Assembly: GCA_003994795.1 (NCBI GenBank)
Contig: AP018269.1
Coordinates: 4,365,677-4,429,676 of the forward strand
Length of the DNA stretch: 64,000 bases
Reading direction: 5' to 3'
Source of the DNA: Cylindrospermum sp. NIES-4074
GTDB lineage: Bacteria; Cyanobacteriota; Cyanobacteriia; Cyanobacteriales; Nostocaceae
In this document: one piece after another, positions 1-64,000 of the stretch
Layout of the letters: the number at the start of each line of letters is the position of its first letter
Numbering within the stretch: position 1 is the first letter of the stretch
Translations under genes and position numbers: made by a program
Notes under the pieces: model-generated
What the model saw: the letters and a program-made list of their open reading frames with translations, nothing else
Database searches by the model: none
Told to the model about the DNA's origin: nothing

Positions 1-106
1 AGCTGGTGTCATGAATGGCAATAATTGCCTTAATATCTGGATTTTTTCCATGACAGAAGACAATTTGCTCGTGACCCATTTCTCTAACGGTTTCAAATAG
101 CAGCAT
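1..106 (-). CDS. scyB: Partial ScyB-like Leu/Phe/Glu-type amino acid dehydrogenase (5' end only)
   Basis: Only the first 35 codons lie in the window; the gene runs off the left edge. The translation starts MLLFETVREMGHEQ and continues through CHGKNPDIKAIIAIHDT, the characteristic N-terminus of Leu/Phe/Val dehydrogenases (ELFV family). In scytonemin producers, ScyB is such an enzyme and oxidatively deaminates tryptophan to indole-3-pyruvate. The identification as ScyB rather than a catabolic leucine dehydrogenase rests on the scyA-like gene directly upstream on the same strand, 144 bp away. The ATG is at 106-104. Family assignment is firm; the pathway assignment is inference from context. Confidence 0.8.
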   Translation of the reverse strand, partial: MLLFETVREMGHEQIVFCHGKNPDIKAIIAIHDTS

Positions 107-190
107 CTTGGTTTCTCAATATTGATTTGAGCAAGTAATAAAGAGGAAGGAGTTGTATACCCAACCTGAAAGGGGAAATAGGAAAAACTG

Positions 191-216
191 TTCCCTGTTC
201 CCTATTCCCTATTCCC
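191..216. repeat. Heptamer tandem repeat between scyA and scyB
   Basis: Imperfect head-to-tail copies of CCCTATT / CCCTGTT. This is the short tandemly repeated repetitive (STRR) type typical of heterocystous cyanobacteria. It sits in the 144-bp spacer between the scyA-like and scyB-like genes. Confidence 0.7.
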
Positions 217-250
217 TTATTTGATGACCAATAATTGCCAACCTTGAAAG

Positions 251-2134
251 TTAAACTGATGGAAATGAAATTGGCTGGTTTGGAATGTTAACCGGACTTG
301 ATTTGACGCCTTGTGCTGCTAAACTCTTATTACGTCCACCAGAGGGTGCAGGGCGGTCGGGGTCAATCACTACATCAATGAGAAAAGGTACATTTGAGGC
401 GATCGCACTTTCCAATGCGGCTTCAATATCCGATTCTCTGACAACTCCAATACCTTCGGCTCCCATAGCGCGAGCAATCATGGCGAAATTTGTCGGGGGA
501 ATTGTCGCGTCTGCACCTTTTAACCCCAATATTTTCATCCCTTGATGGCACATATTGTAACGGGCATCGTTGAGGACAATCCAGACGGCAGGAATTTTGT
601 ATTTTACGGCTGTGCTGATTTCGTTATTCATCAGCATGGCGCCATCACCAACTATCGCTACAGCTTTGCCATTCCGCGCTAAGGCTGCACCTAAGACACC
701 GGTGACTGTATGACCCATTGCACCAACTCCGGTGCTGACTCGGTAACGATTGGCTTGAGTAAATTGTAGAAGATGGGCTGACCAAGTAAAGGAGTTACCG
801 CACTCTGCTAGGACTACAGCATCGCTACCTTCAACAATTATCTTTTGAATTGCTGCCATCAATGCTTCTGGTCGTACTGGATAGTCGATATCTGGATCTA
901 GTTCAACTTCTTTGCGTTCTGGATGCGGTAGGGATGTGGAACTAGGAGCAACATCTGGCAATTGTTGCAATAGTTCTTGCACATAAGCTTTGATATCAGA
1001 CACAATCGGTAAGGTTTTAACCTGTGGATAAGCCACCCCTGGTACTTCTGGATCAATGTCTACATGAATGAAGCCTGCGGTGGGTATCATCGCTGGACTC
1101 CAAAAGGAAGTCGGTTCCCCTAGACGGGTTCCGAGTACAAGTGTGTGTAGGGGAGGCTGCTGTTCCATGTAAGTTAAGACGGAAGCATGACCACCTAAAC
1201 CTGTGACACCGATAAACTGGGGATGATCTTCAGGAAATATGCCTTTACCACGGGGGGAACACATAACAGCCGCCCCGGTTTTTTCTGCGAGTTGACGGAT
1301 TTCGTCTGCTGCGTCACGGGCACCGAAACCAACCCAGATGGCAAAGGTTCCAGATGATAATAACTCTACAGATTTAGCGATCGCTATTTTTGAGGCTGTA
1401 ATCTGATTGCGATCAACATTTAGTTGGGGTAAGGACATACCATCAACTAAACTTGTCTGCACAGCGGTGGGAATGCTCAAATGGGCGACAAATCCGCCTG
1501 GTTGCGCTAAAGCTAAAGCCAGTTTGCGAAAAATTTGCGGGAGTTGAGCAGCTGATTCTATGGTAATTGCAAAGTCGAATAGCGCTCCGGAAGTAAAAAT
1601 TCCCCCAATGGGTAATGTGTAACTGCTAGTTTCCTGAATGGCCCAACGTCCGCGCTGTGGTGCTGAGGTGCAAGCCGATAATAAAATCACCTTTGCACCT
1701 TCATCACGGGCTGCAAATAACCCTGTGAGGGCGTTAGTCATGCCTGGCCCGGCGGTGGTGAATACTACTGTGGGGCGATCGCTCACAAAGTATGCCTCAG
1801 TGGCTGCAAAGGCTGCTCCGGCTTCATGACGGAAGTTTAGCACTTGTATGGAGCTATTTGACAGCGCACCCCAAAGGCTGGCCATTGCACCCCCAGCGAC
1901 ACCAAAAGCGTAGTTTACGCCCAAAGAAGCTAACATTTGTGCGATCGCCTCGGCAACTGAAAGCGTTGGCTGTGCTTGATTTTGTAAAAATGGCTGAATT
2001 CCCCCGTTATTCTGCAATTCGCCAAGCTGATGGCGATCGTCAGACACAGATTCTACATAACTGTTTGGTGGAAATTCATTGTATGGCTCAGTGATGATTG
2101 GAGGAGAGTTTGTAGCAGTATAGTTTTGACTCAT
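251..2134 (-). CDS. scyA: ThDP-dependent acetolactate synthase-like enzyme, probable ScyA of scytonemin biosynthesis
   Basis: The 627-residue protein has the three-domain architecture of acetolactate synthase-type thiamine diphosphate enzymes. The catalytic glutamate lies in FRHEAGAAFAATE (about residue 103), a central Rossmann-like domain follows, and the ThDP motif runs from GDGAMLMNNE to LND in the C-terminal third. An extra N-terminal stretch of about 58 polar residues precedes the first domain. In Nostoc punctiforme, ScyA couples indole-3-pyruvate with 4-hydroxyphenylpyruvate in an acyloin reaction to start the scytonemin monomer. A scyB-like gene follows on the same strand, which is the scyA-scyB order of known clusters; this is why I prefer ScyA over a biosynthetic acetolactate synthase. 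The ATG at 2134 is clear. Divergent from it, after a long gap, is a response regulator gene. Confidence 0.8.
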   Translation of the reverse strand: MSQNYTATNSPPIITEPYNEFPPNSYVESVSDDRHQLGELQNNGGIQPFLQNQAQPTLSVAEAIAQMLASLGVNYAFGVAGGAMASLWGALSNSSIQVLNFRHEAGAAFAATEAYFVSDRPTVVFTTAGPGMTNALTGLFAARDEGAKVILLSACTSAPQRGRWAIQETSSYTLPIGGIFTSGALFDFAITIESAAQLPQIFRKLALALAQPGGFVAHLSIPTAVQTSLVDGMSLPQLNVDRNQITASKIAIAKSVELLSSGTFAIWVGFGARDAADEIRQLAEKTGAAVMCSPRGKGIFPEDHPQFIGVTGLGGHASVLTYMEQQPPLHTLVLGTRLGEPTSFWSPAMIPTAGFIHVDIDPEVPGVAYPQVKTLPIVSDIKAYVQELLQQLPDVAPSSTSLPHPERKEVELDPDIDYPVRPEALMAAIQKIIVEGSDAVVLAECGNSFTWSAHLLQFTQANRYRVSTGVGAMGHTVTGVLGAALARNGKAVAIVGDGAMLMNNEISTAVKYKIPAVWIVLNDARYNMCHQGMKILGLKGADATIPPTNFAMIARAMGAEGIGVVRESDIEAALESAIASNVPFLIDVVIDPDRPAPSGGRNKSLAAQGVKSSPVNIPNQPISFPSV

Positions 2135-2857
2135 TGCTTTGACTTAATTCCAGAAACTTACACAAAAGCTCTTTTGATTCTACTTAGGGTATTGATAATA
2201 CTTAATACAAATAACTCGTTGATTTTTATGGTTATGCCCAAGCTGAGTTGACAGTAGAGACAGTTGATTACTTTTGACCGCTACTTTCGAGATCAGTACA
2301 AACAATTTATCAAAAAGCGAAACAATCAACGGTGTACTTCTAGAAACCAGAATAAAGGAGATGAATACCCAGTTGCAATGAAAAATCTTTTGATGGAGTT
2401 GTCAATTCTTTCGCGTTCGTTGTTACCACTTAGCTGTTTTGGAAGATTGAAACCTGGGGATAGCTGGTAAACAGTGTTGCATCGTGGCGCGAGACTTAAC
2501 AATTCTAGGCTGGACTGTGCTAACCCGGCAAATCTGAATAGATTCATGGAAAAGAAAAAAATACTTGTTTCTCGAACTAAGTAGGATAAACAAAGCCTCC
2601 TAATTTCAATCTCTAGCTTTAGCTAAGGGATTTTACCCAGTGTTGCTAAATGCTCTCTCTGCCTTAGATAACCTATTGACTACAACAACATTTCTGTATT
2701 TTTCGCAAAGTCTTGGGAGAAGACCATGAAACTCTTGGGGGTTCGTACCTATCCTTGCCAATTTAACTTGGTTTCAGTGCTTTGATAACGCACTTATTTT
2801 CTAAGCACAAAATTTATTTGTAGATGAGGCACAATGCAAAATCGAGGTTTTAAGGGT

Positions 2858-2874
2858 GAGGGGTTTAACCCCTC
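2858..2874. other. Short hairpin GAGGGG-TTTAA-CCCCTC
   Basis: Perfect 6-bp GC-rich stem with a 5-nt loop, isolated inside the scyA-regulator gap. No long U run follows on either strand, so a terminator role is uncertain. Confidence 0.45.
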
Positions 2875-3660
2875 AATAATTAAGCAATATTTTCGGATAA
2901 AGCTTATAGCAAAAGGGTTAGAGAGTACAGTAAACAAGGTAAAAGTATGATTTATTTTGCTTTCTTTCTACCCCCTAGACTCTACATCCTAGTTTTTGTT
3001 TAGCCTCCACTCCTCAAAGTTGCTTCGACAGAGTACTAGTTAAAATTACGAAAAATTGTGTATTTTTAAGCTGTATAGGCGGATTTTCTCAGGATTTTAC
3101 CTGTGTAGCTTTACCTGTGCCGAGGTAAGTAGGAAATTAGACTGCTCAGATAAACTCTTATCCCCAAACCATGAAAAAATACTTGGAGCCTCAAGGTATC
3201 TAAGTGCTGAAGAGATATCAACACCCTAATTATGTCCGGAGTCTTGAACATGGGTTTTATTAACATTATTATCTCCTGCGAGAGATAAATAGGTAATCAG
3301 CACAGAACTCCTTGATAAAATCTGTTTCTGATGACAATAAACCCGCAATATTACAAATGAACTTAACAATAAGATATTCCTTATGAAAGATGACTAGGCA
3401 TATTGTTCTATAGTTAAATCCCTGGAAGAGTAAGTTTAAATAAGTTAATAATTTAAATTAATGAGTAAAAAGCTGCCTGTAGATATTACCAGGCTTGATA
3501 ACAAGCGAAATGACTTAGTTAACTTACTTGAGGCTTTATTTCTATGATTTGCCAACAATTACGTACTCCACAAAATATTGTTTCATTTTCCAAAAGCTTA
3601 CTTAAGGGACAAGTAGACCAATGAACAAAAAAACAGATTTAAATTTTATTTGTAAGCATT

Positions 3661-3796
3661 CAGCTATCAGCGTTCAGCAGTCAGCGTTCGACTGATCTCA
3701 CGCCGTAAGCGCAAAGCGCAGGCTTGTCTGCGACACGCTCCGCGAACCGCCAACGCGTAGCGTTCCGCAGGAAAGTCTAAAACAGAGTTTTAGACT
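3661..3796. repeat. Dispersed cyanobacterial repeat with terminal hairpin
   Basis: This is a GC-rich mosaic of GCGCAAAGCGCAGGC, CGACACGCTCCGCGAAC and AACGCGTAGCGTTCCGC segments of the kind scattered between Nostocales genes. It ends in a perfect 10-bp inverted repeat, AGTCTAAAAC (3774-3783) and GTTTTAGACT (3787-3796), with a 3-nt loop. It does not code. Confidence 0.6.
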
Positions 3797-4341
3797 GAGT
3801 TTAAGGGTTTTTCTCAAGGGATAATTACACCAAAAACAATTAGTAATCCCTCTGTCATAATGCTCATAAATTCTTGAAGATTGCTGATAGCTGACGGCTG
3901 ACGGCTGACGGCTGAATGCTTACTTTTATTTGAGCATCTTTTAAAAGGCATCGAAACAGATCGGCCAGATATCGGATGAGATTTTGTGGTTCCCTAAAGC
4001 AGAAGTAGCAACAAATAAAAGCCTGTAAGTTTCGAGTTTTGAGTGTCGAGATGAAGCTCGTTGTTAATCAACTACTTCACACTCATAAATCGGGAAAAGA
4101 GGCAACTATAGATGAAGTCCGGAAGAGGCAGTACGTTGAGCAACTCCACCGACTTGTACCCCAAAGGATAACCCTCTGGGTAAAAACTGCCGTTCAGAAG
4201 TAAAACAGGCTTTGTATCTGGCTTGAAGACCTAAGTTATGCAGCCTCACAGTTGTTACAAACTGCTGTAATCTCGTCTTTTACTTAATGCTCCGCATAGA
4301 GTTTGGTACCCTTTTCCTGCCAAAAATTATGGTGATAGAAA

Positions 4342-5154
4342 ATGATGTACGAATCTTCAAAAAAAATTATCGTCATTGAAGATGATGATGTTACCCGCGA
4401 TCTTTATTTAAAGGGTCTTGAGGCTAAAGGTTTTGAAGTGATAGGTGCCCAAAATGGTCTTGTTGGCATCCAACAAGTACAAGAGTATGCACCTGACTTA
4501 GTAATTTGTGATATTACGATGCCCGATATAGATGGTTACAGCATTCTAGCTACGCTACGCCAAGATCCTCTAACAGCAGTTATTCCTTTTATTTTTCTCA
4601 CTGGCAGCACTACTAAAGCGGCTGTTCGCAAAGCTATGGAGTTGGGAGCAGACGACTACATCACCAAACCTTCTACACTAGAGGAGATGGTGAGAGCGAT
4701 CGCTACCCAGCTGCAAAAGCAAGCTACTCTTCAATACTGGTGTACTACTAAACTTCAAAAAGTTCCCAAACCAGTGTCCACAGGTAAGACTTCACTGAAC
4801 ACCTGTCCTAAGTCGATTTTTCCTAGCATTCCCCAATTAAAAGAAGTTTTCGACTTCATCGAAGCCCATTATCACCAAGGAATTACTTTGTGTGATGTGG
4901 CTCAAGCGGTTGGTTATTCACCTGCTTACTTAACTAATCGAGTAGCAAGGCAGACGGGGGAGACAGTAAATAGATGGATTGTTAAACGCCGAATGGCAGG
5001 TGCGCGCTTATTACTCCAAAATAATAATCAGAAAGTCGAGCAAATTGCGACAGCATTGGGCTATCAAAATGTGTGTCATTTCTCTCGCCAATTTCGTCAA
5101 CATCACGGTCTACCTCCCCATGCTTGGCGCAAAGAACACCAGGAGCAAATGTAG
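4342..5154 (+). CDS. Response regulator with receiver and AraC-type DNA-binding domains
   Basis: The 270-residue protein has an N-terminal receiver domain (about residues 9-125). It shows the acidic pocket IEDDD, the phospho-acceptor aspartate in VICDITMPDIDGY, the switch Thr in FLTGS and the conserved Lys in ITKPS. The C-terminus (about 165-266) is an AraC/XylS double helix-turn-helix: IATALGYQNVCHFSRQF is the family signature. No kinase gene is adjacent. In N. punctiforme a two-component pair lies divergently upstream of the scytonemin cluster and its regulator is needed for induction, so this protein may be the equivalent; that orthology is inference. The stop codon abuts a G-rich tandem repeat. 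Confidence 0.88.
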   Translation: MMYESSKKIIVIEDDDVTRDLYLKGLEAKGFEVIGAQNGLVGIQQVQEYAPDLVICDITMPDIDGYSILATLRQDPLTAVIPFIFLTGSTTKAAVRKAMELGADDYITKPSTLEEMVRAIATQLQKQATLQYWCTTKLQKVPKPVSTGKTSLNTCPKSIFPSIPQLKEVFDFIEAHYHQGITLCDVAQAVGYSPAYLTNRVARQTGETVNRWIVKRRMAGARLLLQNNNQKVEQIATALGYQNVCHFSRQFRQHHGLPPHAWRKEHQEQM

Positions 5155-5240
5155 GGAGTGTGGGGAGTGTGGGGGGTGTGGGGAGTGTGGGGAGTGTGGG
5201 GGTGTGGGGGGTGTGGGGGGTGTGGGGAGTGTGGGGAGCA
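5155..5240. repeat. G-rich tandem repeat (GTGTGGGGA-like units)
   Basis: Head-to-tail 6- and 9-bp units of GTGGGGA/GTGTGGGG begin at the stop codon of the response regulator gene. A closely related tract occurs at 20414-20470. Reading frames across it give only Gly/Val/Cys repeats and are not genes. Confidence 0.85.
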
Positions 5241-5247
5241 GGGGGAA

Positions 5248-5343
5248 AATTCTGACTCAGAACTCAGAACTCAGAACTCAGAACTCAGAACTCAGAACTC
5301 AGAACTCAGCACTCAGCACTCAGCAATCAGCACTCAGCACTAA
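5248..5343. repeat. Heptameric AACTCAG / CACTCAG tandem repeat
   Basis: More than ten near-perfect copies of a 7-bp unit, first AACTCAG then CACTCAG. It is an STRR-type array between the convergent response regulator and DUF423 genes, ending at the DUF423 stop codon. Confidence 0.9.
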
Positions 5344-5720
5344 GATTTAAGATTAAGTGCAGCAAAAGCTAAAACACCCCAACCGGCGATAAAGGCTACT
5401 CCTCCCAGTGGTGTGATTGCTCCCAGGATTTTAATACCAGTTAGACTTAGGGCGTACAAACTCCCTGAAAAAATAGCTATGCCGATAATAAATAGCCACC
5501 CACTAGCTACCAAAGCAGTTTGAGGCGATGTGGTGTGGCTAATTAGTAGGGCTACTAACAAAAGTGCTAGAGCGTGGTACATTTGGTAGCGAGCGCCGGT
5601 TTCAAAAATTTCTAGCGATCGCTCACTGATTTTTTCTCGCAAGGCATGGGAAGCAAAAGCACCAGCAGCAACAGATAACCCGCCGAAGATGGCGGCTATG
5701 GTGACAAAAATCTGTGTCAT
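5340..5720 (-). CDS. DUF423 (YgdD-type) small integral membrane protein
   Basis: The 126-residue protein has four hydrophobic segments (about residues 3-23, 45-62, 68-88 and 96-118) and the family motif AAGAFASHALRE near the N-terminus, followed by the conserved YQMYHALALL. This matches the DUF423 family, whose length is usually 110-130 residues. Its biochemical function is unknown. The gene overlaps the end of a heptamer repeat array at its stop codon and is transcribed in the same direction as the membrane protein gene upstream. Confidence 0.85.
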   Translation of the reverse strand: MTQIFVTIAAIFGGLSVAAGAFASHALREKISERSLEIFETGARYQMYHALALLLVALLISHTTSPQTALVASGWLFIIGIAIFSGSLYALSLTGIKILGAITPLGGVAFIAGWGVLAFAALNLKS

Positions 5721-5784
5721 GAAACCTAGCCGTAAATTGGTGTAGTAGTTAACTCACTTTGAGCAATAAATCCCTCACAGGGAG

Positions 5785-6270
5785 TTACACATCAAAGTGA
5801 TATGATACCGCCCCTTCTTCATTCACCTTAAAATTGGCATTGAATTCTTTAGCTTTTTCATCTAAATATTGTCTAGCAACTGCTGCTGGGAGTTGTGACT
5901 GCATCGCAAAGCCTAGCACTGTGACGCGCCCCTGATTTTCTTGCAGCATTTGATAAAATTGGGATTGTAAGCGATCGCTAACTTGTTGATTAATTACCTT
6001 TCTCTCTTGTCGGCTTTCCCGGTACAGTCCTAACGCTAACCATCCCCCCAGAATGGCGCTAGGTACACCAAAAATTAAACCACCAACGAGAGTATCCTCA
6101 TTTTCCTCATAGAGATATGGGGGCGGAGATTCAAAACCTTCATCTACTGGGGGATAGACTATTATCGGAGGTTTAGTAGTCTTTTCAAATGCTGCTGAGA
6201 CTGAAAGCGTTAAAAACATGAATCCGAGTGTGAGTAACCAACCTGCGGCCAATTTTTCAGCAGTCTTCAT
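5785..6270 (-). CDS. Conserved hypothetical membrane protein, 161 residues
   Basis: There are two hydrophobic segments. The first, at about residues 8-27, reads like a signal anchor. The second, at about 62-83 (GGLIFGVPSAILGGWLALGL), follows a Pro/Glu-rich loop. The C-terminal 75 residues are a soluble, partly charged domain with RQERKVINQQ and a helix around QFYQMLQENQG. I do not recognise a named family. Codon use and an in-frame HIP1 site (GCGATCGC near 5970) fit a resident cyanobacterial gene. Confidence 0.7.
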   Translation of the reverse strand: MKTAEKLAAGWLLTLGFMFLTLSVSAAFEKTTKPPIIVYPPVDEGFESPPPYLYEENEDTLVGGLIFGVPSAILGGWLALGLYRESRQERKVINQQVSDRLQSQFYQMLQENQGRVTVLGFAMQSQLPAAVARQYLDEKAKEFNANFKVNEEGAVSYHFDV

Positions 6271-6397
6271 ATTTCCACTTCAGAGTTGAACCTTTTTTGC
6301 GATTTTAACCTCACTTGCGTCAAGCTTCCAGTAATCGTTAAATTGCAGCAAAGACTGACCTAACCGCCAACTTCTACCGTAAAAGCAAATAAGAGTC

Positions 6398-6480
6398 AGG
6401 ACTTACGCAAAAATCGCCAAAAGGCTTAATTTATTGAACCGCCAAGAACGCCAAGAATTCCTAGACTATGCGTAAGTCCT
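6398..6480. mobile_element. MITE-like element, copy 1 (12-bp terminal inverted repeats)
   Basis: It starts with AGGACTTACGCA (6398-6409) and ends with the exact reverse complement TGCGTAAGTCCT (6469-6480), 83 bp overall and non-coding. The same ends bound the element at 15451-15569, with a different interior. No clear target duplication was seen. A non-autonomous element mobilised by a transposase elsewhere is the likely explanation. Confidence 0.7.
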
Positions 6481-6485
6481 AAGAG

Positions 6486-6515
6486 TGTAGAGACGTTTCA
6501 TGAAACGTCTCTACA
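6486..6515. repeat. Perfect 30-nt palindrome of the GTAGAGACG family
   Basis: Each arm is TGTAGAGACGTTTCA followed immediately by its reverse complement. A second copy (28 nt) lies at 11495-11522 and a looped variant at 27326-27355. It sits 5 bp from the MITE-like element. Confidence 0.8.
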
Positions 6516-6573
6516 TTTGTGGGAGAGAGGTCTGTATTAAAGTAATCCACGTTCATAAATTATCCCGTGGGGT

Positions 6574-6609
6574 GTCTCGCCTGTCCCTGAACAGGCGAGA
6601 CGCCTGTTC
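6574..6609. repeat. Two mutually exclusive hairpins downstream of chlM
   Basis: GTCTCGCCTGT (6574-6584) pairs perfectly with ACAGGCGAGAC (6591-6601), and GAACAGGCG (6589-6597) pairs with CGCCTGTTC (6601-6609). The two stems share bases, so only one can form. The site lies 25 bp past the chlM stop codon on that gene's strand and could end its transcript. The sequence also looks like a dispersed repeat. Confidence 0.55.
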
Positions 6610-6633
6610 TACAAAATATTTGCGCTATGGTGT

Positions 6634-7341
6634 TTATTCTGCTGCGACTTTTACCTCTGTGCGGGTAGCTTCCAGCAGCCGGGAAAAGTAGAAGCGAGTC
6701 TTAGTCATCGACTGACGTTGGATAGAAAATCCATTACTTTCTAGGATTTTCACCACATCAGCTTCCCGGTGTAGATAAGCGCGAGTTGCTTTACTTGGCC
6801 CAGGAAAAAAACTACCGATTTTTTTCAGTATAGTGAGAGCGCAGGTTTTTGGTGCAAAACTGAGAATAATTCGCGATTGTGCCAAAGAACAAAGGTGAGA
6901 AATCATTTCATCTGCTTTTTCTTGGGGATAGTGGATGAGAACATCTAAGCAAATGACGGTGTGATAACTACCACTTAAAGATTCTAAATCTTGCACGGCG
7001 AAAGTGGGATTATTGCCATTTCCCAAGGTTGCTAAACCTCTTTCTTTGGCTTCTGTCACCATTTTTTCTGATATATCGCTGGCATATATCTTGGCGCCAT
7101 CTGCGGCTAGAGGGATGCTGAGACTACCCACACCACAGCCAGCATCACAGATTGATAACTCTGCTAAATTGTTATCAGCTTTCAGCCAGCCGATGACTGT
7201 ATCTACGGTTTGCTGATGTCCAGTGCGGATATCTAGCTGGACTTTGTTGACTTCGCCATCGCCGTAGATGCGTTTCCAGCGGTCAAACCCCGTAGAATTG
7301 AAATACTCGCGGACTATTGTTTTATCGTCGGCTGCGTTCAT
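6634..7341 (-). CDS. chlM: Magnesium-protoporphyrin IX O-methyltransferase
   Basis: This 235-residue S-adenosylmethionine-dependent methyltransferase methylates the propionate side chain of Mg-protoporphyrin IX, the step after magnesium chelatase in chlorophyll synthesis. Motif I is CDAGCGVGSLSIPLA (about residues 65-79), followed by the acidic residue in YASDISEKM and the post-I strand VICLDVLIHYPQ. The N-terminal VREYFNSTGFDRWKRIYG is diagnostic of ChlM/BchM. Length matches cyanobacterial ChlM. It stands alone, with no other chl genes beside it. Confidence 0.93.
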   Translation of the reverse strand: MNAADDKTIVREYFNSTGFDRWKRIYGDGEVNKVQLDIRTGHQQTVDTVIGWLKADNNLAELSICDAGCGVGSLSIPLAADGAKIYASDISEKMVTEAKERGLATLGNGNNPTFAVQDLESLSGSYHTVICLDVLIHYPQEKADEMISHLCSLAQSRIILSFAPKTCALTILKKIGSFFPGPSKATRAYLHREADVVKILESNGFSIQRQSMTKTRFYFSRLLEATRTEVKVAAE

Positions 7342-7435
7342 GAAGCTTAATCTTTAATGGTTCCCAGTCTTTCAAATTATAGATTTTTCGGGATGATGTC
7401 TCACTCATAAACGCTGAAGCTTAAAGATGGGAAGT

Positions 7436-8602
7436 TTAGCTTAATCGCTGCCAAGTTAGTTCTTTTGTAGCTTCATCGCCATGCCAGCGCAATAGGTTGG
7501 CGGGTTGATTTGGGGAAATTTTCGGTAGTGAAATGGCCGCTCTCGGTGCATCTGTAGCTAAGGATATGGCTTTTTCTATGTCACAAATCCCCCACTTAAC
7601 TAAATTTTGCACTCCTACCAATAAGGGTAAAGTCGTCCCCGATAATGTACCGTCTGCTAATCTAGCAGTGCCGTTGATAATTTCAATTTGTCGGCTATCC
7701 CAAGGATACACGCCATCGGGTAATCCCAGAGGTGCTAGGGCGTCGCTAACGAGGAATAAACCTTTGCTGGTGCGGAGAAGGATTTGCAACATAATCGGCG
7801 ATAGGTGTTGTCCGTCAGCAATAAAACCACACTTTACATCAGGATGGGTAATTGCTGCGCCTAATAATCCCGGTTCGCGGTGATGCAATGGTGGCATGGC
7901 GTTAAAAGCATGAGTTACCATTGTTGCGCCTAGCGCAAAGGCTTGTTGTGCTTGTGCTGCGGTTGCTTGAGAATGTCCTAAACTGACGGTAATTCCTAAA
8001 GAACGCAAATATGGGATCACTTCACCAGTGGGATCTAATTCTGGGGCTAAGGTGATGACTTTAACAATATGGGCATAATCACCTAAAACTCGTTTAACTT
8101 CGTCAATGGTGAGGGGTAATAGGTATTCTGCTGGATGTGCGCCACGCTTACCGTAGTTTAAAAATGGCCCTTCTAAATGCACTCCCAGAATTTTGGCACC
8201 TGAATACTCTGTAAGATTAGCAATGACGGCAAGCGATCGCTGAATATTCTCTATAGAAGTTGTCACCAGTGTTGGTAAATATCCATCTACGCCCTTATCC
8301 CACAAGTATTCCGAGATTTTGGGGAGGAGGTGAGAATTGGCATCTGTCAAATCGGGAAAGGCTAATCCTAAACCGCCATTAATTTGCAAATCCACCCCGC
8401 CCAAGGAAATCCAGTCGCCAGCAACATCCAACACTTGCAAATCTTTTGCTGGAACCCGTTTGAAGACTGTACCCATTGGCAGAATTTGCTCAATCATGCC
8501 TTCTCGGTTCACCAAGATCATCTGCAAATCTTGATAACCAGGTACTCGCGCATTGATAATATCTACGTTTGTAGGGATGAGGTTTTGTGTCGCTTTGGTC
8601 AT
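7436..8602 (-). CDS. nagA: N-acetylglucosamine-6-phosphate deacetylase
   Basis: The 388-residue amidohydrolase-fold enzyme removes acetate from GlcNAc-6-phosphate, feeding amino sugar recycling. Family motifs are present in order: LGVHLEGPFLN (metal-binding Glu), SLGHS, THAFNAMPPLHHREPG, FIADGQHLSP and the catalytic aspartate in LVSDALAPLGLPDG. The C-terminal TDAPRAAISLPK is also typical. It is divergent from purE across 114 bp. A chlM gene follows on the same strand 94 bp downstream, but the functions are unrelated. Confidence 0.9.
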   Translation of the reverse strand: MTKATQNLIPTNVDIINARVPGYQDLQMILVNREGMIEQILPMGTVFKRVPAKDLQVLDVAGDWISLGGVDLQINGGLGLAFPDLTDANSHLLPKISEYLWDKGVDGYLPTLVTTSIENIQRSLAVIANLTEYSGAKILGVHLEGPFLNYGKRGAHPAEYLLPLTIDEVKRVLGDYAHIVKVITLAPELDPTGEVIPYLRSLGITVSLGHSQATAAQAQQAFALGATMVTHAFNAMPPLHHREPGLLGAAITHPDVKCGFIADGQHLSPIMLQILLRTSKGLFLVSDALAPLGLPDGVYPWDSRQIEIINGTARLADGTLSGTTLPLLVGVQNLVKWGICDIEKAISLATDAPRAAISLPKISPNQPANLLRWHGDEATKELTWQRLS

Positions 8603-8683
8603 CTTTCAAACCCCACTAGGTAATTATACAACAGGAATGCCCTACTTACATCATAGTATGGGTTAACCTACTAGGTTGACCTA

Positions 8684-8715
8684 ATCCGAAATCCAAAATC
8701 CAAAATCCAAAATTC
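8684..8715. repeat. Heptamer repeat ATCCAAA upstream of purE
   Basis: Four near-identical ATCCAAA units lie directly before the purE start codon. This is an STRR-type repeat sitting where the ribosome binding site would normally be; no good Shine-Dalgarno sequence is visible. Confidence 0.7.
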
Positions 8716-8716
8716 T

Positions 8717-9235
8717 ATGAGTCCCCAAATTGGTATTATCATGGGCAGCGATTCTGATTTGCCCACAATGAAAGAAGCGATCGCAGTTTGTGTAGAATTT
8801 GGCGTTGAGTACGAAGTGGCGATCGTTTCTGCCCATCGCACCCCAGAACGCATGGTAGAGTATGCACAACTTGCACACCAACGGGGCATTAAGGTAATTA
8901 TCGCTGGTGCTGGTGGTGCGGCGCATCTCCCCGGAATGGTAGCAGCTTTAACCCCATTACCTGTAATTGGCGTACCTGTAGCTACCCGTAACTTACAAGG
9001 GGTAGACTCTTTGTATTCCATTGTCCAGATGCCAGGGGGGATTCCTGTGGCTACAGTGGCGATCGGTAATGCCAAAAATGCCGGACTTTTGGCAGTGCAA
9101 ATTCTCGCTACCCACCAACCAGAATTACTACAAAGAGTGCAAGCTTATCGCCAAAGTTTATCTGACTCGGTAGTAGCAAAACAAGCGAAGCTAGAACAAC
9201 TCGGTTATGAACAATATTTAGAACAGATGTTTTAG
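8717..9235 (+). CDS. purE: 5-(carboxyamino)imidazole ribonucleotide mutase
   Basis: The 172-residue class I PurE catalyses conversion of N5-CAIR to CAIR in purine biosynthesis. Signature motifs are [12 protein letters not shown] (residues 9-20), SAHRTPERM with the catalytic histidine, and [12 protein letters not shown]. The first codons of the gene lie directly after a heptamer repeat. It is divergent from nagA. Confidence 0.95.
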
Positions 9236-9848
9236 CTATGGCTCTGACGGCGCTGGAGGCGATGGGCTACGCGGGTGCGTAGCGATGGCGTACCCGCCCG
9301 CCGGAGGCGATGGCGCGGAGCGCCCGCTGGAAGCGATCGCACCGGAGTTTTCCCAACATCACCGCCGCCGCAGAGATGAAGGGTAACTTTGGTCACGACT
9401 ATTTTTAGTGCTATTCAAAAATACTTGTGTTTGTATAGAAAGTTAATAAAACTTTTGTCTCTTATATCCTGGTAACGTGGAATGCAGTTCTGGTAAAGAA
9501 TACAGATGCTTTCTCTGTTGGCTTCAGGGGTATTTGTGGCAACAAAATAAAATAAATTGTATTTTCTGATACAGATTTCCCTGTTTTTTTAAATAGAAAA
9601 TCAGTCAAATTTATAGGTTTATCCCTCAGCGAAAACTAAAAAAAGTATTTCGTCAAATAACGTTTGTTCACAAATATTAAATCCGGTGTAACTTATAGAA
9701 AAAATAAGTTTCAGACACAGACCAGCAAATGATGGTTTTTTATAATTTTCGGCAAAAAGCTTGTGTAATGAGCCTAAATTAAATTAACTTATTTTGGTAA
9801 GCACTTTTATGAACATCAATTACGGCTTTTCTAGCAGGAAAATAAGTA
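9236..9848. other. amt upstream region with dispersed repeat and promoter
   Basis: The first part (9237-9355) is a GC-rich dispersed repeat built from GGAGGCGATGG, GCGGAGCGCCCGC and GCGATCGC blocks. The remainder is AT-rich promoter DNA containing a perfect NtcA-type box at 9559-9572. No coding sequence was found. Confidence 0.7.
9559..9572 (+). promoter_or_regulatory. NtcA-type binding site upstream of amt
   Basis: The sequence is GTA-TTTTCTGA-TAC, an exact match to the GTA-N8-TAC core of the cyanobacterial nitrogen regulator NtcA. A weak -10-like TAGAAA follows 21 nt later (9594), close to the usual 22-nt spacing. It lies 277 bp upstream of the ammonium transporter start, a gene class known to be activated by NtcA under nitrogen limitation. 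The role is inferred. Confidence 0.65.
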
Positions 9849-11339
9849 ATGAATAAGCGTATTAGACCCTGGCATCGCCTATTGGCGTTGGCGATCGGTG
9901 CAATGGTGTTTGCAGTTTTTGCCCCGACAATTGTCCAAGCGGCAGATCCTCCCACGGTTCAGTCTTTAGCAGAGACCACAACAAAATTACAAATTTCCAT
10001 TGATACCACTTGGGTACTGCTGACCGGGTTTTTAGTATTCTTCATGCAAACCGGCTTTTCAATGCTAGAAGCAGGTTTGTTACGCCAAAGAGGTGTAGTT
10101 AATGCCTTATTGGAAAACTTCATTGACGCTGCTGTCACCATTTTGATTTGGTGGGGTATTGGCTTTGGTATCGCCTTTGGTACAAGTGCTGGCGGGTTTA
10201 TTGGTACAGATACATTCTTCCTCAGTCAGCTACCTGGCGCTGATGGGAGCTACCCAATGGGCGCACCTGGTTCTACCGCTGCTATCAACACCTATACCTT
10301 ATTCTTCTTCCAGTTTGCTTTCGCTGCCACTGCCAGTACAATCACTACTGGTGCAATGGCTGGAAGAACCGATTTTATTGGTGACTTAATATACAGCGCT
10401 GTCATGGCAGCTTTTAGCTACCCTGTCATTGTTCACTGGGTCTGGAGCAGTCAGGGATGGCTGTTTAAAATGGGTTATAACGACTTTGCCGGCAGTTCTG
10501 TTGTCCACACCGTTGGTGGTTGGACGGCGCTGGTGGGTGCTTATTTACTTGGCCCCCGTCCTGGTCGTACTCCTTGGGGAACTCTCCCACCAGCACACAA
10601 TTTGGGTTTAGCAACGCTGGGAACCATGATTCTGTGGTTTGGCTGGTACGGGTTCAACCCTGGTTCAACCCTTGGCACTGCTAATACAGGATTAATTGGT
10701 TTAGTAACTATCAATACTTCATTAGGAGCCGGAGCCGGGGCACTCTCAGCAATATTTTACCAGTATATCCGCACCGGGAAGTGGGACTTAGTTTATTGTC
10801 TCAATGGTTCTCTGGCGGGGTTAGTAGCAGTGACTGCACCTTGTGCCTATATTGCCCCTTGGGCTTCCGTTTTGATTGGGTTAACAGGTGGCATTTTAGT
10901 TGTACTGGGTGTGGATTTGATTGAATCACTGCACATTGATGACCCAGTGGGAGCATTTGCTGTCCACGGGATCAATGGCATGATGGGTACATTGTCAATT
11001 GGTTTCTTTGGTGTAGCATCCCTAACAAATAAGCCAGATGGTGAAACAGCCGGACTTGGTGGGCTATTTATGGGGGGTGGCTTTAGACTATTAATCGTTC
11101 AACTAATTGGTCTAGCGGCGATCGTAGTTTTCACTGTTGCCTTTGCCTTCTTGATGTTTGGCGCCCTGAAAGCGATCGGACATCTGCGTGTAAATCCTGA
11201 AGCCGATCGCGTTGGTATCGATTCTTATGAGCATGGCGCTACAGTCTGGCCTGATGTCTACGCAGTTGAGCAATTTGTCGAAGAAGAAGGCAAAAATCGC
11301 TCACACGACACCGGAGTCGGTGCATATGAAGGCGATTAA
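9849..11339 (+). CDS. amt: Ammonium transporter (Amt family)
   Basis: This 496-residue polytopic membrane protein imports ammonium. A cleavable-looking hydrophobic N-terminus (LALAIGAMVFAVFAPTIVQA) is followed by eleven membrane segments. Pore motifs are visible: FMQTGFSMLEAGLLR, the first pore histidine in VVHTVGGW, and the second in FAVHGINGMMG. The extended C-terminal tail carries YEHGATVWPDVY. Length and tail match the cyanobacterial Amt1/AmtB group. Preceding it is AGGAAAATAAGTA before the ATG. No glnK/P-II gene is adjacent. Control by NtcA is suggested by the upstream box. Confidence 0.93.
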   Translation: MNKRIRPWHRLLALAIGAMVFAVFAPTIVQAADPPTVQSLAETTTKLQISIDTTWVLLTGFLVFFMQTGFSMLEAGLLRQRGVVNALLENFIDAAVTILIWWGIGFGIAFGTSAGGFIGTDTFFLSQLPGADGSYPMGAPGSTAAINTYTLFFFQFAFAATASTITTGAMAGRTDFIGDLIYSAVMAAFSYPVIVHWVWSSQGWLFKMGYNDFAGSSVVHTVGGWTALVGAYLLGPRPGRTPWGTLPPAHNLGLATLGTMILWFGWYGFNPGSTLGTANTGLIGLVTINTSLGAGAGALSAIFYQYIRTGKWDLVYCLNGSLAGLVAVTAPCAYIAPWASVLIGLTGGILVVLGVDLIESLHIDDPVGAFAVHGINGMMGTLSIGFFGVASLTNKPDGETAGLGGLFMGGGFRLLIVQLIGLAAIVVFTVAFAFLMFGALKAIGHLRVNPEADRVGIDSYEHGATVWPDVYAVEQFVEEEGKNRSHDTGVGAYEGD

Positions 11340-11494
11340 TTCGCTCACTCTTGGAAATTAAAAGTAAAAATTGTACGGTAGTTAAAGTGTGTTGCAGAGA
11401 TTGTTGGCCACTTTCTACCGTATTTTTTTATTTTGAATTTTGAATTTTGAATTGGAGCAAAGCGACTTGACTGTTGCAAGAGATTTAAAGACTA

Positions 11495-11522
11495 GTAGAG
11501 ACGTTTCATGAAACGTCTCTAC
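11495..11522. repeat. Perfect 28-nt palindrome of the GTAGAGACG family, second copy
   Basis: The arm is GTAGAGACGTTTCA followed by its exact reverse complement, identical in core to 6486-6515. It lies between convergent amt and NIL-domain genes, next to a GAATTTT repeat run at 11431-11453. Confidence 0.8.
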
Positions 11523-11604
11523 AAAAGTGAGAATGAACGGTACATAGTTCATCTTGAAGACCGCTGGAAGTTATGAGAGTTGGGAATGTGGCAATCAAAC
11601 TGCC

Positions 11605-11868
11605 TTACCAATCACTGGTTTTATTCTCATCCCAAACTTCCAATTCCAAATCATGGAGATAGGTTAATCCATTTTGAATTTGGGTTTCTGTTCCTTGCAA
11701 CCTCAGATCAAACCAACCATCACCAACAGCATTAGCTGCCAAAAGTGCCGCCGTGATATTCACTGTTAAGCCGTAGTCAGATACCAAGCGAGAAATCACA
11801 GGTTCTTGGTGATAGTCTTTGGGAATTCTGACTCGAATGCGTTTTTCGGTAAGTGTGTTATCAGTCAT
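11605..11868 (-). CDS. NIL-domain protein at the end of the sulfate transport cluster
   Basis: The small soluble protein (87 residues from the ATG at 11868) consists almost wholly of an NIL domain. RIRVRIPKDYHQEPVISRL is followed by YGLTVNITAA and a C-terminal WFDLRLQGTETQ. NIL domains usually sit at the C-terminus of methionine-type ABC ATPases and bind small ligands. An upstream TTG at 11901 would extend it by 11 residues and overlap cysW by 8 bp; I prefer the ATG because the domain begins shortly after it. Its place behind cysW suggests a regulatory or ligand-sensing role in sulfur uptake. Confidence 0.8.
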   Translation of the reverse strand: MTDNTLTEKRIRVRIPKDYHQEPVISRLVSDYGLTVNITAALLAANAVGDGWFDLRLQGTETQIQNGLTYLHDLELEVWDENKTSDW

Positions 11869-11893
11869 ATCAGAAGTTAGCCGCTTGAATGTT

Positions 11894-12727
11894 CTAATCA
11901 ACTTCTTTAATGCGGGTTTTCCGTTCCAAAATCTCCTTCAGCACCAAAGTTACTACTGCTAGCAGTGCTAACAGTACGGCAGCAGAAAAGGCAGCTTCGG
12001 TTTCATACTGTTTGTAAGCATCTTCCACAAATAGCGGTAAGCTTTGGGTTTTATCCGCTATATTGCCAGATACTACAGAAACTGCCCCGAATTCACCCAT
12101 TGCTCTGGCATTGGTTAAAATTAAGCCGTAGAGCAAACCCCAGCGGATACTGGGCAGGGTAACACGCCAAAATATTTGCCAATCGTTTGCACCCAAAGTT
12201 TTAGCTGCTTCTTCTTGGTCTTTGCCGAATTCTTCTAAAACTGGAATTACTTCCCTAGCGACAAAGGGCATACTCACAAATGCTGTCGCTAGTACCATGC
12301 CGGGAAAGGCAAAGATAATTTGGATATTATGTGCTTGCAGCCAAGGCCCAAACCACCCCTGTCTCCCGTAAAGTAGCACGATCATTAATCCGGCAACCAC
12401 GGGGGAGATGGAGAAGGGGAGGTCAATAATACTTAGAACAATAGCGCGTCCGGGGAACTTATGGCGGGCGATCGCCCAAGCTGCACATAATCCAAAGACT
12501 GTATTTACAGGCAAAGCAATCACAGCTAATAACAGCGTTAGCCAAGCTGCATGGAGAAAGGCTGGTGTTGTGAGGTTGGCAAAAAATGGCCCAACTCCCT
12601 TGTGGAAGGCTTGGATAAAAACGTTAAGAGCTGGGATATATTGAACTAGGGCTAAATAGGCGATCGCAATTCCAATCAAAACTACTGGCACCCAGCCCTG
12701 CTGCTGTTTCGCTTTATCTTTGGTCAT
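11894..12727 (-). CDS. cysW: Sulfate ABC transporter permease CysW
   Basis: The 277-residue inner-membrane permease has six predicted helices. It carries the EAA-loop motif [21 protein letters not shown] (about residues 171-191), where the ATPase docks. [22 protein letters not shown] is typical of CysW rather than CysT. It overlaps cysT by 14 bp, indicating translational coupling, and precedes the NIL-domain gene. No cysA ATPase gene follows in the window, so the ATPase must be encoded elsewhere. Confidence 0.93.
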
Positions 12728-13583
12728 ATCGTCTTGCCCACGCTTGTAAGAAATTAATTGCCAGTAGCAACACCAAAGAAATGGCTAATAGAACTATGCC
12801 AATTACAGTTGCACCAGAATAGTCATACTGTTCCAAACGTTGGAAAATCAGCACCGGTGCAATCAAATCTTGAAAAGGCGTATTAGAAGCGATAATCACC
12901 GTCGAACCATACTCCCCAACAGCACGGGAGAACCCCAAAGCCATACCTGTCAAAATGGTGGGAAATAAAGGTGGTAAAATCACTTTCCAAAAAGTTTGCC
13001 ATTGAGAAGCACCTAAACACCAAGCAGCTTCTTCAATCTCATGTTCCATTTCCTGAAGCACAGGCTGGACAGTCCGCACCACAAAAGGCAGCGAGATAAA
13101 TATCATCGCCACAGCTACCCCCGTGCGGGTGAAAGCTACCTTAATCCCCAGTGGCGCCAACAATGAACCAATCCAACCATTATTACTATAAACCGTTGCC
13201 AGTGTTAACCCTGCTACTGAGGTAGGCAGCGCAAACGGTAAATCTACTGTAGCATCAATTATGCGTTTCAAAGGAAAGTCGTAGCGTACCAAGACCCAAG
13301 CTATCAAAGTCCCAAAGACGCCATTGAGCAGAGCCGCGAAGATTGACGTAACAAAAGTGACATTATAAGTTGCTAGTGCGATATCACTAGTTGCGATCGC
13401 CCAAAATCTAGCAGGAGGTTCCGTACTCGCTTTCAGAAACATGGCAGCGATGGGAACAAATAACATCACTGTCAGATACGCCAGTGTAATTCGCCAAGTC
13501 CAGGGAAGCCGAATCAATTGATCCAGAAACGTCTTCCAAGCTGGAGTTTTACCATCAACTTGCACAGAAGGAGATAGACTCAT
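12714..13583 (-). CDS. cysT: Sulfate ABC transporter permease CysT
   Basis: This membrane permease (289 residues from the ATG at 13583) has six helices and the EAA loop [41 protein letters not shown] distinguishes the CysT/CysU subunit. An upstream in-frame TTG (13589) would add two residues. The ATG is preceded by GAAGGAGATAG, a fair ribosome binding site. It lies 450 bp downstream of sbpA, separated by a repeat-rich spacer, and overlaps cysW. Confidence 0.92.
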
Positions 13584-14033
13584 AAACAATTTGTCAGTTG
13601 TTAGTTGTTATAGCAAAGTGCTGAGTGCTGAGTGCTGAGTGCTGTTAGCTTTCTTCGGGGCGTTTAGCCCGTGCTGAGTGCTGAGTGCTGTTAGCGGTAG
13701 CGGGGCGTTTAGCCCGTGCTGAGTATAAACCTAGTTGCTTCAGGGCTTTGAGGAATCAACACCGTCCTAACCACCGAGAAGGTTGCTATAGTTGTCAGCT
13801 GTTTTTTATTTGCTACTGACCATTTACCCAAATTGCTAGTTAGGCGGCTATAAATCTCTGGAATGAGGAAAAAGGTAATTGAGATCAGGATTAGAGGATG
13901 AGCGGGATTTATTTGAGAATGATTAACGTTAATCCTCATCATCCTTTCATCCTTAAATCCTTAAATCCTGATTGGTAATTGGTAATAATTTCTCTTGCCT
14001 CATTGCCTCTTCCTAACTAGCAACTTGGATTAA
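13584..14033. other. Repeat-rich spacer between sbpA and cysT
   Basis: Tandem GTGCTGA heptamers are interrupted by two copies of a GGGGCGTTTAGCCCG hairpin segment (13617-13725). A perfect palindrome, GATTAACGTTAATC, lies at 13921-13934. The small reading frame over part of it (13709-13942) has no features of a gene. Whether sbpA and cysT are still cotranscribed across this spacer is unclear. Confidence 0.65.
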
Positions 14034-15179
14034 TTACCGTTTCTTTTGCCCTTGAATCTTGTCAAAAAGAGCGCCATCAGCGAAGAACTTCTTATCAACC
14101 GCATCCCAGCCGCCGAAGTCATCAACTGTACCCAGAGTTTTCACCTTAGGAAATTTATCTGCAACTTCTTTAGTTTGGGCTAAAGTCTCATCCGCAGGTC
14201 GGAATCCCAATTTGATAAACTCCTGCTGCGCCTCTGGAGTATACAGAAATTTGACAAAACCTTCAGCCACTTCACGGGTGCCGTGCTTATCAACGTTTTT
14301 GTCCACCACGGCGATGGGATTATCAATGGAGATATTGACATCAGGAACTACATAATCAACTTTCTGGCCTTTTTGTTGTGCCAGGATAATTTCGTTTTCG
14401 TAGTTAATTAAGGCATCTCCCTGACCTTGCTTGGCAAATGTATCCGTAGCCTCCCGCGCATCTTTCGTCAGAATTGGCACATTATTGTAAACCTTGGTCA
14501 CAAATGCTGTAGCTTTTGCGTCATCTCCCCCAGTCTTAATTACGGAATTCCACAGTGCCAGAAAATTCCACTTAGCAATACCTGATGTTTTGGGGTCAGC
14601 GGTAATGAGTTTTACCCCGTCTTTCTGCAAATCTGCCCAGGTTTTGATCCCTTTAGGGTTGCCTGGACGAGTGATTAGTGCTGCTACGGATCTGGAGACA
14701 ATGCCATTGTTGGGAACTTCTTTTTCCCATCCTGGCTGAATTAGTCCAGCTTTTTCAATTTTTTGGGTGTCCCCTGCTAATGCCAAGTGGACAACATCGG
14801 CTTCCAAACCATCAATGACGGCGCGAGTTTGGGAACCAGAACCGCCATAACTTTGCTTAAAGGTGACAGTTTGGTTATGTTCTTGCTTCCATTTTTCCAC
14901 AAATTTAGGAATGATGGCTTCGTGAGCTGCCTTGGTGACGGCAAAGGACACGAGGGTTAGTTCTACATTCTGTTTATTGTTGGCAACAGGACTAGCATTG
15001 GGGGTTTCAGTGGTAGAATTGCTCACATTTCCACCAGAGCAAGCAGCAAGTGCCACACTCAAGACTGTCCCTGCCAAAAAGAGTGATACAAAGCCTTTGA
15101 GGGAATTTAGTCTGAACCGATGGGTTTTCTGTTCAGCAATAATTTGCACGTGTTTCAATTGGCGCTGCCACAAACCCAT
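14034..15179 (-). CDS. sbpA: Periplasmic sulfate-binding lipoprotein SbpA
   Basis: This 381-residue substrate-binding protein belongs to the sulfate ABC importer. A basic N-terminal region is followed by a hydrophobic stretch ending in the lipobox LAAC (Cys at about residue 47), so it is probably lipid-anchored. Family motifs include TLVSFAVTKAAHEAIIPKF near the mature N-terminus, SYGGSGSQTRAVIDGLEADVV and YKF-type C-terminal sequence VAEGFVKFLYTPEAQ. It leads the cluster sbpA-cysT-cysW-NIL on the minus strand. The N-terminal extension before the lipobox is longer than usual, and a later start cannot be excluded. Confidence 0.93.
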   Translation of the reverse strand: MGLWQRQLKHVQIIAEQKTHRFRLNSLKGFVSLFLAGTVLSVALAACSGGNVSNSTTETPNASPVANNKQNVELTLVSFAVTKAAHEAIIPKFVEKWKQEHNQTVTFKQSYGGSGSQTRAVIDGLEADVVHLALAGDTQKIEKAGLIQPGWEKEVPNNGIVSRSVAALITRPGNPKGIKTWADLQKDGVKLITADPKTSGIAKWNFLALWNSVIKTGGDDAKATAFVTKVYNNVPILTKDAREATDTFAKQGQGDALINYENEIILAQQKGQKVDYVVPDVNISIDNPIAVVDKNVDKHGTREVAEGFVKFLYTPEAQQEFIKLGFRPADETLAQTKEVADKFPKVKTLGTVDDFGGWDAVDKKFFADGALFDKIQGQKKR

Positions 15180-15450
15180 TTTCTTTGCTCCTCTAAATCT
15201 ACAGTTAAATGGTGGGAATACAGTATATACAGCTTATAGTAATGGATGATTGTGGGTATCTGATCACTAATGCCAGAAAAAAAACCGCATATTGTCGATA
15301 GGGTATATGGGATTTTACCAGTTTGCTAGGAAATTCTCACGGTGTCAGTTGCAACTGTTAACTTATCATCACAATCAGTTGCTGAATTTCTCTAGGAAAT
15401 TACCGGATAAATGCAGCTAGTAGGTTGTCCCCAATCCATTGACAGCATTC

Positions 15451-15569
15451 TTAGGACTTACGCAGAATATCTCTCAAACTCTCATTTCTCTGTGACCTCT
15501 GCGCCTGGAGCGGTATGCCTCCGGCTCCCGAAGGGATACGTTATTCTGTAACTCGTGCGTAAGTTCTAA
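15451..15569. mobile_element. MITE-like element, copy 2
   Basis: It begins TTAGGACTTACGCA (15451-15464) and ends TGCGTAAGTTCTAA (15556-15569): 13 of 14 positions are complementary, and TTA/TAA at the borders suggests a duplicated target. The ends match those of the 83-bp element at 6398-6480, while the 91-bp interior is different. Its interior includes a GC-rich block GAGCGGTATGCCTCCGGCTC. Confidence 0.7.
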
Positions 15570-15627
15570 TTCTCTGTAACAACCAGTGGCGATCGCTCAT
15601 CTATATTTCCTCTACTATGAAGGTTAA

Positions 15628-15668
15628 AAAAGAGGGAAACCTAACCTATCGTTGGGTTTCCCTCTTTT
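15628..15668 (-). terminator. Strong terminator hairpin downstream of catalase
   Basis: An 18-bp stem (AAAAGAGGGAAACCTAAC against its complement, with one G-T pair) has a 5-nt loop. On the minus strand it ends in a run of six U. It lies 52 bp past the catalase stop codon, in the right orientation. Confidence 0.85.
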
Positions 15669-15719
15669 AATAACTTGTAAAATTGACATTCCGCAGATTG
15701 GCGACTAGATACTTACAGC

Positions 15720-17189
15720 TTAAGCAGGAAGCAACGAGGGATCAATAGAAATGCCCAATCCCTCAGCTACACGACGACCATAAGATACATCTGCTCGGAA
15801 GAAATGGCAAAGTTGACGCTTTTGGATGTCTTGCCTTGCTTGACTGAGACTGCCAATGATATTTTTAACAAGACGCTCTTGCTGGTCAGGAGTCAGTAAT
15901 CGATAGAGATCACCTGCTTGGGTGTAATCGTCATTTCCTGGACGATGATCGTAACGGTCAACGGTGGTATCACCTAGATGGTGAGGTGGTTCCGCATAGG
16001 CTGGAGTTTCTTTAGGCGTACCCTCAACACTATTCGGTTCATAGTTGGGCACGCTACCCCCGTTGTTTCCCAAGGCCATGAAGCCATCTCGCTGGTGATG
16101 TATCACTGGGCACTTGGGCTGGTTGACGGGTAGTTGCTGATAGTTACCGCCCAAGCGATAGCGTTGAGCATCAGGGTAAGAAAAGAGACGCGCTTGCAGA
16201 ATTTTGTCTGGTGAGAAACTAACGCCAGGAACTACTGCACTAGGGCTAAAAGCTGCTTGCTCAACTTCGGCGAAATAATTCTCAGGGTTACGATTTAGCT
16301 CTAAAATTCCGACTTCGATTAAGGGATATTCTTTTTGTTTCCAAACTTTTGTGAGGTCAAAGGGATTGTCTGGATGTTTTGAGGCTTGCTCCTCGGTCAT
16401 CACTTGAATACACAGCCGCCACTTGGGATAATCACCTTTGGCGATCGCCTCAAATAAATCACGAGTTGCGTGGTCGGGATCTTCTCCCTTAATCTTGGCA
16501 GATTCTTGAGCGGTTAAGGTTTGGTGTCCTTGCAGAGTTTTAAAGTGAAATTTAGTCCAAATGCGTGAGCCTTGAGCGTTAATTAAACTGAAGGTGTGAC
16601 TACCGAACCCATCCATGTTGCGATAGGTTTTGGGAATTCCCCGGTCTGAAAACAAAATCGTTACCTGATGAAGCGATTCAGGACTGAGTGACCAAAAATC
16701 CCAGATTGCATTATGGTCTTTGTAATTAGTTTGGGGATGGCGCTTTTGGGTATGGACGAAATCAGGAAACTTGAGGGGGTCACGGATGAAGAAAACAGGT
16801 GTATTGTTGCCTGCAATATCCCAGTTGCCCTCTTCAGTATAAAACTTGACGGCAAAGCCTCTAGGGTCACGCTCGGCATCTGCTGAACCCTTTTCTCCTC
16901 CCACTGTAGAAAAGCGCAGGAGAACTTCTGTTTTTTTGCCAATCTCAGAAAAAAGTTTGGCTTTGCTGTATTGGGTGATGTCGTTGGTAACTGTAAAAGT
17001 ACCGAAGGCAGCAGCACCTTTGGCATGGACAACCCGCTCAGGAATACGTTCTCTGTTGAAATGAGCCAGCTTTTCTATCAGGTGAAAATCTTGTATTAAT
17101 ACAGGGCCACGCGGGCCGGCTGTGAGTGAGTTTTGGTTATCGGCAACGGGGATACCGTCAGCAGTTGTCAATTTTTGTGGTTCGGTCAT
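15720..17189 (-). CDS. katA: Monofunctional haem catalase
   Basis: This 489-residue small-subunit catalase decomposes hydrogen peroxide. The catalytic histidine lies in [18 protein letters not shown] (about residues 43-60), the distal asparagine in [10 protein letters not shown], and the haem-ligand tyrosine in [14 protein letters not shown]. The length is typical of clade 3 enzymes. No signal peptide is present, so it is cytoplasmic. A strong terminator follows it. Many Anabaena strains rely on manganese catalases; a haem catalase here is a strain-level trait. The next gene upstream, on the same strand, is unrelated. Confidence 0.95.
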
Positions 17190-17429
17190 GGGTATAAAAG
17201 TTCTCCATCATTTTTGTTAGCAGACAAAGCTCATAGATGCAACTAAATCATAGTCATATCGAGTTCATATGTAAATCATACTCGTTATGACTATGAATAG
17301 CAAGAAATTTGTTTTGTATCAAGACTACATCATGTCTGCTTAAATACTTGCCATTGCGTTTGCGAATGGTTGTTTTTAAACGCAGAGGGACGCGGAGGAA
17401 GCGCGGAGGAGCGCTGAGGTTTTTTGAGG

Positions 17430-17975
17430 TTAGGAGGAGGAGATTTGAGAAACTGTTGAGAAACTGGATAGCCAATTTTGTGTTGCTTTTGGCGATCGCA
17501 AATGTACAATTCTCAAATGGCTGTATTCTGGTTGGGCAAATAACTGTGGATGTTTTTGGCGGTTTTTGTGGTGTTTTGTCAACGCCCACAGAATTACTGA
17601 ATCTTTGCTAAAGGTGATTTTCCAGGTTTCTCGATTACCGTTGCAGACTTCTTGTTGCGTTACTACTCTTTGAAAGGATCGCCGAATTACGCGACTCATA
17701 ACGACTGGGAAAGAATAATCTAGCCAAACAATTGTATCAGCTTGCCCCCAAACGATATCGCGTACCTGGCCGTAATTGCCGTCTACTACCCAACTATTAC
17801 CTGTGAGTGCTTGAGCAACTTTCTCGCGCATGACATCATTTGGCGCTTCCACCCAATTAGGTTCCCAGTGCAAATAATCTAATTCAATATGGGGAATGGC
17901 AAGACGCTGGGAAATTTGCTTCGCCAAAGTCGTTTTACCTGAACCACTTGTTCCAATTACAGAAATACGCTGCAT
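17430..17975 (-). CDS. P-loop NTPase of the adenylate kinase-like / FlaR type
   Basis: The 181-residue protein has a Walker A motif GTSGSGKTT at residues 8-16 and the sequence IPHIELDYLHWEPNW that typifies the group annotated as DNA topology modulation protein FlaR or adenylate kinase-like. VVDGNYGQVRDIVW and IVWLDYSFPVVMSRVIRRS follow, the latter with the lid-region arginines. The true substrate of these kinases is not established. The C-terminal third (about residues 129-181) has low conservation and ends in a Ser-rich tail. Confidence 0.8.
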   Translation of the reverse strand: MQRISVIGTSGSGKTTLAKQISQRLAIPHIELDYLHWEPNWVEAPNDVMREKVAQALTGNSWVVDGNYGQVRDIVWGQADTIVWLDYSFPVVMSRVIRRSFQRVVTQQEVCNGNRETWKITFSKDSVILWALTKHHKNRQKHPQLFAQPEYSHLRIVHLRSPKATQNWLSSFSTVSQISSS

Positions 17976-18029
17976 TTTCGTCTATTATCCATGTCGTCAA
18001 ATTATTTATGACGATATCTTAAAATAAAA

Positions 18030-18055
18030 CCCCTCTCAGTTTTTAGCTAAAGGGG
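18030..18055 (-). terminator. Candidate terminator after the small secreted protein gene
   Basis: CCCCT (18030-18034) pairs with AGGGG (18051-18055). On the minus strand the stem is followed by TTTTATTTT. It lies 29 bp past the stop codon at 18084. Confidence 0.55.
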
Positions 18056-18083
18056 ACTTTAATTCATGTTGCTATTTCAGTCA

Positions 18084-18476
18084 TTACTGTCTAAATTGTG
18101 CTGCTGTGATTGTCTGTGGCTGCCCATTTTGGATCTGTCTAAACAAGAAGTTCTGGTAATTTCCATCTTTTTCAGCATATGAATATACTTCATATCGGAA
18201 GCCGTCTAATTTTCCTTCTTTTAGCAGTTTGCTCCAGTCATTACTATTGAATCTTATAACAGCAGTTGGCGTACAGACATCATATTTAACATCTGTCGTG
18301 ATATTTCCCCGATACCAACCAATTGTTGCGACTTCATTTTTAAACCAACCTGTTTCAACAGTAGCAGCTCCCTGATTGACAATCTTTTCACAACTTTCTT
18401 CTGCTAATGCTTGGCCTTGCCCTATAGAGAAAGTTAAGCAAATGATGAGCAATAAAGCGGCTATGAGTTTTTTCAT
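18084..18476 (-). CDS. Small secreted protein of unknown function
   Basis: The start is taken at the ATG at 18476 because AGGAG lies 11 nt upstream and the protein then begins MKKLIAALLLIICLTF, a classic signal peptide ending near GQALA (cleavage at about residue 25). The longer frame starting at 18515 would put 13 residues before it. The mature domain of about 105 residues has two cysteines (EESCEKIV and YDVCTPTAV) that could form a disulfide. I do not recognise a family. A terminator-like hairpin follows it. Confidence 0.72.
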   Translation of the reverse strand: MKKLIAALLLIICLTFSIGQGQALAEESCEKIVNQGAATVETGWFKNEVATIGWYRGNITTDVKYDVCTPTAVIRFNSNDWSKLLKEGKLDGFRYEVYSYAEKDGNYQNFLFRQIQNGQPQTITAAQFRQ

Positions 18477-18982
18477 TAGTTTTAGACTCCTAGCAAACTG
18501 GAGTATAAATAACATGGCTTCAGTAACATATCAGCAATCACAAATTATTCAAAGGTTAGAAAAGTGAGAAAAGTAAGCTTTCATTCATGAAATAAGTAGA
18601 TAAAATAATAAAACCAGGCTCAATAACTTTACTTAATCAATAAAGTGTAAACTTGTGTGCATAGTCAGAACATCGCACCGCCAAGCTAAACCCATGCATT
18701 TCGTCATTGCATCACGGGCTGATGCTAAGAGGATGTCTGAAAACTTTTCGGCGAATATAATTCGCTACTACACAAACGAAGTCCGCCTCTGCGGACTAAC
18801 AGAAAATCAAGGTTTTCAAACCCACGCAGGTGGTCACTAGTGTAAATACTTGGCTGAGTACATTGCTGCGCCCGGACGCTACTATTAAGTAAAAAAGGTA
18901 GCGATAAACTGAGGAGCGCAGCGTTAAGCCTCATAGAAAGTTTCTCTGAGATGCCCTTAGCCATGTACTCAATAAGTGATAT
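18477..18982. other. Intergenic region with dispersed repeat
   Basis: It contains a repeat-like block (about 18725-18840) with the hairpin AGTCCGC-CTCT-GCGGACT at 18780-18797, of a type scattered in cyanobacterial genomes. The reading frames over it are incidental. It includes the promoter of the small secreted protein gene. Confidence 0.5.
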
Positions 18983-20296
18983 TTAAGTTGTGTACTCTGC
19001 GTTAATTTTTACATAGTCATAACTTAAATCACAACCCCAAGCCTTACCTGTACCCTGACCATTACCAACGCTAACGGCTATGATTACAGGATTGTCTACT
19101 CGTTGAGCTTTAATTGTGCTTCTATTAACAGATAAATCATTACTATTATTTGTCGCTACAAAGTCGTTTGGTAAGGAAGATTCAGCAGCAGCCTGTTTCA
19201 AATAAGCACTTGCTGCTGCTTTGTCAAAAGGCAAAGGTTGACCATTTTCAAAAAGTAAGAAATTCCCTAACTTAACTTGCAGATTTTCCTGCTCAAAAGC
19301 TACTCCTGCACGGCCAGCAGCAGCAGCGATGCGTCCCCAATTGGGATCACGTCCAAAGATTGCAGACTTAACTAAGGATGAGCCGGCAATGGTTTTGGCG
19401 ATTTGTCGGGCTGATAATTCATCGTGGGCCCCTGTGACTTGCACTTCAATTAGACAGGTTGCACCTTCACCGTCACGGGCGATCGCTTTTGCTAAATGCT
19501 GGCATACTGCTGTTAACATGGCTTCTAATTTCTCGGCTTCTACACCCATTTCGATAATTGCTGGGGTGCGAGATTGACCATTTGCCAAAGCGATTAAACT
19601 ATCGTTGGTGCTGGTATCACCATCTACGGTGATGGAATTAAAGCTTCTATCAGCTGCTCTTGTCAACATCTGCTGCCAAAGAGAGGGGGAAACCGCTGCA
19701 TCACAGGTGACGAAAGCCAGCATGGTTGCCATGTTGGGGTGAATCATCCCGGAACCTTTGGCAATACCACCAATTCGCACGGGGCGATCGCCTATAGTTG
19801 TCTCTAAGGCAATGGATTTTGTCACCAAGTCTGTAGTGATAATCGCCCCAGCAGCAGCATTTGAGCCTGTTTCTGAAAGTGCCGCTACCAGCTTGGGAAT
19901 GCCACCACGCAAGGCATCCATTTTAATTCTTTGACCAATTACACCAGTAGAAGCCAGCAAAATCGATTCTGAGGAAATACCCAAAGAATGCGCTAACAAA
20001 TCGGCGCTTTCTTCGGCATCACGCACACCTTGAGTCCCTGTGGCAGCGTTGGCTTGTCCAGCGTTGCAAAGTATGGCTCTGGCGCTATGCTTTGCTTGTA
20101 AGCGTTGACGACAATAGTCTACACAAGCGGCTTTAACGTGACTAGTGGTAAACACACCAGCTGCGATCGCATCTACATCTGACAATATTAAAGCTAAATC
20201 GGGTAATCCTGAAGGCTTCAGTCCGGCGGTAATTCCTGCCGCTCTGTAACCCCTAGCCGCTGTAACACCACCAGTAATTTCCTGCCAGTCTCCCAT
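18983..20296 (-). CDS. argJ: Bifunctional ornithine acetyltransferase / N-acetylglutamate synthase
   Basis: ArgJ transfers the acetyl group from N-acetylornithine to glutamate, closing the cyclic arginine pathway. The 437-residue precursor self-cleaves before the nucleophile threonine in KGSGMIHPNMATMLAF (Thr at about residue 193), giving alpha and beta chains. GDTSTNDS and the C-terminal GRDPNWGRIAAAAGRAG are further signatures. Length is slightly above average because of an asparagine/serine-rich insert (about residues 385-395). It stands as a single gene. Confidence 0.94.
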   Translation of the reverse strand: MGDWQEITGGVTAARGYRAAGITAGLKPSGLPDLALILSDVDAIAAGVFTTSHVKAACVDYCRQRLQAKHSARAILCNAGQANAATGTQGVRDAEESADLLAHSLGISSESILLASTGVIGQRIKMDALRGGIPKLVAALSETGSNAAAGAIITTDLVTKSIALETTIGDRPVRIGGIAKGSGMIHPNMATMLAFVTCDAAVSPSLWQQMLTRAADRSFNSITVDGDTSTNDSLIALANGQSRTPAIIEMGVEAEKLEAMLTAVCQHLAKAIARDGEGATCLIEVQVTGAHDELSARQIAKTIAGSSLVKSAIFGRDPNWGRIAAAAGRAGVAFEQENLQVKLGNFLLFENGQPLPFDKAAASAYLKQAAAESSLPNDFVATNNSNDLSVNRSTIKAQRVDNPVIIAVSVGNGQGTGKAWGCDLSYDYVKINAEYTT

Positions 20297-20413
20297 GTTG
20301 ATTCCTCACAATTATTTAGATTGATTAAGTCGGTTGATTGCTGTTTCTTTCTGCCTATTGTGAGTTTATCTGTTGATGGTGCAGTTGCTGTTTAGCATTA
20401 TTGTTTTTAACGA

Positions 20414-20470
20414 AGAAGGGGGTGGGGAGTGTGGGGGGTGTGGGGAGTGTGGGGAGTGTGGGGAGTGGGG
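20414..20470. repeat. G-rich tandem repeat, second tract
   Basis: GTGTGGGGA-type units like those at 5155-5240, upstream of argJ. Confidence 0.85.
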
Positions 20471-20573
20471 GAAAAGGCTGCATAAGCATTACCCATACGT
20501 ACAGAGCAAATTAATTCATAAAAATTGTATTTTTTTACACCCTAAATTCCTGTTTATGGACAAAAACAAAAAA

Positions 20574-20597
20574 GGAGAGCCAATTTGATAGCTCTCC
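20574..20597 (-). terminator. Rho-independent terminator for gatB
   Basis: GGAGAGC (20574-20580) pairs with GCTCTCC (20591-20597). On the minus strand the stem is followed by TTTTTTGTTTTTG, a strong U tract. It lies 166 bp past the gatB stop codon, beyond a repeat array. Confidence 0.75.
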
Positions 20598-20692
20598 AGA
20601 TCATCAGGGTTCATCTACTTAACACACTATAGCATTTTAGTGGTGAGGGGTCAGACCCTTGATTGAGAATTTTTTAGAAATTTAGTCAGGCA

Positions 20693-20771
20693 AGAGGCAA
20701 TGAGGCAATGAGGCAATGAGGCAATGAGGCAAAATAAACTATTACCCATTACCCATTACCCATTACCCATT
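20693..20771. repeat. GAGGCAAT and TACCCAT tandem repeats at the gatB 3' end
   Basis: Four GAGGCAAT units are followed by four TACCCAT heptamers. The last unit runs into the gatB stop codon. Confidence 0.85.
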
Positions 20772-22238
20772 AAGTTTCTTTTCCACCAATTCGTTAGTCA
20801 ATTTGGGATCAGCGCGTTTACCAGTCCTTTTGAGCACTTGTCCCACAAAGAAGCCTTTAAGGTTGGTGTTACCGTTGCGATACTTTTCTAATTCTTTGGG
20901 GTTAGCGGCGATCGCTTCATCCACAATTGGTTCTAAAATAGCAGGGTCGGTAATTAACTCCTGACCGGCAAAGGCTTTTTCTGGAGAAACCCCACTCAGC
21001 AAGTCTGACAGCTTTTCTTTAGCTTGGGCGTTGCTGATTTTACCCGTTTCAATGCGAGTGATCACATCAGCTAAATTGGTGGGAGTCAGAGCAATTTCGG
21101 AAATGCTCAGTTTTTGCTTGTTGAGATAGGCGGCGATATCTTGTGTAATCCAGTTAGCAGCAGCTTTGGGATTTGCGCCGGCGGCGATCGCACTTTCAAA
21201 ATATTCGGATACTGGATGATCTTCTGTCAACACTCGCGTATCATAAGGCGAAAGCCCCAATTCACCTTCATAACGATGGCGTTTTTGGGCTGGTAGTTCT
21301 GGTAATTCGCTGCGCCAATCTTCTAATTGTTGATCTGTCACTTCAATTGGTGCTAAATCTGGTTCGGGAAAGTAGCGATAATCGCTAGAACCTTCTTTAA
21401 CCCGCATACTAATTGTGCGTTGGGAGCCTTCTTCCCACAAGCGAGTCTCTTGAACAATCCTTTCCCCGGCTTCATTGGCAGCGATTTGGCGTTCGATTTC
21501 GTAATCTATCGCCTTTTGGATAGCACTGAAGGAGTTCATGTTCTTGATTTCAACTTTAGTGCCAAATTCCTGTCGTCCCACAGGACGCACAGAAATGTTG
21601 ACATCACAGCGCAGTGATCCTTCTTGCATATTGCCATCACTCACACCAAGATACCGGACAATCCGGCGTAATTCTTGGGCATATTCAGCCGCTTCTTGTC
21701 CCGAACGCAAATCAGGTTCCGAGACAATTTCTACCAACGGCACACCCGCCCGATTGTAGTCTACCAGAGAATAAGTAGAACCAGAAATGCGATCGCTTCC
21801 CGCGTGTACCAATTTGCCTGCATCTTCTTCCATGTGCAAGCGAGTGATACCAATGCGTTTGCGTGTAGAGTTACCTGCATCATCTACCAATTCTATTTCT
21901 ATCCAACCATGTTCTGCGATCGGTAGGTCATATTGAGAAATTTGGTAATTTTTCGGTAAATCCGGATAAAAATACTGTTTACGGTCAAATTTGCTATATC
22001 TAGCGATTTGGCAATTCAGCGCCAAACCCGCTTTGACTGCGTACTCCAGCACCTTGGCGTTGAGTACAGGTAAAACCCCAGGTAAACCCATACACACCGG
22101 ATCAATGTTAGTATTGGGATCACCACCAAAGGCCGTTGAGCTAGAAGAGAAGATTTTGGTGTTAGTACTTAGCTGACAATGGGTTTCTAGACCAATAATC
22201 GCTTCGTATTCAGTTTTTACGGTGGTAGCAACAGTCAT
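20763..22238 (-). CDS. gatB: Aspartyl/glutamyl-tRNA(Asn/Gln) amidotransferase subunit B
   Basis: GatB binds the misacylated tRNA and with GatA and GatC converts Glu-tRNA(Gln) to Gln-tRNA(Gln). The 491-residue protein shows IGLETHCQLSTNTKIFS at the N-terminus and the GatB signature DYNRAGVPLVEIVSEPDL (about residues 157-174). A YqeY-like tail domain ends in KGFFVGQVLKRTGKRADP. The stop codon overlaps the end of a TACCCAT repeat array. gatA and gatC are not beside it. Confidence 0.96.
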   Translation of the reverse strand: MTVATTVKTEYEAIIGLETHCQLSTNTKIFSSSSTAFGGDPNTNIDPVCMGLPGVLPVLNAKVLEYAVKAGLALNCQIARYSKFDRKQYFYPDLPKNYQISQYDLPIAEHGWIEIELVDDAGNSTRKRIGITRLHMEEDAGKLVHAGSDRISGSTYSLVDYNRAGVPLVEIVSEPDLRSGQEAAEYAQELRRIVRYLGVSDGNMQEGSLRCDVNISVRPVGRQEFGTKVEIKNMNSFSAIQKAIDYEIERQIAANEAGERIVQETRLWEEGSQRTISMRVKEGSSDYRYFPEPDLAPIEVTDQQLEDWRSELPELPAQKRHRYEGELGLSPYDTRVLTEDHPVSEYFESAIAAGANPKAAANWITQDIAAYLNKQKLSISEIALTPTNLADVITRIETGKISNAQAKEKLSDLLSGVSPEKAFAGQELITDPAILEPIVDEAIAANPKELEKYRNGNTNLKGFFVGQVLKRTGKRADPKLTNELVEKKLNG

Positions 22239-22587
22239 AATATCCCGATTTTCGTCATAATCTTTCTTTAGGCTACTATTCTAGCGCTGTCGGGAGTTGC
22301 GCTAAAAGCTGTTCGTTATTTAGGGCATCAAATAACCTTCAGTTGACACCGCGATTAATAACTAGGGTTAGAAGTAATAAGTAATTTGACTAAAAGTGTG
22401 ATTAGGTTTTTATAAGTTTTTCACGCATTTACGAACCTACAGCAAAACCTTTTTATTTAATTTCCGATCCTGTCAAGGCGTTAATTCTTGTGTTTTTAAG
22501 TATATTCCGTAGTATCTTCTTCCCATGTGACCTGTTAAAATCAGCCTAAGTTAGATATGTATCATTTAATTCGTAAATTTTCTGTAC
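22239..22587. other. Promoter region between gatB and the Gabija-type locus
   Basis: AT-rich sequence between divergent genes. One hairpin is seen, GTTATTT (22315-22321) with AAATAAC (22330-22336). No gene was found. Confidence 0.5.
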
Positions 22588-24690
22588 ATGAAAATAGAGT
22601 CTATAAGTTTTAAAGGGTTTCGCTGTTTTGGTGATACACCCACGACTGTAAAACTATCAGATGGCATCACAGCATTAATTGGAGCAAACGGTTCTGGAAA
22701 AACTGCTTTACTTGAAGGACTTTTGCGAGTTTTTGGCATAACAGGTAAACAGCGAACTATTTTGCGTACAGATTTCTATACATCTCCGGGTAAGCCAGAT
22801 GAAGATAGTAGCACCCGTGAGTTGTATATCGACATTCGCCTTACTTTTCCAGAATTGTCAGAAGATCCACCAATAACAGATCCAGCAGTACCAGCGTGTT
22901 TTCGTTACATGGTAGTAGATCAACCAAATGCTACACCTTTTGCGCGTGTGCGCCTTGAAGCGAAGTGGGTTGATGATGGAACAGTTGATGGAGATATTAA
23001 ACAAAATCTTTATTGGGTTCTCACTCCTAATGAATCACCAACAGATGAAGAGAAAAGACCCTGTGAACCAACTGACCGTGGGCGAATTCAAGTTCATTAT
23101 GTTCCAGCTATACGTGATCCCTCATCACAACTTACATCTAGTAGTGGGGCGATGATAGGGCGTTTACTTAAAGCTATAGCATGGTCTTCAGAAACGCAGG
23201 AGTCTATTCAAACTGCATCGGTGCAGATTCGAGAGGTGTTCGGAAAAGAATTAGCAATAAATAGTATCAATCAGACAATAGCAAGTAGGTGGAAAGAACT
23301 TCACAACGATACCTTTGATGCAGAACCAGAGTTCAACGTCGCCAGCAGACAATTTGAAGATATAATTCGCAAATTAAATATTGTATTCAGCCCAGATGAA
23401 TTTAATGGTGAACGTGATTTAGATGCTTTGAGCGATGGACAGAAATCACTTTTTTATTTTTCATTGGTAGCTTCTATTTTTGAAGTAGAAAGGAAGTTCA
23501 TTGATAAAAAACTTGCCATTACTAAAAATAAAATAGATGATAAGGAAAATCCTGAAAATACTGAGATTGATCAAGATAAGCCTTCAAGCACAGGTTTTCA
23601 TTCCAATCGACTCCAAACACCAGCTTTAACAATTTTGGCTTTTGAAGAACCAGAAAATCATCTAGCCCCTTATTTTCTGTCACGTATTATCAAACAAGTT
23701 CAGTCTATAGTTAACGAATATCCTGCTCAAGCAGTTTTAACAAGTCATTCTCCTGCGATTCTGGGGAGAATTGAACCAGAGGAAATCCGACATTTCAGAC
23801 TTGATATTAAATCAAGAACCGCAATTATTAGAGAAATAGAACTTCCTAGTAATACAGAAGAAGAAGCTAAATATATACGTGAAGCAATAAAAGCTTACCC
23901 AGAATTGTATTTTGCTAAGTTCGTGGTTCTTGGAGAAGGAGATTCTGAGCAAATAGTTCTGCCAAAATTAGCTTCAGCAATGGAATTAGAAGTAGATCCT
24001 GCATTTGTTGCTATAGTCCCATTAGGAGGACGTCATGTTAATTACTTCTGGAAACTACTTAATAACCTTAAAATACCATACGCTACACTTTTAGATTTAG
24101 ATATTGAACGAAACGGAGGTGGATGGGGTAGAATCAAGTACGCTTTAAAACAACTTCTTGAGATAGGAATAGATGCAGGATCTCTTCTTAAATTTAAAGT
24201 TGCTGAAGGGGATGAGCAGGAAATATCTAATGAAAGCCTGGAAACACTTCATACAAATAATGAGCCAATTGACGAAAATCACCCTTTAATCAAACACCTT
24301 GAAAGCTTTGGTGTATTCTACTCTGCACCACTTGATTTAGATATGACAATGTTATCATGCTTCCCTGATGCTTACAAAAGCATTGTTGTTAGCAATTCTG
24401 GCCCAAGAATTCCTGATAAAAACAAAGACAAAGCAAAATATGATTCTTACATAGATGGTGCTAAAAAGACTGTTCTTCGAGATGATGCTAATTTATCAAC
24501 ATATTCAGAAGAACGTAAGGAATTATTGCCTTGGTACAGATATTTATTTATAACCAAAAGCAAACCATCGACACATCTTCAAGCATTATGCAAAATTACT
24601 GACGAAAAGCTAAAAGAAAAAACGCCTCCTGTATTAGAAAGGATCTTAAACTATACCACTACAAAAATTAGTGCAGATAAAACATTATGA
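22588..24690 (+). CDS. gajA: GajA-like OLD-family ATP-dependent endonuclease (Gabija-type antiphage system)
   Basis: The 700-residue protein joins an ABC/SMC-type ATPase to a TOPRIM nuclease. Walker A is GANGSGKT (about residue 32), the ABC signature is LSDGQ (about 280), Walker B is LAFEEPENH (about 350), and an H-loop lies in LTSHSPAIL. The TOPRIM part starts with VVLGEGDSEQ (about 446, catalytic Glu) and continues with the DLDIE acidic pair (about 503). OLD nucleases paired with a UvrD-like helicase (class 2) form Gabija, where GajA nicks DNA when nucleotides are depleted. It is longer than typical GajA (about 580 residues), with a polar insert at about 310-340. Its stop overlaps the helicase start (ATGA). 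AT-rich, with no HIP1 site seen. Confidence 0.88.
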   Translation: MKIESISFKGFRCFGDTPTTVKLSDGITALIGANGSGKTALLEGLLRVFGITGKQRTILRTDFYTSPGKPDEDSSTRELYIDIRLTFPELSEDPPITDPAVPACFRYMVVDQPNATPFARVRLEAKWVDDGTVDGDIKQNLYWVLTPNESPTDEEKRPCEPTDRGRIQVHYVPAIRDPSSQLTSSSGAMIGRLLKAIAWSSETQESIQTASVQIREVFGKELAINSINQTIASRWKELHNDTFDAEPEFNVASRQFEDIIRKLNIVFSPDEFNGERDLDALSDGQKSLFYFSLVASIFEVERKFIDKKLAITKNKIDDKENPENTEIDQDKPSSTGFHSNRLQTPALTILAFEEPENHLAPYFLSRIIKQVQSIVNEYPAQAVLTSHSPAILGRIEPEEIRHFRLDIKSRTAIIREIELPSNTEEEAKYIREAIKAYPELYFAKFVVLGEGDSEQIVLPKLASAMELEVDPAFVAIVPLGGRHVNYFWKLLNNLKIPYATLLDLDIERNGGGWGRIKYALKQLLEIGIDAGSLLKFKVAEGDEQEISNESLETLHTNNEPIDENHPLIKHLESFGVFYSAPLDLDMTMLSCFPDAYKSIVVSNSGPRIPDKNKDKAKYDSYIDGAKKTVLRDDANLSTYSEERKELLPWYRYLFITKSKPSTHLQALCKITDEKLKEKTPPVLERILNYTTTKISADKTL

Positions 24691-26564
24691 CTTTTAACGT
24701 CCAAACTAAAAATTGGGTTCCAGTTGGAGTTAAAGAACTTGAACTCAATGCATATGAAGTAGTGTGTTCAAATACCAACTACTCTGTAATTGCTGGGCCA
24801 GGAGCGGGAAAAACAGAACTACTGGCTCAAAGAGCGTGCTATCTTTTCCAAACAGGTTTGTCTCCTGATCCTTATCGTATCCTTGCAATCAGCTTTAAAA
24901 CAGATTCTGCGAAGAATTTAAAAGAACGAGTAGCTGAGAGGTGTTCTAAACAAGATGCTTTGCGATTTGATTCTCTAACCTTTGCTGGATTTGCAAAAAG
25001 TATGTTAGATAGATTTATGGGAGCATTGCCTGAACTTTGGCGACCAAAGCATAATTATGAATTATACTTTCCGAAAGATTCTGAATATCAAGCTTTTTTG
25101 ATATCTCTTATAAAAGCAGCACCAAAAAATTTTATTAATTTACGAAATTTAAAACCTAAAGAATTTGAAAAGGATTGGGTTCTCGGTTCGATACTTCCAT
25201 TAGAGGGAATACCCGCAGAATCTATGAGAGGTATAGCGGCAAAAGAATGGTGGCGTGCTTGCTTACACCTTGGGAAAAATTCCACACTTACTTTCCAAAT
25301 GATTGAAAGGTTAGTAGAACTACTCCTGAGGACAAACCCTCAAATTACTAATGCATTGAGAGGGACTTATTCTCACGTTTTCATGGATGAGTTTCAAGAC
25401 ACAACACATACTCAATATGACCTTATTAAAACAGCTTTCCTCAATTCACAAGCCATCTTAACTGCTGTTGGTGACAATAAGCAGCAAATTATGCGGTGGG
25501 CTATGGCTATGGATGATGCTTTTGGTCTCTTTGAGAAAGATTTCCAAGCAGACCCAATTTCCTTAAATTCTAACTATCGTTCTTCTCAAGAACTGGTAGA
25601 AATACAACATCAATTAGCTCTGATAATTGATTCTAATTACACGTTAGTAGAATCAAATAAAGAGAAAAATATAACTGAAGAAGCTTGTGCAATTTGGGAT
25701 TTTGAAACCCCAAGATTAGAAGCAGAACATTTAGCAAAAACTATATCTAACGCTATCAATATTTATCAATTAAAGCCGAGAGATTTTGTATTACTTGTTA
25801 AGCAACTCCCAAAAAAATATGAACCCTGTTTAACAGAGGCGTTCAAGAACTATGATTTAAAAGTACGTTTAACATTACTAAATGATATTCTTGATAAGGA
25901 GCTTACTGAAATTTTTATTAACTTCCTGCGTTTTGGTTCTAAAGAAGGTACTAACCCCTACTGGGCTGACTGTAACAAAATTATTACAAGTATATATGGT
26001 ATAGATTCAGAAGATGTTAGAAGTACAAGAGAGTTACAAGATAAACTGGATTCCTTCCACTTGTATTTACAAAATAAGATGACTAACTTAGATTTTAGCG
26101 ACGATACACAAGTAAATTGTATCCTGGCAGATATCGAAAATTTTATTGGAAAAGATTATATCAAGCTTGCTTATCCACAATATAAGCAAGGTGACGAATA
26201 TGAGACAGTAATAAAAGCAATTAGTAATCAACTTCAAAACAGTTATATAAACACTAAAGATAAAGCATGGGAATCAATATTAGACGATTTTGAGGGGCTT
26301 GATTCTGTGCCATTAATGACAATTCATAAAAGTAAAGGGTTGGAATATCACACTGTTATTTTCGTTGGACTTGAAGATTCAGCATGGAGAAATTTCAAAA
26401 ACGAACCTCAAGAATCACGTTCTACATTTTTTGTTGCCTTCTCGCGTGCAATGCAACGTGTTATATTCACTTACTGTAAACAACGTGGTGCTAGGGATAA
26501 TATATCTTCTCTTTATCAAGTATTACAGGATGCAGGAGTGAAAACTGAGCAAATTCAGGTTTAA
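24687..26564 (+). CDS. gajB: GajB-like UvrD/Rep-family helicase (Gabija-type antiphage system)
   Basis: This 625-residue superfamily 1A helicase has its motifs in order: Walker A AGPGAGKTE (about residue 36), motif II FMDEFQDT (about 232), motif III VGDNKQQIMRW (about 261), LNSNYRSSQE (about 293), motif V MTIHKSKGLEYH (about 545) and motif VI VAFSRAMQRV (about 585). GajB is thought to sense DNA ends produced during infection and to stimulate GajA. Translation is coupled to gajA by a 4-nt overlap. The residue before Walker A that is usually Gln (Q motif) appears as LNAYE, so adenine recognition may be atypical. Composition is AT-rich like its partner, which suggests joint acquisition. Confidence 0.87.
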   Translation: MTFNVQTKNWVPVGVKELELNAYEVVCSNTNYSVIAGPGAGKTELLAQRACYLFQTGLSPDPYRILAISFKTDSAKNLKERVAERCSKQDALRFDSLTFAGFAKSMLDRFMGALPELWRPKHNYELYFPKDSEYQAFLISLIKAAPKNFINLRNLKPKEFEKDWVLGSILPLEGIPAESMRGIAAKEWWRACLHLGKNSTLTFQMIERLVELLLRTNPQITNALRGTYSHVFMDEFQDTTHTQYDLIKTAFLNSQAILTAVGDNKQQIMRWAMAMDDAFGLFEKDFQADPISLNSNYRSSQELVEIQHQLALIIDSNYTLVESNKEKNITEEACAIWDFETPRLEAEHLAKTISNAINIYQLKPRDFVLLVKQLPKKYEPCLTEAFKNYDLKVRLTLLNDILDKELTEIFINFLRFGSKEGTNPYWADCNKIITSIYGIDSEDVRSTRELQDKLDSFHLYLQNKMTNLDFSDDTQVNCILADIENFIGKDYIKLAYPQYKQGDEYETVIKAISNQLQNSYINTKDKAWESILDDFEGLDSVPLMTIHKSKGLEYHTVIFVGLEDSAWRNFKNEPQESRSTFFVAFSRAMQRVIFTYCKQRGARDNISSLYQVLQDAGVKTEQIQV

Positions 26565-26653
26565 TTAATGATAAATAATCACAAACGGTAGTATTATTAC
26601 TATATATATTATTGAAAAATTGAAGAAAACACAAATTTTATGAAATCAAAAAA

Positions 26654-26693
26654 TATAGCGGCTCTCACTTTAATTAAAGTCAGAATCGCTATA
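26654..26693 (-). terminator. Candidate terminator between gajB and the PEP-CTERM gene
   Basis: TATAGCG (26654-26660) pairs with CGCTATA (26687-26693) around an inner palindrome, CTTTAATTAAAG (26668-26679). On the minus strand it is followed by TTTTTTGATTT, so it suits the PEP-CTERM gene ending at 26755. It could also slow read-through from gajB. Confidence 0.5.
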
Positions 26694-26754
26694 GTTAAAA
26701 ACTAGATGTATCGAATCAATTTAATCTACTGTGTTACAAAAAAACTAGCTTAGT

Positions 26755-27273
26755 TCAAAGCTTTGTACGTAATGAATTAGAAAGTCTCATTTTTTTGAAC
26801 GGAAGTAAAAACAGCCCGAAAACAGATGCTAAAGCAAGGATACTATTTGGCTCTGGAACAGAAACAACAGTGTAAGCAACAGTTTGATCACTGGTTCCAG
26901 TCGCATCACTAAGAACAATAAAATTTTCTGCGTTTACTGTAAAGGCATTGGTTTCAAATTGCAACCCTAATCCCTGTTGATCAATTCCTCCCAATAAATT
27001 AGTCAAAACCTTCGCTAAAGAATCATCCGCTTGGGTGTAGGACTTGCCACTGTAATTAGCAGAAATTATTAAACCTTCCGCAAGAGTTACTTCTTGATCT
27101 AATGCAGCATCCGAGTCAAAAGAGAAAGTACCTGTGAATGGATTCTGAGCATTAGAGCCAGAGAAATTATAAGTGAGGATTGCGGCTTGGGCTGGAATAT
27201 TTTCCGCTACTGAAAAAATCAGAGTAGTTACCGCAGTGACAGTTGCTAATTTCTTGAAGATGGAGTTAGTCAT
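26755..27273 (-). CDS. Secreted PEP-CTERM sorting-domain protein
   Basis: This 172-residue protein has a signal peptide (about residues 1-31, ending PAQAA), a beta-rich domain with YNFSGSNAQNPFTGTFSFD, and a C-terminal tripartite sorting signal. The signal consists of VPEPNS, a hydrophobic helix (ILALASVFGLFLLPF) and basic residues KKMR. PEP-CTERM proteins are processed by exosortase-type enzymes and delivered to the cell surface or extracellular matrix. The last nine residues extend past the basic cluster, slightly longer than usual. GAGGAGAAAAC precedes the ATG. The specific function is unknown. Confidence 0.82.
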   Translation of the reverse strand: MTNSIFKKLATVTAVTTLIFSVAENIPAQAAILTYNFSGSNAQNPFTGTFSFDSDAALDQEVTLAEGLIISANYSGKSYTQADDSLAKVLTNLLGGIDQQGLGLQFETNAFTVNAENFIVLSDATGTSDQTVAYTVVSVPEPNSILALASVFGLFLLPFKKMRLSNSLRTKL

Positions 27274-27325
27274 TGTTTTCTCCTCGATAAATAAGAGGTT
27301 TCAAAAGACCAAAATAGTTTGATGC

Positions 27326-27355
27326 TGCAAAGACGTGGTAATACACGTCTCTGCA
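27326..27355. repeat. Looped GTAGAGACG-family hairpin downstream of the alkaline phosphatase gene
   Basis: TGCAAAGACGTG pairs with CACGTCTCTGCA (one mismatch) across a 6-nt loop. It resembles the palindromes at 6486 and 11495 and lies 40 bp past the phosphatase stop codon, where it could act as a terminator. Confidence 0.6.
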
Positions 27356-27394
27356 ACAGAAAGCTTTTCCGTTAGTGTTCAGTGAAGCGGTGTA

Positions 27395-29311
27395 TTAATT
27401 TGGCGAACTCGTGAGTGCAGCTTTCATAGTTTGAAATATTTGGCTCTGATCAACTACTCCCCGAATACCGGGCACATCGTAAACACCGGAGCTATCTGTC
27501 ATCTGAAAACCTTGCCCCAAGAATCTTGTGAGAGTTGTTGAATAAGCACCTTGGTAGTAAACAGGCACAACCCGTCGGCTATGGCTACCCCAAAGATATT
27601 TTTTACTTGGATCAGAACCCCAGAAGTGACCGGCATCTGTGGGGTTGTGCTTGTTGAAAGTGATGTCCTTAGCGTTATATTTCAAACCTCTGGACACACT
27701 TGGATCTTGAGAAGTTAACTTCGAGGGAAAGTCATTATTTAATGTCAAGTAGTGGTCATGGTCAGCAGTAACTATGAGTAAGTTCTTACTCCAACCGCCA
27801 TTATTGTTAATCCAGGTAATGACTTCCTGAACTGCTTTGTCGAAGTCGTTCATGGTACCGATGAGGTTATCCATGTTGTTGTCATGAGCAGCCCAGTCGA
27901 TGTCACCTCCCTCTATCATTAGCCAGAAGCCATCTGGGTCTTTACCGAGAACGGTTAGAGCCGCTTTGCTCAGATCAGCCAAAGTGGGATTTTCGTTAAT
28001 TTCTCTGGCAATGAAGGTAGCGTCAGTTTCACCAGGAGAAAGAGGACGGACAGTATCAGGGTTAGGAGTTTGATTTGCAGAAGTTGTTGAACTAAAGAGT
28101 GTAAACTGTCCTAAACCTGTTGTGCTGTAGTCCCCTTTGGAAGAACTAACGGGAATGTTGCCGTCTTGACCACGAGCGCCATACAAACCAAATAACTTGC
28201 CGCCAGTATTTGGATCGACTGATGCAGCTGTGTTTAAAAGTGTCTGAGTTGCATTAGGCCCACGCTCCAAAAAGGTGTAGCCGTAGCGATTGTTAGGATT
28301 TGATGAAGCAGGCGCTGAACAAGCGGTTTCATTGCTCAGGGCTGTTTTACCAGTCAACTCTTTGTAAGTAGATGCCTTGATGTAAGTGTAGCTAATGTTA
28401 TTACAGACTGGCCCTGAACTGGTAGCGTTCTGGTGATCTAATGGATGACCGCCGCCCAAAATAACGGTAGGCTTAAAGTTCAGCAATGCCTGTTGCAAAA
28501 TACTGTCTTGATTAGCCTTGTTAGGATCGTAGTCACTATCGTACTTATTACGACGATTGACGAAAGAGACAGCAGCACCGGGGGTTGCGTGGCTAACTGG
28601 CACTGAAGTTACCACACCTGTAGACTTACCTTGTTTTTGGGCAATTTCTACGATGGTTTCCAACTTCTGCTCGTAAATGTCTACGCCCATCGCGTTGTTA
28701 TAGCTCTTTACACCTGTATAAAGGGTCGTAGCGGTGTTAGCAGAGTCGGGATAGCTATACTTGATGTACTCTTTGTCATAAGTACCAGGGTTAGCAGGGG
28801 ATAGGGGAATCCAAGGCGTAGGGCCTCCCTTAGTTACGTCATAGCCTGTTAAGTTACCTGGTAGTAGACTGTTACCGACATCTGTAGTGCCGGGATTAAA
28901 AGGAGTGGGCTGGAATGAAAAGCCTGGACGAAGAGGACTTAGACCTGTAGTTGCACTAGTACCATCTACGGCGGAGTTACCCGATAATTTGACTAGATTA
29001 TTGGGATTACTTGGTGTATTTGACTGGATGGTTGTGCCGTAGGTAGTTACCAGTGCATATCCTGTCAGAGTTTGGAAGCTAAGACCGGAGCCTTTCCCAG
29101 CTGTGTAAAAGGCTCCGCCTTTAGCAACGGCACCGGCCCGCGCCATATTCCAACCCATACCGTCGCCAATCATGATAATTACGTTAATTCCATTACCCGC
29201 AGCGAGGGCAGGCTGAATGGCAGGATTACCAAATACCAGCAGCATAGGACAGAGAAAGCTAGCCATAGCAAAAGCTAGCAACCGCCTATAGTTTCCCAAA
29301 AATGAACTCAT
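27395..29311 (-). CDS. phoA: Exported PhoA-type alkaline phosphatase
   Basis: This 638-residue metal-dependent phosphatase has a signal peptide (about residues 1-38, ending QPALAAG). Metal and catalytic motifs match the alkaline phosphatase superfamily: MIGDGMGWN (about 46), the nucleophile serine in YPDSANTATT (about 187), GGDIDWAAHDNN (about 466), TADHDH (about 515) and the late histidine in HSRRVVPVY (about 577). It would release phosphate from organic esters outside the cytoplasmic membrane using two zinc ions and magnesium. It is the last gene of a four-gene unit that starts with a zinc-type CDF transporter. It is larger than E. coli PhoA because of insertions between about residues 90 and 180 and 290 and 430. 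Confidence 0.9.
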   Translation of the reverse strand: MSSFLGNYRRLLAFAMASFLCPMLLVFGNPAIQPALAAGNGINVIIMIGDGMGWNMARAGAVAKGGAFYTAGKGSGLSFQTLTGYALVTTYGTTIQSNTPSNPNNLVKLSGNSAVDGTSATTGLSPLRPGFSFQPTPFNPGTTDVGNSLLPGNLTGYDVTKGGPTPWIPLSPANPGTYDKEYIKYSYPDSANTATTLYTGVKSYNNAMGVDIYEQKLETIVEIAQKQGKSTGVVTSVPVSHATPGAAVSFVNRRNKYDSDYDPNKANQDSILQQALLNFKPTVILGGGHPLDHQNATSSGPVCNNISYTYIKASTYKELTGKTALSNETACSAPASSNPNNRYGYTFLERGPNATQTLLNTAASVDPNTGGKLFGLYGARGQDGNIPVSSSKGDYSTTGLGQFTLFSSTTSANQTPNPDTVRPLSPGETDATFIAREINENPTLADLSKAALTVLGKDPDGFWLMIEGGDIDWAAHDNNMDNLIGTMNDFDKAVQEVITWINNNGGWSKNLLIVTADHDHYLTLNNDFPSKLTSQDPSVSRGLKYNAKDITFNKHNPTDAGHFWGSDPSKKYLWGSHSRRVVPVYYQGAYSTTLTRFLGQGFQMTDSSGVYDVPGIRGVVDQSQIFQTMKAALTSSPN

Positions 29312-29355
29312 TGCAGTGCCTCTTAAAGTTAATTGAGCAAGTTGTTAGCAGTTAA

Positions 29356-29568
29356 CTATTGATAAAAATTCGGTTCCAGATGAGTATTAGCGAAATCTGT
29401 ATTTGAGTACGCAGTCGCACTAGGTTGAGTAGAGGACGGGGTATAAATTTGGTTGGCGGCAGCAGCTGGTTGTTGGTTTGGTGCTATCAAAGACAATAGG
29501 AGGGCAACAACTACACCAGATATAAACCAAGCTAATAAGCGCTGGTACTTGTTCAATAATGGAATCAT
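29356..29568 (-). CDS. Small secreted protein with a phosphatase-like signal peptide and EPNFYQ tail
   Basis: The 70-residue product (ATG at 29568; a GTG lies one codon upstream) is mostly a signal peptide, KYQRLLAWFISGVVVALLL, followed by about 35 residues rich in Ser, Thr and Pro. Its first 38 residues resemble the leader of the alkaline phosphatase encoded 44 bp downstream (NYRRLLAF). Its end, LEPNFYQ, matches the end of the protein encoded upstream. The position inside a same-strand gene row and the shared leader argue that it is expressed. The function is unknown. Confidence 0.62.
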   Translation of the reverse strand: MIPLLNKYQRLLAWFISGVVVALLLSLIAPNQQPAAAANQIYTPSSTQPSATAYSNTDFANTHLEPNFYQ

Positions 29569-29656
29569 CACAGTGTCTCCTTTGTGGAAGTTAAAATTTT
29601 GCTTGATGCTGGTTAGGCAAAAAATTTATAGTCGATTCAACCGAAAATTTCCTTCA

Positions 29657-30130
29657 CTAGTAGAAATTAGGTTCGTTCTCAGTCTCAGTTATGTAAGGCA
29701 CATATTGAGAGACTACATTAGGTTGGGGTGCAGATGCAGGTTGGGAATACTTGACAAAACCTAAAAGCTGTGCAGCACTGCTAAAATACTTTGTCCAGGG
29801 TTGAACTTTGGGGTTTTTCTGCCAATTAGTTTGAGTGACGGTTATTGATAACAGCGGAACTAGTTGTCCATAGTGTTCACCTAGAATATTGACTGTGAGG
29901 TCTGTCACTTCAGGATTTGACTCAAAGGTTTGCTGAATGGATTTTTTAGCTAGGGCTTCTGCTTCTTGCACCAGAGTTGGGAAGCTTTGGTTTTTTTGGG
30001 AGCTGAGAGTTAAGTTCAGTTGCCCAGTTTCTGCACGCGCTGATATTGCCATACTTAAAGAGATGATGACAGAAAGCAGCAAAATCTGGGGATAAGTTGC
30101 CCAGTTTCCTGAGAACAGACTTAATCTCAT
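29657..30130 (-). CDS. Secreted hypothetical protein ending EPNFY
   Basis: The 157-residue protein (ATG at 30130; a TTG lies one codon upstream) has a signal peptide ending SARA (about residue 33), a mixed alpha/beta domain of about 85 residues with VQEAEALAKKSIQQTFE and VTDLTVNILGEHYGQ, then a Pro/Gln linker ending in ENEPNFY. The start codon overlaps the stop codon of the CDF transporter gene (TGATG), implying translational coupling. I do not recognise the family. Its place between a metal transporter and alkaline phosphatase suggests a role in the periplasm. Confidence 0.75.
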   Translation of the reverse strand: MRLSLFSGNWATYPQILLLSVIISLSMAISARAETGQLNLTLSSQKNQSFPTLVQEAEALAKKSIQQTFESNPEVTDLTVNILGEHYGQLVPLLSITVTQTNWQKNPKVQPWTKYFSSAAQLLGFVKYSQPASAPQPNVVSQYVPYITETENEPNFY

Positions 30131-30864
30131 CAAATTAGCTCCTGTAAGGATGGAAATAATAACTTCTCTGCTTGTTGGCGATGCTGTTCGCTACAGTCTG
30201 TTGCTGGCAAACTACAAAAGCATTCAGCATTGGCAATCTTGGCGACTTTACCACGCAGACAATGAATGCTCTGAATCACCTGATTTGCAGCAAACAGGGC
30301 TATTAATGCCGCCACCAGCAAGCTGATGACGCCATCTGCCCAAGTCCAATTTAGCCAGATAACTGCGATCGCCGCTAGCACCGTTCCCACCGAACTCACT
30401 AAATCCGCCAAGATGTGAAGAAATACACCCCTGATATTGAGGTCATGATGGCTACATCCATGTAAATAAAGAGCATTAAAGCTGTTAACCCCCAGGCCAA
30501 GCAATGCGGTTGCTAACATCGGTAAGCCAAGAATCTCTGGAGATGGAGATTGCAGCCGAACCAGCGCTTCTTTCACTATCCAGCCAGCAATACAAGCCAA
30601 ACCTATGCCGTTAACTAGAGCTGCCAGCACTTCCAATCGATAGCGCCCAAATACAGTTCTCTTGGACATAGATCGAGATAACAATACAGCCACCAGTGCC
30701 AGACCCAAAGCTGCTACATCCGAAAGAATATGCTCTGCATCTGCTAAAAGGGAGAGGCTATGGCTCAAAATTCCCGCACTTAATTCCACACCAAAAAACA
30801 TACTCAGTAAAATTAGAGCAGTCCACAGTGCCTGGAGCTTTTGCTTAACTTGGTTTGATTGCAT
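30130..30864 (-). CDS. Zinc-type cation diffusion facilitator without a standard C-terminal domain
   Basis: The 244-residue protein has six membrane helices. Both metal-site helices carry the HxxxD signature of zinc-selective members: HILSD in helix 2 (about residue 44) and HILAD in helix 5 (about 149). A histidine-bearing loop, HGCSHHD, precedes helix 5. After helix 6 only about 40 residues remain, with CFCSLPATDC, instead of the usual ferredoxin-like dimerisation domain. It is the first gene of a unit leading to alkaline phosphatase, a zinc enzyme; supply of zinc to the periplasm is a possible role, though CDF proteins usually serve in metal export. A Fur/Zur-like palindrome lies 237 bp upstream. 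Confidence 0.87.
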   Translation of the reverse strand: MQSNQVKQKLQALWTALILLSMFFGVELSAGILSHSLSLLADAEHILSDVAALGLALVAVLLSRSMSKRTVFGRYRLEVLAALVNGIGLACIAGWIVKEALVRLQSPSPEILGLPMLATALLGLGVNSFNALYLHGCSHHDLNIRGVFLHILADLVSSVGTVLAAIAVIWLNWTWADGVISLLVAALIALFAANQVIQSIHCLRGKVAKIANAECFCSLPATDCSEQHRQQAEKLLFPSLQELI

Positions 30865-31100
30865 TGAACCTGAACTAACGGGGAAATTGATTGGAAGCTG
30901 ACTCGAATGCCAAGCTCTCAGTCAGATGCTTCTGTACTGAAAGCACCATGCTTAACACTTAAATATCTATACATACCTGCACAACTTTATCAATATAATG
31001 ATTAACACCTTAGTAAGGGATGTTTAATTTTAGGTAAAGCTAATATCAACATCTACACAACTAGCAGTTGTGATAATTTTTTCATCACTTATTTCTCAAC

Positions 31101-31113
31101 GATAATTATTATC
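31101..31113. promoter_or_regulatory. Fur/Zur-like palindrome upstream of the CDF transporter unit
   Basis: GATAAT-T-ATTATC is a perfect 6-1-6 inverted repeat, the core of known cyanobacterial Fur-family operators (Zur boxes of the TGATAATNATTATCA type). A partial copy, TGTGATAATTTTTTCATCA, lies 20 bp before it. The position, between the 3' end of the gene at 31133 and the CDF start at 30864, fits control of the CDF-phosphatase unit. Function is inferred from the motif alone. Confidence 0.5.
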
Positions 31114-31132
31114 ACGTCACATGATACCATGT

Positions 31133-31720
31133 TTACTGGTCTATTGAGGTGTTATTTTTCCGAGTCAATAACTTTTTTCGGTACATTATATTGATTACCC
31201 AAAAACAACCGAATACAGTTAAATGCAAATTAGAATTAATATGAAAAGGTACTGTTGTTGCAGTTAGTGTGCCGTTGTTATCAAGAGGAAAATTGTTAGC
31301 AACATCAGTCAAATAAATTGCTCCTCCTGATGTCTCTAGCACATAGCCACTAGCACCATTTGGATTTTTTCCAATTGAAAAACCATCTAGCGCATTGGCA
31401 GCACCAGTCTGCAAGATTTGTGCTGTACTAATTTGGTAGTTGAAATTAAAATTTTGTTCAACTAATAGTTGAGTCAAGTTATAACTGTCAAGCAGATTAT
31501 TTTTATTGTCATAAAATGACACCTGAAAGCTCGTCAGTTCATTGTCGCTGCTTCTAACGAAATCATCTAGGTTTATATTATTAAAGCTAAACGAACCCGT
31601 AAGATAATAGTTAGCATCTCCAGTCCAGCTTAGAGCAGTTGCTGGAGCAGTAAAGCTTAAAGATGCTATCCAACCTAGTATGCCGATGGTTGATAATTTC
31701 TTAATCATCTGAGTTTTCAT
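31133..31720 (-). CDS. Secreted protein with a degenerate C-terminal sorting signal
   Basis: This 195-residue protein has a signal peptide (about residues 1-30, ending APATALS) and a beta-rich body that includes GSFSFNNINLDDF and a hydrophobic C-terminal segment, LTVFGCFWVINIMY, followed by RKKLLTRK. The organisation is that of PEP-CTERM-like anchored proteins, but the usual motif before the helix is replaced by VPFHINSN, closer to the PFE-type cyanobacterial variant. The body resembles many short cyanobacterial surface proteins of unknown role. It lies between the CDF unit and the giant RTX gene, on the same strand as both. Confidence 0.72.
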   Translation of the reverse strand: MKTQMIKKLSTIGILGWIASLSFTAPATALSWTGDANYYLTGSFSFNNINLDDFVRSSDNELTSFQVSFYDNKNNLLDSYNLTQLLVEQNFNFNYQISTAQILQTGAANALDGFSIGKNPNGASGYVLETSGGAIYLTDVANNFPLDNNGTLTATTVPFHINSNLHLTVFGCFWVINIMYRKKLLTRKNNTSIDQ

Positions 31721-31825
31721 AAGTGGTAATTTCCAAGTTAATCAAGTAAAAGTCTAATATCCTTAAATTTATTGCATTTTGATATTTAAGGATATTGCAG
31801 GCATTGATTATTGTTATGACATTTT

Positions 31826-34800
31826 TTAACTAATCTCCCCTGTATACGAAGTAAAATTATTGCTGTTTAAGCTATAATTGAAATTTATCAGAGTAGCTAA
31901 AAGGATATTATTGGCATCAAAAATTAGAGTATTATTCCCAGACAAGGAAGTATGCAAACTGCCAAAAGATAGATTGCTACTTAATCCAATTAAATCTCCT
32001 TCTGCTAGGCGTAAATCCTGAATATTATCAGCATCGGTGGTTGTTCCAGGTTGCAAGACAAATATATCTTGTCCTGTTCCACCTACTAATAAATCACGAC
32101 CTAAACCACCAATCAAAATATCATTGCTATCTCCACCATAAAGGCGATCATTTCCAGCATTTCCAAACACTAAATCATTGCCAATACCACCATCTAAGGT
32201 ATCACGACCTAAACCACCTTTAAGAGTATCATCTCCCCCAACACCACTCAGGGTATTCATCCCATTGCTGGTGGAAGCATCAATGATATCATCACCAGAC
32301 CCACCCACAATACTGTTATCACCTGTTAGTCCTATAATTGTTTGTCCTGTAGGGTTGGTAATGGTAGTTTTGTTAATCGGCTGAATTGCTACTAAATCAA
32401 AGTTAGTGCTAACAATACCTCCTTTACCATCAGCAGCTTCTAATGTCACCGAAGATGTTTCTGTAATGGCAGGAGTACCAGTGAATTTGTATTGGTTGGT
32501 GTTGGTATCTAGTGCAAAATTCAGCCAGCTTGGTTTTGCAGTTAAGCTATAAATTAGTGAATCTCCTTCAGCATCAAATAAGATATTATTAGGTAAAGTG
32601 TAAACCCATGCAATTCCTGTTTGTAGTTGTTGACTGGGAATCTGATTCATAACCACAGGAGCATCATTAACTGAGGTAATATTCAAGGTATGAAAGACAG
32701 AATTGCTGTTAGTTGTACCATCATTAACAGTAAATTGAATAGTACGTGGTGTAGTTGTGGGATGATCACTGAGGTTTTGATAACTGATGGAACGGATAGC
32801 AGTTTGATAGTTAGCAACTGTCGCTGTTCCAGTCAAAGTTAATAAACCTGTATTGCTATTGAAGCTGCCTGTAATCCCGTTTTGGTTGGCAAACTTGAGA
32901 ATATCTTGATTGGAGATGTAGTTACCAATGCTGACGGTAGCACCTGTTAGATAAGTGCTATCTACGTCATTAATGGTTAAGTTACTATCAATAACAAGAT
33001 TGGCATTTTCGATGTAACTTAGAGTGCTATTAGTGGAGGTGATTATGGGTGATTCATCAATATTGGTGATGTCAATATTTAACTGTTTTTCATAGGTTAA
33101 ACCGCCTTGGTCTGTGGTTTTAAGGCGGACACTGTAACTATTCTTAGTTTCAAAGTCGAGAACAGCGTTAGTTTTGAGTTGATTGCCTGTAATACTAAAT
33201 AGGCTGTTGTCGGTTTCACTTACGTCTGAAACTAAGGTGTAGGTAAAGGTATCGCCATCATCAGTGTCAGTGCTACTTAATGTAGATACTAATGTCCCTA
33301 TTGGTTGATTTTCGCTAATAATATTAGTGCTAAGGTTAATATTGCTGGGGGCATCATTGACTGGTTTGACCTGAATGTTCACTTGTTGTATGGTTGTGCC
33401 ACCATGTCCATCTGTGACTGTGTATTCAAAGGTGGAAAGCCCATTAAAGTTGGTAATGGGGTTGAATACAATATTATTACCATCAGGACTAAGAGTAACT
33501 GTTGCTTTGGCAGCATTGGCAACTGATGTAATCTTTAATGCGTGACCATCTGCATCACTATCATTTGCCAGCAATGTACTAGAAAGAATATTTAAAGTTG
33601 TATCTTCATTCGTTTCTAAAGTGTCAGCAGCAGTTGTGGGGGCGACATTTTGATGAAAAATGAAATTATTAGCACTTAAAGCACTGGGATGGACTCCGTA
33701 AAGGGCAACATATTGATTCGGAGTGTTTCCTGTAAAATAAATCCAGGTATATTGATTGCCATTGAGCTTAGTGTTCTGTAGCCGCAAATCTTGTAAAGAA
33801 GTAACGTTATTAATTGCTGAAAAGTCAATTTTCTCATTGGGATCAGAGGGGTTAAAATCCCAAATTAAATTGTTGGCAACTAAACCATTCGCCCCTATAC
33901 TAAATCCATAGGATTCGCTATCAGGCACAACTACAAAGCGATCGCTCCCTGCACCACCATAAAGATTGTCTTTGTCTCCTTCAAGGTACAGGACATCATT
34001 GCCATCGTCACCTTGGAGAATGTCATCTCCTTCACCCCCAAATAGCACATCATCCCCTGCTCCAGCGTTGATAATGTTCGCCAAAGTGTTACCAATTAAC
34101 TGATTGTTTGTGGCGTTACCAGTGGCATAGATCGCTGAATCAATGAGGATTAGGTTCTCTAAATTTGGCTTGTCTACTATGGTGTAGTCAATTGCACTCT
34201 GAACAGTATCAGTACCTTCATTAGCATTTTCAACAATAGTATTGCTAGCCTGATCAATTATGTAAGTATCATCGCCTAAACCTCCAATTAGAGTATTATT
34301 GCTGCCTTGCCCATCGAGAATGTCATCGCCTGCCAGTCCTGTGAGGGTATTGTTAGCACTATTACCAGTGATAATATTATCAAGTTCGTTGCCTGTCCCA
34401 TTGACAGCACCTACTGCCAGCACTAGATTTTCAACATTGGGGGCAAGGGTATAGTTAACTGTGGAAATGACGGTATCGATACCTTCGTTGAGGAGTTCAG
34501 TGACAATATCACCAGAGTTGTCTACAAAATAAGTGTCATTGCCATCCGCGCCAATTAAAGTATCCGCACCTTCTACACCATTGAGAATATTATCAGCTAT
34601 ACTTCCTTGTAAACGGTTATTGAAGCGATTTCCTGTCCCGTTAATTGATTCTAATCCTGTCAACGTCAGGTTTTCAATGTTCTCTGAAAGAGTGTAGGAA
34701 ACATTAGCTTGCACGATATCGCTGCCTTCGTTAGCGCGTTCGATGATGCTATCCGCTCCATTATCAACAACATAGGTATCATTACCAGCACCGCCGACCA

Positions 34801-37800
34801 ACGTATCTGTGCCACCCTTGCCATCCAATACATTGTCACCCGTGTTACCAACAATGCGATTGGGAGCATCATTGCCCGTACCATTGATATTTGCACTGCT
34901 ACTTAGCACCAAGTTTTCCACTTCTGCTGCTAAAGTGTAACTGACATTGGATTGAACTGTATCAAAACCACCACCGGGTAACTCAATTACTATGTCATCC
35001 AGATTATCTACAACATAGGTGTCGTCTCCAATCCGACCAGTCATTATATCAGCCCCTGTATGTCCGTCAATTGTATTAGCACCAGCATCACCAGTCAGAC
35101 TGTCAGGTGATGCAGTACCGATAATAAAACCTGAAATTACAGGCGGTTGATAGAAGATGAAATTGGCAGAGGATAGCTGTAAAGAAGTTACATTGTATAG
35201 GTCTATATGTTGACCTGATGTTGACCCTTCCAGATAAACTTGCGTTGAAGTTGCGCCGAACAGTATATCTTGAGTAAATATTAACTGGCTAAAAGACGTA
35301 AGATTCGTAAAAGAAGTGAGATCAATCTTTTCTTGATGATTATTAACTTCAAAATCACCAATGAAATTACGCCAGTCACTACCTCGTTGAGCTGGATCAT
35401 TAACAACTATAAACAAATCGTTACCTTGACCACCTGAAGCATAGGCATAAACAGATCCAGGTTGTGCAAAGTAATCACCTTCTAGATAAAAGGTGTCATT
35501 GCCTTCGTTCCCTTCAAGATAATCGTTACCTGAACCGCCAATCAGCACATCGTCCCCTACCCCGCCATATAAGGCATCGTCTCCAGCACCGCCTTCAAGC
35601 CAATCGTTGCCAGGTGGTAATGGCTCTAAACCCGCAGATAGATCAACGTGATCTCCAAATAAGATATCATTGCCATCGCCACCATCAAGCAAATCGTTAA
35701 TGCCACGGGACGCAATCGTATCATTGCCTGCCAACGCAAAGGCACTAATATTGCTAGCAGGATTAGGGATAATTCCCTGATTATCGTTGCCTTGTGTACC
35801 CACTGGTAACAGCTCTGCCTGTATATGATCTCTATACAAGCTCAACAAAGCTTCATCTCTCATTAATCCAAAGCATTGTTCTGTAAGCTGGGCAGGTTGT
35901 ACGTTTTTTACCACAATGGTTTGTCCCGTCCCCAACTGCACTACGGTGTCATTGCCTTGAGCAACAAAGTTCAAATTTTTGTAGCTGTAGATGTTGTCAT
36001 AACCTACTAGCAGGATTTTTTCTCCTTGTGCAGCTAAGGTAAAGTCGGTAATCGTATCGGTGCTGCCTGCTTCCTTGCGGATTACAAAGATGTCTCCATC
36101 AGTACCACCTGTCAAAGTGTCATTACCAAGTCCACCGTCCAACCAGTCACGCCAACCACCGCCAGTGATATTGTCATTACCTCGCCCACCTTCCAAGCGA
36201 TTTGCCTGACTATTGCCAATGAGCGTATCGTTACCGTCACCAGCAAACACAAGCTCGATATTGGAATTAATCGTCAGATTTCGTCCAGCAATAGTGCTGG
36301 TAGTTCCAGTATTGAGGTTGATGGTGCTATTACCATCGACAGCAGCAGCAATGAGCGCATCTACACCGCCGCTGTCGGTCAAATTGCTCCGATTAGTGCC
36401 TGGTGTGATGCTGGTATTGCCAAACTCATTAGTGTAAACATATATATCATTGCCGTCATTTGGTTGACCGTACAGATCCAGTTTCCAACTTTTAAGCTCA
36501 CCCACTGTTCCACTAGCAGCATCAATCACTCGCAGTTGCCAGTTACCTCCGCTGGCTTCACCACGCACATGGGTAGAGTTCAGGCTAAAGCCTAATGTCT
36601 CAGGATTGGTATACCCTCGATCACTGGCTCCACTGCCTAATGCTTTTCCTGGACGATTGACAAGAATACTCTTTGTACCACTAGGCGCGGTTAGCTCAAT
36701 AATCAAATCGCCTGGAATAGCGTGTTCTAACTCTATCGAAATTTGAGCCGATTCAATCGTCAGACCACTTTGCATTGCAAGGGTACTTGTTACGCCAGTT
36801 AGATTTCCGTCAGGGATAGTCCAATTCAGTAGACCACTATTGCCCTTCACCCAATCCAAATATTCAAGGGTATTTTGTGACGGCCATACCTCTGCTAACC
36901 TTACTGCGGCTTTAGCATCCACACGCCCAAATCCGAAGTCATGGCTGGTATGCATACCACCACCGTTCCAGTTTTTGGCGGCATTAATTGTCCAGTCGGT
37001 GCTGTTTGCACCGTTGGCATTTTCTACCTGCGTTGCACTCATTGCCAAAATAGTTTGAACATCTCTGTATCCCAGATTGGGATTTGCCTCCAACATTAGA
37101 GCTACTACACCTGAAACAATGGGCGCGGCAAAGCTAGTTCCAGAACCTAATGTATAGTCTTGTCCAAAGGTTGATCCATCATCGTTAGTGGCACTATCAC
37201 CAGTCGTTGACACATAAGCACCCGCAGCACTTACCAATATGTTCGCTCCGGGATTACTTAAGCGGGTTGTACTAGGTTGTAGTCCACCCAAGTTATTTGC
37301 CGGATTAATCCCAGCGACTGTAATTGTTGCCCAGTTAGCCATAAGAGGATTTGTATTACTGTTACCTCCCGCCTGGCGATCGTTTCCAGAGCTAAAGACG
37401 ATGACTGTTCCCAATCCTCCCCGACCTTCCTCAATCGCCTTACCAATGCCCTCATCTATAGTGCCCAGTGGCAAAACAACGAAGGGGAAAGGGGTACCCA
37501 CTCCCCAGGAGTTGTTGACTACATCGTATTCTTTGAAGTGGGTGGTAGCTTGAGAAATTTGCAGTACAGCTTCGTCTGAGGCAAGTCCTTCAGTGCGTGG
37601 CACAGTATAGCCTGATAAGGTAGCACCATAGGCAACTCCTACACCACCCTCACCATTTTTTGCAGCGACCATAACACCTGCAACACTTGTAGCATGGGCA
37701 CTGAAGGTTTCTGGCACATTGCTAACCCCACTACTATTCAGGTTGTTCAGCCATGTTTTGTCAACATTGGACTGCAAGTCTGGGTGGCGATAGTTAAAGA

Positions 37801-40800
37801 CATCGGCAGTAGTGCTAAAAGGCATTGACGGCTCAAACTGACCAATTCTGACTCCCTTACCGCTATAACCTGGATTTAAACTGGTTCCCCAAGCCCCAAA
37901 AACATTACTCTCAGTCAGATAAGTTTGCTGAACAAGTAAGGGGTCACTAGGTAAATCCGGTGTCAGCAAACTAACTTGTGCTTTTATTGGCTCAGTAGCA
38001 CCAGCTTGAGGATTGGCTGGGTCAATCACACCAAGTGCAGGGTGTCCAAAACTATCGGCTACGGTGTAGCTAAATGCCATTACGCCATTATAACCAGGAG
38101 TAGGGGTGAAGATAATGTCACCATTGGCTGCCATTGTCACCGTGCCTCCTTTGGCTTCCATTACGGCACTAATGTGCAATGGATTGGTGCTGCTTTGGCG
38201 CAGATTAATATCATTAACTAGGAGTTGGGATTGACGAATGGTTTGAGGAACAGTACGACTCAAAGGTTGTCCACTGGCATTTGTCGTTAGACTATCTTTG
38301 ACGGGTGCAATGATGGCATTGGGATCATTAAGGTTAAGGCTACTAATATCAGAAAATCTGAGTCTTTCAATGCCTGTCAAAGTGTCAGAGCCGTCACTGC
38401 CTCCGGCTTTGTCAGTTCGCCTGTCAGTTATGAGCCAGATCGCTTTGTTGGCATTTCCATCTCCATCAGTGATCTGCATAAGTTGGTAGTCGCCAAAACC
38501 ACCTGTGTATTCAGCAGTATCAATGCCATCACCACCGTTAATTTGGTCGTCGCCTTGTCCACCCTTGAGAACATCGTTGCCCTTGCCACCATTGAGGAGA
38601 TCGTCATCTTGTCCACCTTCTAGAAGGTCGTTGCCTGCTCCGCCATAGAGTTGATCGCGTCCACGATGTCCACGTACTAGGTCATCGCCAGCACCACCAT
38701 CAACCAAGTCGCTACCTTCATTACCCGAAAGGGCATCGTCAGCAGCACCTCCCATTATGATGTCATCGCCTTCTTTACCCTCAATAAAAACATTGCTACG
38801 TCCACCGCCAATCAAGATATCGTCACCACGTCCACCAATGGCAACTTCGGCTTCGATTTGGCTTAAGTTAAGTGTGACACCCGTTTGCTCTGCTGCTCCA
38901 CCTATCACATGAATAATGTCAAAACCAGAGCCAGCATGGATATGCCTGGGATTATCTTGGGCATCAATCAACAGCACATCATCGCCAGCACCGGCGTCAA
39001 AGCTGTCTGAACCCTGTCCCCCTGCGAGCCAATTGTTGTTAGCATCGCCAATTAAAGTATCATTGCTTTGTCCACCTGTAGCGTTGCGAACCTGTTTTGC
39101 TGCTACATCTATGATTTCACCGATGTTGCTATAGCTACCGTAAGTACTACCCCCACCTTGTGAGGTAATTAAAGTACCATTGCCTGATGACGTAAAAGTA
39201 TGTCCGTTGGGGTTGGATAAGAAATTAGCAGCGAGAATTTCACTGGTTTGACCATTTTGGATAAAAGTGCTACTAGCTAATATTTCATTACCATCACGGA
39301 TTAGACCTGATTGGTTATTCGCACTTAGGTTAATTTGAGTAATGCCAAATTCAGCTAAAGTTTTTAGCTCACCATTATCAGTTTGAGCATTATGGTTGAC
39401 ATCTTGCCAGATTTTGATTTGATTCCATGTGGCATCAGCACTGGTAAAAATATGATCGTGGTTACTGTCGAGACTTTGTAGAGCAGCAAAACCATTAGCA
39501 TAGATTTTGGTGGCAGGATTGCCATTAGTTCCGGCTGTTGTATTAAAGTATTCTGAGAGTATTTCCGAGATATTATCAATTTTGCCGTTATTGTTGAGAT
39601 CCAGCACAATTAAGCCATCTTCGGAAGTGACCCACCCTGTTTGTTCTAAGCTACCACCGTCATGGTCAATATCAAATAAAACAGGATTGTCGTATGAAGT
39701 GAGTTTGACTCCATCACCATTAAGATCAATTACTAATGGGTCTATTGGTAAAAAATCTAAGGAAAGAGAACTCAAATCTGCTATCAAAGCGTCAAATATA
39801 TTAACGGTGTGATAGTTAAAAAAGTCGCTACCGTAAAAGAGATCAAATGTGTCTAGGCTAAAATCGGGGAAGAAATTGGGATTTAAAGCCTGAGCGCCTG
39901 GTCGCCAGCCATCCGTGATAATACTACCTGCATAATTGAAACTAAAATCATTATTTAATGCTCCATCGTACCAACCTTGTATATCACCATCCCATAGTAC
40001 AAGATCATTAGTTCCATCTACATCTGTATCACCAAAGTCTATTAATAGTCCATCATCATCTAAATCAGAGGGGAGCAAGTTAATGAGATCGAGATATGTA
40101 TTGTCGGGTACAAACAGATCGAGCATCATGCTACTGTTGTTCGGTTGGATGTGAATGCTTCCATTACTATCCTGCGTAAGTCCACCTGCATTGAAGCGAG
40201 TAACACTATCTTCTCTTCCTGAAAAGAAAGCGTAACCAGAACCATCTGGTTGTTGGAAAATGTAGAAATGGGTTTGTGGATCGTAATAATCTACTCTCCC
40301 ATCTAATGTGGTTAGTTTAAATACTCCAGTATCAGGGTTACGAGTTAAGTTGTCGCCAAAGTTTTGGATTAGAACTTCATTTCCAGACGGGTCAAGTAAA
40401 CTGTAAGTACCAACTGAAGAGCTTTCCAATCTAAACCCATCGAGAAATTCAAACCTAATTGTTCCACCTGATGAGTTTAGATCAAATGTTGTAATCGTCT
40501 GATACCGAATATCTTGAACGACTTCTTGTGCTGCTTGTTCACCTATATCTTGAAAGCGAATAAAATTATGAATCCTGGGATCCCATTCTCCATTATTAGA
40601 CTTATTTACCTCATCCCAGAGTTTTTCTGGTGGAAATTTAGGAGGCCAATTAGAGTCAGCAGCTTTAGCTTGTATTTTAGTACCAATATAAGTTGGATTG
40701 CTTTTCCATTGGTTTTCTAAAGCCCAAGCAACTCCACCAGTAGATGAAGGCGTGCTTCCTGGTTGATTGATATCCAATACATTAGGAGAGTTATAAGCAT

Positions 40801-41134
40801 CAATTATCATCTGACGTGCTATGGTGACTATATCATCCCAGGTGCCACCATATTTAAGCATTGTTTCTCCCAATGCCACTCCTATCCTATTATTATGATA
40901 GTCAATCTCGTGTTGAACCTGATTTTGTGTTGAGTCTAATTCGTGAAATGTAAGAGCTTCCCGCGCTACATCTGGTCCATATTGACGAGTTAGTTCTGCA
41001 GCCCATAAAATATGACGATAGGCATCCGCTGGTCCGTCAGTACGTCCTGGTAAACCAGAGTAATTTGCTTCTTGATCAGCCTGTTTAACAAAAGTCTCAC
41101 GAAACTGAGAAGCAACCCAAATAGTATTGACCAT
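31826..41134 (-). CDS. Giant RTX protein with subtilisin-like, P/homoB and cadherin-like domains
   Basis: The 3102-residue protein has no signal peptide and ends in an RTX/Asp-rich region, as expected for type I secretion. In order: an N-terminal domain with ADAYRHILWAAELT and an HEIDYHNN stretch (about 1-150); an EF-hand-like calcium segment DLNGDGVKL (about 468); RTX nonapeptides (about 770-870); a subtilisin-like domain (about 1085-1400) with HATSVAG and GTSFAAP but EPS where the catalytic Asp is expected; a proprotein convertase P domain (about 1430-1555); several RTX blocks with repeated GNDTYVVDN segments (about 1630-2450); VCBS/cadherin-like repeats (about 2490-2900); and terminal RTX repeats (about 2935-3102). 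Calcium-dependent folding outside the cell and adhesion or proteolysis are likely. No secretion genes are adjacent. Confidence 0.88.
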   Translation of the reverse strand: MVNTIWVASQFRETFVKQADQEANYSGLPGRTDGPADAYRHILWAAELTRQYGPDVAREALTFHELDSTQNQVQHEIDYHNNRIGVALGETMLKYGGTWDDIVTIARQMIIDAYNSPNVLDINQPGSTPSSTGGVAWALENQWKSNPTYIGTKIQAKAADSNWPPKFPPEKLWDEVNKSNNGEWDPRIHNFIRFQDIGEQAAQEVVQDIRYQTITTFDLNSSGGTIRFEFLDGFRLESSSVGTYSLLDPSGNEVLIQNFGDNLTRNPDTGVFKLTTLDGRVDYYDPQTHFYIFQQPDGSGYAFFSGREDSVTRFNAGGLTQDSNGSIHIQPNNSSMMLDLFVPDNTYLDLINLLPSDLDDDGLLIDFGDTDVDGTNDLVLWDGDIQGWYDGALNNDFSFNYAGSIITDGWRPGAQALNPNFFPDFSLDTFDLFYGSDFFNYHTVNIFDALIADLSSLSLDFLPIDPLVIDLNGDGVKLTSYDNPVLFDIDHDGGSLEQTGWVTSEDGLIVLDLNNNGKIDNISEILSEYFNTTAGTNGNPATKIYANGFAALQSLDSNHDHIFTSADATWNQIKIWQDVNHNAQTDNGELKTLAEFGITQINLSANNQSGLIRDGNEILASSTFIQNGQTSEILAANFLSNPNGHTFTSSGNGTLITSQGGGSTYGSYSNIGEIIDVAAKQVRNATGGQSNDTLIGDANNNWLAGGQGSDSFDAGAGDDVLLIDAQDNPRHIHAGSGFDIIHVIGGAAEQTGVTLNLSQIEAEVAIGGRGDDILIGGGRSNVFIEGKEGDDIIMGGAADDALSGNEGSDLVDGGAGDDLVRGHRGRDQLYGGAGNDLLEGGQDDDLLNGGKGNDVLKGGQGDDQINGGDGIDTAEYTGGFGDYQLMQITDGDGNANKAIWLITDRRTDKAGGSDGSDTLTGIERLRFSDISSLNLNDPNAIIAPVKDSLTTNASGQPLSRTVPQTIRQSQLLVNDINLRQSSTNPLHISAVMEAKGGTVTMAANGDIIFTPTPGYNGVMAFSYTVADSFGHPALGVIDPANPQAGATEPIKAQVSLLTPDLPSDPLLVQQTYLTESNVFGAWGTSLNPGYSGKGVRIGQFEPSMPFSTTADVFNYRHPDLQSNVDKTWLNNLNSSGVSNVPETFSAHATSVAGVMVAAKNGEGGVGVAYGATLSGYTVPRTEGLASDEAVLQISQATTHFKEYDVVNNSWGVGTPFPFVVLPLGTIDEGIGKAIEEGRGGLGTVIVFSSGNDRQAGGNSNTNPLMANWATITVAGINPANNLGGLQPSTTRLSNPGANILVSAAGAYVSTTGDSATNDDGSTFGQDYTLGSGTSFAAPIVSGVVALMLEANPNLGYRDVQTILAMSATQVENANGANSTDWTINAAKNWNGGGMHTSHDFGFGRVDAKAAVRLAEVWPSQNTLEYLDWVKGNSGLLNWTIPDGNLTGVTSTLAMQSGLTIESAQISIELEHAIPGDLIIELTAPSGTKSILVNRPGKALGSGASDRGYTNPETLGFSLNSTHVRGEASGGNWQLRVIDAASGTVGELKSWKLDLYGQPNDGNDIYVYTNEFGNTSITPGTNRSNLTDSGGVDALIAAAVDGNSTINLNTGTTSTIAGRNLTINSNIELVFAGDGNDTLIGNSQANRLEGGRGNDNITGGGWRDWLDGGLGNDTLTGGTDGDIFVIRKEAGSTDTITDFTLAAQGEKILLVGYDNIYSYKNLNFVAQGNDTVVQLGTGQTIVVKNVQPAQLTEQCFGLMRDEALLSLYRDHIQAELLPVGTQGNDNQGIIPNPASNISAFALAGNDTIASRGINDLLDGGDGNDILFGDHVDLSAGLEPLPPGNDWLEGGAGDDALYGGVGDDVLIGGSGNDYLEGNEGNDTFYLEGDYFAQPGSVYAYASGGQGNDLFIVVNDPAQRGSDWRNFIGDFEVNNHQEKIDLTSFTNLTSFSQLIFTQDILFGATSTQVYLEGSTSGQHIDLYNVTSLQLSSANFIFYQPPVISGFIIGTASPDSLTGDAGANTIDGHTGADIMTGRIGDDTYVVDNLDDIVIELPGGGFDTVQSNVSYTLAAEVENLVLSSSANINGTGNDAPNRIVGNTGDNVLDGKGGTDTLVGGAGNDTYVVDNGADSIIERANEGSDIVQANVSYTLSENIENLTLTGLESINGTGNRFNNRLQGSIADNILNGVEGADTLIGADGNDTYFVDNSGDIVTELLNEGIDTVISTVNYTLAPNVENLVLAVGAVNGTGNELDNIITGNSANNTLTGLAGDDILDGQGSNNTLIGGLGDDTYIIDQASNTIVENANEGTDTVQSAIDYTIVDKPNLENLILIDSAIYATGNATNNQLIGNTLANIINAGAGDDVLFGGEGDDILQGDDGNDVLYLEGDKDNLYGGAGSDRFVVVPDSESYGFSIGANGLVANNLIWDFNPSDPNEKIDFSAINNVTSLQDLRLQNTKLNGNQYTWIYFTGNTPNQYVALYGVHPSALSANNFIFHQNVAPTTAADTLETNEDTTLNILSSTLLANDSDADGHALKITSVANAAKATVTLSPDGNNIVFNPITNFNGLSTFEYTVTDGHGGTTIQQVNIQVKPVNDAPSNINLSTNIISENQPIGTLVSTLSSTDTDDGDTFTYTLVSDVSETDNSLFSITGNQLKTNAVLDFETKNSYSVRLKTTDQGGLTYEKQLNIDITNIDESPIITSTNSTLSYIENANLVIDSNLTINDVDSTYLTGATVSIGNYISNQDILKFANQNGITGSFNSNTGLLTLTGTATVANYQTAIRSISYQNLSDHPTTTPRTIQFTVNDGTTNSNSVFHTLNITSVNDAPVVMNQIPSQQLQTGIAWVYTLPNNILFDAEGDSLIYSLTAKPSWLNFALDTNTNQYKFTGTPAITETSSVTLEAADGKGGIVSTNFDLVAIQPINKTTITNPTGQTIIGLTGDNSIVGGSGDDIIDASTSNGMNTLSGVGGDDTLKGGLGRDTLDGGIGNDLVFGNAGNDRLYGGDSNDILIGGLGRDLLVGGTGQDIFVLQPGTTTDADNIQDLRLAEGDLIGLSSNLSFGSLHTSLSGNNTLIFDANNILLATLINFNYSLNSNNFTSYTGEIS

Positions 41135-41277
41135 AGTTTACCTCAAAAAATTTGTTTATCTCTAATGATTTTTCAGGAATACCCCATTACTTTTATACAA
41201 AGCTCGTCACAAAACTTTACAAAATAACAGAAATATCCCCTTCTTTGAGAAATGGGCAAAACACCCACATTCCCTGA

Positions 41278-41412
41278 TTAATCTCGACACAGTAGCCAAA
41301 TGCCGCCGATAATTGCAGCAGGTAGAGCCATCGCCGCCACCGCAGGAATAAGAGCGATCGCAGGCACAACAGCCGGAAAGCTATGGCACTTAAAACTGGC
41401 GACCAATTCCAC
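41278..41412 (-). pseudogene. Possible 44-residue remnant or small membrane protein
   Basis: A GTG-started frame encodes a hydrophobic segment, FPAVVPAIALIPAVAAMALP, then IIGGIWLLCRD and a stop. It holds a HIP1-like GCGATCGC and a GC content higher than its surroundings. It could be the C-terminal relic of a membrane protein gene or a true small protein. No ribosome binding site is convincing. Confidence 0.3.
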
Positions 41413-41511
41413 CTGCTGTATTCGACACTACTAGACTACCAGGGCTATAAAAGATTGTTGGCTCATTAAAAAGTGAGCCAAAATTGGTATAAATATCTGC
41501 TGGTGCTGACA

Positions 41512-44500
41512 ATGACTCACTCTATCAGAGCTTCTATACAAGGACTGGAATTAGTCGAACAAGCTAGACAGAAAAAGGGCTGGAATAAACAAGCTCCAAT
41601 TTGGAAAGATGAGGCATTTACTTCCTTCGCCACATTGAAACGGTTTTGGGCGGGGAAACCCATATCCCAAGAAGCCTTTATCGCAATTTGTCAAGCTGTC
41701 GGCATTGAGGACTGGAAAGCGATCGCCGAATCATGCAAAGATTGGGGAGAAGCACCCGATATCTCTAATTTCTTTGGACGCAGCCAAGATTTATCTACTC
41801 TGCAACAGTGGATAATAGAAGATCATTGCCGCCTAGTGGCAATATTAGGGATGGGAGGGATGGGAAAAACTGCCATATCTATCAAATTAGGACAAGAAAT
41901 TGAGGATAAATTTGATTATGTAATTTGGCGAAGTCTTCGGGAAGCACCACCAGTAACAGACATCCTAGCCGAGTTAATCTTATTTATATCAGAACAGCAG
42001 GAAACTGATTTACCAAATACTGTAGGTGGGAGAATCACTAAGCTGCTTGAAAATCTGCGTTCCTCTCGCTGTCTGCTTATTTTAGATAATGCCGAATCAA
42101 TTTTTCAAGATGGTACATACACAGGGAAATATCGCCAAGGTTATGAATGTTATGGCGATTTATTCAGACAAATAGGGCAGATATTTCATCAAAGCTGTTT
42201 AATTTTAACCAGTCGAGAAAAACCCTCTGAAATTGCTAATCTTGAAGGAGATAATTTACCAGTTCGCGCTTTAACACTTCAAGGATTAGATGCGGAAGCT
42301 AATGAAATATTTGCAGCAAAAGGTTTATTAATATCTTCAGAAGAATCCCACGAACTGATTAATCTATACCAGGGTAATCCCCAAGCTTTAAATATAGTAT
42401 CTGCCCGAATCAAAGAAGTATATAGCAGCAGTGTATCCGAATTTTTTCAAGAAGAACAACCAGTATTTGGTGATATACGTCAACTCTTAGAACAACAGAT
42501 TGCTCGCTTGTCAGATTCAGAAAAACATATTATGTACTGGTTAGCGATTAATCGAGAGTTGATTTCAATAGCAGATTTAAAAGATGATATTGTTTTAGTA
42601 ATTACTAAAAGTAATTTCACCGATATACTCGAATCTCTGAGACGGCGTTCTTTAATTGAAAAAAGTCAAAATCAGAGTCGCTACACTTTACAGAATGTTG
42701 TCATGGAATATATGACAGAAAATTTTGTCGGACAAGTTTATGACGAGATAACTAATGGTAAATATAATTTATTTAATAGCCATGCTTTGATTAAAGCTCA
42801 ATCTAAAGATTATATTAGAGAAACTCAAGTTCGCCTGATTCTCGAACCATTACTGGAAAAATTACGTCAGGAACTTGGTGGAAAGAGAAATCTGGAAAAT
42901 AAACTCAAACAAATTATCTTAAGTTGTCAACAACAATCCCCTCAAGCTCCAGGGTATTTAGGTGGAAACATTTTTAATATGCTGTGCCAGCTAAAAACAG
43001 ATTTAACAAACTATGATTTTTCCCATTTAACTATTCGCCAAGCCTATCTTCAAGGAGTTGATTTACATCAGGTTAATTTTGCTGACTCTGATTTATCTAA
43101 ATCAGTTTTTTCTAAACCATTGGCAAGTGTTCTTGCCGTAGCATTTAGTCCGGATAGCAAATTCTGGGCTACGGGTGATACGGATAAAAATCTTTATATT
43201 TGGCGAGTGGCAGATGGTCAACTCATAACCACTTGTTTTGGTCATACTGATTGGGTACGATCAATTGCTTTTCATCCCCAACAACCAATTTTAGCCAGTG
43301 GTAGTAACGATGGCACTGTTAGGTTGTGGAAGATTAATACTGGTGAATGTCTTGCTACATTAGAAGAACATACTGATCAAGTTTGGTCAATTGCTTTCAG
43401 TCCTGACGGTAAGATTTTGGCTAGTGCTAGTGATGATTGCACCGTTAGATTGTGGGATGTTAATTCACATCAATGCCTTCACATTTTAAGAGAACATAGT
43501 TACTGGGTACGCGCAGTTGCTTTCAACGCTCAAGGAACAATTCTAGCCAGTGCCAGTGTAGATCAAACTGTGAAATTATGGGATATTAATACAGGTAAAT
43601 CTAGCACTACATGGAGGCAAGGTGATCATACTGTTCGCTCAATTGCTTTTAGTCCTAATGGTCAAATTTTAGCGACTGGTAGCGATGATAAACTTGTTAG
43701 GTTGTTGGATATCCACACAGGAGAATGTCGCCAAACTTTTCGGGGACACAATGGACGAGTGTGGTCAGTTGTTTTTTGCCCTAATGGGGAAACCTTAGCC
43801 AGTGGAAGTGCCGACCAAACTGTCAAGTTATGGAACATTGAAACTGGTGATTTTTTTACTTTACCAGAACGCGATCGCCGAGTGCGAGTTATAGCCTTTA
43901 GCTCTGATGGTGACACTCTAATTAGTGGTAGTGATGATCAAAGTGTCAGATTATGGGATGTCCGCAAAGGTAAGTCTTTGAAAACTATATATGGCTATAC
44001 TCAACGAGTATGGTCAGTTGCATTTTCTCCTGATAGTCAAACTCTTGTTAGTGGTAGTGATGATGGCAAAGTTACCCTATGGGATATTGATACAGGCAAC
44101 TGCAAAATTTTGGGCAATCATACAAAGCGGGTGCAGTCAGTTTCCTTCGCTCCTCACAGTAGAACAATAGCCAGTGGTGGTAACGATGGTTGGGTTAAGT
44201 TGTGGGATATTGCCACAGGTAAATGCGTAACTTTATCCCAAAAACACGGAGATTGGATTTGGTTAGTTGCTTTTAATCGGGAAGGAACAAAACTGATTAG
44301 TGCTGGAGATGATTATAGGATCAAGTTATGGGATGCTATCACAGGTCAATGCTTGAAAACTTTAAACGATTATCCAGATTGGATTTGGTCAGTTGCTATA
44401 AGTCCTGACACCGAGAATATAGTGATTGGTAGTGATGCTAAAACATTACAGTTATGGAATATTGAAACTGGACAACTAAGAAACTTAGGAGAACATAATA

Positions 44501-44964
44501 ATCGTGTGCGTTCAGTTGCCTGGAGTCCTAACGGTGAAATCATAGCTAGTGGCAGTGATGATCTCACAATCAAGCTATGGAATGTTAGCACAGGTAATTG
44601 TCTGCACATTTTAGAAGATCATACCGCTCAAATTAGAGCGATCGCATTCAGCCCAGATAGCAAAATTGTCGCTAGTGCTAGTGACGACAATATTATCAGA
44701 TTGTGGGATACCTGCACAGGTCAATATTTAAGGAATTTACAAGGACATACGAAGCCAGTTTGGTCAATTGCTTTTAGTTTTGATGGTAATATCCTAGCCA
44801 GTAGTGGAGAAGATGAAAAAATTAAGTTGTGGGATGTTCAAACAGCTAATTGCTTCAAAACTTTGATACCCAAGAGACTGTACGAAGGCATGAATATTAC
44901 AGGTACTACAGGCTTAACTGAAGCTCAAAAAGATACTTTGCTTGCTTTAGGAGCAACTAATTAA
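41512..44964 (+). CDS. STAND NTPase with NB-ARC/NACHT core and 14 WD40 repeats
   Basis: The ATG at 41512 gives 1150 residues; a GTG at 41473 would add 13. The N-terminal 85 residues ([20 protein letters not shown]) form the conserved domain seen on cyanobacterial WD40 STAND proteins. The nucleotide-binding core has Walker A GMGGMGKT (about 112), Walker [10 protein letters not shown] (about 190) and a sensor [12 protein letters not shown] helical linker with pentapeptide-like [18 protein letters not shown] leads to 14 WD40 repeats (about 535-1120), enough for two seven-bladed propellers. Such proteins oligomerise on ligand binding and act in signalling or defence. No effector domain is obvious at the N-terminus. 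The gene is convergent with the PhoX-like gene. Confidence 0.9.
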
Positions 44965-44994
44965 ATCAGGGATTGATATTTTCCAAAATAGATA

Positions 44995-45020
44995 AGAGTA
45001 GGAAGCTAACCCCCTACTCT
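44995..45020. terminator. Hairpin between convergent WD40 and PhoX-like genes
   Basis: AGAGTAGG pairs with CCTACTCT across a 10-nt loop, 30 bp past the WD40 stop codon and 37 bp past the other gene's stop codon. No strong U tract follows on either strand, so its strength is doubtful. Confidence 0.4.
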
Positions 45021-45056
45021 CTGCAATTATCTTACTGGATAATTGAGCAAATTTGC

Positions 45057-47654
45057 TTAAGTCAGACCTACTTTGATCACACAATCGTTATAGTCAAAGT
45101 CATTGCTAGAACCAGTTAGGTCTTCACAACCAAACATATTGTTGCCTAAGTTGACAATGTGAGACTGTCCATCTGCATTTGCAGCACCATAGGAGAAATA
45201 GACAGCAGCAGCACCACTTAGTCCTTGAGACAAAGAGCCATTAGCCACAAAGAACGGAGCAAAAAACTTTCCGCCTTCTAAACTACCAGAAATGTTACTT
45301 GTCTGAAGGTTGGTTACAGTCAGATCTAAACTCACACGCCGTAAACTCAAGGCATCACTAATGTATTGTTGACGATTAAAGTTGCTTGCACCTGGTGTGT
45401 TACCGTTAATCGTACCATCAGCATCATCAACTACACAAAAACTAGCAAAGTTATTGAAAGCAGCTTCCCGATTGAGAGTGAAATTAGCAGATATACTACC
45501 TGAGAAACTTGTAAAATCGAGTAGCGCTGCATTGTTTGTTTGGTTAGTACCTTTAGTTGGAGCGTCAGTCGTTGATACAACTTCAAAAACGCTCCCATCA
45601 GACCATTGAAACGAAGATGCGAAAGTCTCTTGCTGCTGTATATCAACAACAGTGAGTTCAGAACTACTACCAGCCCCAAAAACTACCTGCTGGGTGCTTT
45701 TACTAAAATTTTTAATTTCGTAGAAAACCAGGCGACTGTTCTTCTCAAACGTTACTTCACGGATACCATCGCCACCAAGTCCATCTGCTAAGGTGGAGAA
45801 AATCACCTTCTTTCGGGCAAGGGCGGCTTTCTCATAGCCTGCTTGTCCCGGCTTCAATTTAGGTGTCTTATCGTCTTTGTCGTCGTCAATACCCCCTTCA
45901 TCATCATCAACTTCACAGACACCATACTCATGGACGCCACCTTGAGACTTAGCACGAGACTTTGACTTAAACTTGAAAGTCTGCCCTTTGGAACCTTTGG
46001 AACCTTTAGAACCTTTATCGTCATCATCGTCATTGTCATCATCGAAATCTTTGACCGAGAAGATATTTTTCTCGTTTCGGCTGTAAGCAACTGGTAATGC
46101 TAGAACTAGCTGACCACCTTCAGCATGGTTCCCATTCAGAGCAGTTGTGGAACCTATACCATTTACTACAGTATGAGCCTGCACATTAAACAGGTAGGAA
46201 CTGCGACCTTTGACAGCATTGGCGCTAATTTCGATAATGCCGGAAGTTTCCCACTCACCCTTGGTATCTGCATTGTTGAACACACTACCAGCGGCGCTTT
46301 CGTTCAGTTCAAATAGACGTGTAATTGCTTTGGTAGTGGTGTTGAAAGAAAATACAGAAGCTTCCCGGTTTTCTTTCTTAATCTGGTCGGCACCAAAGAA
46401 GGTTTCTTTTTCTTGAATTAGGATCTTGCCCGATTTGTCAATTGTAATGTTGCCGTAGCTGACGCCTTTATTCGGCCCACCTGTCAACAACAGTTCAAAG
46501 TTCTTGATCTGACCTGTGGGGTCAGAGGTGTCTAAGGTAAAGCGGTAAAGTTTACCGTAGGGGTTTTCCGCTTCCGTAGGATTTTCAGTGGTTCCCTTTT
46601 CTGACCCCTGACTGTTTTTTTTGTTTTTAGTGCCAGTGCTGACGAAATAGAAGGTTCCTGGGCTATTTGGATCTTCTGTAAAGTCTCCTAGTTGTTGGAA
46701 GCTGGTTGACTTACCCGTGCTATTAACAAAGCTACTGAGAGTAACTTTTTCAGAAAGTTGTGATTTCTCAACTAGTGTCCAGGTTGCTGTTTTTTTGACA
46801 CCTTCGGTGGTGATTTCTCCCTCAAACTCTGCACCATCGACTTTCAGAACATACAAATCCCCATTCTTCAAGCCATTGGGGTCATCTATGGTTTGTTCCC
46901 CCACCCACATATACAGTTCACCGTCTTCAGAAAATTCTGTAGAGAACAAGACGGTTTTGTTAGAGCCGATCGCCCGATATTGGGAGGCTGCAACCAGGTT
47001 TTCTTTGGCAAAGCTACCCAAAGCGTCAAGGGCTGTGGCTGTACCATCTGGTGTCACCACCCAACCGCAGCTGGTGTCACCCTCTTTTTCAGGAACAAAG
47101 TAGATAGGAACTTCTTGCCCAGCATTATTTACGAAACCAGATTCGGCGAGATAGGCAGAGGAAAAGCTGCTAAAGGCACTAGATATGGCAACTCCACTGG
47201 CATTTTTGTATGTACCAGTAGAAGTATTTAAGGTATAAGTGCCCGTTGTATCTACTATCTTATCGATCAGGTTCTTACCGCCGATCGCATTCCAGTTTTC
47301 ATCAAAAACCAGCAGGGAAACTCTAGCACCAGTGATTTTTTGACCAGTAAAGCTAGTGGAAATATCAGTTGATATAGAAGCACTTAGTTCGTGGTTAACC
47401 CACACATAGTTGTAAATTTTGCCACTAATCGTAACTTTTGTTACTTCTGTGCTGTCGGGAATGCCAGTAAAGGCAAATTTCTTCGTGGCATCAACTTGAG
47501 GGGCTTCGGTCTTGCTAAATGTAGCGGTTAATAGCGGTATTTCATCACCCACCGTCAACAGGGGGACTAGTTGATAATTTGGTGCGTCTGCAACTTTAGA
47601 AGAAACGTATGCTGTATCGGCGGTTTTGCCGGAGCTACTGATGAAACTTGGCAT
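45057..47654 (-). CDS. PhoX-like (DUF839) protein with acidic linker and C-terminal DUF4114 domain
   Basis: The ATG at 47654 gives 865 residues; a TTG four codons upstream is the alternative. Residues about 30-530 resemble the PhoX/DUF839 beta-propeller: [10 protein letters not shown], then [11 protein letters not shown] and [14 protein letters not shown], and later [17 protein letters not shown]. PhoX enzymes are calcium/iron phosphatases, so a phosphatase role is possible but unproven. A linker of Asp runs and three GSK repeats (about 538-565) follows, then an insert. The last 140 residues are a DUF4114 domain ending [15 protein letters not shown]. No signal peptide is present; the acidic repeats and DUF4114 suggest non-classical or type I export. 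Confidence 0.78.
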
Positions 47655-47872
47655 ATATGGTAACAATGATGCTGGTAGATATTTCCTTGAAAGTCAGTGA
47701 CGATAGAACACACTAAGGAGTTCCATCCTTGTATAAAGTTTTTGAAATGCTATGACTGTGGTTGCAAATTAACCAGCCAACAAGAAAGCTATGGTCTGCG
47801 GCACGGTACGCAAACACTTTTTGCTGGTTATGTGATTATTACCTTAGTTCGCTATAGCTTTATGAATCAACT

Positions 47873-50800
47873 TTAAGCTTGTTTACCTGCGATCGCAAAT
47901 GCTGCCCAGTAGTAAGGATGACTGTAAGGTTGTTCATCTGGTTCTAATTTGCTACTTCTATATAACTGAGTTGCTAAATAAGCCCTAATTCTTAATTCTT
48001 CTGGATGCAGATTATTCAGTAAATTCTCATACCATTGTGTGAGTTCTCTAGCAGTTAACTTTCTCAACCATTTTGTGGTTTCTGCTAAAGCTGTCGTTGC
48101 TGATTTATTTGGCTGTAATCGCCGATAAAATTCTATTATTACCAAAGCACTAGCAGATGATTCTACAGTCCAAGTTGTGCTGACTACATAGGGGATTCCC
48201 TTACTCAGCAAACCAGTAACTAAACCTGCATATTCGCTGGTGATATTGTGGTTGCTATTACTAGCATTTTCACAATCAGAAAGCGTCACCAAATTAAAAT
48301 TTGTCAGCGGGTATTGGTAAATTTCTTCTAAGGTGAGTTCCTCCTCACCAGCCAAAGCTAAATTTGATTTTTCTGGCTCGTTTAAATTATTGATGGCATG
48401 ACCCGAAAAATGCAAAATATTGTAATCTGCAAATAAAGCATTGGCGAGATTTTTCTTAGTAGCTTGTGACCCCTGGAGACGTTGGGGACTTTCAAAAATC
48501 TGACTAACAATTTCCGATGCAAATTTGGCAGATTGTGGTGCAGAATAACCTCTACTATTAGGCTGTTCAACACTCAGCATTTTCTGTTGCTGCCAATTCA
48601 ATAATTTCTCGGTTTTTGAGGTTAACCCAACTTGGATGCTGGGCAGATAGGAAATTGTGCAATTCGACTCTAGATTTATTAACTCTTCTGGGGAGGGAAA
48701 AGAAAGATGGAACAGGGCGTGTATTGGTAGTCTGTGTAAGTCACGGTGGGGAATTAAAATTAGTTGGTTGATGCCTTCAAGTTCCTGGGTAATTGTGGAA
48801 ATATTCAGGATATTTTTCAGATGCACCAACCTATTTTCCATATCTACTCGCCAAGAATGATGATTTTTGCTTTCTTGGTCTTGGGCTTGGTGAGGATATT
48901 CCTGATATTGTTGATGCCAATCTTCTAGCCAATTTTCAAAATCAATTAACCGTTGTACTGCTTCCGGTAGAGATAATTCATCACTTCCCTCTATGTCTTG
49001 TATAGGTGTAAATAGTAAGATGGGTGATGGGGCTTGGTCTTTGATAATAAAGGTGTGTAGGGACGCTGGGCTAATGTGCCAATAAATAATAGCTGTTGTG
49101 GGATTGAGTAGTTGTTGAATAGAGCTAAATTTAGGGGTGTAAATCTCATCAGCCCAATGGTCAAGCAGCCAAGTTAAACAAGAATTTTTACCCTGTTCAG
49201 CTATTTCCCAAGCTTCAACTAAATCACCTGAATCAACTGTTAAATCTACGGCTAATTGACCCAAACCTGCAAATTTGAGCGCTAGCTGTTTTTTACTTTC
49301 ATCAGGGCGAGTTGGTTCATTCAGCAATTGTTGTAATAAATATATGCCACGTTGATGTAATTCTTGTGCGGGTGCTATTTGTCCCAGTCCTATCAACACT
49401 TTGATGAGAGATTGCAACACCTCAAGATGTAATTGGGGGAAATCTTCTGGTGTGAGGGTTAATAGTGCCTGATCGTACTCAGCTACGGTTTGATACCAAT
49501 AATCGCGGGGTGTAGGCTGTTTTTTTCCGTATTCGTAATGTGTATTAGCGATCGCTAAATGTAATCTACCCCAACCTTCTGGGTGGGTATCTGGGCGCAG
49601 ATATTTCAAACCTTCTTCTAAGCTAGCAATTTTACCCTCGTAGCCCCTCTGTTGCAGGCGGGGATTGGTGATGCTACTAATTAAGCTCTGTGAGGCGTCT
49701 GTATTCACTAAATTGCCGGCGGCTGTACCTCTACCCATCCAAGCTTCCCAGTAGTCCTGTTTGATGGCTAGGGCGTTGTCATAGGCGGCGATCGCTTCGG
49801 CAAATCTTTCTAAATAAAATAATGCTACTGCTTGGTTATACCAGGCCAGGTGGAAATCGGCTTTGATGGCGATCGCTTTTTCATAGGAGGCGATCGCTTC
49901 TTCCCTGCGTCCTAAATTGTCTAAAGCTATACCCCGATTATACCAAGCTAAGTATAAATCCGGTTGACTGGAGAGCGCTTGATCCCAAGATGCAATGGCT
50001 TCTGACCAGCGTTTTAAATTAAACAGCACCACACCCCGGTCAATCCAAACTTCTTGGTAGTCTGGTTGAATTGAAAGTGCTTGGTCATAGGAGGCGATCG
50101 CTTCTGGATATTGTTCGCTGACAGCGAGTGCTACCCCTCGGTAATACCAATTTTCCGGGTCTTGTGATTGCAAACTCAGGGCTTGGTCATAACTAGCAAC
50201 GGACTCCCATAGCTGTCCTACTTTCAACAGCGCCAAACCCCGACTAGACCAAGCTGCTTGATAGTCAGGTTTAATGGCAACTGCTTGGTCAAAGGAGGCG
50301 ATCGCTTCATCAAAGTTACCTAATTCTCCTAAAATTCCCCCCCGGTTGTACCAAGCTTTGAAAAAGTCGGGTTTTAATGCAATCGCTTGGTCATAAGCGG
50401 CGATCGCTTCTGGAAAATATTCTAAATGAAACAGTGTTAAGCCCCGGTTAAACCAATATTCGGCTACATCGGGACGAATTTTAATCGCTTGGTCATAAGC
50501 GGCGATCGCACCTAACAAATCTCCGGTTCTGGCTTGCTGAAGACCTTGATAAAACCAGGCTTGAGCCTGGGTAATCACAGGGGATTGCAGTGTCGATACA
50601 TCGTCACTTTTTTGGATTGCCAGTTCGGTAGCAAGTTGCTGGACTAGATTACTACTCTGATCCAACCTTACCAACAACTCATCTATGGCGGATGCTACTT
50701 TTGGCTCTAAATTTACCAAGGACTGCTCCCCCGTTTCCTGAGAGACAATGGTTACTGGCAGTGTAGTGGGGGTATTTTCTGGAGTTAATTCCCAACTTAC

Positions 50801-51448
50801 TTCTGTCAAGTTGGCGATCGTCTCAGCCTCAGTAGGTGTGAAGAATTCTACTGTTGTTGTGGCGACATCTTCCCGGAATTGTTGTTTAAAAGTCTGGGGT
50901 GTGATTGTTGCAACCTCTTCCTCATCACTTTCCCATAAGCGATCGCCGAATCTGCGAATCAACTCTTGCCCAGGAGAGTCTAACAGATTTTCTGTTGGTG
51001 TTGCGGGTTCCACCTGTTCTTGCTCCTCATTGTCCACATCATCTTTGGCTAAACTCCGCCTTAATAATTGGATGCCAATATCATAAGCAAGTTCGCCAAT
51101 TTTGCCGACTCCAAGTTCACCCAGTTGCACCATCCGCGTTGCTAACTGTTGATTTGGTGCAGGTGAGGCTAGCAATCGTTCACCAAAAATCAGTAGCCAA
51201 TCTATCCAACGCTCAACAGTAATGCGATGTTCCATCCGCTGCAAGTACTTCAGCGCCCACTGTTGTCCTCGCGCTTGATGCACACCTTCCAACAATTGGG
51301 TAAATAAAACTTCTAAATCCGCATTAGTTAATTCCGGTGGTGTTTCTTCCACCTTATATCCTTTGGCAGTCTTGAGATAATCAATCTGCTGACTGCCAAG
51401 GAAATGCTTTAAAAACCTGTTAAGCCACTGCAATAGCCACCTGAGCAT
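47873..51448 (-). CDS. TPR-CHAT (caspase-like) protein
   Basis: The 1191-residue protein starts with a basic, aromatic amphipathic stretch (MLRWLLQWLNRFLKHFLG) and a module of about 95 residues also found in the next gene upstream. About eight TPR units follow (about 297-560) with AIAAYDQAI and WYNRG signatures. The C-terminal CHAT domain has the catalytic dyad His in LHFSGHA (about 1012) and Cys in LSDCENA (about 1053), plus YVVSTTWTVES. CHAT proteins are caspase-like peptidases; several act as effectors in bacterial defence or cell death, but many cyanobacterial ones have unknown partners. The large middle region (about 600-900) holds further helical repeats. Confidence 0.9.
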   Translation of the reverse strand: MLRWLLQWLNRFLKHFLGSQQIDYLKTAKGYKVEETPPELTNADLEVLFTQLLEGVHQARGQQWALKYLQRMEHRITVERWIDWLLIFGERLLASPAPNQQLATRMVQLGELGVGKIGELAYDIGIQLLRRSLAKDDVDNEEQEQVEPATPTENLLDSPGQELIRRFGDRLWESDEEEVATITPQTFKQQFREDVATTTVEFFTPTEAETIANLTEVSWELTPENTPTTLPVTIVSQETGEQSLVNLEPKVASAIDELLVRLDQSSNLVQQLATELAIQKSDDVSTLQSPVITQAQAWFYQGLQQARTGDLLGAIAAYDQAIKIRPDVAEYWFNRGLTLFHLEYFPEAIAAYDQAIALKPDFFKAWYNRGGILGELGNFDEAIASFDQAVAIKPDYQAAWSSRGLALLKVGQLWESVASYDQALSLQSQDPENWYYRGVALAVSEQYPEAIASYDQALSIQPDYQEVWIDRGVVLFNLKRWSEAIASWDQALSSQPDLYLAWYNRGIALDNLGRREEAIASYEKAIAIKADFHLAWYNQAVALFYLERFAEAIAAYDNALAIKQDYWEAWMGRGTAAGNLVNTDASQSLISSITNPRLQQRGYEGKIASLEEGLKYLRPDTHPEGWGRLHLAIANTHYEYGKKQPTPRDYWYQTVAEYDQALLTLTPEDFPQLHLEVLQSLIKVLIGLGQIAPAQELHQRGIYLLQQLLNEPTRPDESKKQLALKFAGLGQLAVDLTVDSGDLVEAWEIAEQGKNSCLTWLLDHWADEIYTPKFSSIQQLLNPTTAIIYWHISPASLHTFIIKDQAPSPILLFTPIQDIEGSDELSLPEAVQRLIDFENWLEDWHQQYQEYPHQAQDQESKNHHSWRVDMENRLVHLKNILNISTITQELEGINQLILIPHRDLHRLPIHALFHLSFPSPEELINLESNCTISYLPSIQVGLTSKTEKLLNWQQQKMLSVEQPNSRGYSAPQSAKFASEIVSQIFESPQRLQGSQATKKNLANALFADYNILHFSGHAINNLNEPEKSNLALAGEEELTLEEIYQYPLTNFNLVTLSDCENASNSNHNITSEYAGLVTGLLSKGIPYVVSTTWTVESSASALVIIEFYRRLQPNKSATTALAETTKWLRKLTARELTQWYENLLNNLHPEELRIRAYLATQLYRSSKLEPDEQPYSHPYYWAAFAIAGKQA

Positions 51449-51589
51449 CTGCTACACTCTTGGATTTTATCTTCCTAGATTGTAGCTATCGTTGTGTTAA
51501 AAAAATCAGGAATTACGTAATCACTGACTATTTCTAGACATAGCGTTCCCAAATTTTTTATTTTCAGGTTGTTATCAGTAGGTTTTTAG

Positions 51590-52252
51590 CTATTCATCTG
51601 GGGAAGATTCAGCATTAGCCTGCAATTGTTCAATCAATTTCTGGACAATAATTTGTGGATCATCTGTCTCAATTCCTATCTGTTGGGCAATTTGCTGGCG
51701 TAAGTTCTCATCCTGTTGCAACATCAAAAATAACTCATCCAAGGTGACGGTTTGGAGTTCTCCCTCTGCGTCTATTTCTTCTGCATCAGAGGAGTTTGGT
51801 GGGTAGACAATAGTGGCATCGTCAGCATCTGGCCCATCATATTCCCATATTGGCTCGCCTGGATTGCGCGTCAACAGTTGCATCCCAATATCATAGGCAA
51901 CGTCTCCAACTTCGCCGACACCTAATTCACCCAACTGCACCAACCGCGCCGCTAATTCATTATTAGGTGTACGTGATGCTAGCAGTTTTTCACCAAAACG
52001 CTGTAACCACTCCACCCAGCGCTCAGTTGTGACGCGATGCTCAATATTATGCAGCCACTTTTGCGCCCATGCTTGTCCCCGCGCCTGATGCACTCCTTCC
52101 AAAAGATCGGTGAACAAAAATTCCAGATCCGTATCTGTTAGGGGTGGTGCTGGTTCTTTTTGAACATCTCCTCTAGCTGGAGAGGGATTTGATTTTCCAC
52201 CAAACAAGCGTTGAAAAAACTTTTTGAGCCACTGAACTAGCCGCCTGAGCAT
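51590..52252 (-). CDS. Short paralogue of the CHAT protein's N-terminal module
   Basis: The 220-residue protein begins MLRRLVQWLKKFFQRLFGG, a basic amphipathic helix, then LTDTDLEFLFTDLLEGVHQARG through YDIGMQLL. Over 91 positions it matches the N-terminal part of the CHAT protein encoded downstream at about two thirds identity. The rest (about 125-220) is acidic with ADDATIVYPP and a helical segment LDELFLMLQQDENLRQQIAQ. It has no TPR or CHAT domain. It is 141 bp upstream of the CHAT gene on the same strand, and the two genes share the same sequence around the start codon. Partial duplication is the likely origin. Confidence 0.8.
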   Translation of the reverse strand: MLRRLVQWLKKFFQRLFGGKSNPSPARGDVQKEPAPPLTDTDLEFLFTDLLEGVHQARGQAWAQKWLHNIEHRVTTERWVEWLQRFGEKLLASRTPNNELAARLVQLGELGVGEVGDVAYDIGMQLLTRNPGEPIWEYDGPDADDATIVYPPNSSDAEEIDAEGELQTVTLDELFLMLQQDENLRQQIAQQIGIETDDPQIIVQKLIEQLQANAESSPDE

Positions 52253-52588
52253 CTGCCATACCCTTGATGGTTACCATAAAATTGTAGCTATGACGGTGAC
52301 AAGCTGCTACGCATTTAGGCATCGTACTTTAGGTAAACTTCTATCAATAAAATATAATGATAGAAAATTTATTACTTAAGTTTTGTATAAAAAAATTATC
52401 ATGATGAATATTAATCTGATGAATACCGTTGCTTACAAAAATATTTTATGTAATTTTACATAGTAATTGTGTTCAAAAAATGGTATTTTTGAGAGTGGGG
52501 AATTCTCAAGAAGTTGTTAAAATGATTGAACCCCAAACTTGACTGGGTGCAACAAATCAACCTTGAAAGGCATTGAAACTCATTATCC
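52253..52588. other. AT-rich intergenic region upstream of dnaX
   Basis: This stretch between divergent genes is about two thirds A+T. It must hold the promoters of dnaX and of the CHAT-module gene. No coding sequence or strong hairpin was seen. Confidence 0.5.
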
Positions 52589-55159
52589 ATGTCTTACGAA
52601 CCCCTGCACCACAAGTATCGCCCAAAGAGTTTTGCTGAACTGGTGGGACAAGAGGCGATCGCTACCACCCTCACCAACGCGATCGCCAGCGCGAAAATTG
52701 CCCCTGCCTATTTATTCACTGGGCCCAGAGGTACAGGGAAAACATCTAGCGCCCGGATTCTCGCCAAATCTCTTAATTGTCTTCAAGGTGATAAACCCAC
52801 GGCTCAACCCTGCGGTGTCTGTGATGTTTGTCAAGGCATCTCCAAGGGCTACTCTACAGATGTGATTGAAATCGACGCCGCCAGTAACACTGGTGTCGAT
52901 AATATCCGCGAACTGATTGAAAGGGCACAGTTTGCCCCTATGCAGTGTCGCTATAAGGTTTATGTGATTGATGAATGTCTCACTGGAGATGCTCTAGTTT
53001 TGACTAATAAGGGACTTGTGCGAATTGATGACCCCAATATCAAAGGCAAAAAGGTTATTAGTTACAACGACTCATCAAGCCAATGGGAATTTAAGAAAGT
53101 TGTCCGGTGGTTAGACCAAGGAGAACGGCAAACCTTGCTTATCAAGACGACTAACCGAGAAATTAGATGTACAAGTAATCATTTAATCAGGACAGATCAG
53201 GGATGGGTTCAAGCGAAGGACGTAAAAGAAGGAGTGAAGATACTATCCCCTGCGAATGTGGATGTGGTACGCTCATTGCCAGCTGGCTTACAGCAATGGG
53301 ATACCCAGCAGCAACAAAGTTTTATACCAGAAGCAGTACAGGTAAGAAATACAACTATATATGGATGGGAGCAAGCACCAGTAGGAAATGGCTGGCAGAC
53401 CTCAAACAATACTGTATCCCCTCAATGGACTACAAGTTTGGAGACGGTCGAATCTGTTCACCTCGCTGGAATTGAGCGAGTTTATGATATTGAAGTTGAG
53501 GATAATCATAATTTTGTAGCTAATGGGCTTCTGGTGCATAACTGCCATATGCTCAGTACACAGGCATTCAATGCGCTACTAAAGACTTTAGAAGAACCAC
53601 CAAAACACGTAGTTTTCATCTTGGCGACAACTGACCCGCAGCGGGTGCTACCGACGATTATTTCTCGCTGTCAAAGGTTTGATTTTAGACGCATCCATTT
53701 AGAGTCGATGGTGAAGCATTTAAAAGCGATCGCCATTAATGAAAATATTCATATTGCTGCCGAGGCTGTAACTCTGATAGCGCAACTTTCTCAGGGAGGA
53801 TTGCGGGATGCAGAAAGTTTACTTGATCAATTAGCTTTGTTATCGGGGGAAGTGACACCGGATAGAGTTTGGGATTTGGTTGGTTCCGTTAGTGAGCGGG
53901 ACTTGCTGGCGTTGTTAGAAGCGATCGCTCAAGATAAAGCCGAAATTGTTTTAGATTTTACCCGCCAAATCCTAGACCGTGGACGGGAACCCCTAATCAT
54001 CCTCCAAAACCTGGCCGCATTCTACCGTGACTTACTGATTGCAAAAACTGCACCAAACCGCCAAGATTTAGTTGCTTGTACTCAGCAAACTTGGACAGGA
54101 TTAGTTGAGTTTGCCAAAAAATTGGAAATTAGTACAATTTTACAGGGACAGCAACACCTGCGAACAGCGGAAGTGCAAATTAAAAACACCACCCAGCCGC
54201 GTTTATGGTTGGAGGTGACATTATTAGGATTGCTACCGAGTGCATATATTCAGCAACAAGCGATCGCACCACGAGTTAGCAGCACACCATCTGTATCCCC
54301 AAGCTATCAGCCAGCAGTTGCCCAAAATCACCAAGTTGCTCCAAATCACAATTCCCCAGCAATTGCCCAAAATCATCAAGTTGCTTCAAATCACAATTCC
54401 CCAGCAGTTACCCAAAATCATCAAGTCGCTTCAAATCACAATTCTGCGGCTAACTCAGTTTCACAACCGACTCCAGAACCTGTATCTGTTCCTCAGCCAC
54501 CCGTAAACATTGAACCAGTAACCCCAGCCGTTGTTGGGGAAGCACAATATGACTTAACTCAGATTTGGCAACAGGTACTTGCTAACCTCCAGCCAATCTC
54601 AAGACGAGAAATGCTGCGTCAAATGAGCCATCTCATAGAGTTCGATGGTGCTGTGGCTCATATTGCTATCAAACAGGCCTGGTATGACAAGGTGAAAACT
54701 GATCTACCAATGATTACGGCAGCTTTCCAGCAAACTTTCCAGCGTCAAATCCAGATACATCTGGAAAGATTAACTGCTGCAACCACAACTACAGCTAAAA
54801 AAAATTCTCCACCACAAGACTCTACTCGCGTTCCCCAGCAACCTGCAACCAGTTACGAGAGACAAATCCCACCTTCTGCACCAACGCCAATACCAGAACC
54901 CACACCACAACCCGCACCAACACCTGCGAAAATTGAGCCTGTGGCAGCGAATACAAGCGTGGTGCAAACCTTGCCTCCACCTAAACCACAAACGCCCATA
55001 GCAAACTGGGAAAATGATGAAGTAACAGATGCCGCTGAGAGTCTAGCAAAATTTTTCTCTGGGCAAATTATCCGCCTCTCAGATGAGGTACTAGATTTCT
55101 CTGAAACTAATACTTTGCCTGAAACAGTATATGAACCAGATGTAGATGATGACTGGTGA
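52589..55159 (+). CDS. dnaX: DNA polymerase III gamma/tau subunit with inserted mini-intein
   Basis: The 856-residue precursor contains the clamp-loader ATPase of DnaX: Walker A GPRGTGKTSS (about residue 45), a four-cysteine zinc motif (CLQG...CGVCDVC, about 64-82) and Walker B YVIDE-CHML. The last is interrupted: residues 130-318 are an intein, leaving 667 residues after splicing. Sensor motifs ILATTDPQRV and SRCQRFDF follow. The C-terminal tau-like region (about 560-856) is rich in Pro and Gln, has three 15-residue repeats (54311-54445), and ends acidic. The gene is vital for replication, so splicing must work. It is convergent with the glycosyltransferase gene. Confidence 0.95.
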   Translation: MSYEPLHHKYRPKSFAELVGQEAIATTLTNAIASAKIAPAYLFTGPRGTGKTSSARILAKSLNCLQGDKPTAQPCGVCDVCQGISKGYSTDVIEIDAASNTGVDNIRELIERAQFAPMQCRYKVYVIDECLTGDALVLTNKGLVRIDDPNIKGKKVISYNDSSSQWEFKKVVRWLDQGERQTLLIKTTNREIRCTSNHLIRTDQGWVQAKDVKEGVKILSPANVDVVRSLPAGLQQWDTQQQQSFIPEAVQVRNTTIYGWEQAPVGNGWQTSNNTVSPQWTTSLETVESVHLAGIERVYDIEVEDNHNFVANGLLVHNCHMLSTQAFNALLKTLEEPPKHVVFILATTDPQRVLPTIISRCQRFDFRRIHLESMVKHLKAIAINENIHIAAEAVTLIAQLSQGGLRDAESLLDQLALLSGEVTPDRVWDLVGSVSERDLLALLEAIAQDKAEIVLDFTRQILDRGREPLIILQNLAAFYRDLLIAKTAPNRQDLVACTQQTWTGLVEFAKKLEISTILQGQQHLRTAEVQIKNTTQPRLWLEVTLLGLLPSAYIQQQAIAPRVSSTPSVSPSYQPAVAQNHQVAPNHNSPAIAQNHQVASNHNSPAVTQNHQVASNHNSAANSVSQPTPEPVSVPQPPVNIEPVTPAVVGEAQYDLTQIWQQVLANLQPISRREMLRQMSHLIEFDGAVAHIAIKQAWYDKVKTDLPMITAAFQQTFQRQIQIHLERLTAATTTTAKKNSPPQDSTRVPQQPATSYERQIPPSAPTPIPEPTPQPAPTPAKIEPVAANTSVVQTLPPPKPQTPIANWENDEVTDAAESLAKFFSGQIIRLSDEVLDFSETNTLPETVYEPDVDDDW
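52976..53542 (+). other. DnaX mini-intein, 189 residues
   Basis: In frame within dnaX from C130 to N318. Block A is CLTGDALVLTNKG, block B ends IRCTSNHLIRT (with the TxxH motif), block F is VYDIEVEDNHNFVANG, and block G is LLVHN followed by the +1 Cys of CHML. The linker between B and F is only about 95 residues and holds no LAGLIDADG or HNH endonuclease, so this is a mini-intein without a complete homing function. The insertion point is the Walker B sequence DE-CH, a known hotspot for DnaX inteins in cyanobacteria. Confidence 0.93.
54311..54445 (+). repeat. Three 45-bp in-frame tandem repeats in dnaX
   Basis: Units 54311-54355, 54356-54400 and 54401-54445 encode near-identical 15-residue segments (PAVAQNHQVAPNHNS and variants). 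They lie in the disordered tau-like linker. Confidence 0.9.
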
Positions 55160-55169
55160 AAAAATCAAG

Positions 55170-55196
55170 AAGGATGAAAGATTGTCTTTCATCCTT
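55170..55196. terminator. Bidirectional terminator-like hairpin between dnaX and the glycosyltransferase gene
   Basis: AAGGATGAAAGA (55170-55181) pairs perfectly with TCTTTCATCCTT (55185-55196) over a 3-nt loop. It lies 10 bp past dnaX and 7 bp past the convergent gene's stop codon. On the minus strand CTTGATTTTTT follows. Confidence 0.65.
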
Positions 55197-55202
55197 AGTA
55201 AT

Positions 55203-56618
55203 TTATACTTTTGTAGCCCCTGTGTGGACTGTTTTCACCCATTTTAGGCGTTTTGGACGTATTGACATCCGGGCGGTGGTGCTGCTCATCACTACTAACC
55301 AGTGCAACATATATATACTGCCGCGTATGGTCTGAAGTAGGATCACAAAATAAGCAGAGATTTTAAATTCCTGATCTTGACGTATCCGCTTCAAACCGGC
55401 CAACATTGCCATCAGTGACATAGTTACCGACAAGGTAGTTACGGGACTTAACATTGGTGGACGATGACGGACAACTGCCATGAAGAAATCGGGTATTGCT
55501 GCTGTAGGCAAGATATACATAATCAGCATAAATATCAGCAAATCCCAAGATTTCCGCGTACCCATGCGGTTTTTGAGAATTAGATCCCAGTAATCTAAAT
55601 AGCGCTGATAGCCACCTTCTGCCCAACGGTTGCGTTGATGCCAAAGTGCTACTGCATTTGTCACGCCTTCTTCTTCTACTGGTGGGTAGAAAACGCATTC
55701 AATATCCCATTTATCTAAATGCAGGCGGATTGTCAAATCCAAGTCATCGGTGATAGTTTCTTCGTTCCATCCACCGCAACTTGCTAAAGCTGTACGCCGC
55801 ACAAATTGACCATTACCCCGCAGTTCACCAATACCACCAAGAGCAGTCCGCTGTTGTTGAAACCAGGTATCCAGTGCCATTTCTGCCATTTGGCCCTTAG
55901 TCCAAAAATTTTCCTTAGCGTTGGCGATCGCTTTTCGCAACTGTACCGCCCCCACTTTTTCTTTTTGAAATAAAGGTATCACTTGTAACAGTAAATCTGG
56001 CGACACCTGAGCATCAGCATCAAAGACAGCGACGATTTCTCCCTTGGTCAAAGGTAGCACTTGATTCAATGCTCCCGATTTACCGCCACTAGCTTGGGGC
56101 GATCGCCTGAGTACCTTAAGTTGGTCGTATTCCTGCTCCAGTTTTGCTAATAACTGGGGTGTGCTATCAGTGCTGTTATCGTCAATAATCCAGACTTCAT
56201 ATTGCCCATTGGCATATTCCAGACTGCAAAGACTCTTGACTAATTTGCCAATCACCGCTTCTTCATTTTTTGCTGCCACTAACACAGATACAGAGGGCAA
56301 ATCTCCCTGGATTTCTTTGGGATGGTGGCGGGGTTTAGCAAACACGACCACAAAGGCGTGAATACCTAAGATGGTGGTCAGTCCCAGGATGAATATGTAA
56401 CCCCAGGAAGCTAAATGCAGTGCGATCGTTCCGCTCCAGACGATAGTCAACACAAGAGCGGCCTTGCGTCTACGTCCTTGAAACCGAGGCGATGGTAAAG
56501 ACACCGTATCTGTTTCTCCAACTGACTCCTCTTCTACCGATAGGTCAGACAAAAGGGAGTTGAGTGGATCAGAGCTTACATTGTAAGAGTCGTCTTCGGG
56601 CCAGGAATTCGCTGGCAT
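55203..56618 (-). CDS. mgdA: Membrane GT2 glycosyltransferase, probable monoglucosyldiacylglycerol synthase
   Basis: The 471-residue protein has two N-terminal helices (about 54-92), a GT-A domain (about 107-330) and three to four C-terminal helices (about 348-450). Catalytic motifs are VSVLVAAKNEE, IIDDNSTDST, FDADAQV (metal-binding DxD), ITDDLDL and HQRNRWAEGG (the QxxRW type motif). This layout, and the N-terminal SRFQGRRRKAALVL, resemble the cyanobacterial MgdA that adds glucose to diacylglycerol as the first step of galactolipid synthesis. The family match is firm; the acceptor is inferred and a related processive transferase is possible. It is convergent with dnaX. Confidence 0.78.
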   Translation of the reverse strand: MPANSWPEDDSYNVSSDPLNSLLSDLSVEEESVGETDTVSLPSPRFQGRRRKAALVLTIVWSGTIALHLASWGYIFILGLTTILGIHAFVVVFAKPRHHPKEIQGDLPSVSVLVAAKNEEAVIGKLVKSLCSLEYANGQYEVWIIDDNSTDSTPQLLAKLEQEYDQLKVLRRSPQASGGKSGALNQVLPLTKGEIVAVFDADAQVSPDLLLQVIPLFQKEKVGAVQLRKAIANAKENFWTKGQMAEMALDTWFQQQRTALGGIGELRGNGQFVRRTALASCGGWNEETITDDLDLTIRLHLDKWDIECVFYPPVEEEGVTNAVALWHQRNRWAEGGYQRYLDYWDLILKNRMGTRKSWDLLIFMLIMYILPTAAIPDFFMAVVRHRPPMLSPVTTLSVTMSLMAMLAGLKRIRQDQEFKISAYFVILLQTIRGSIYMLHWLVVMSSTTARMSIRPKRLKWVKTVHTGATKV

Positions 56619-57223
56619 AGGCTACTTTAGTCAAAAACCAGTATTTGTCTACATCCATTTAAGAAGTTGGGAATCACTTAAAATTCTTACTGTGCAACCT
56701 GCCAACACTTTTAACCATCCCTGACTTTGGTGGGAACTTTCCACTTCTCATAACTCTCAATAGATCGCTAGTAATCGACAAACCCAAAAATTACGGGTGT
56801 AGACTGATGCGGTGAGTATTCCCAACATTCAGCATCCACCCCTTAAGTTGGCTTGGCAAACCGCTATGAGAGTTGCTCATTTATGGGAATTTTGGTTTGG
56901 GCAAAAGTGATTACAAGCTAGCAGCAGCTAATAATTAAGAAGAACAGCAATAACGGCATCCACCGCCTTACAGCGAGGATTTTTCCGGTGATTGCCCCCA
57001 TCTTCCTTAAAAGTTAATGCAGCATCATTGTAACCGAGATTTTCACATAAAAATCGGTGGGATCTGTGGAAACTCATCTGTTCTTGGGAGAAGCTACTGG
57101 CAAAATACGCACTATCGTCTCCACCTCCCATCTTCCCTGTGTGCAAAGACACATTTTTATGGGAATACTATTGATGGCCACTAAATATCCCCAGTTATCA
57201 ACTAACTTGAGGAATACTAAACG
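56619..57223. other. Intergenic region, no supported gene
   Basis: Reading frames on both strands over 56928-57428 are short and lack recognisable features. TTGAGGA 11-14 nt before the next start codon (57224) acts as the ribosome binding site. Nothing else was identified. Confidence 0.5.
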
Positions 57224-57598
57224 ATGTCTATTGAGCAACTCCAGCCTGTTACTCAGCAACAAGCCAGTGTGTATTTACCTTACATTCAAGGCAGCAAGCG
57301 CAATTTCTTACCCTATGCCATCAGTCTCTATCAAAAAGGCGTCTTGGAGGGAAACCGCAAAATCGAAGGCGGTGAGCATATTCCCTTCGTCGCTACTTGG
57401 AATGTTGCTACTCTGCCCTCAGACTTAACACGTTGCCGAATACAGTTTGATGGCAACGCTGACCTGAATTATGAAGTGATGTTGGCAAGTTTCGAGTTTA
57501 TTAGTTATTTAATTGAACTTATGGAAACTTATAAGCGCTATCGCCTCACGGATTTTTCGCAAGCATTTTACCGTAAGTTGCTGCGAATAGATGAATAA
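57224..57598 (+). CDS. Conserved cyanobacterial protein of unknown function, 124 residues
   Basis: This soluble protein has no signal peptide or membrane segment. It contains the helical stretch QQASVYLPYIQGSKRNFLPYAISLYQKG, a small central beta region (FVATWNVATLPSD) and a C-terminal helical segment, EVMLASFEFISYLIELMETY. The composition is well conserved-looking and the start is supported by GAGGA upstream. I do not recognise the family. It precedes the BioD-like gene on the same strand with 276 bp between them. Confidence 0.72.
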   Translation: MSIEQLQPVTQQQASVYLPYIQGSKRNFLPYAISLYQKGVLEGNRKIEGGEHIPFVATWNVATLPSDLTRCRIQFDGNADLNYEVMLASFEFISYLIELMETYKRYRLTDFSQAFYRKLLRIDE

Positions 57599-57696
57599 AC
57601 CGGGCGGAACGGCAAAATTGAACAATTTTTGGGTGTTGGCACTGCTATAGCTAGAAAAAGTTGATGCTGGTTAGCTCAGTTTGTTCGTTGGTCGAT

Positions 57697-57742
57697 GATG
57701 GTTTTAATTGTGGTGGCTACGCCATAAAGTATTAAAACCATC
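57697..57742. other. Inverted repeat with 12-bp arms in the 57.7-kb spacer
   Basis: GATGGTTTTAAT (57697-57708) and ATTAAAACCATC (57731-57742) are perfect complements around 22 nt. It lies 98 bp past the gene ending at 57598 and may end its transcript or form part of the next leader. Confidence 0.5.
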
Positions 57743-57874
57743 CTCTTCCAACTCACGCGCCTTGATTTCATGCTGAACGGAGTACCGTTACAGATGTGAG
57801 GCTTCTGCTGTTCTAGCTAAAATTAGGAAACGTCTAGCTGGGTTCTATAGACTTTTGAAATTAGGAGTGCATGT

Positions 57875-58969
57875 GTGCCAACATCTGCTAAATATTTGTT
57901 AATTGGATCAATCGAGACTTACAGTGGTAAATCTGCAACAGTTCTAGGTTTGTCTCATCAGCTACAGCGCAAAGGACTGGATATTGCCTACGGCAAACCG
58001 CTAGGTACTTGTTTAAATTTATCTAGTGGAACTGTAGTTGAAGAAGATGTTCAGTTCATTGCTTCGAGCCTCAATCTACCAGATAACCGCGTTGCACCCA
58101 CAATGCTGGCTTTAGATGAAGTTACTGTGCAAAAACGCTTGCGCGGGGAAGACAAAACCAATTATCAGCAGTCTCTTGTACAGAATTATTTACAAAGCTC
58201 CTGGGGAGATTTGGTGTTGTTAGAGGGCCCTGGTGATTTGGCGGAAGGCAATTTATTTGGCTTGTCTTTGCTGCAAGTAGCTGAAGTATTAGATGCTGAT
58301 GTCTTGTTGGTAGCTCGTTATAAGTCGCTACTTTCGGTTGAAGCGCTATTGTCTGCGAAGCAACTTGTCGGCGATCGCCTAATTGGGGTGGTGATCAATG
58401 AAATTCCTGCTGAACAACTAGAAGCGGTTAATAATCTGTTGCGTCCGTTTTTGGAAAAGCAAGATATCCCTGTGTTGGCAATGCTGCCAAAAAACGACTT
58501 GCTACGCAGTGTCAGCGTTGGTGAACTGGTAAAGCAGCTGAAAGCTGATGTTCTGTGTCGCAACGATCGCCTAGATTTATTAGTGGAAAGTCTGGCAATT
58601 GGGGCGATGAATGTCAACTCCGCTGTCAAGTATTTCCGCAAACGCCGGAATAAAGCAGTGGTGACAGGTGGCGATCGCGTGGAAATTCAGCAAGCTGCTT
58701 TGGAAACCTCTACCCAATGCCTCATCCTGACTGGACAACTACCACCTCCCCCCTTCATTCTTAATCGCGCTGAAGAACTAGAAATCCCTATTTTGTCCGT
58801 TGACCTAGATACTCTCACCACTGTGGAAATCGTTGACCGCGCTTTTGGACAAGTCCGTGTCCACGAACCAATTAAGGTGGAGTGTATTCGTCAATTGATG
58901 TCCGAACATTTTGATATTGACCGCTTGTTATCCCAAATAGGGTTAAGTCCAGCAGCAGCTTTGTCATAG
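57875..58969 (+). CDS. BioD-like P-loop / DRTGG-domain protein (phosphotransacetylase-family N-terminal type)
   Basis: The 364-residue protein begins with a GTG; AGGAG lies 7 nt upstream. The N-terminal half is a dethiobiotin synthase-like P-loop fold: IGSIETYSGKSATVLGL (residues 10-26), with LVLLEGPGDLAEG and LVVARYKS-type strands (VLLVARYKS). The C-terminal half (about 210-330) is a DRTGG domain with FRKRRNKAVVTGGDRVEIQQAAL. The same two domains form the N-terminal part of long Pta enzymes, where they regulate activity. No transacetylase domain is present, so a sensory or regulatory role is likely. The partner is unknown. Confidence 0.8.
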   Translation: MPTSAKYLLIGSIETYSGKSATVLGLSHQLQRKGLDIAYGKPLGTCLNLSSGTVVEEDVQFIASSLNLPDNRVAPTMLALDEVTVQKRLRGEDKTNYQQSLVQNYLQSSWGDLVLLEGPGDLAEGNLFGLSLLQVAEVLDADVLLVARYKSLLSVEALLSAKQLVGDRLIGVVINEIPAEQLEAVNNLLRPFLEKQDIPVLAMLPKNDLLRSVSVGELVKQLKADVLCRNDRLDLLVESLAIGAMNVNSAVKYFRKRRNKAVVTGGDRVEIQQAALETSTQCLILTGQLPPPPFILNRAEELEIPILSVDLDTLTTVEIVDRAFGQVRVHEPIKVECIRQLMSEHFDIDRLLSQIGLSPAAALS

Positions 58970-59359
58970 TCTCATCACATTACCCTAGTATGAGAGTGAA
59001 TTGCCAGCGTAAATCCTTACCTGTAAGTTAAATTCAATCAGAGAATTTTCCTAGCAAATGCCGACACAGCCGTCGGTACAAGGAATCTATGGCTAACGGC
59101 TCAAAGTTCTCACTACGCCAATCTTGCCCACCAAGAAAGTTTGTCTACATATCCGGATTTGCAGCAGCAGTACTTTCAGTGTCTAACTATTCTGAATGGT
59201 ATGAGTTATGAAGCACAAAGGCTTGCTTGCTGACACCAAGCAAGCCAGTTAATGAGCAGATCAATCGAGAAAATATAGCAATATCTAACTCCAGTTAGCT
59301 TCGCACCTACACGCTGTTTGGTAAAATAGCTGGGTTGTTTAATCAGATTAAGTTCATCT
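58970..59359. other. Intergenic region with a stop-bounded coding-like stretch
   Basis: A frame from 59027 to the stop at 59232-59234 reads like a protein (includes LSTYPDLQQQYFQCLTILNG) but has no ATG or GTG near its beginning. It may be a gene remnant. The rest is AT-rich with no further feature. Confidence 0.4.
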
Positions 59360-59863
59360 TTGAGCCAGTCAATAGACCTCATCAACCTTGATACATTAGC
59401 CCAAGAACTGGCGACAATCCAGCAAACGGGTTCTAAGCGAATTGCCTTGCTGGGTTCCCGCCATGTGCCAATTACACATCAGAGCCTGATTGAAATGATG
59501 ACCTATGCCCTAGTTCTATCAGGCAACCGGATCATCACCTCTGGTGCTACAGGCACTAATTCTGCTGCCATCCGGGGAGCAACGCGGGCTGATCCGAATT
59601 TGTTGACCGTGATTCTACCCCAAAGCTTGGAACGCCAGCCCCAAGAATCGCGCCAGCAACTAGAGCAGGTAATGCATCTGGTGGAAAATCCCAGCAATGA
59701 TAATTTATCCTTGGCAGAAGCTAGCTACCTGTGCAACAAAGAAATTGTTTCTCGTTGCCAGCAACTGATCTGCTTTGCATTTCACGATAGTCGCACCCTG
59801 CTGCAAACTTGTAATGATGCAGAAGAGCAAAGAAAAGTGGTGACACTGTTCTATTTTGACTAA
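59360..59863 (+). CDS. DprA/Smf-like Rossmann-fold protein
   Basis: The 167-residue protein starts at a TTG (59360); the first in-frame ATG would delete the start of the fold. It has a Rossmann-like core with RIALLGSRHVPITHQ (about residues 27-41) and the phosphate-binding-like ITSGATGTNSAAIRGA (about 58-73), then VILPQSLERQP. This matches the short cyanobacterial proteins annotated as DNA recombination-mediator protein A. It lacks the rest of DprA (SAM and winged-helix domains). Whether it loads RecA or binds a nucleotide ligand is not known. Confidence 0.75.
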   Translation: MSQSIDLINLDTLAQELATIQQTGSKRIALLGSRHVPITHQSLIEMMTYALVLSGNRIITSGATGTNSAAIRGATRADPNLLTVILPQSLERQPQESRQQLEQVMHLVENPSNDNLSLAEASYLCNKEIVSRCQQLICFAFHDSRTLLQTCNDAEEQRKVVTLFYFD

Positions 59864-60001
59864 AGTGCAACTTAGTCCTGTGCAAAGCTCATGATAGAGA
59901 TGGGAAATTACCAATGGGTAATGGGTAATGAGTTTTCCGAATTACCCTTTACCTGTCTATAGATTACCAACCAAAAACTACTACCATTATTTATTAGGTT
60001 G

Positions 60002-60421
60002 ATGTCGCTATCGCTACTGCCTGTATCTCATATTTTTCTGTACTCTATCGCTGCTGCTGCCATTCTCGTTTATCTACCGTTTTTGTTGGTAGCTTATGCC
60101 CGTGTAATTGTTGGATATGATTTCTCTGCTCCCCGCGCTATGTTTGATAAATTACCACCATACGCGCAACGAGCTACCTGGGCACACCAGAACTCTTTTG
60201 AAGCGTTTATGATTTTCGCCGCAGCAGCGTTGATGGCATACGTCACTGGTGTGAATTCTCCCATAGCAGCCCAGGCGGCGATCGCATTTATTGTCGCTCG
60301 GTTGCTATACTCAATTTTCTATATCTTGAATATACCCCCTTTGCGATCGCTCATGTTTGCGATCGGCTCCCTTGGTTCTGCTACTCTCTTTTACCTAAGT
60401 ATCATCCAAATTACGGCATAG
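60002..60421 (+). CDS. MAPEG-family membrane protein
   Basis: The ATG at 60002 is used; a TTG directly before it is the alternative. The 139-residue protein has four hydrophobic helices and the MAPEG-like segments RATWAHQNSFEAFMIFAAAA (about 57-76) and ARLLYSIFYILNIPPLRS (about 99-116). MAPEG proteins include microsomal glutathione transferases; the catalytic activity of this cyanobacterial group is not established. A tandem-repeat-rich spacer follows it. Confidence 0.85.
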   Translation: MSLSLLPVSHIFLYSIAAAAILVYLPFLLVAYARVIVGYDFSAPRAMFDKLPPYAQRATWAHQNSFEAFMIFAAAALMAYVTGVNSPIAAQAAIAFIVARLLYSIFYILNIPPLRSLMFAIGSLGSATLFYLSIIQITA

Positions 60422-60429
60422 AAAGCTGA

Positions 60430-60600
60430 GAATTGGGTACTGGGTACTGGAGATTAGACACTGGAGATTAGACACTGGCAAATAGGGGCACTGGGCAATT
60501 ACCCATTACCAATTACCGTTCGGAGTTCGGCGAAGGCTCACTCGAGCCGCTGACGCTCACGGCGAAGCCCATTACCAATTACCCATTACCAATTCTCAAA
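60430..60600. repeat. Mixed tandem and dispersed repeats upstream of the YajQ gene
   Basis: It contains TGGGTACTGGG and GGAGATTAGACACT duplications, TACCCAT / TACCAAT heptamers on both sides, and a GC-rich dispersed block, TTCGGAGTTCGGCGAAGG...GAGCCGCTGACGC. Confidence 0.75.
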
Positions 60601-60627
60601 TTCAACATTTCACCACCAAAATTTTCT

Positions 60628-61119
60628 ATGGCTTCTACATATTCCTTTGACATTGTGAGTGACTTTGACCGACAAGAAATAGTCAACACTGTTGATCAAG
60701 TTACGCGAGACATCAAAGGCCGTTATGACCTCAAAGATACTCAAACTACGGTTGAGTTAGCCGAAGACAAAATCACTGTTAGCACCGACAGCGAATTTAC
60801 CTTAGAGTCTGTCCATACTATCCTGCGGGAAAAAGCCGCCAAGCGTAACCTCTCCCAGAAAATCTTTGAATTTGGCAAAGTTGAATCAGCCAGTGGTAAT
60901 CGTGTACGCCAAGAAATCACCCTCAAAAAAGGCATCAGCCAGGAAGTTGCAAAGCTTATTACCAAATTGATTCGCGACGAATTCAAAAAAGTACAAGCCG
61001 CCATTCAAGGAGATGCTGTGCGGGTGACAGCTAAATCTAAAGATGATTTGCAAGTTATCATTCAGCGACTTAAGCAAGAAGACTTGCCTGTGGCTTTGCA
61101 ATTTACAAATTATCGTTAG
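60628..61119 (+). CDS. YajQ-family nucleotide-binding protein
   Basis: The 163-residue protein matches the YajQ/UPF0234 family throughout: [20 protein letters not shown] (residues 5-24), [11 protein letters not shown] and the C-terminal [28 protein letters not shown] region. It has two related ferredoxin-like halves. Some family members bind cyclic di-GMP and act with transcription factors, while others bind nucleic acid. The cyanobacterial role is unknown. The gene is convergent with the glutathione transferase gene. Confidence 0.92.
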
Positions 61120-61156
61120 AAAATCGGGGCATTGTCCAGCAATGCCCAAAAGTTAA

Positions 61157-61714
61157 TTAAGCACGTCCACCAATGCTTTTTTGAAATGCCACTCGCTCAG
61201 ACAACTGCTGAATATAATTTAAGATTGCTGGGTAAGCACCCAAATCCAGTTTCAGGAATAAGGGAATGTAAGCCAGAATAGATCCAACTGCCACATCGGC
61301 AACTGTGAATTCATTACCCAGTAAGAAAGGTTGCCGAACTAAAATTTCATTCAGTGGAGTTAACAACCTGGGCATTTCCTTCTCCCGATTAGCTTCCACA
61401 AACACGCCTGTGGCTAGGGTGGCATTGGCAAATAACACCCACTGGGTAAATGTAGCCCGTTCTGAGAGTGAAAGTGGGTTCTTGCCATACTTTTCAGCAA
61501 GATACAGCAAAATTGCCCCAGATTCCCAAAGCTGGAAATCGCCATCAACAATGGCTGGTACTTTACCCATTGGGTTAATTGCTAGATACTCAGGTTGCAG
61601 GTGTTGACCTGCCTGCATATCAAGCTTGACAAATTCGTAGGGAACTTCTAGTTCCTCCAGATACCATTGGACGATTGAGGCACGACTACGCGCACCACCG
61701 TAAAGTTTGAGCAT
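61157..61714 (-). CDS. Glutathione S-transferase
   Basis: The 185-residue protein has a thioredoxin-like N-terminal domain with GGARSRASIVQWYLEEL (residues 6-22), the cis-proline segment NPMGKVPAI and the glutathione-binding WESGAILLYLAEKYG. An all-helical C-terminal domain includes GNEFTVADVAVGSIL. The length is short for the family but typical of cyanobacterial chi-type transferases. It probably conjugates electrophiles to glutathione. The gene at 61727 lies 12 bp upstream on the same strand, so the two are likely cotranscribed. Confidence 0.9.
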   Translation of the reverse strand: MLKLYGGARSRASIVQWYLEELEVPYEFVKLDMQAGQHLQPEYLAINPMGKVPAIVDGDFQLWESGAILLYLAEKYGKNPLSLSERATFTQWVLFANATLATGVFVEANREKEMPRLLTPLNEILVRQPFLLGNEFTVADVAVGSILAYIPLFLKLDLGAYPAILNYIQQLSERVAFQKSIGGRA

Positions 61715-61726
61715 AATTGCTTAAAA

Positions 61727-62191
61727 TTAAAGAACTTTGTGGGTATGAGAATGTTGTTTCACGTTGTCTTCTTTGGTAACTACTCTGGCAGCATTTAGCA
61801 CGCGCTTCCGCTCTGTAGAATACTTCAACTCAGTGTAGGTTGTGCCTAGAGGAATCAAGGATTTTGCACAATCACGACGCTTGTAGGTGCGTGCCGCAGA
61901 AAATGCCCTGAGTATAAATTCATCCCCGAACTGAGCAGAATCTGGGAAATTAGTTGGCGGCACTAGTGTCTCACCATCCAGTACAGCCCCCAAAGTTGTC
62001 GCATAAGCTAGCTTATAGGAAGTAGGGATACCCTTTAAGATGGCTTCCAAGGCAGCAGAAGGAATAGGTTCTATGACTTCGATTTGATGAACTTCTCCAT
62101 CGTCCTTGTAGAAGCAGGTCGCCAAGCCCAGCACAATGTAATCATCAGTTGCTAGGTCGGCAGCATTGGGATAGGAAATTGCTGTTGTCAT
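61727..62191 (-). CDS. Conserved cyanobacterial protein of unknown function, upstream of GST
   Basis: The 154-residue soluble protein is marked by LATDDYIVLGLATCFYKDDGE (about residues 13-33), then HQIEVIEPIPSAALE and ILRAFSAARTYKRRDCAKS. It ends in a histidine-rich tail, QHSHTHKVL, that could bind metal. No signal peptide or membrane helix is seen. I do not recognise a characterised family. It lies 12 bp ahead of the glutathione S-transferase gene and probably forms an operon with it. Confidence 0.75.
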   Translation of the reverse strand: MTTAISYPNAADLATDDYIVLGLATCFYKDDGEVHQIEVIEPIPSAALEAILKGIPTSYKLAYATTLGAVLDGETLVPPTNFPDSAQFGDEFILRAFSAARTYKRRDCAKSLIPLGTTYTELKYSTERKRVLNAARVVTKEDNVKQHSHTHKVL

Positions 62192-62576
62192 CGGAAAATC
62201 TTCTCAAAACTTTAAAATCAAATCCAGGGAATGGAGGTTATGGAGATGCAGAGAGCTTGCTGTTGCATTTGGCTTCTGTGTCGTGTCTCAACTCTTGCCA
62301 ATCTCTAATAAACGACTTACTGGCATTCTACCAAGTTGCTGCTCTCACTACCTGATTAGTCTTGTGGATTGATATTAATTCTTTCAGGAATTTAACTTGG
62401 GGATGAAGTATACATTATAAAGTTTGAGGCTCAATGGTTTGAGTAGGCTGAATTCAGTCTTGATACTTGCGCTCAAGTAAACATTGACTCCTCAATAAAT
62501 GGCACAGTGGCAACTCCACTAGCATGAAAAAAACTAAAATTTGATTTCACGGAGCCAGCAATTCAGGTAGGCAAAT
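62192..62576. other. Intergenic region between divergent genes
   Basis: AT-rich stretch with a possible -10-like TATACATTATAAAG around 62410-62423. It holds promoters for both flanking genes. No coding sequence was found. Confidence 0.45.
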
Positions 62577-63299
62577 ATGGACAGTCACTCATTTTTAGCT
62601 TCTGGTAGTCAGCAAAACAAACGGTACAATTTAGTTAAAAATAATACTTTTATTCCAAAAAGTTACGGCGATAATGGTAGCACTGAATCTGTAATTGAGG
62701 ACAAATACTTACGTAACTGTGCTTTAAAATCAGCGCAACAAGGAGATTACAAACAGGCGATCGCTCTTTTGAGCCAACTTATTTGCCGTCATCCCCAGAA
62801 TGCTGTTGATTACAACAACCGAGGGCTGATTTATTTTCAAAGTGGTGAAACGCAAAAAGCGCTTTGTGACTATAACACAGCCCTAAAAATCAATCCAAAT
62901 TTGGCTAGTGCTTATAATAATCGGGCAAATTACTATGCTGCTTGTGGAGAATTAGCAGCAGCACTCGCTGACTACGACCAAGCGCTAGATTTTAATCCTC
63001 GTCACGTTAGGGCTTGGATTAACCGGGGCATTACCTTGCGTGATTTGGGGCAATACGAGGAGGCAATTGAGAATTTTGAGATCGCCTTGCTTTTCAATCA
63101 ACTGGAAGGTCATATTTGGGCAGAACGGGGCAGGACTTACCATCTTTGGGGCGACTGGAATTGTGCGATCGCTGATTATCACCGCGCCCTCACACAATTA
63201 CCGACACTGCACAGTAGTCAAGATGTTTCCGGTTACCGCTTGCGTTTACAACTCGAAAATTGGTTAAACGAGCTGCTGTCTCCTCAAAATCCTGATTAG
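62577..63299 (+). CDS. TPR-repeat protein, 240 residues
   Basis: An N-terminal polar region of about 45 residues is followed by at least four TPR units (about 50-215). The units carry NNRGLIYFQSGETQKALCDYNTALKI-type signatures: AYNNRANYYAACGE, AWINRGITLRDLG and IWAERGRTYHLWG. TPR arrays mediate protein-protein contact; no other domain is present. No signal peptide or membrane segment is seen. CAGGTAGGCAAAT precedes the ATG, giving a short AGG-type ribosome binding site. Confidence 0.85.
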   Translation: MDSHSFLASGSQQNKRYNLVKNNTFIPKSYGDNGSTESVIEDKYLRNCALKSAQQGDYKQAIALLSQLICRHPQNAVDYNNRGLIYFQSGETQKALCDYNTALKINPNLASAYNNRANYYAACGELAAALADYDQALDFNPRHVRAWINRGITLRDLGQYEEAIENFEIALLFNQLEGHIWAERGRTYHLWGDWNCAIADYHRALTQLPTLHSSQDVSGYRLRLQLENWLNELLSPQNPD

Positions 63300-63838
63300 T
63301 AAATTGTTAAATTCAAAATTCAAAACAAACCATTTTTAAACTTTGAATCAGAGCATAGCTACTCAAGATTACTCAGTAGCTGATAGATGATGACTACAGA
63401 GTAATTCAATAATTAGCTATTAACTCTTAGCAGATATAGTTACTAAAAATATAGTCGTAAGGATTCAGGTCTAGGACTGTGGAATTAAAGACAGCGGTCT
63501 TGGGCGCAAAGCCCAAGTGGAGGAGGCAGTGCTCGACTAGGGTTTCCCGGCTTGTACTCCTACGGAGAAGCAAGCTACGCGCAGCGTCTCCCCTTGGTAG
63601 AAGCAACTGCCGTCAACTGGTGAACCCGTAGGGCGGTCAACAAGAAAGTGGTGAGATTGAGCTTCCCACTAATTTTCTTTAATGCAAGAATTTTTAATTT
63701 TGCGGAAAGTCTGAGCGGAGGTTTCCTCCGATCATAACTTTCCAAGACGAATTTTTAATTGGAGCGAACGCGAGCAGCGTCTCGTAGAGAAGCGACTTGA
63801 CATACTCCTCACGCTGTTTCTACTGAGGGTGGGGAGTG
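63300..63838. repeat. Dispersed repeats and nested hairpin before the window end
   Basis: A GC-rich mosaic (63480-63640) with TACGGAGAAGCAAGCTACGC and CGCAGCGTCTCC segments is followed by a nested hairpin element (63704-63743) and by AATTGGAGC...GCGACTTGAC, which also occurs at 11451-11470 without the insert. No gene was found. Confidence 0.65.
63704..63743. other. Nested hairpin element
   Basis: The inner stem is CGGAGG (63716-63721) with CCTCCG (63725-63730) and a TTT loop. The outer stem is GGAAAGT (63704-63710) with ACTTTCC (63737-63743). This two-tier structure is unlike the other repeats in the window. Confidence 0.55.
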
Positions 63839-64000
63839 TCAACCTAACAAATCCTTCAGTGGATGGGTTTGGGACACTATTAGCTGGCGTAGCCATATAT
63901 TTAGTGGATCACAATCAAGACGCTTATGCCAAATCTGCATATAGTTATACTTACCAAGTTCAATTGGTGGCTCAAGAATAGTCAGATTTGTATATTGAGC
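63839..64000 (-). CDS. Partial LysR-family transcriptional regulator (C-terminal end)
   Basis: Only 53 codons and the stop codon lie in the window; the gene continues beyond the right edge. The fragment contains MQIWHKRLDCDPLNIWLR, matching the WHxRxxxDPxxxWLR ending common in LysR effector-binding domains. The DNA-binding domain is outside the window, so the regulated genes cannot be guessed. Confidence 0.6.
   Translation of the reverse strand, partial: AQYTNLTILEPPIELGKYNYMQIWHKRLDCDPLNIWLRQLIVSQTHPLKDLLG

Follow-up and report, generated by a model that had tools for sequence, protein, structure and literature searches.

A conserved cyanobacterial gene unit suggests dedicated loading or guiding of the alkaline phosphatase PhoA outside the cell interior

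The 64,000-nt stretch of Cylindrospermum sp. NIES-4074 DNA analysed here (the window) carries, next to one another, genes for a CDF-family transporter, for two small exported proteins (S157 and S70) and for the alkaline phosphatase PhoA (Table 1). The combination of a CDF, one or two exported proteins that share a C-terminal tail and PhoA occurs in many cyanobacteria, which suggests a dedicated system that may load PhoA or guide it outside the cell interior; on the sequence evidence, loading and placing of the phosphatase would fit alike. Conservation of gene order and strand across several cyanobacterial families is good support for a single functional unit centred on the phosphatase.

Table 1 Features of the unit and its surroundings in the window
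Feature	Position	Strand	Matches and remarks
CDF-family transporter, 244 aa	30130-30864	minus	Pfam Cation_efflux 7.3e-34, TIGR01297 2.1e-44
S157, exported, 157 aa, small alpha/beta domain, C-terminus EPNFY	29657-30130	minus	
S70, exported, 70 aa; a single helix (leader), then a variable linker and the tail HLEPNFYQ	29356-29568	minus	
PhoA alkaline phosphatase with Sec-type leader and intact metal ligands, 638 aa	27395-29311	minus	Pfam PF00245 3.4e-53
PEP-CTERM-like exported protein, often present as a fifth gene after PhoA	26755-27273	minus	PEP-CTERM matched weakly, under the cut-off
inverted repeat TGATAATAATTATCG, resembling a Zur box, 250 nt ahead of the CDF start	31100-31114	minus	one mismatch to the consensus used for scoring

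All four open reading frames that the first-pass annotation of this DNA had described are present, intact and on the minus strand. Its spacings also hold for the 1-nt overlap of CDF and S157 and the 44 nt between S70 and PhoA, whereas the gap between S157 and S70, given as 87 nt, is 88 nt when counted from the ATG. The order CDF-(S157)-S70-PhoA is retained in 11 of 12 and in 19 of 19 loci, two sets picked via S70 in two initial searches that involved no picking by tail pattern; the larger set omits two matches with E values of 2e-4 to 3e-4 that lie in longer ORFs (G387 and G462). With a later S70 profile, built from alignment A1 and members picked by their tail pattern and hence favouring tail conservation, the CDF and S70 genes were frequently seen to overlap by 4 nt. 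Many loci are near-copies, and some of the named ones duplicate unnamed DNA (L063 and L120; L135 and L283).

The metal sites of CDF and PhoA are conserved. The window CDF matches the Cation_efflux domain with 117.7 bits (cut-off 26.6), and the residues of its zinc-type HxxxD/HxxxD site (H45, D49, H150 and D154), whose motifs probably lie in TM2 and TM5, are invariant in 15 of 15 sequences. No C-terminal ZT_dimer domain was matched by Pfam in the window CDF, and the CDF proteins of L106 and L119 have one; CDF proteins that lack this domain are known, and membership of the wider family stands. PhoA matches the Alk_phosphatase domain with 181.5 bits (cut-off 24.4), and its nucleophile and metal ligands (D50, S190, T243, E467, D472, H476, D517, H518 and H577), which we take to correspond to their E. 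coli equivalents, are likewise invariant in 15 of 15.

S70 represents a genuine family of small proteins, closely associated with one type of PhoA. Across 217 genomes of the window's family, an S70 gene lies within 700 nt upstream of 53 of the 54 closest-type PhoA genes, in a search with alignment A6, whose rows derive from the search with the tail-picked profile. The PhoA genes of G523, G031, G076 and G522 are listed without S70 in the survey. Among 81 PhoA proteins, counted with the tail-picked profile, CDF adjoins 48 and S70 adjoins 47 of the 52 members of one clade, and each adjoins none of the 29 members of the other, six of which (L170, L172, L173, L175, L180 and L195) have less than 3.5 kb of contig upstream. 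The likeness between the leaders of S70 and PhoA that had been remarked on in the window is found in part of the loci: of 74 own pairs, 38 score above 41.5, the 99.9th percentile of shuffles, and 30 above 51, the score of the best control of all (an S157 leader).

S157 ends in EPNFY, the tail originally annotated for both small proteins, and S70 in EPNFYQ; the leader of each is hydrophobic and contains A-x-A. Like PhoA, the two carry leaders of the Sec type, and apart from the common C-terminal peptide they are unrelated to each other. Past the leader, conservation of S70 resides mainly in the tail H-x-E-P-N-F-Y-Q, in which H, E, N, F, Y and Q reach 3.8-4.3 bits with the tail-picked profile compared with about 1-2.4 bits in the preceding linker, a low-confidence and apparently disordered segment. 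The S157 proteins of the unit end in E-[PAS]-N-F-[YF]. Lack of conservation of the tail had been named as grounds for abandoning the proposal; checked across loci, the tail proved to be conserved. In ten selected unit-bearing genomes, the 15-base EPNFY pattern has 25 matches, a total no higher than expected from the backwards control (23). However, 13 of the 25 coincide exactly with C-termini of S70 or S157 of the unit, and the remaining 12 never terminate an ORF of more than 45 codons, so the sharing of this tail is not due to chance. The exact tail is thus confined, among ORFs of that length in the ten genomes, to S70 and S157 of the unit, and we rejected the idea that EPNFY is a general C-terminal sorting tag of the PEP-CTERM kind.

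Our preferred reading, whose probability we put a little below even, is that the unit serves the secreted zinc phosphatase PhoA on the export side, as a module for metallation (zinc loading) and escort; the direction of transport, the docking and the loading are presumed. The genes would be co-transcribed under phosphate stress and partly under zinc control, CDF would move cytoplasmic Zn2+ into the periplasm, and PhoA would be exported unfolded and acquire its metals in the periplasm. S70, together with S157 where present, would contact PhoA or CDF via the E-P-N-F-Y tail, and the insertion of zinc into PhoA, its folding or its further passage would thereby occur at the site of zinc arrival. 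Such a scheme would be analogous to the supply of zinc to alkaline phosphatases by vertebrate ZnT5-6/ZnT7, with dedicated small partners added. It is supported by the one-to-one pairing of S70 and CDF with PhoA, the kept gene order, the invariant zinc site of CDF and the conserved tail, and also by the L243 locus, where a CDF of the same type as in the window precedes an S157-PhoX pair, by operon 904 of Nodularia and by the ZnT5/ZnT7 precedent. Counted against it are nine PhoA of the unit-less clade that have Sec-type leaders, a sub-clade of lipoprotein-type PhoA that is also expected to mature in the periplasm and has lost S70 and CDF, the absence of S157 from most Nostocaceae units (present in 2 of 12), the lack of a Zur-like box ahead of most CDF genes (58 of 72), a locus with S70 and PhoA but no adjoining CDF (L073) and one with CDF and PhoA but no S70 (L135, the same DNA as G581).

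The lipoprotein-type PhoA also bear on a second explanation, on the unlikely side in our estimate, in which S70 and S157 would act as adaptors that either keep soluble PhoA on the cell surface or steer it across the outer membrane, with the EPNFY tail as the docking peptide, and CDF would only balance zinc. Leaders of this type, recognized by eye, occur at L158, L159, L162, L286 and L287, where neither S70 nor CDF adjoins; the four that were placed in the PhoA tree, from which L286 is absent, group as a single clade inside the S70-bearing PhoA, which pulls mildly towards placing. The same direction is indicated by the 20 of 29 PhoA in the other clade that lack both a signal peptide and the unit. 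However, the lipoprotein case is possibly one event, the nine Sec-type PhoA manage without the unit, and placing leaves the joint retention and joint loss of CDF and S70 unexplained.

Regulation offers a third explanation. In Nodularia spumigena, RNA-seq assigned an alkaline phosphatase (nsp12920) and a CDF (nsp12930) to operon 904, and after 7/14 days without phosphate the pair showed log2 fold changes of 7.14/4.97 and 6.64/7.75 (PMC9846622). This assignment suggests that in that organism the CDF and phosphatase genes are transcribed together. The CDF, phosphatase and PhoX-like genes are listed there as neighbours and are all strongly induced without phosphate (PMC9846622), as expected if CDF, small proteins and PhoA merely shared phosphate or zinc control and did not act on one another. 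We regard co-regulation alone as quite improbable: the association is strict in one PhoA clade and absent in the other, the order is kept, and the tail occurs on no further long ORF in the ten genomes. Among sites for three 8-bp Pho boxes, the best triple in the window has a p value of 0.085, and in 14 loci only the triples of L113 and L151 were unmatched by any of 200 shuffles. The palindrome noted at 31101-31113 is real, and the 15-mer around it comes within one mismatch of the cyanobacterial Zur box, whose consensus we took for scoring to be TGATAATNATTATCA. By this consensus, a similar site precedes 14 of 72 CDF genes compared with 13 of 654 controls and is missing from the other 58. In the window's genome, the sole neighbour of a Zur-box-like site that on inspection had looked like a known Zur target gave no Pfam match, and no Zur target was confirmed beside the other Zur-like sites, so that the motif is a putative one there. 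The suggested link to zinc rests on the zinc-site residues of CDF, the intact metal ligands of PhoA and, in a minority of lineages, the Zur-like box.

Vertebrate ZnT-phosphatase systems are not known to involve an operon or small exported partners with a shared tail. The likeness to the unit is that ZnT5-ZnT6 and ZnT7 (SLC30) of the early secretory pathway, going by the portions of the two articles used here, join a CDF-family zinc transporter to an alkaline phosphatase that is zinc-loaded outside the cytosol, ZnT5/ZnT7 activating such phosphatases in vertebrates (PMC7949119, PMC9168625), whereas function in the cyanobacterial unit is deduced from sequence. Operon 904 of Nodularia likewise joins a CDF and an extracellular alkaline phosphatase, but Table 1 of that study names neither S70 nor S157 (PMC9846622). 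For Synechococcus WH8102, the consulted portions of two articles propose the metallothionein SmtA/BmtA as zinc supplier to PhoA (PMC3865332, PMC9337993), also a dedicated supply for a cyanobacterial alkaline phosphatase, but by a cytosolic protein without transporter or exported partners. ZepA of Anabaena is, like S70 and S157, an exported cyanobacterial protein, with a role in zinc handling and under Zur control; in contrast, it serves zinc uptake, and the word phosphatase occurs nowhere in the main text, the part of the article considered (PMC10957091). For the metal supply of cyanobacterial zinc enzymes beyond the cytoplasm, the metallothionein route is a proposal (PMC3865332). The unit offers candidate genes for such a supply, namely a CDF paired one-to-one with the phosphatase and a pair of small proteins whose short tail is easily altered. 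Zinc loading and escort, if true, would be a bacterial parallel of ZnT-dependent phosphatase activation and would connect the scavenging of phosphorus with the provision of zinc in cyanobacteria, diazotrophs among them.

Relatives of S157 adjoin PhoX in ten other loci, a share biased by the search, since 4 of the 9 rows of alignment A5 are PhoX-linked and the best 20 matches outside the PhoA unit were taken. The tails of PhoA-linked and of most PhoX-linked members differ; eight relatives with RDD-type tails had no PhoX seen adjoining, so tail type is not a simple match of the neighbour. It is conceivable, but in our opinion unlikely, that E-P-N-F-Y is a docking code by which S70 and S157, as exported adaptors of a bacterial extracytoplasmic metallochaperone system, recognize the phosphatase at zinc insertion, and that S157 relatives with a D-P-G-F-R-D-D tail serve PhoX likewise, the tail helping to specify the client enzyme. 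It is very improbable that the tail peptides instead act as inhibitors, or as caps in the manner of a proenzyme, and block PhoA activity up to its arrival outside: a short conserved terminal peptide on an apparently disordered linker suits blocking or docking and the tails differ between PhoA- and PhoX-linked S157, but tail type is not simply tied to the neighbour. Downstream of PhoA, a relative of the PEP-CTERM-like protein lies within 700 nt in 33 of the 66 loci with room for it.

The phosphatase unit of the window comprises four genes, coding for a CDF transporter, two exported proteins ending in EPNFY (S157) and EPNFYQ (S70) and the alkaline phosphatase PhoA, the last being the sole PF00245 gene found in the 7.7 Mb genome. 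The CDF and S157 genes overlap by 1 nt, and gaps of 88 nt and 44 nt separate S157 from S70 and S70 from PhoA, respectively. The CDF of the closest relatives has an N-terminal extension, and the matching stretch of the window (about 30865-30960, minus strand) is out of frame with the CDF core, which starts at its own ATG; this may be a real change or a sequencing error.

Coordinates of the phosphatase unit and the gene that follows it
Feature	Position	Strand	Family search
CDF transporter	30130-30864	minus	over Pfam cut-off
S157, exported, 157 aa	29657-30130	minus	below every Pfam/NCBIfam cut-off
S70, exported, 70 aa	29356-29568	minus	below every Pfam/NCBIfam cut-off
PhoA, 638 aa	27395-29311	minus	over Pfam cut-off
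PEP-CTERM-like protein, next after PhoA	26755-27273		

The first-pass annotation had proposed looking for the EPNFY tail beside phoA in other cyanobacteria, and both an S70-PhoA pairing and a conserved tail were found there. A search with S70 against 149 genomes, including the window's own, gave 13 matches at E ≤ 0.0015, weaker entries being mostly noise. At all 12 loci read with flanks (the window's own left out), S70 is the gene immediately before PhoA and has the same orientation; CDF lies upstream in 11 of them (L073 is without CDF), and S157 is present in two, which belong to the window's genus. When 388 genomes of the class were searched with a profile, S70 members turned up in other families too. 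At each of the 19 further places fetched (two weaker matches in longer ORFs were omitted), S70, PhoA sequence and CDF share one strand, with S157 as well in 11, and PhoA is cut short in L109 and split over two frames in L110. Within the window's family (217 genomes), 54 PhoA genes matched at 980 bits or more, and all except that of G581 (53 genes) are preceded by a same-strand S70 at a distance of at most 700 nt. After removal of matches to PhoA leaders and other long ORFs, 61 S70 matches were counted, two of which have no PhoA match beside them: in G594 S70 lies near a contig end, and in G059 (L278) its leader runs into another gene. Two variant S70 (L284 and L285) were missed by this search.

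Conservation of S70, computed on 60 distinct of 76 sequences, is concentrated in the tail (H 4.32, E 4.02, P 3.15, N 4.11, F 4.08, Y 4.32 and Q 3.81 bits; 2.88 bits for the residue after H), against about 1 to 2.4 bits in the linker and 1.6 to 2.7 in the last five residues ahead of the tail. The motif [EA]xN[FY]Y, with at most three residues after it, ends 56 of the 60; the others end in HLERSFY, SNHLPSL and SNHLPNF (twice), the SNHLP type coming mostly from loci with CDF downstream of PhoA. S157 found beside PhoA ends in E-[PAS]-N-F-[YF] in 18/18 distinct tails, and in L152 the two proteins are identical over their last 12 residues. The window encodes the two tails with different codons, indicating that protein sequence has been kept rather than DNA copied, and exact EPNFY ends no other ORF of more than 45 codons in ten unit-bearing genomes. 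The AlphaFold2 model of S70 contains a single helix (4-28) with low confidence elsewhere, while S157 has a confidently predicted small domain (residues about 41-120), for which a search for fold relatives gave no convincing match. The S70 leader resembles that of PhoA: 30 of 74 own pairs, chiefly from Nostocaceae, exceed every control, and PhoA leaders were picked up by S70 profiles.

Metal residues are also conserved, HxxxD being kept twice in CDF and the metal ligands in PhoA in 15/15 sequences each, with ligand positions mapped to what we take to be their E. coli equivalents. The 15-mer at the palindrome ahead of the CDF gene has one mismatch to the presumed Zur box consensus used for scoring. 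Matches at two mismatches or fewer occur in 14 of 72 CDF upstream regions, compared with 0.45 expected from shuffles and 13 of 654 control regions (Fisher p 2e-8, which overstates the enrichment because the CDF rows are related); the other 58 regions have no such site at this threshold. The window's genome holds ten sites at one mismatch, and no known Zur target was confirmed beside these.

A tree of PhoA from the window and from 80 named loci fetched by PhoA has two sides, one with 52 PhoA, of which 48 have CDF and 47 have S70 within 3.5 kb, and one with 29 that have neither beside them, six of these having less than 3.5 kb of contig upstream. Misses on the unit-bearing side are L135 (CDF without S70; same DNA as G581), L165 (only S157, with the EPNFY tail) and three Calothrix genes (L158, L159 and L162). 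Judged by eye, the PhoA leaders of these three, L286 and L287 end in a lipoprotein-type cysteine, and a second tree, which included four of this type, groups them in a single clade within the S70-bearing PhoA, the root of both trees being uncertain. Of the leaders on the unit-less side, 20 lack a signal peptide and nine are of Sec type. Clade distribution and leader types together indicate that the unit goes with soluble, Sec-exported PhoA of one clade, and the nine Sec-type PhoA indicate that having a Sec leader is not enough to make the unit necessary.

Judged from sequence, the strict pairing, metal residues and gene order speak for a model in which zinc is exported to supply a phosphatase maturing outside the cytoplasm. 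CDF would move zinc outward, and S70 and S157 would be exported partners that dock through one common peptide and act on PhoA. We put such loading and escort of PhoA at somewhat below an even chance. The main rival, in which the unit only places PhoA at the surface or through the outer membrane, is favoured by the unit losses at lipoprotein-leader PhoA, and we consider it rather unlikely.

In the sections of PMC9846622 covered here, operon 904 of Nodularia includes an extracellular alkaline phosphatase, nsp12920, with log2 fold changes of 6.64 and 7.75 after 7 and 14 days without phosphate, and a CDF, nsp12930, with 7.14 and 4.97 at these times; thus, a co-induced CDF-phosphatase pair has already been published in a table, and those sections contain no discussion of the pairing. 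A PhoX-like gene, nsp12940 (operon 905), adjoins, and the covered part of PMC3610870 lists nsp12920 and nsp12940. A similar arrangement occurs in g7 genomes, where PhoX precedes CDF (L283), and L280 holds a remnant of the unit, an ORF (7607-7894, minus strand) in which an S70/PhoA-type leader is fused to the PhoA end, with no CDF or full PhoA nearby; the unit there seems to have been lost as one block. Anabaena 7120 phoA (alr5291) is described in the covered part of PMC1906773 as a singleton with Pho boxes. No account of S70 or S157 was found in open-licence literature on CDF and alkaline phosphatase in cyanobacteria, EPNFY or alr5291.

S157 is one member of a large family in cyanobacteria, found in 110 of 149 genomes and, by a related profile, in 205 of 388. 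Its neighbours were read in two locus sets of 29 and 20 (48 distinct, one common to both), which were not chosen without bias, and in ten of the 48 it precedes a PhoX gene of the same orientation (L008, L010, L013, L237, L240, L243, L244, L245, L252 and L254; PhoX assigned by Pfam, for L254 via L007, the same place). L251 has a PhoX fragment in this position, and in L243 a CDF of the window's type also lies upstream. Eight of the ten PhoX-linked S157 end in D-P-G-F, D-P-A-F, Q-P-G-F or Q-A-A-Y, followed by R-D-D in seven, and L245 and L252 end otherwise; in eight loci of the 20-locus set the tail is of RDD type and no PhoX was seen alongside. G238 and G414 have the PhoA unit without S157 and an S157 ending in SEPNYYDNP elsewhere in the genome. 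Genes near other S157 relatives, from several families (L026, L027, L028, L030, L031 and L032), are caspase-like or CHAT-like, as judged by eye from the starts of the ORFs, or conserved hypothetical.

Around the unit, the PEP-CTERM-like gene is replaced in L067, L071, L101 and L121 by longer proteins matching its domain, in several copies in the first three; the L121 protein has DUF4114 as its last domain. A Gabija-type anti-phage pair (22588-26564, plus strand; PADLOC, GajA-like E 5e-251 and GajB-like E 6e-214; 4-nt overlap) adjoins the unit on the opposite strand, and L064 has homologous ORFs on the same side, judged from sequence ends. Upstream of the unit and on its strand, 31826-41134 (minus) encodes a 3102-aa protein with RTX repeats and subtilase, P-domain, cadherin and Ig-like domains.
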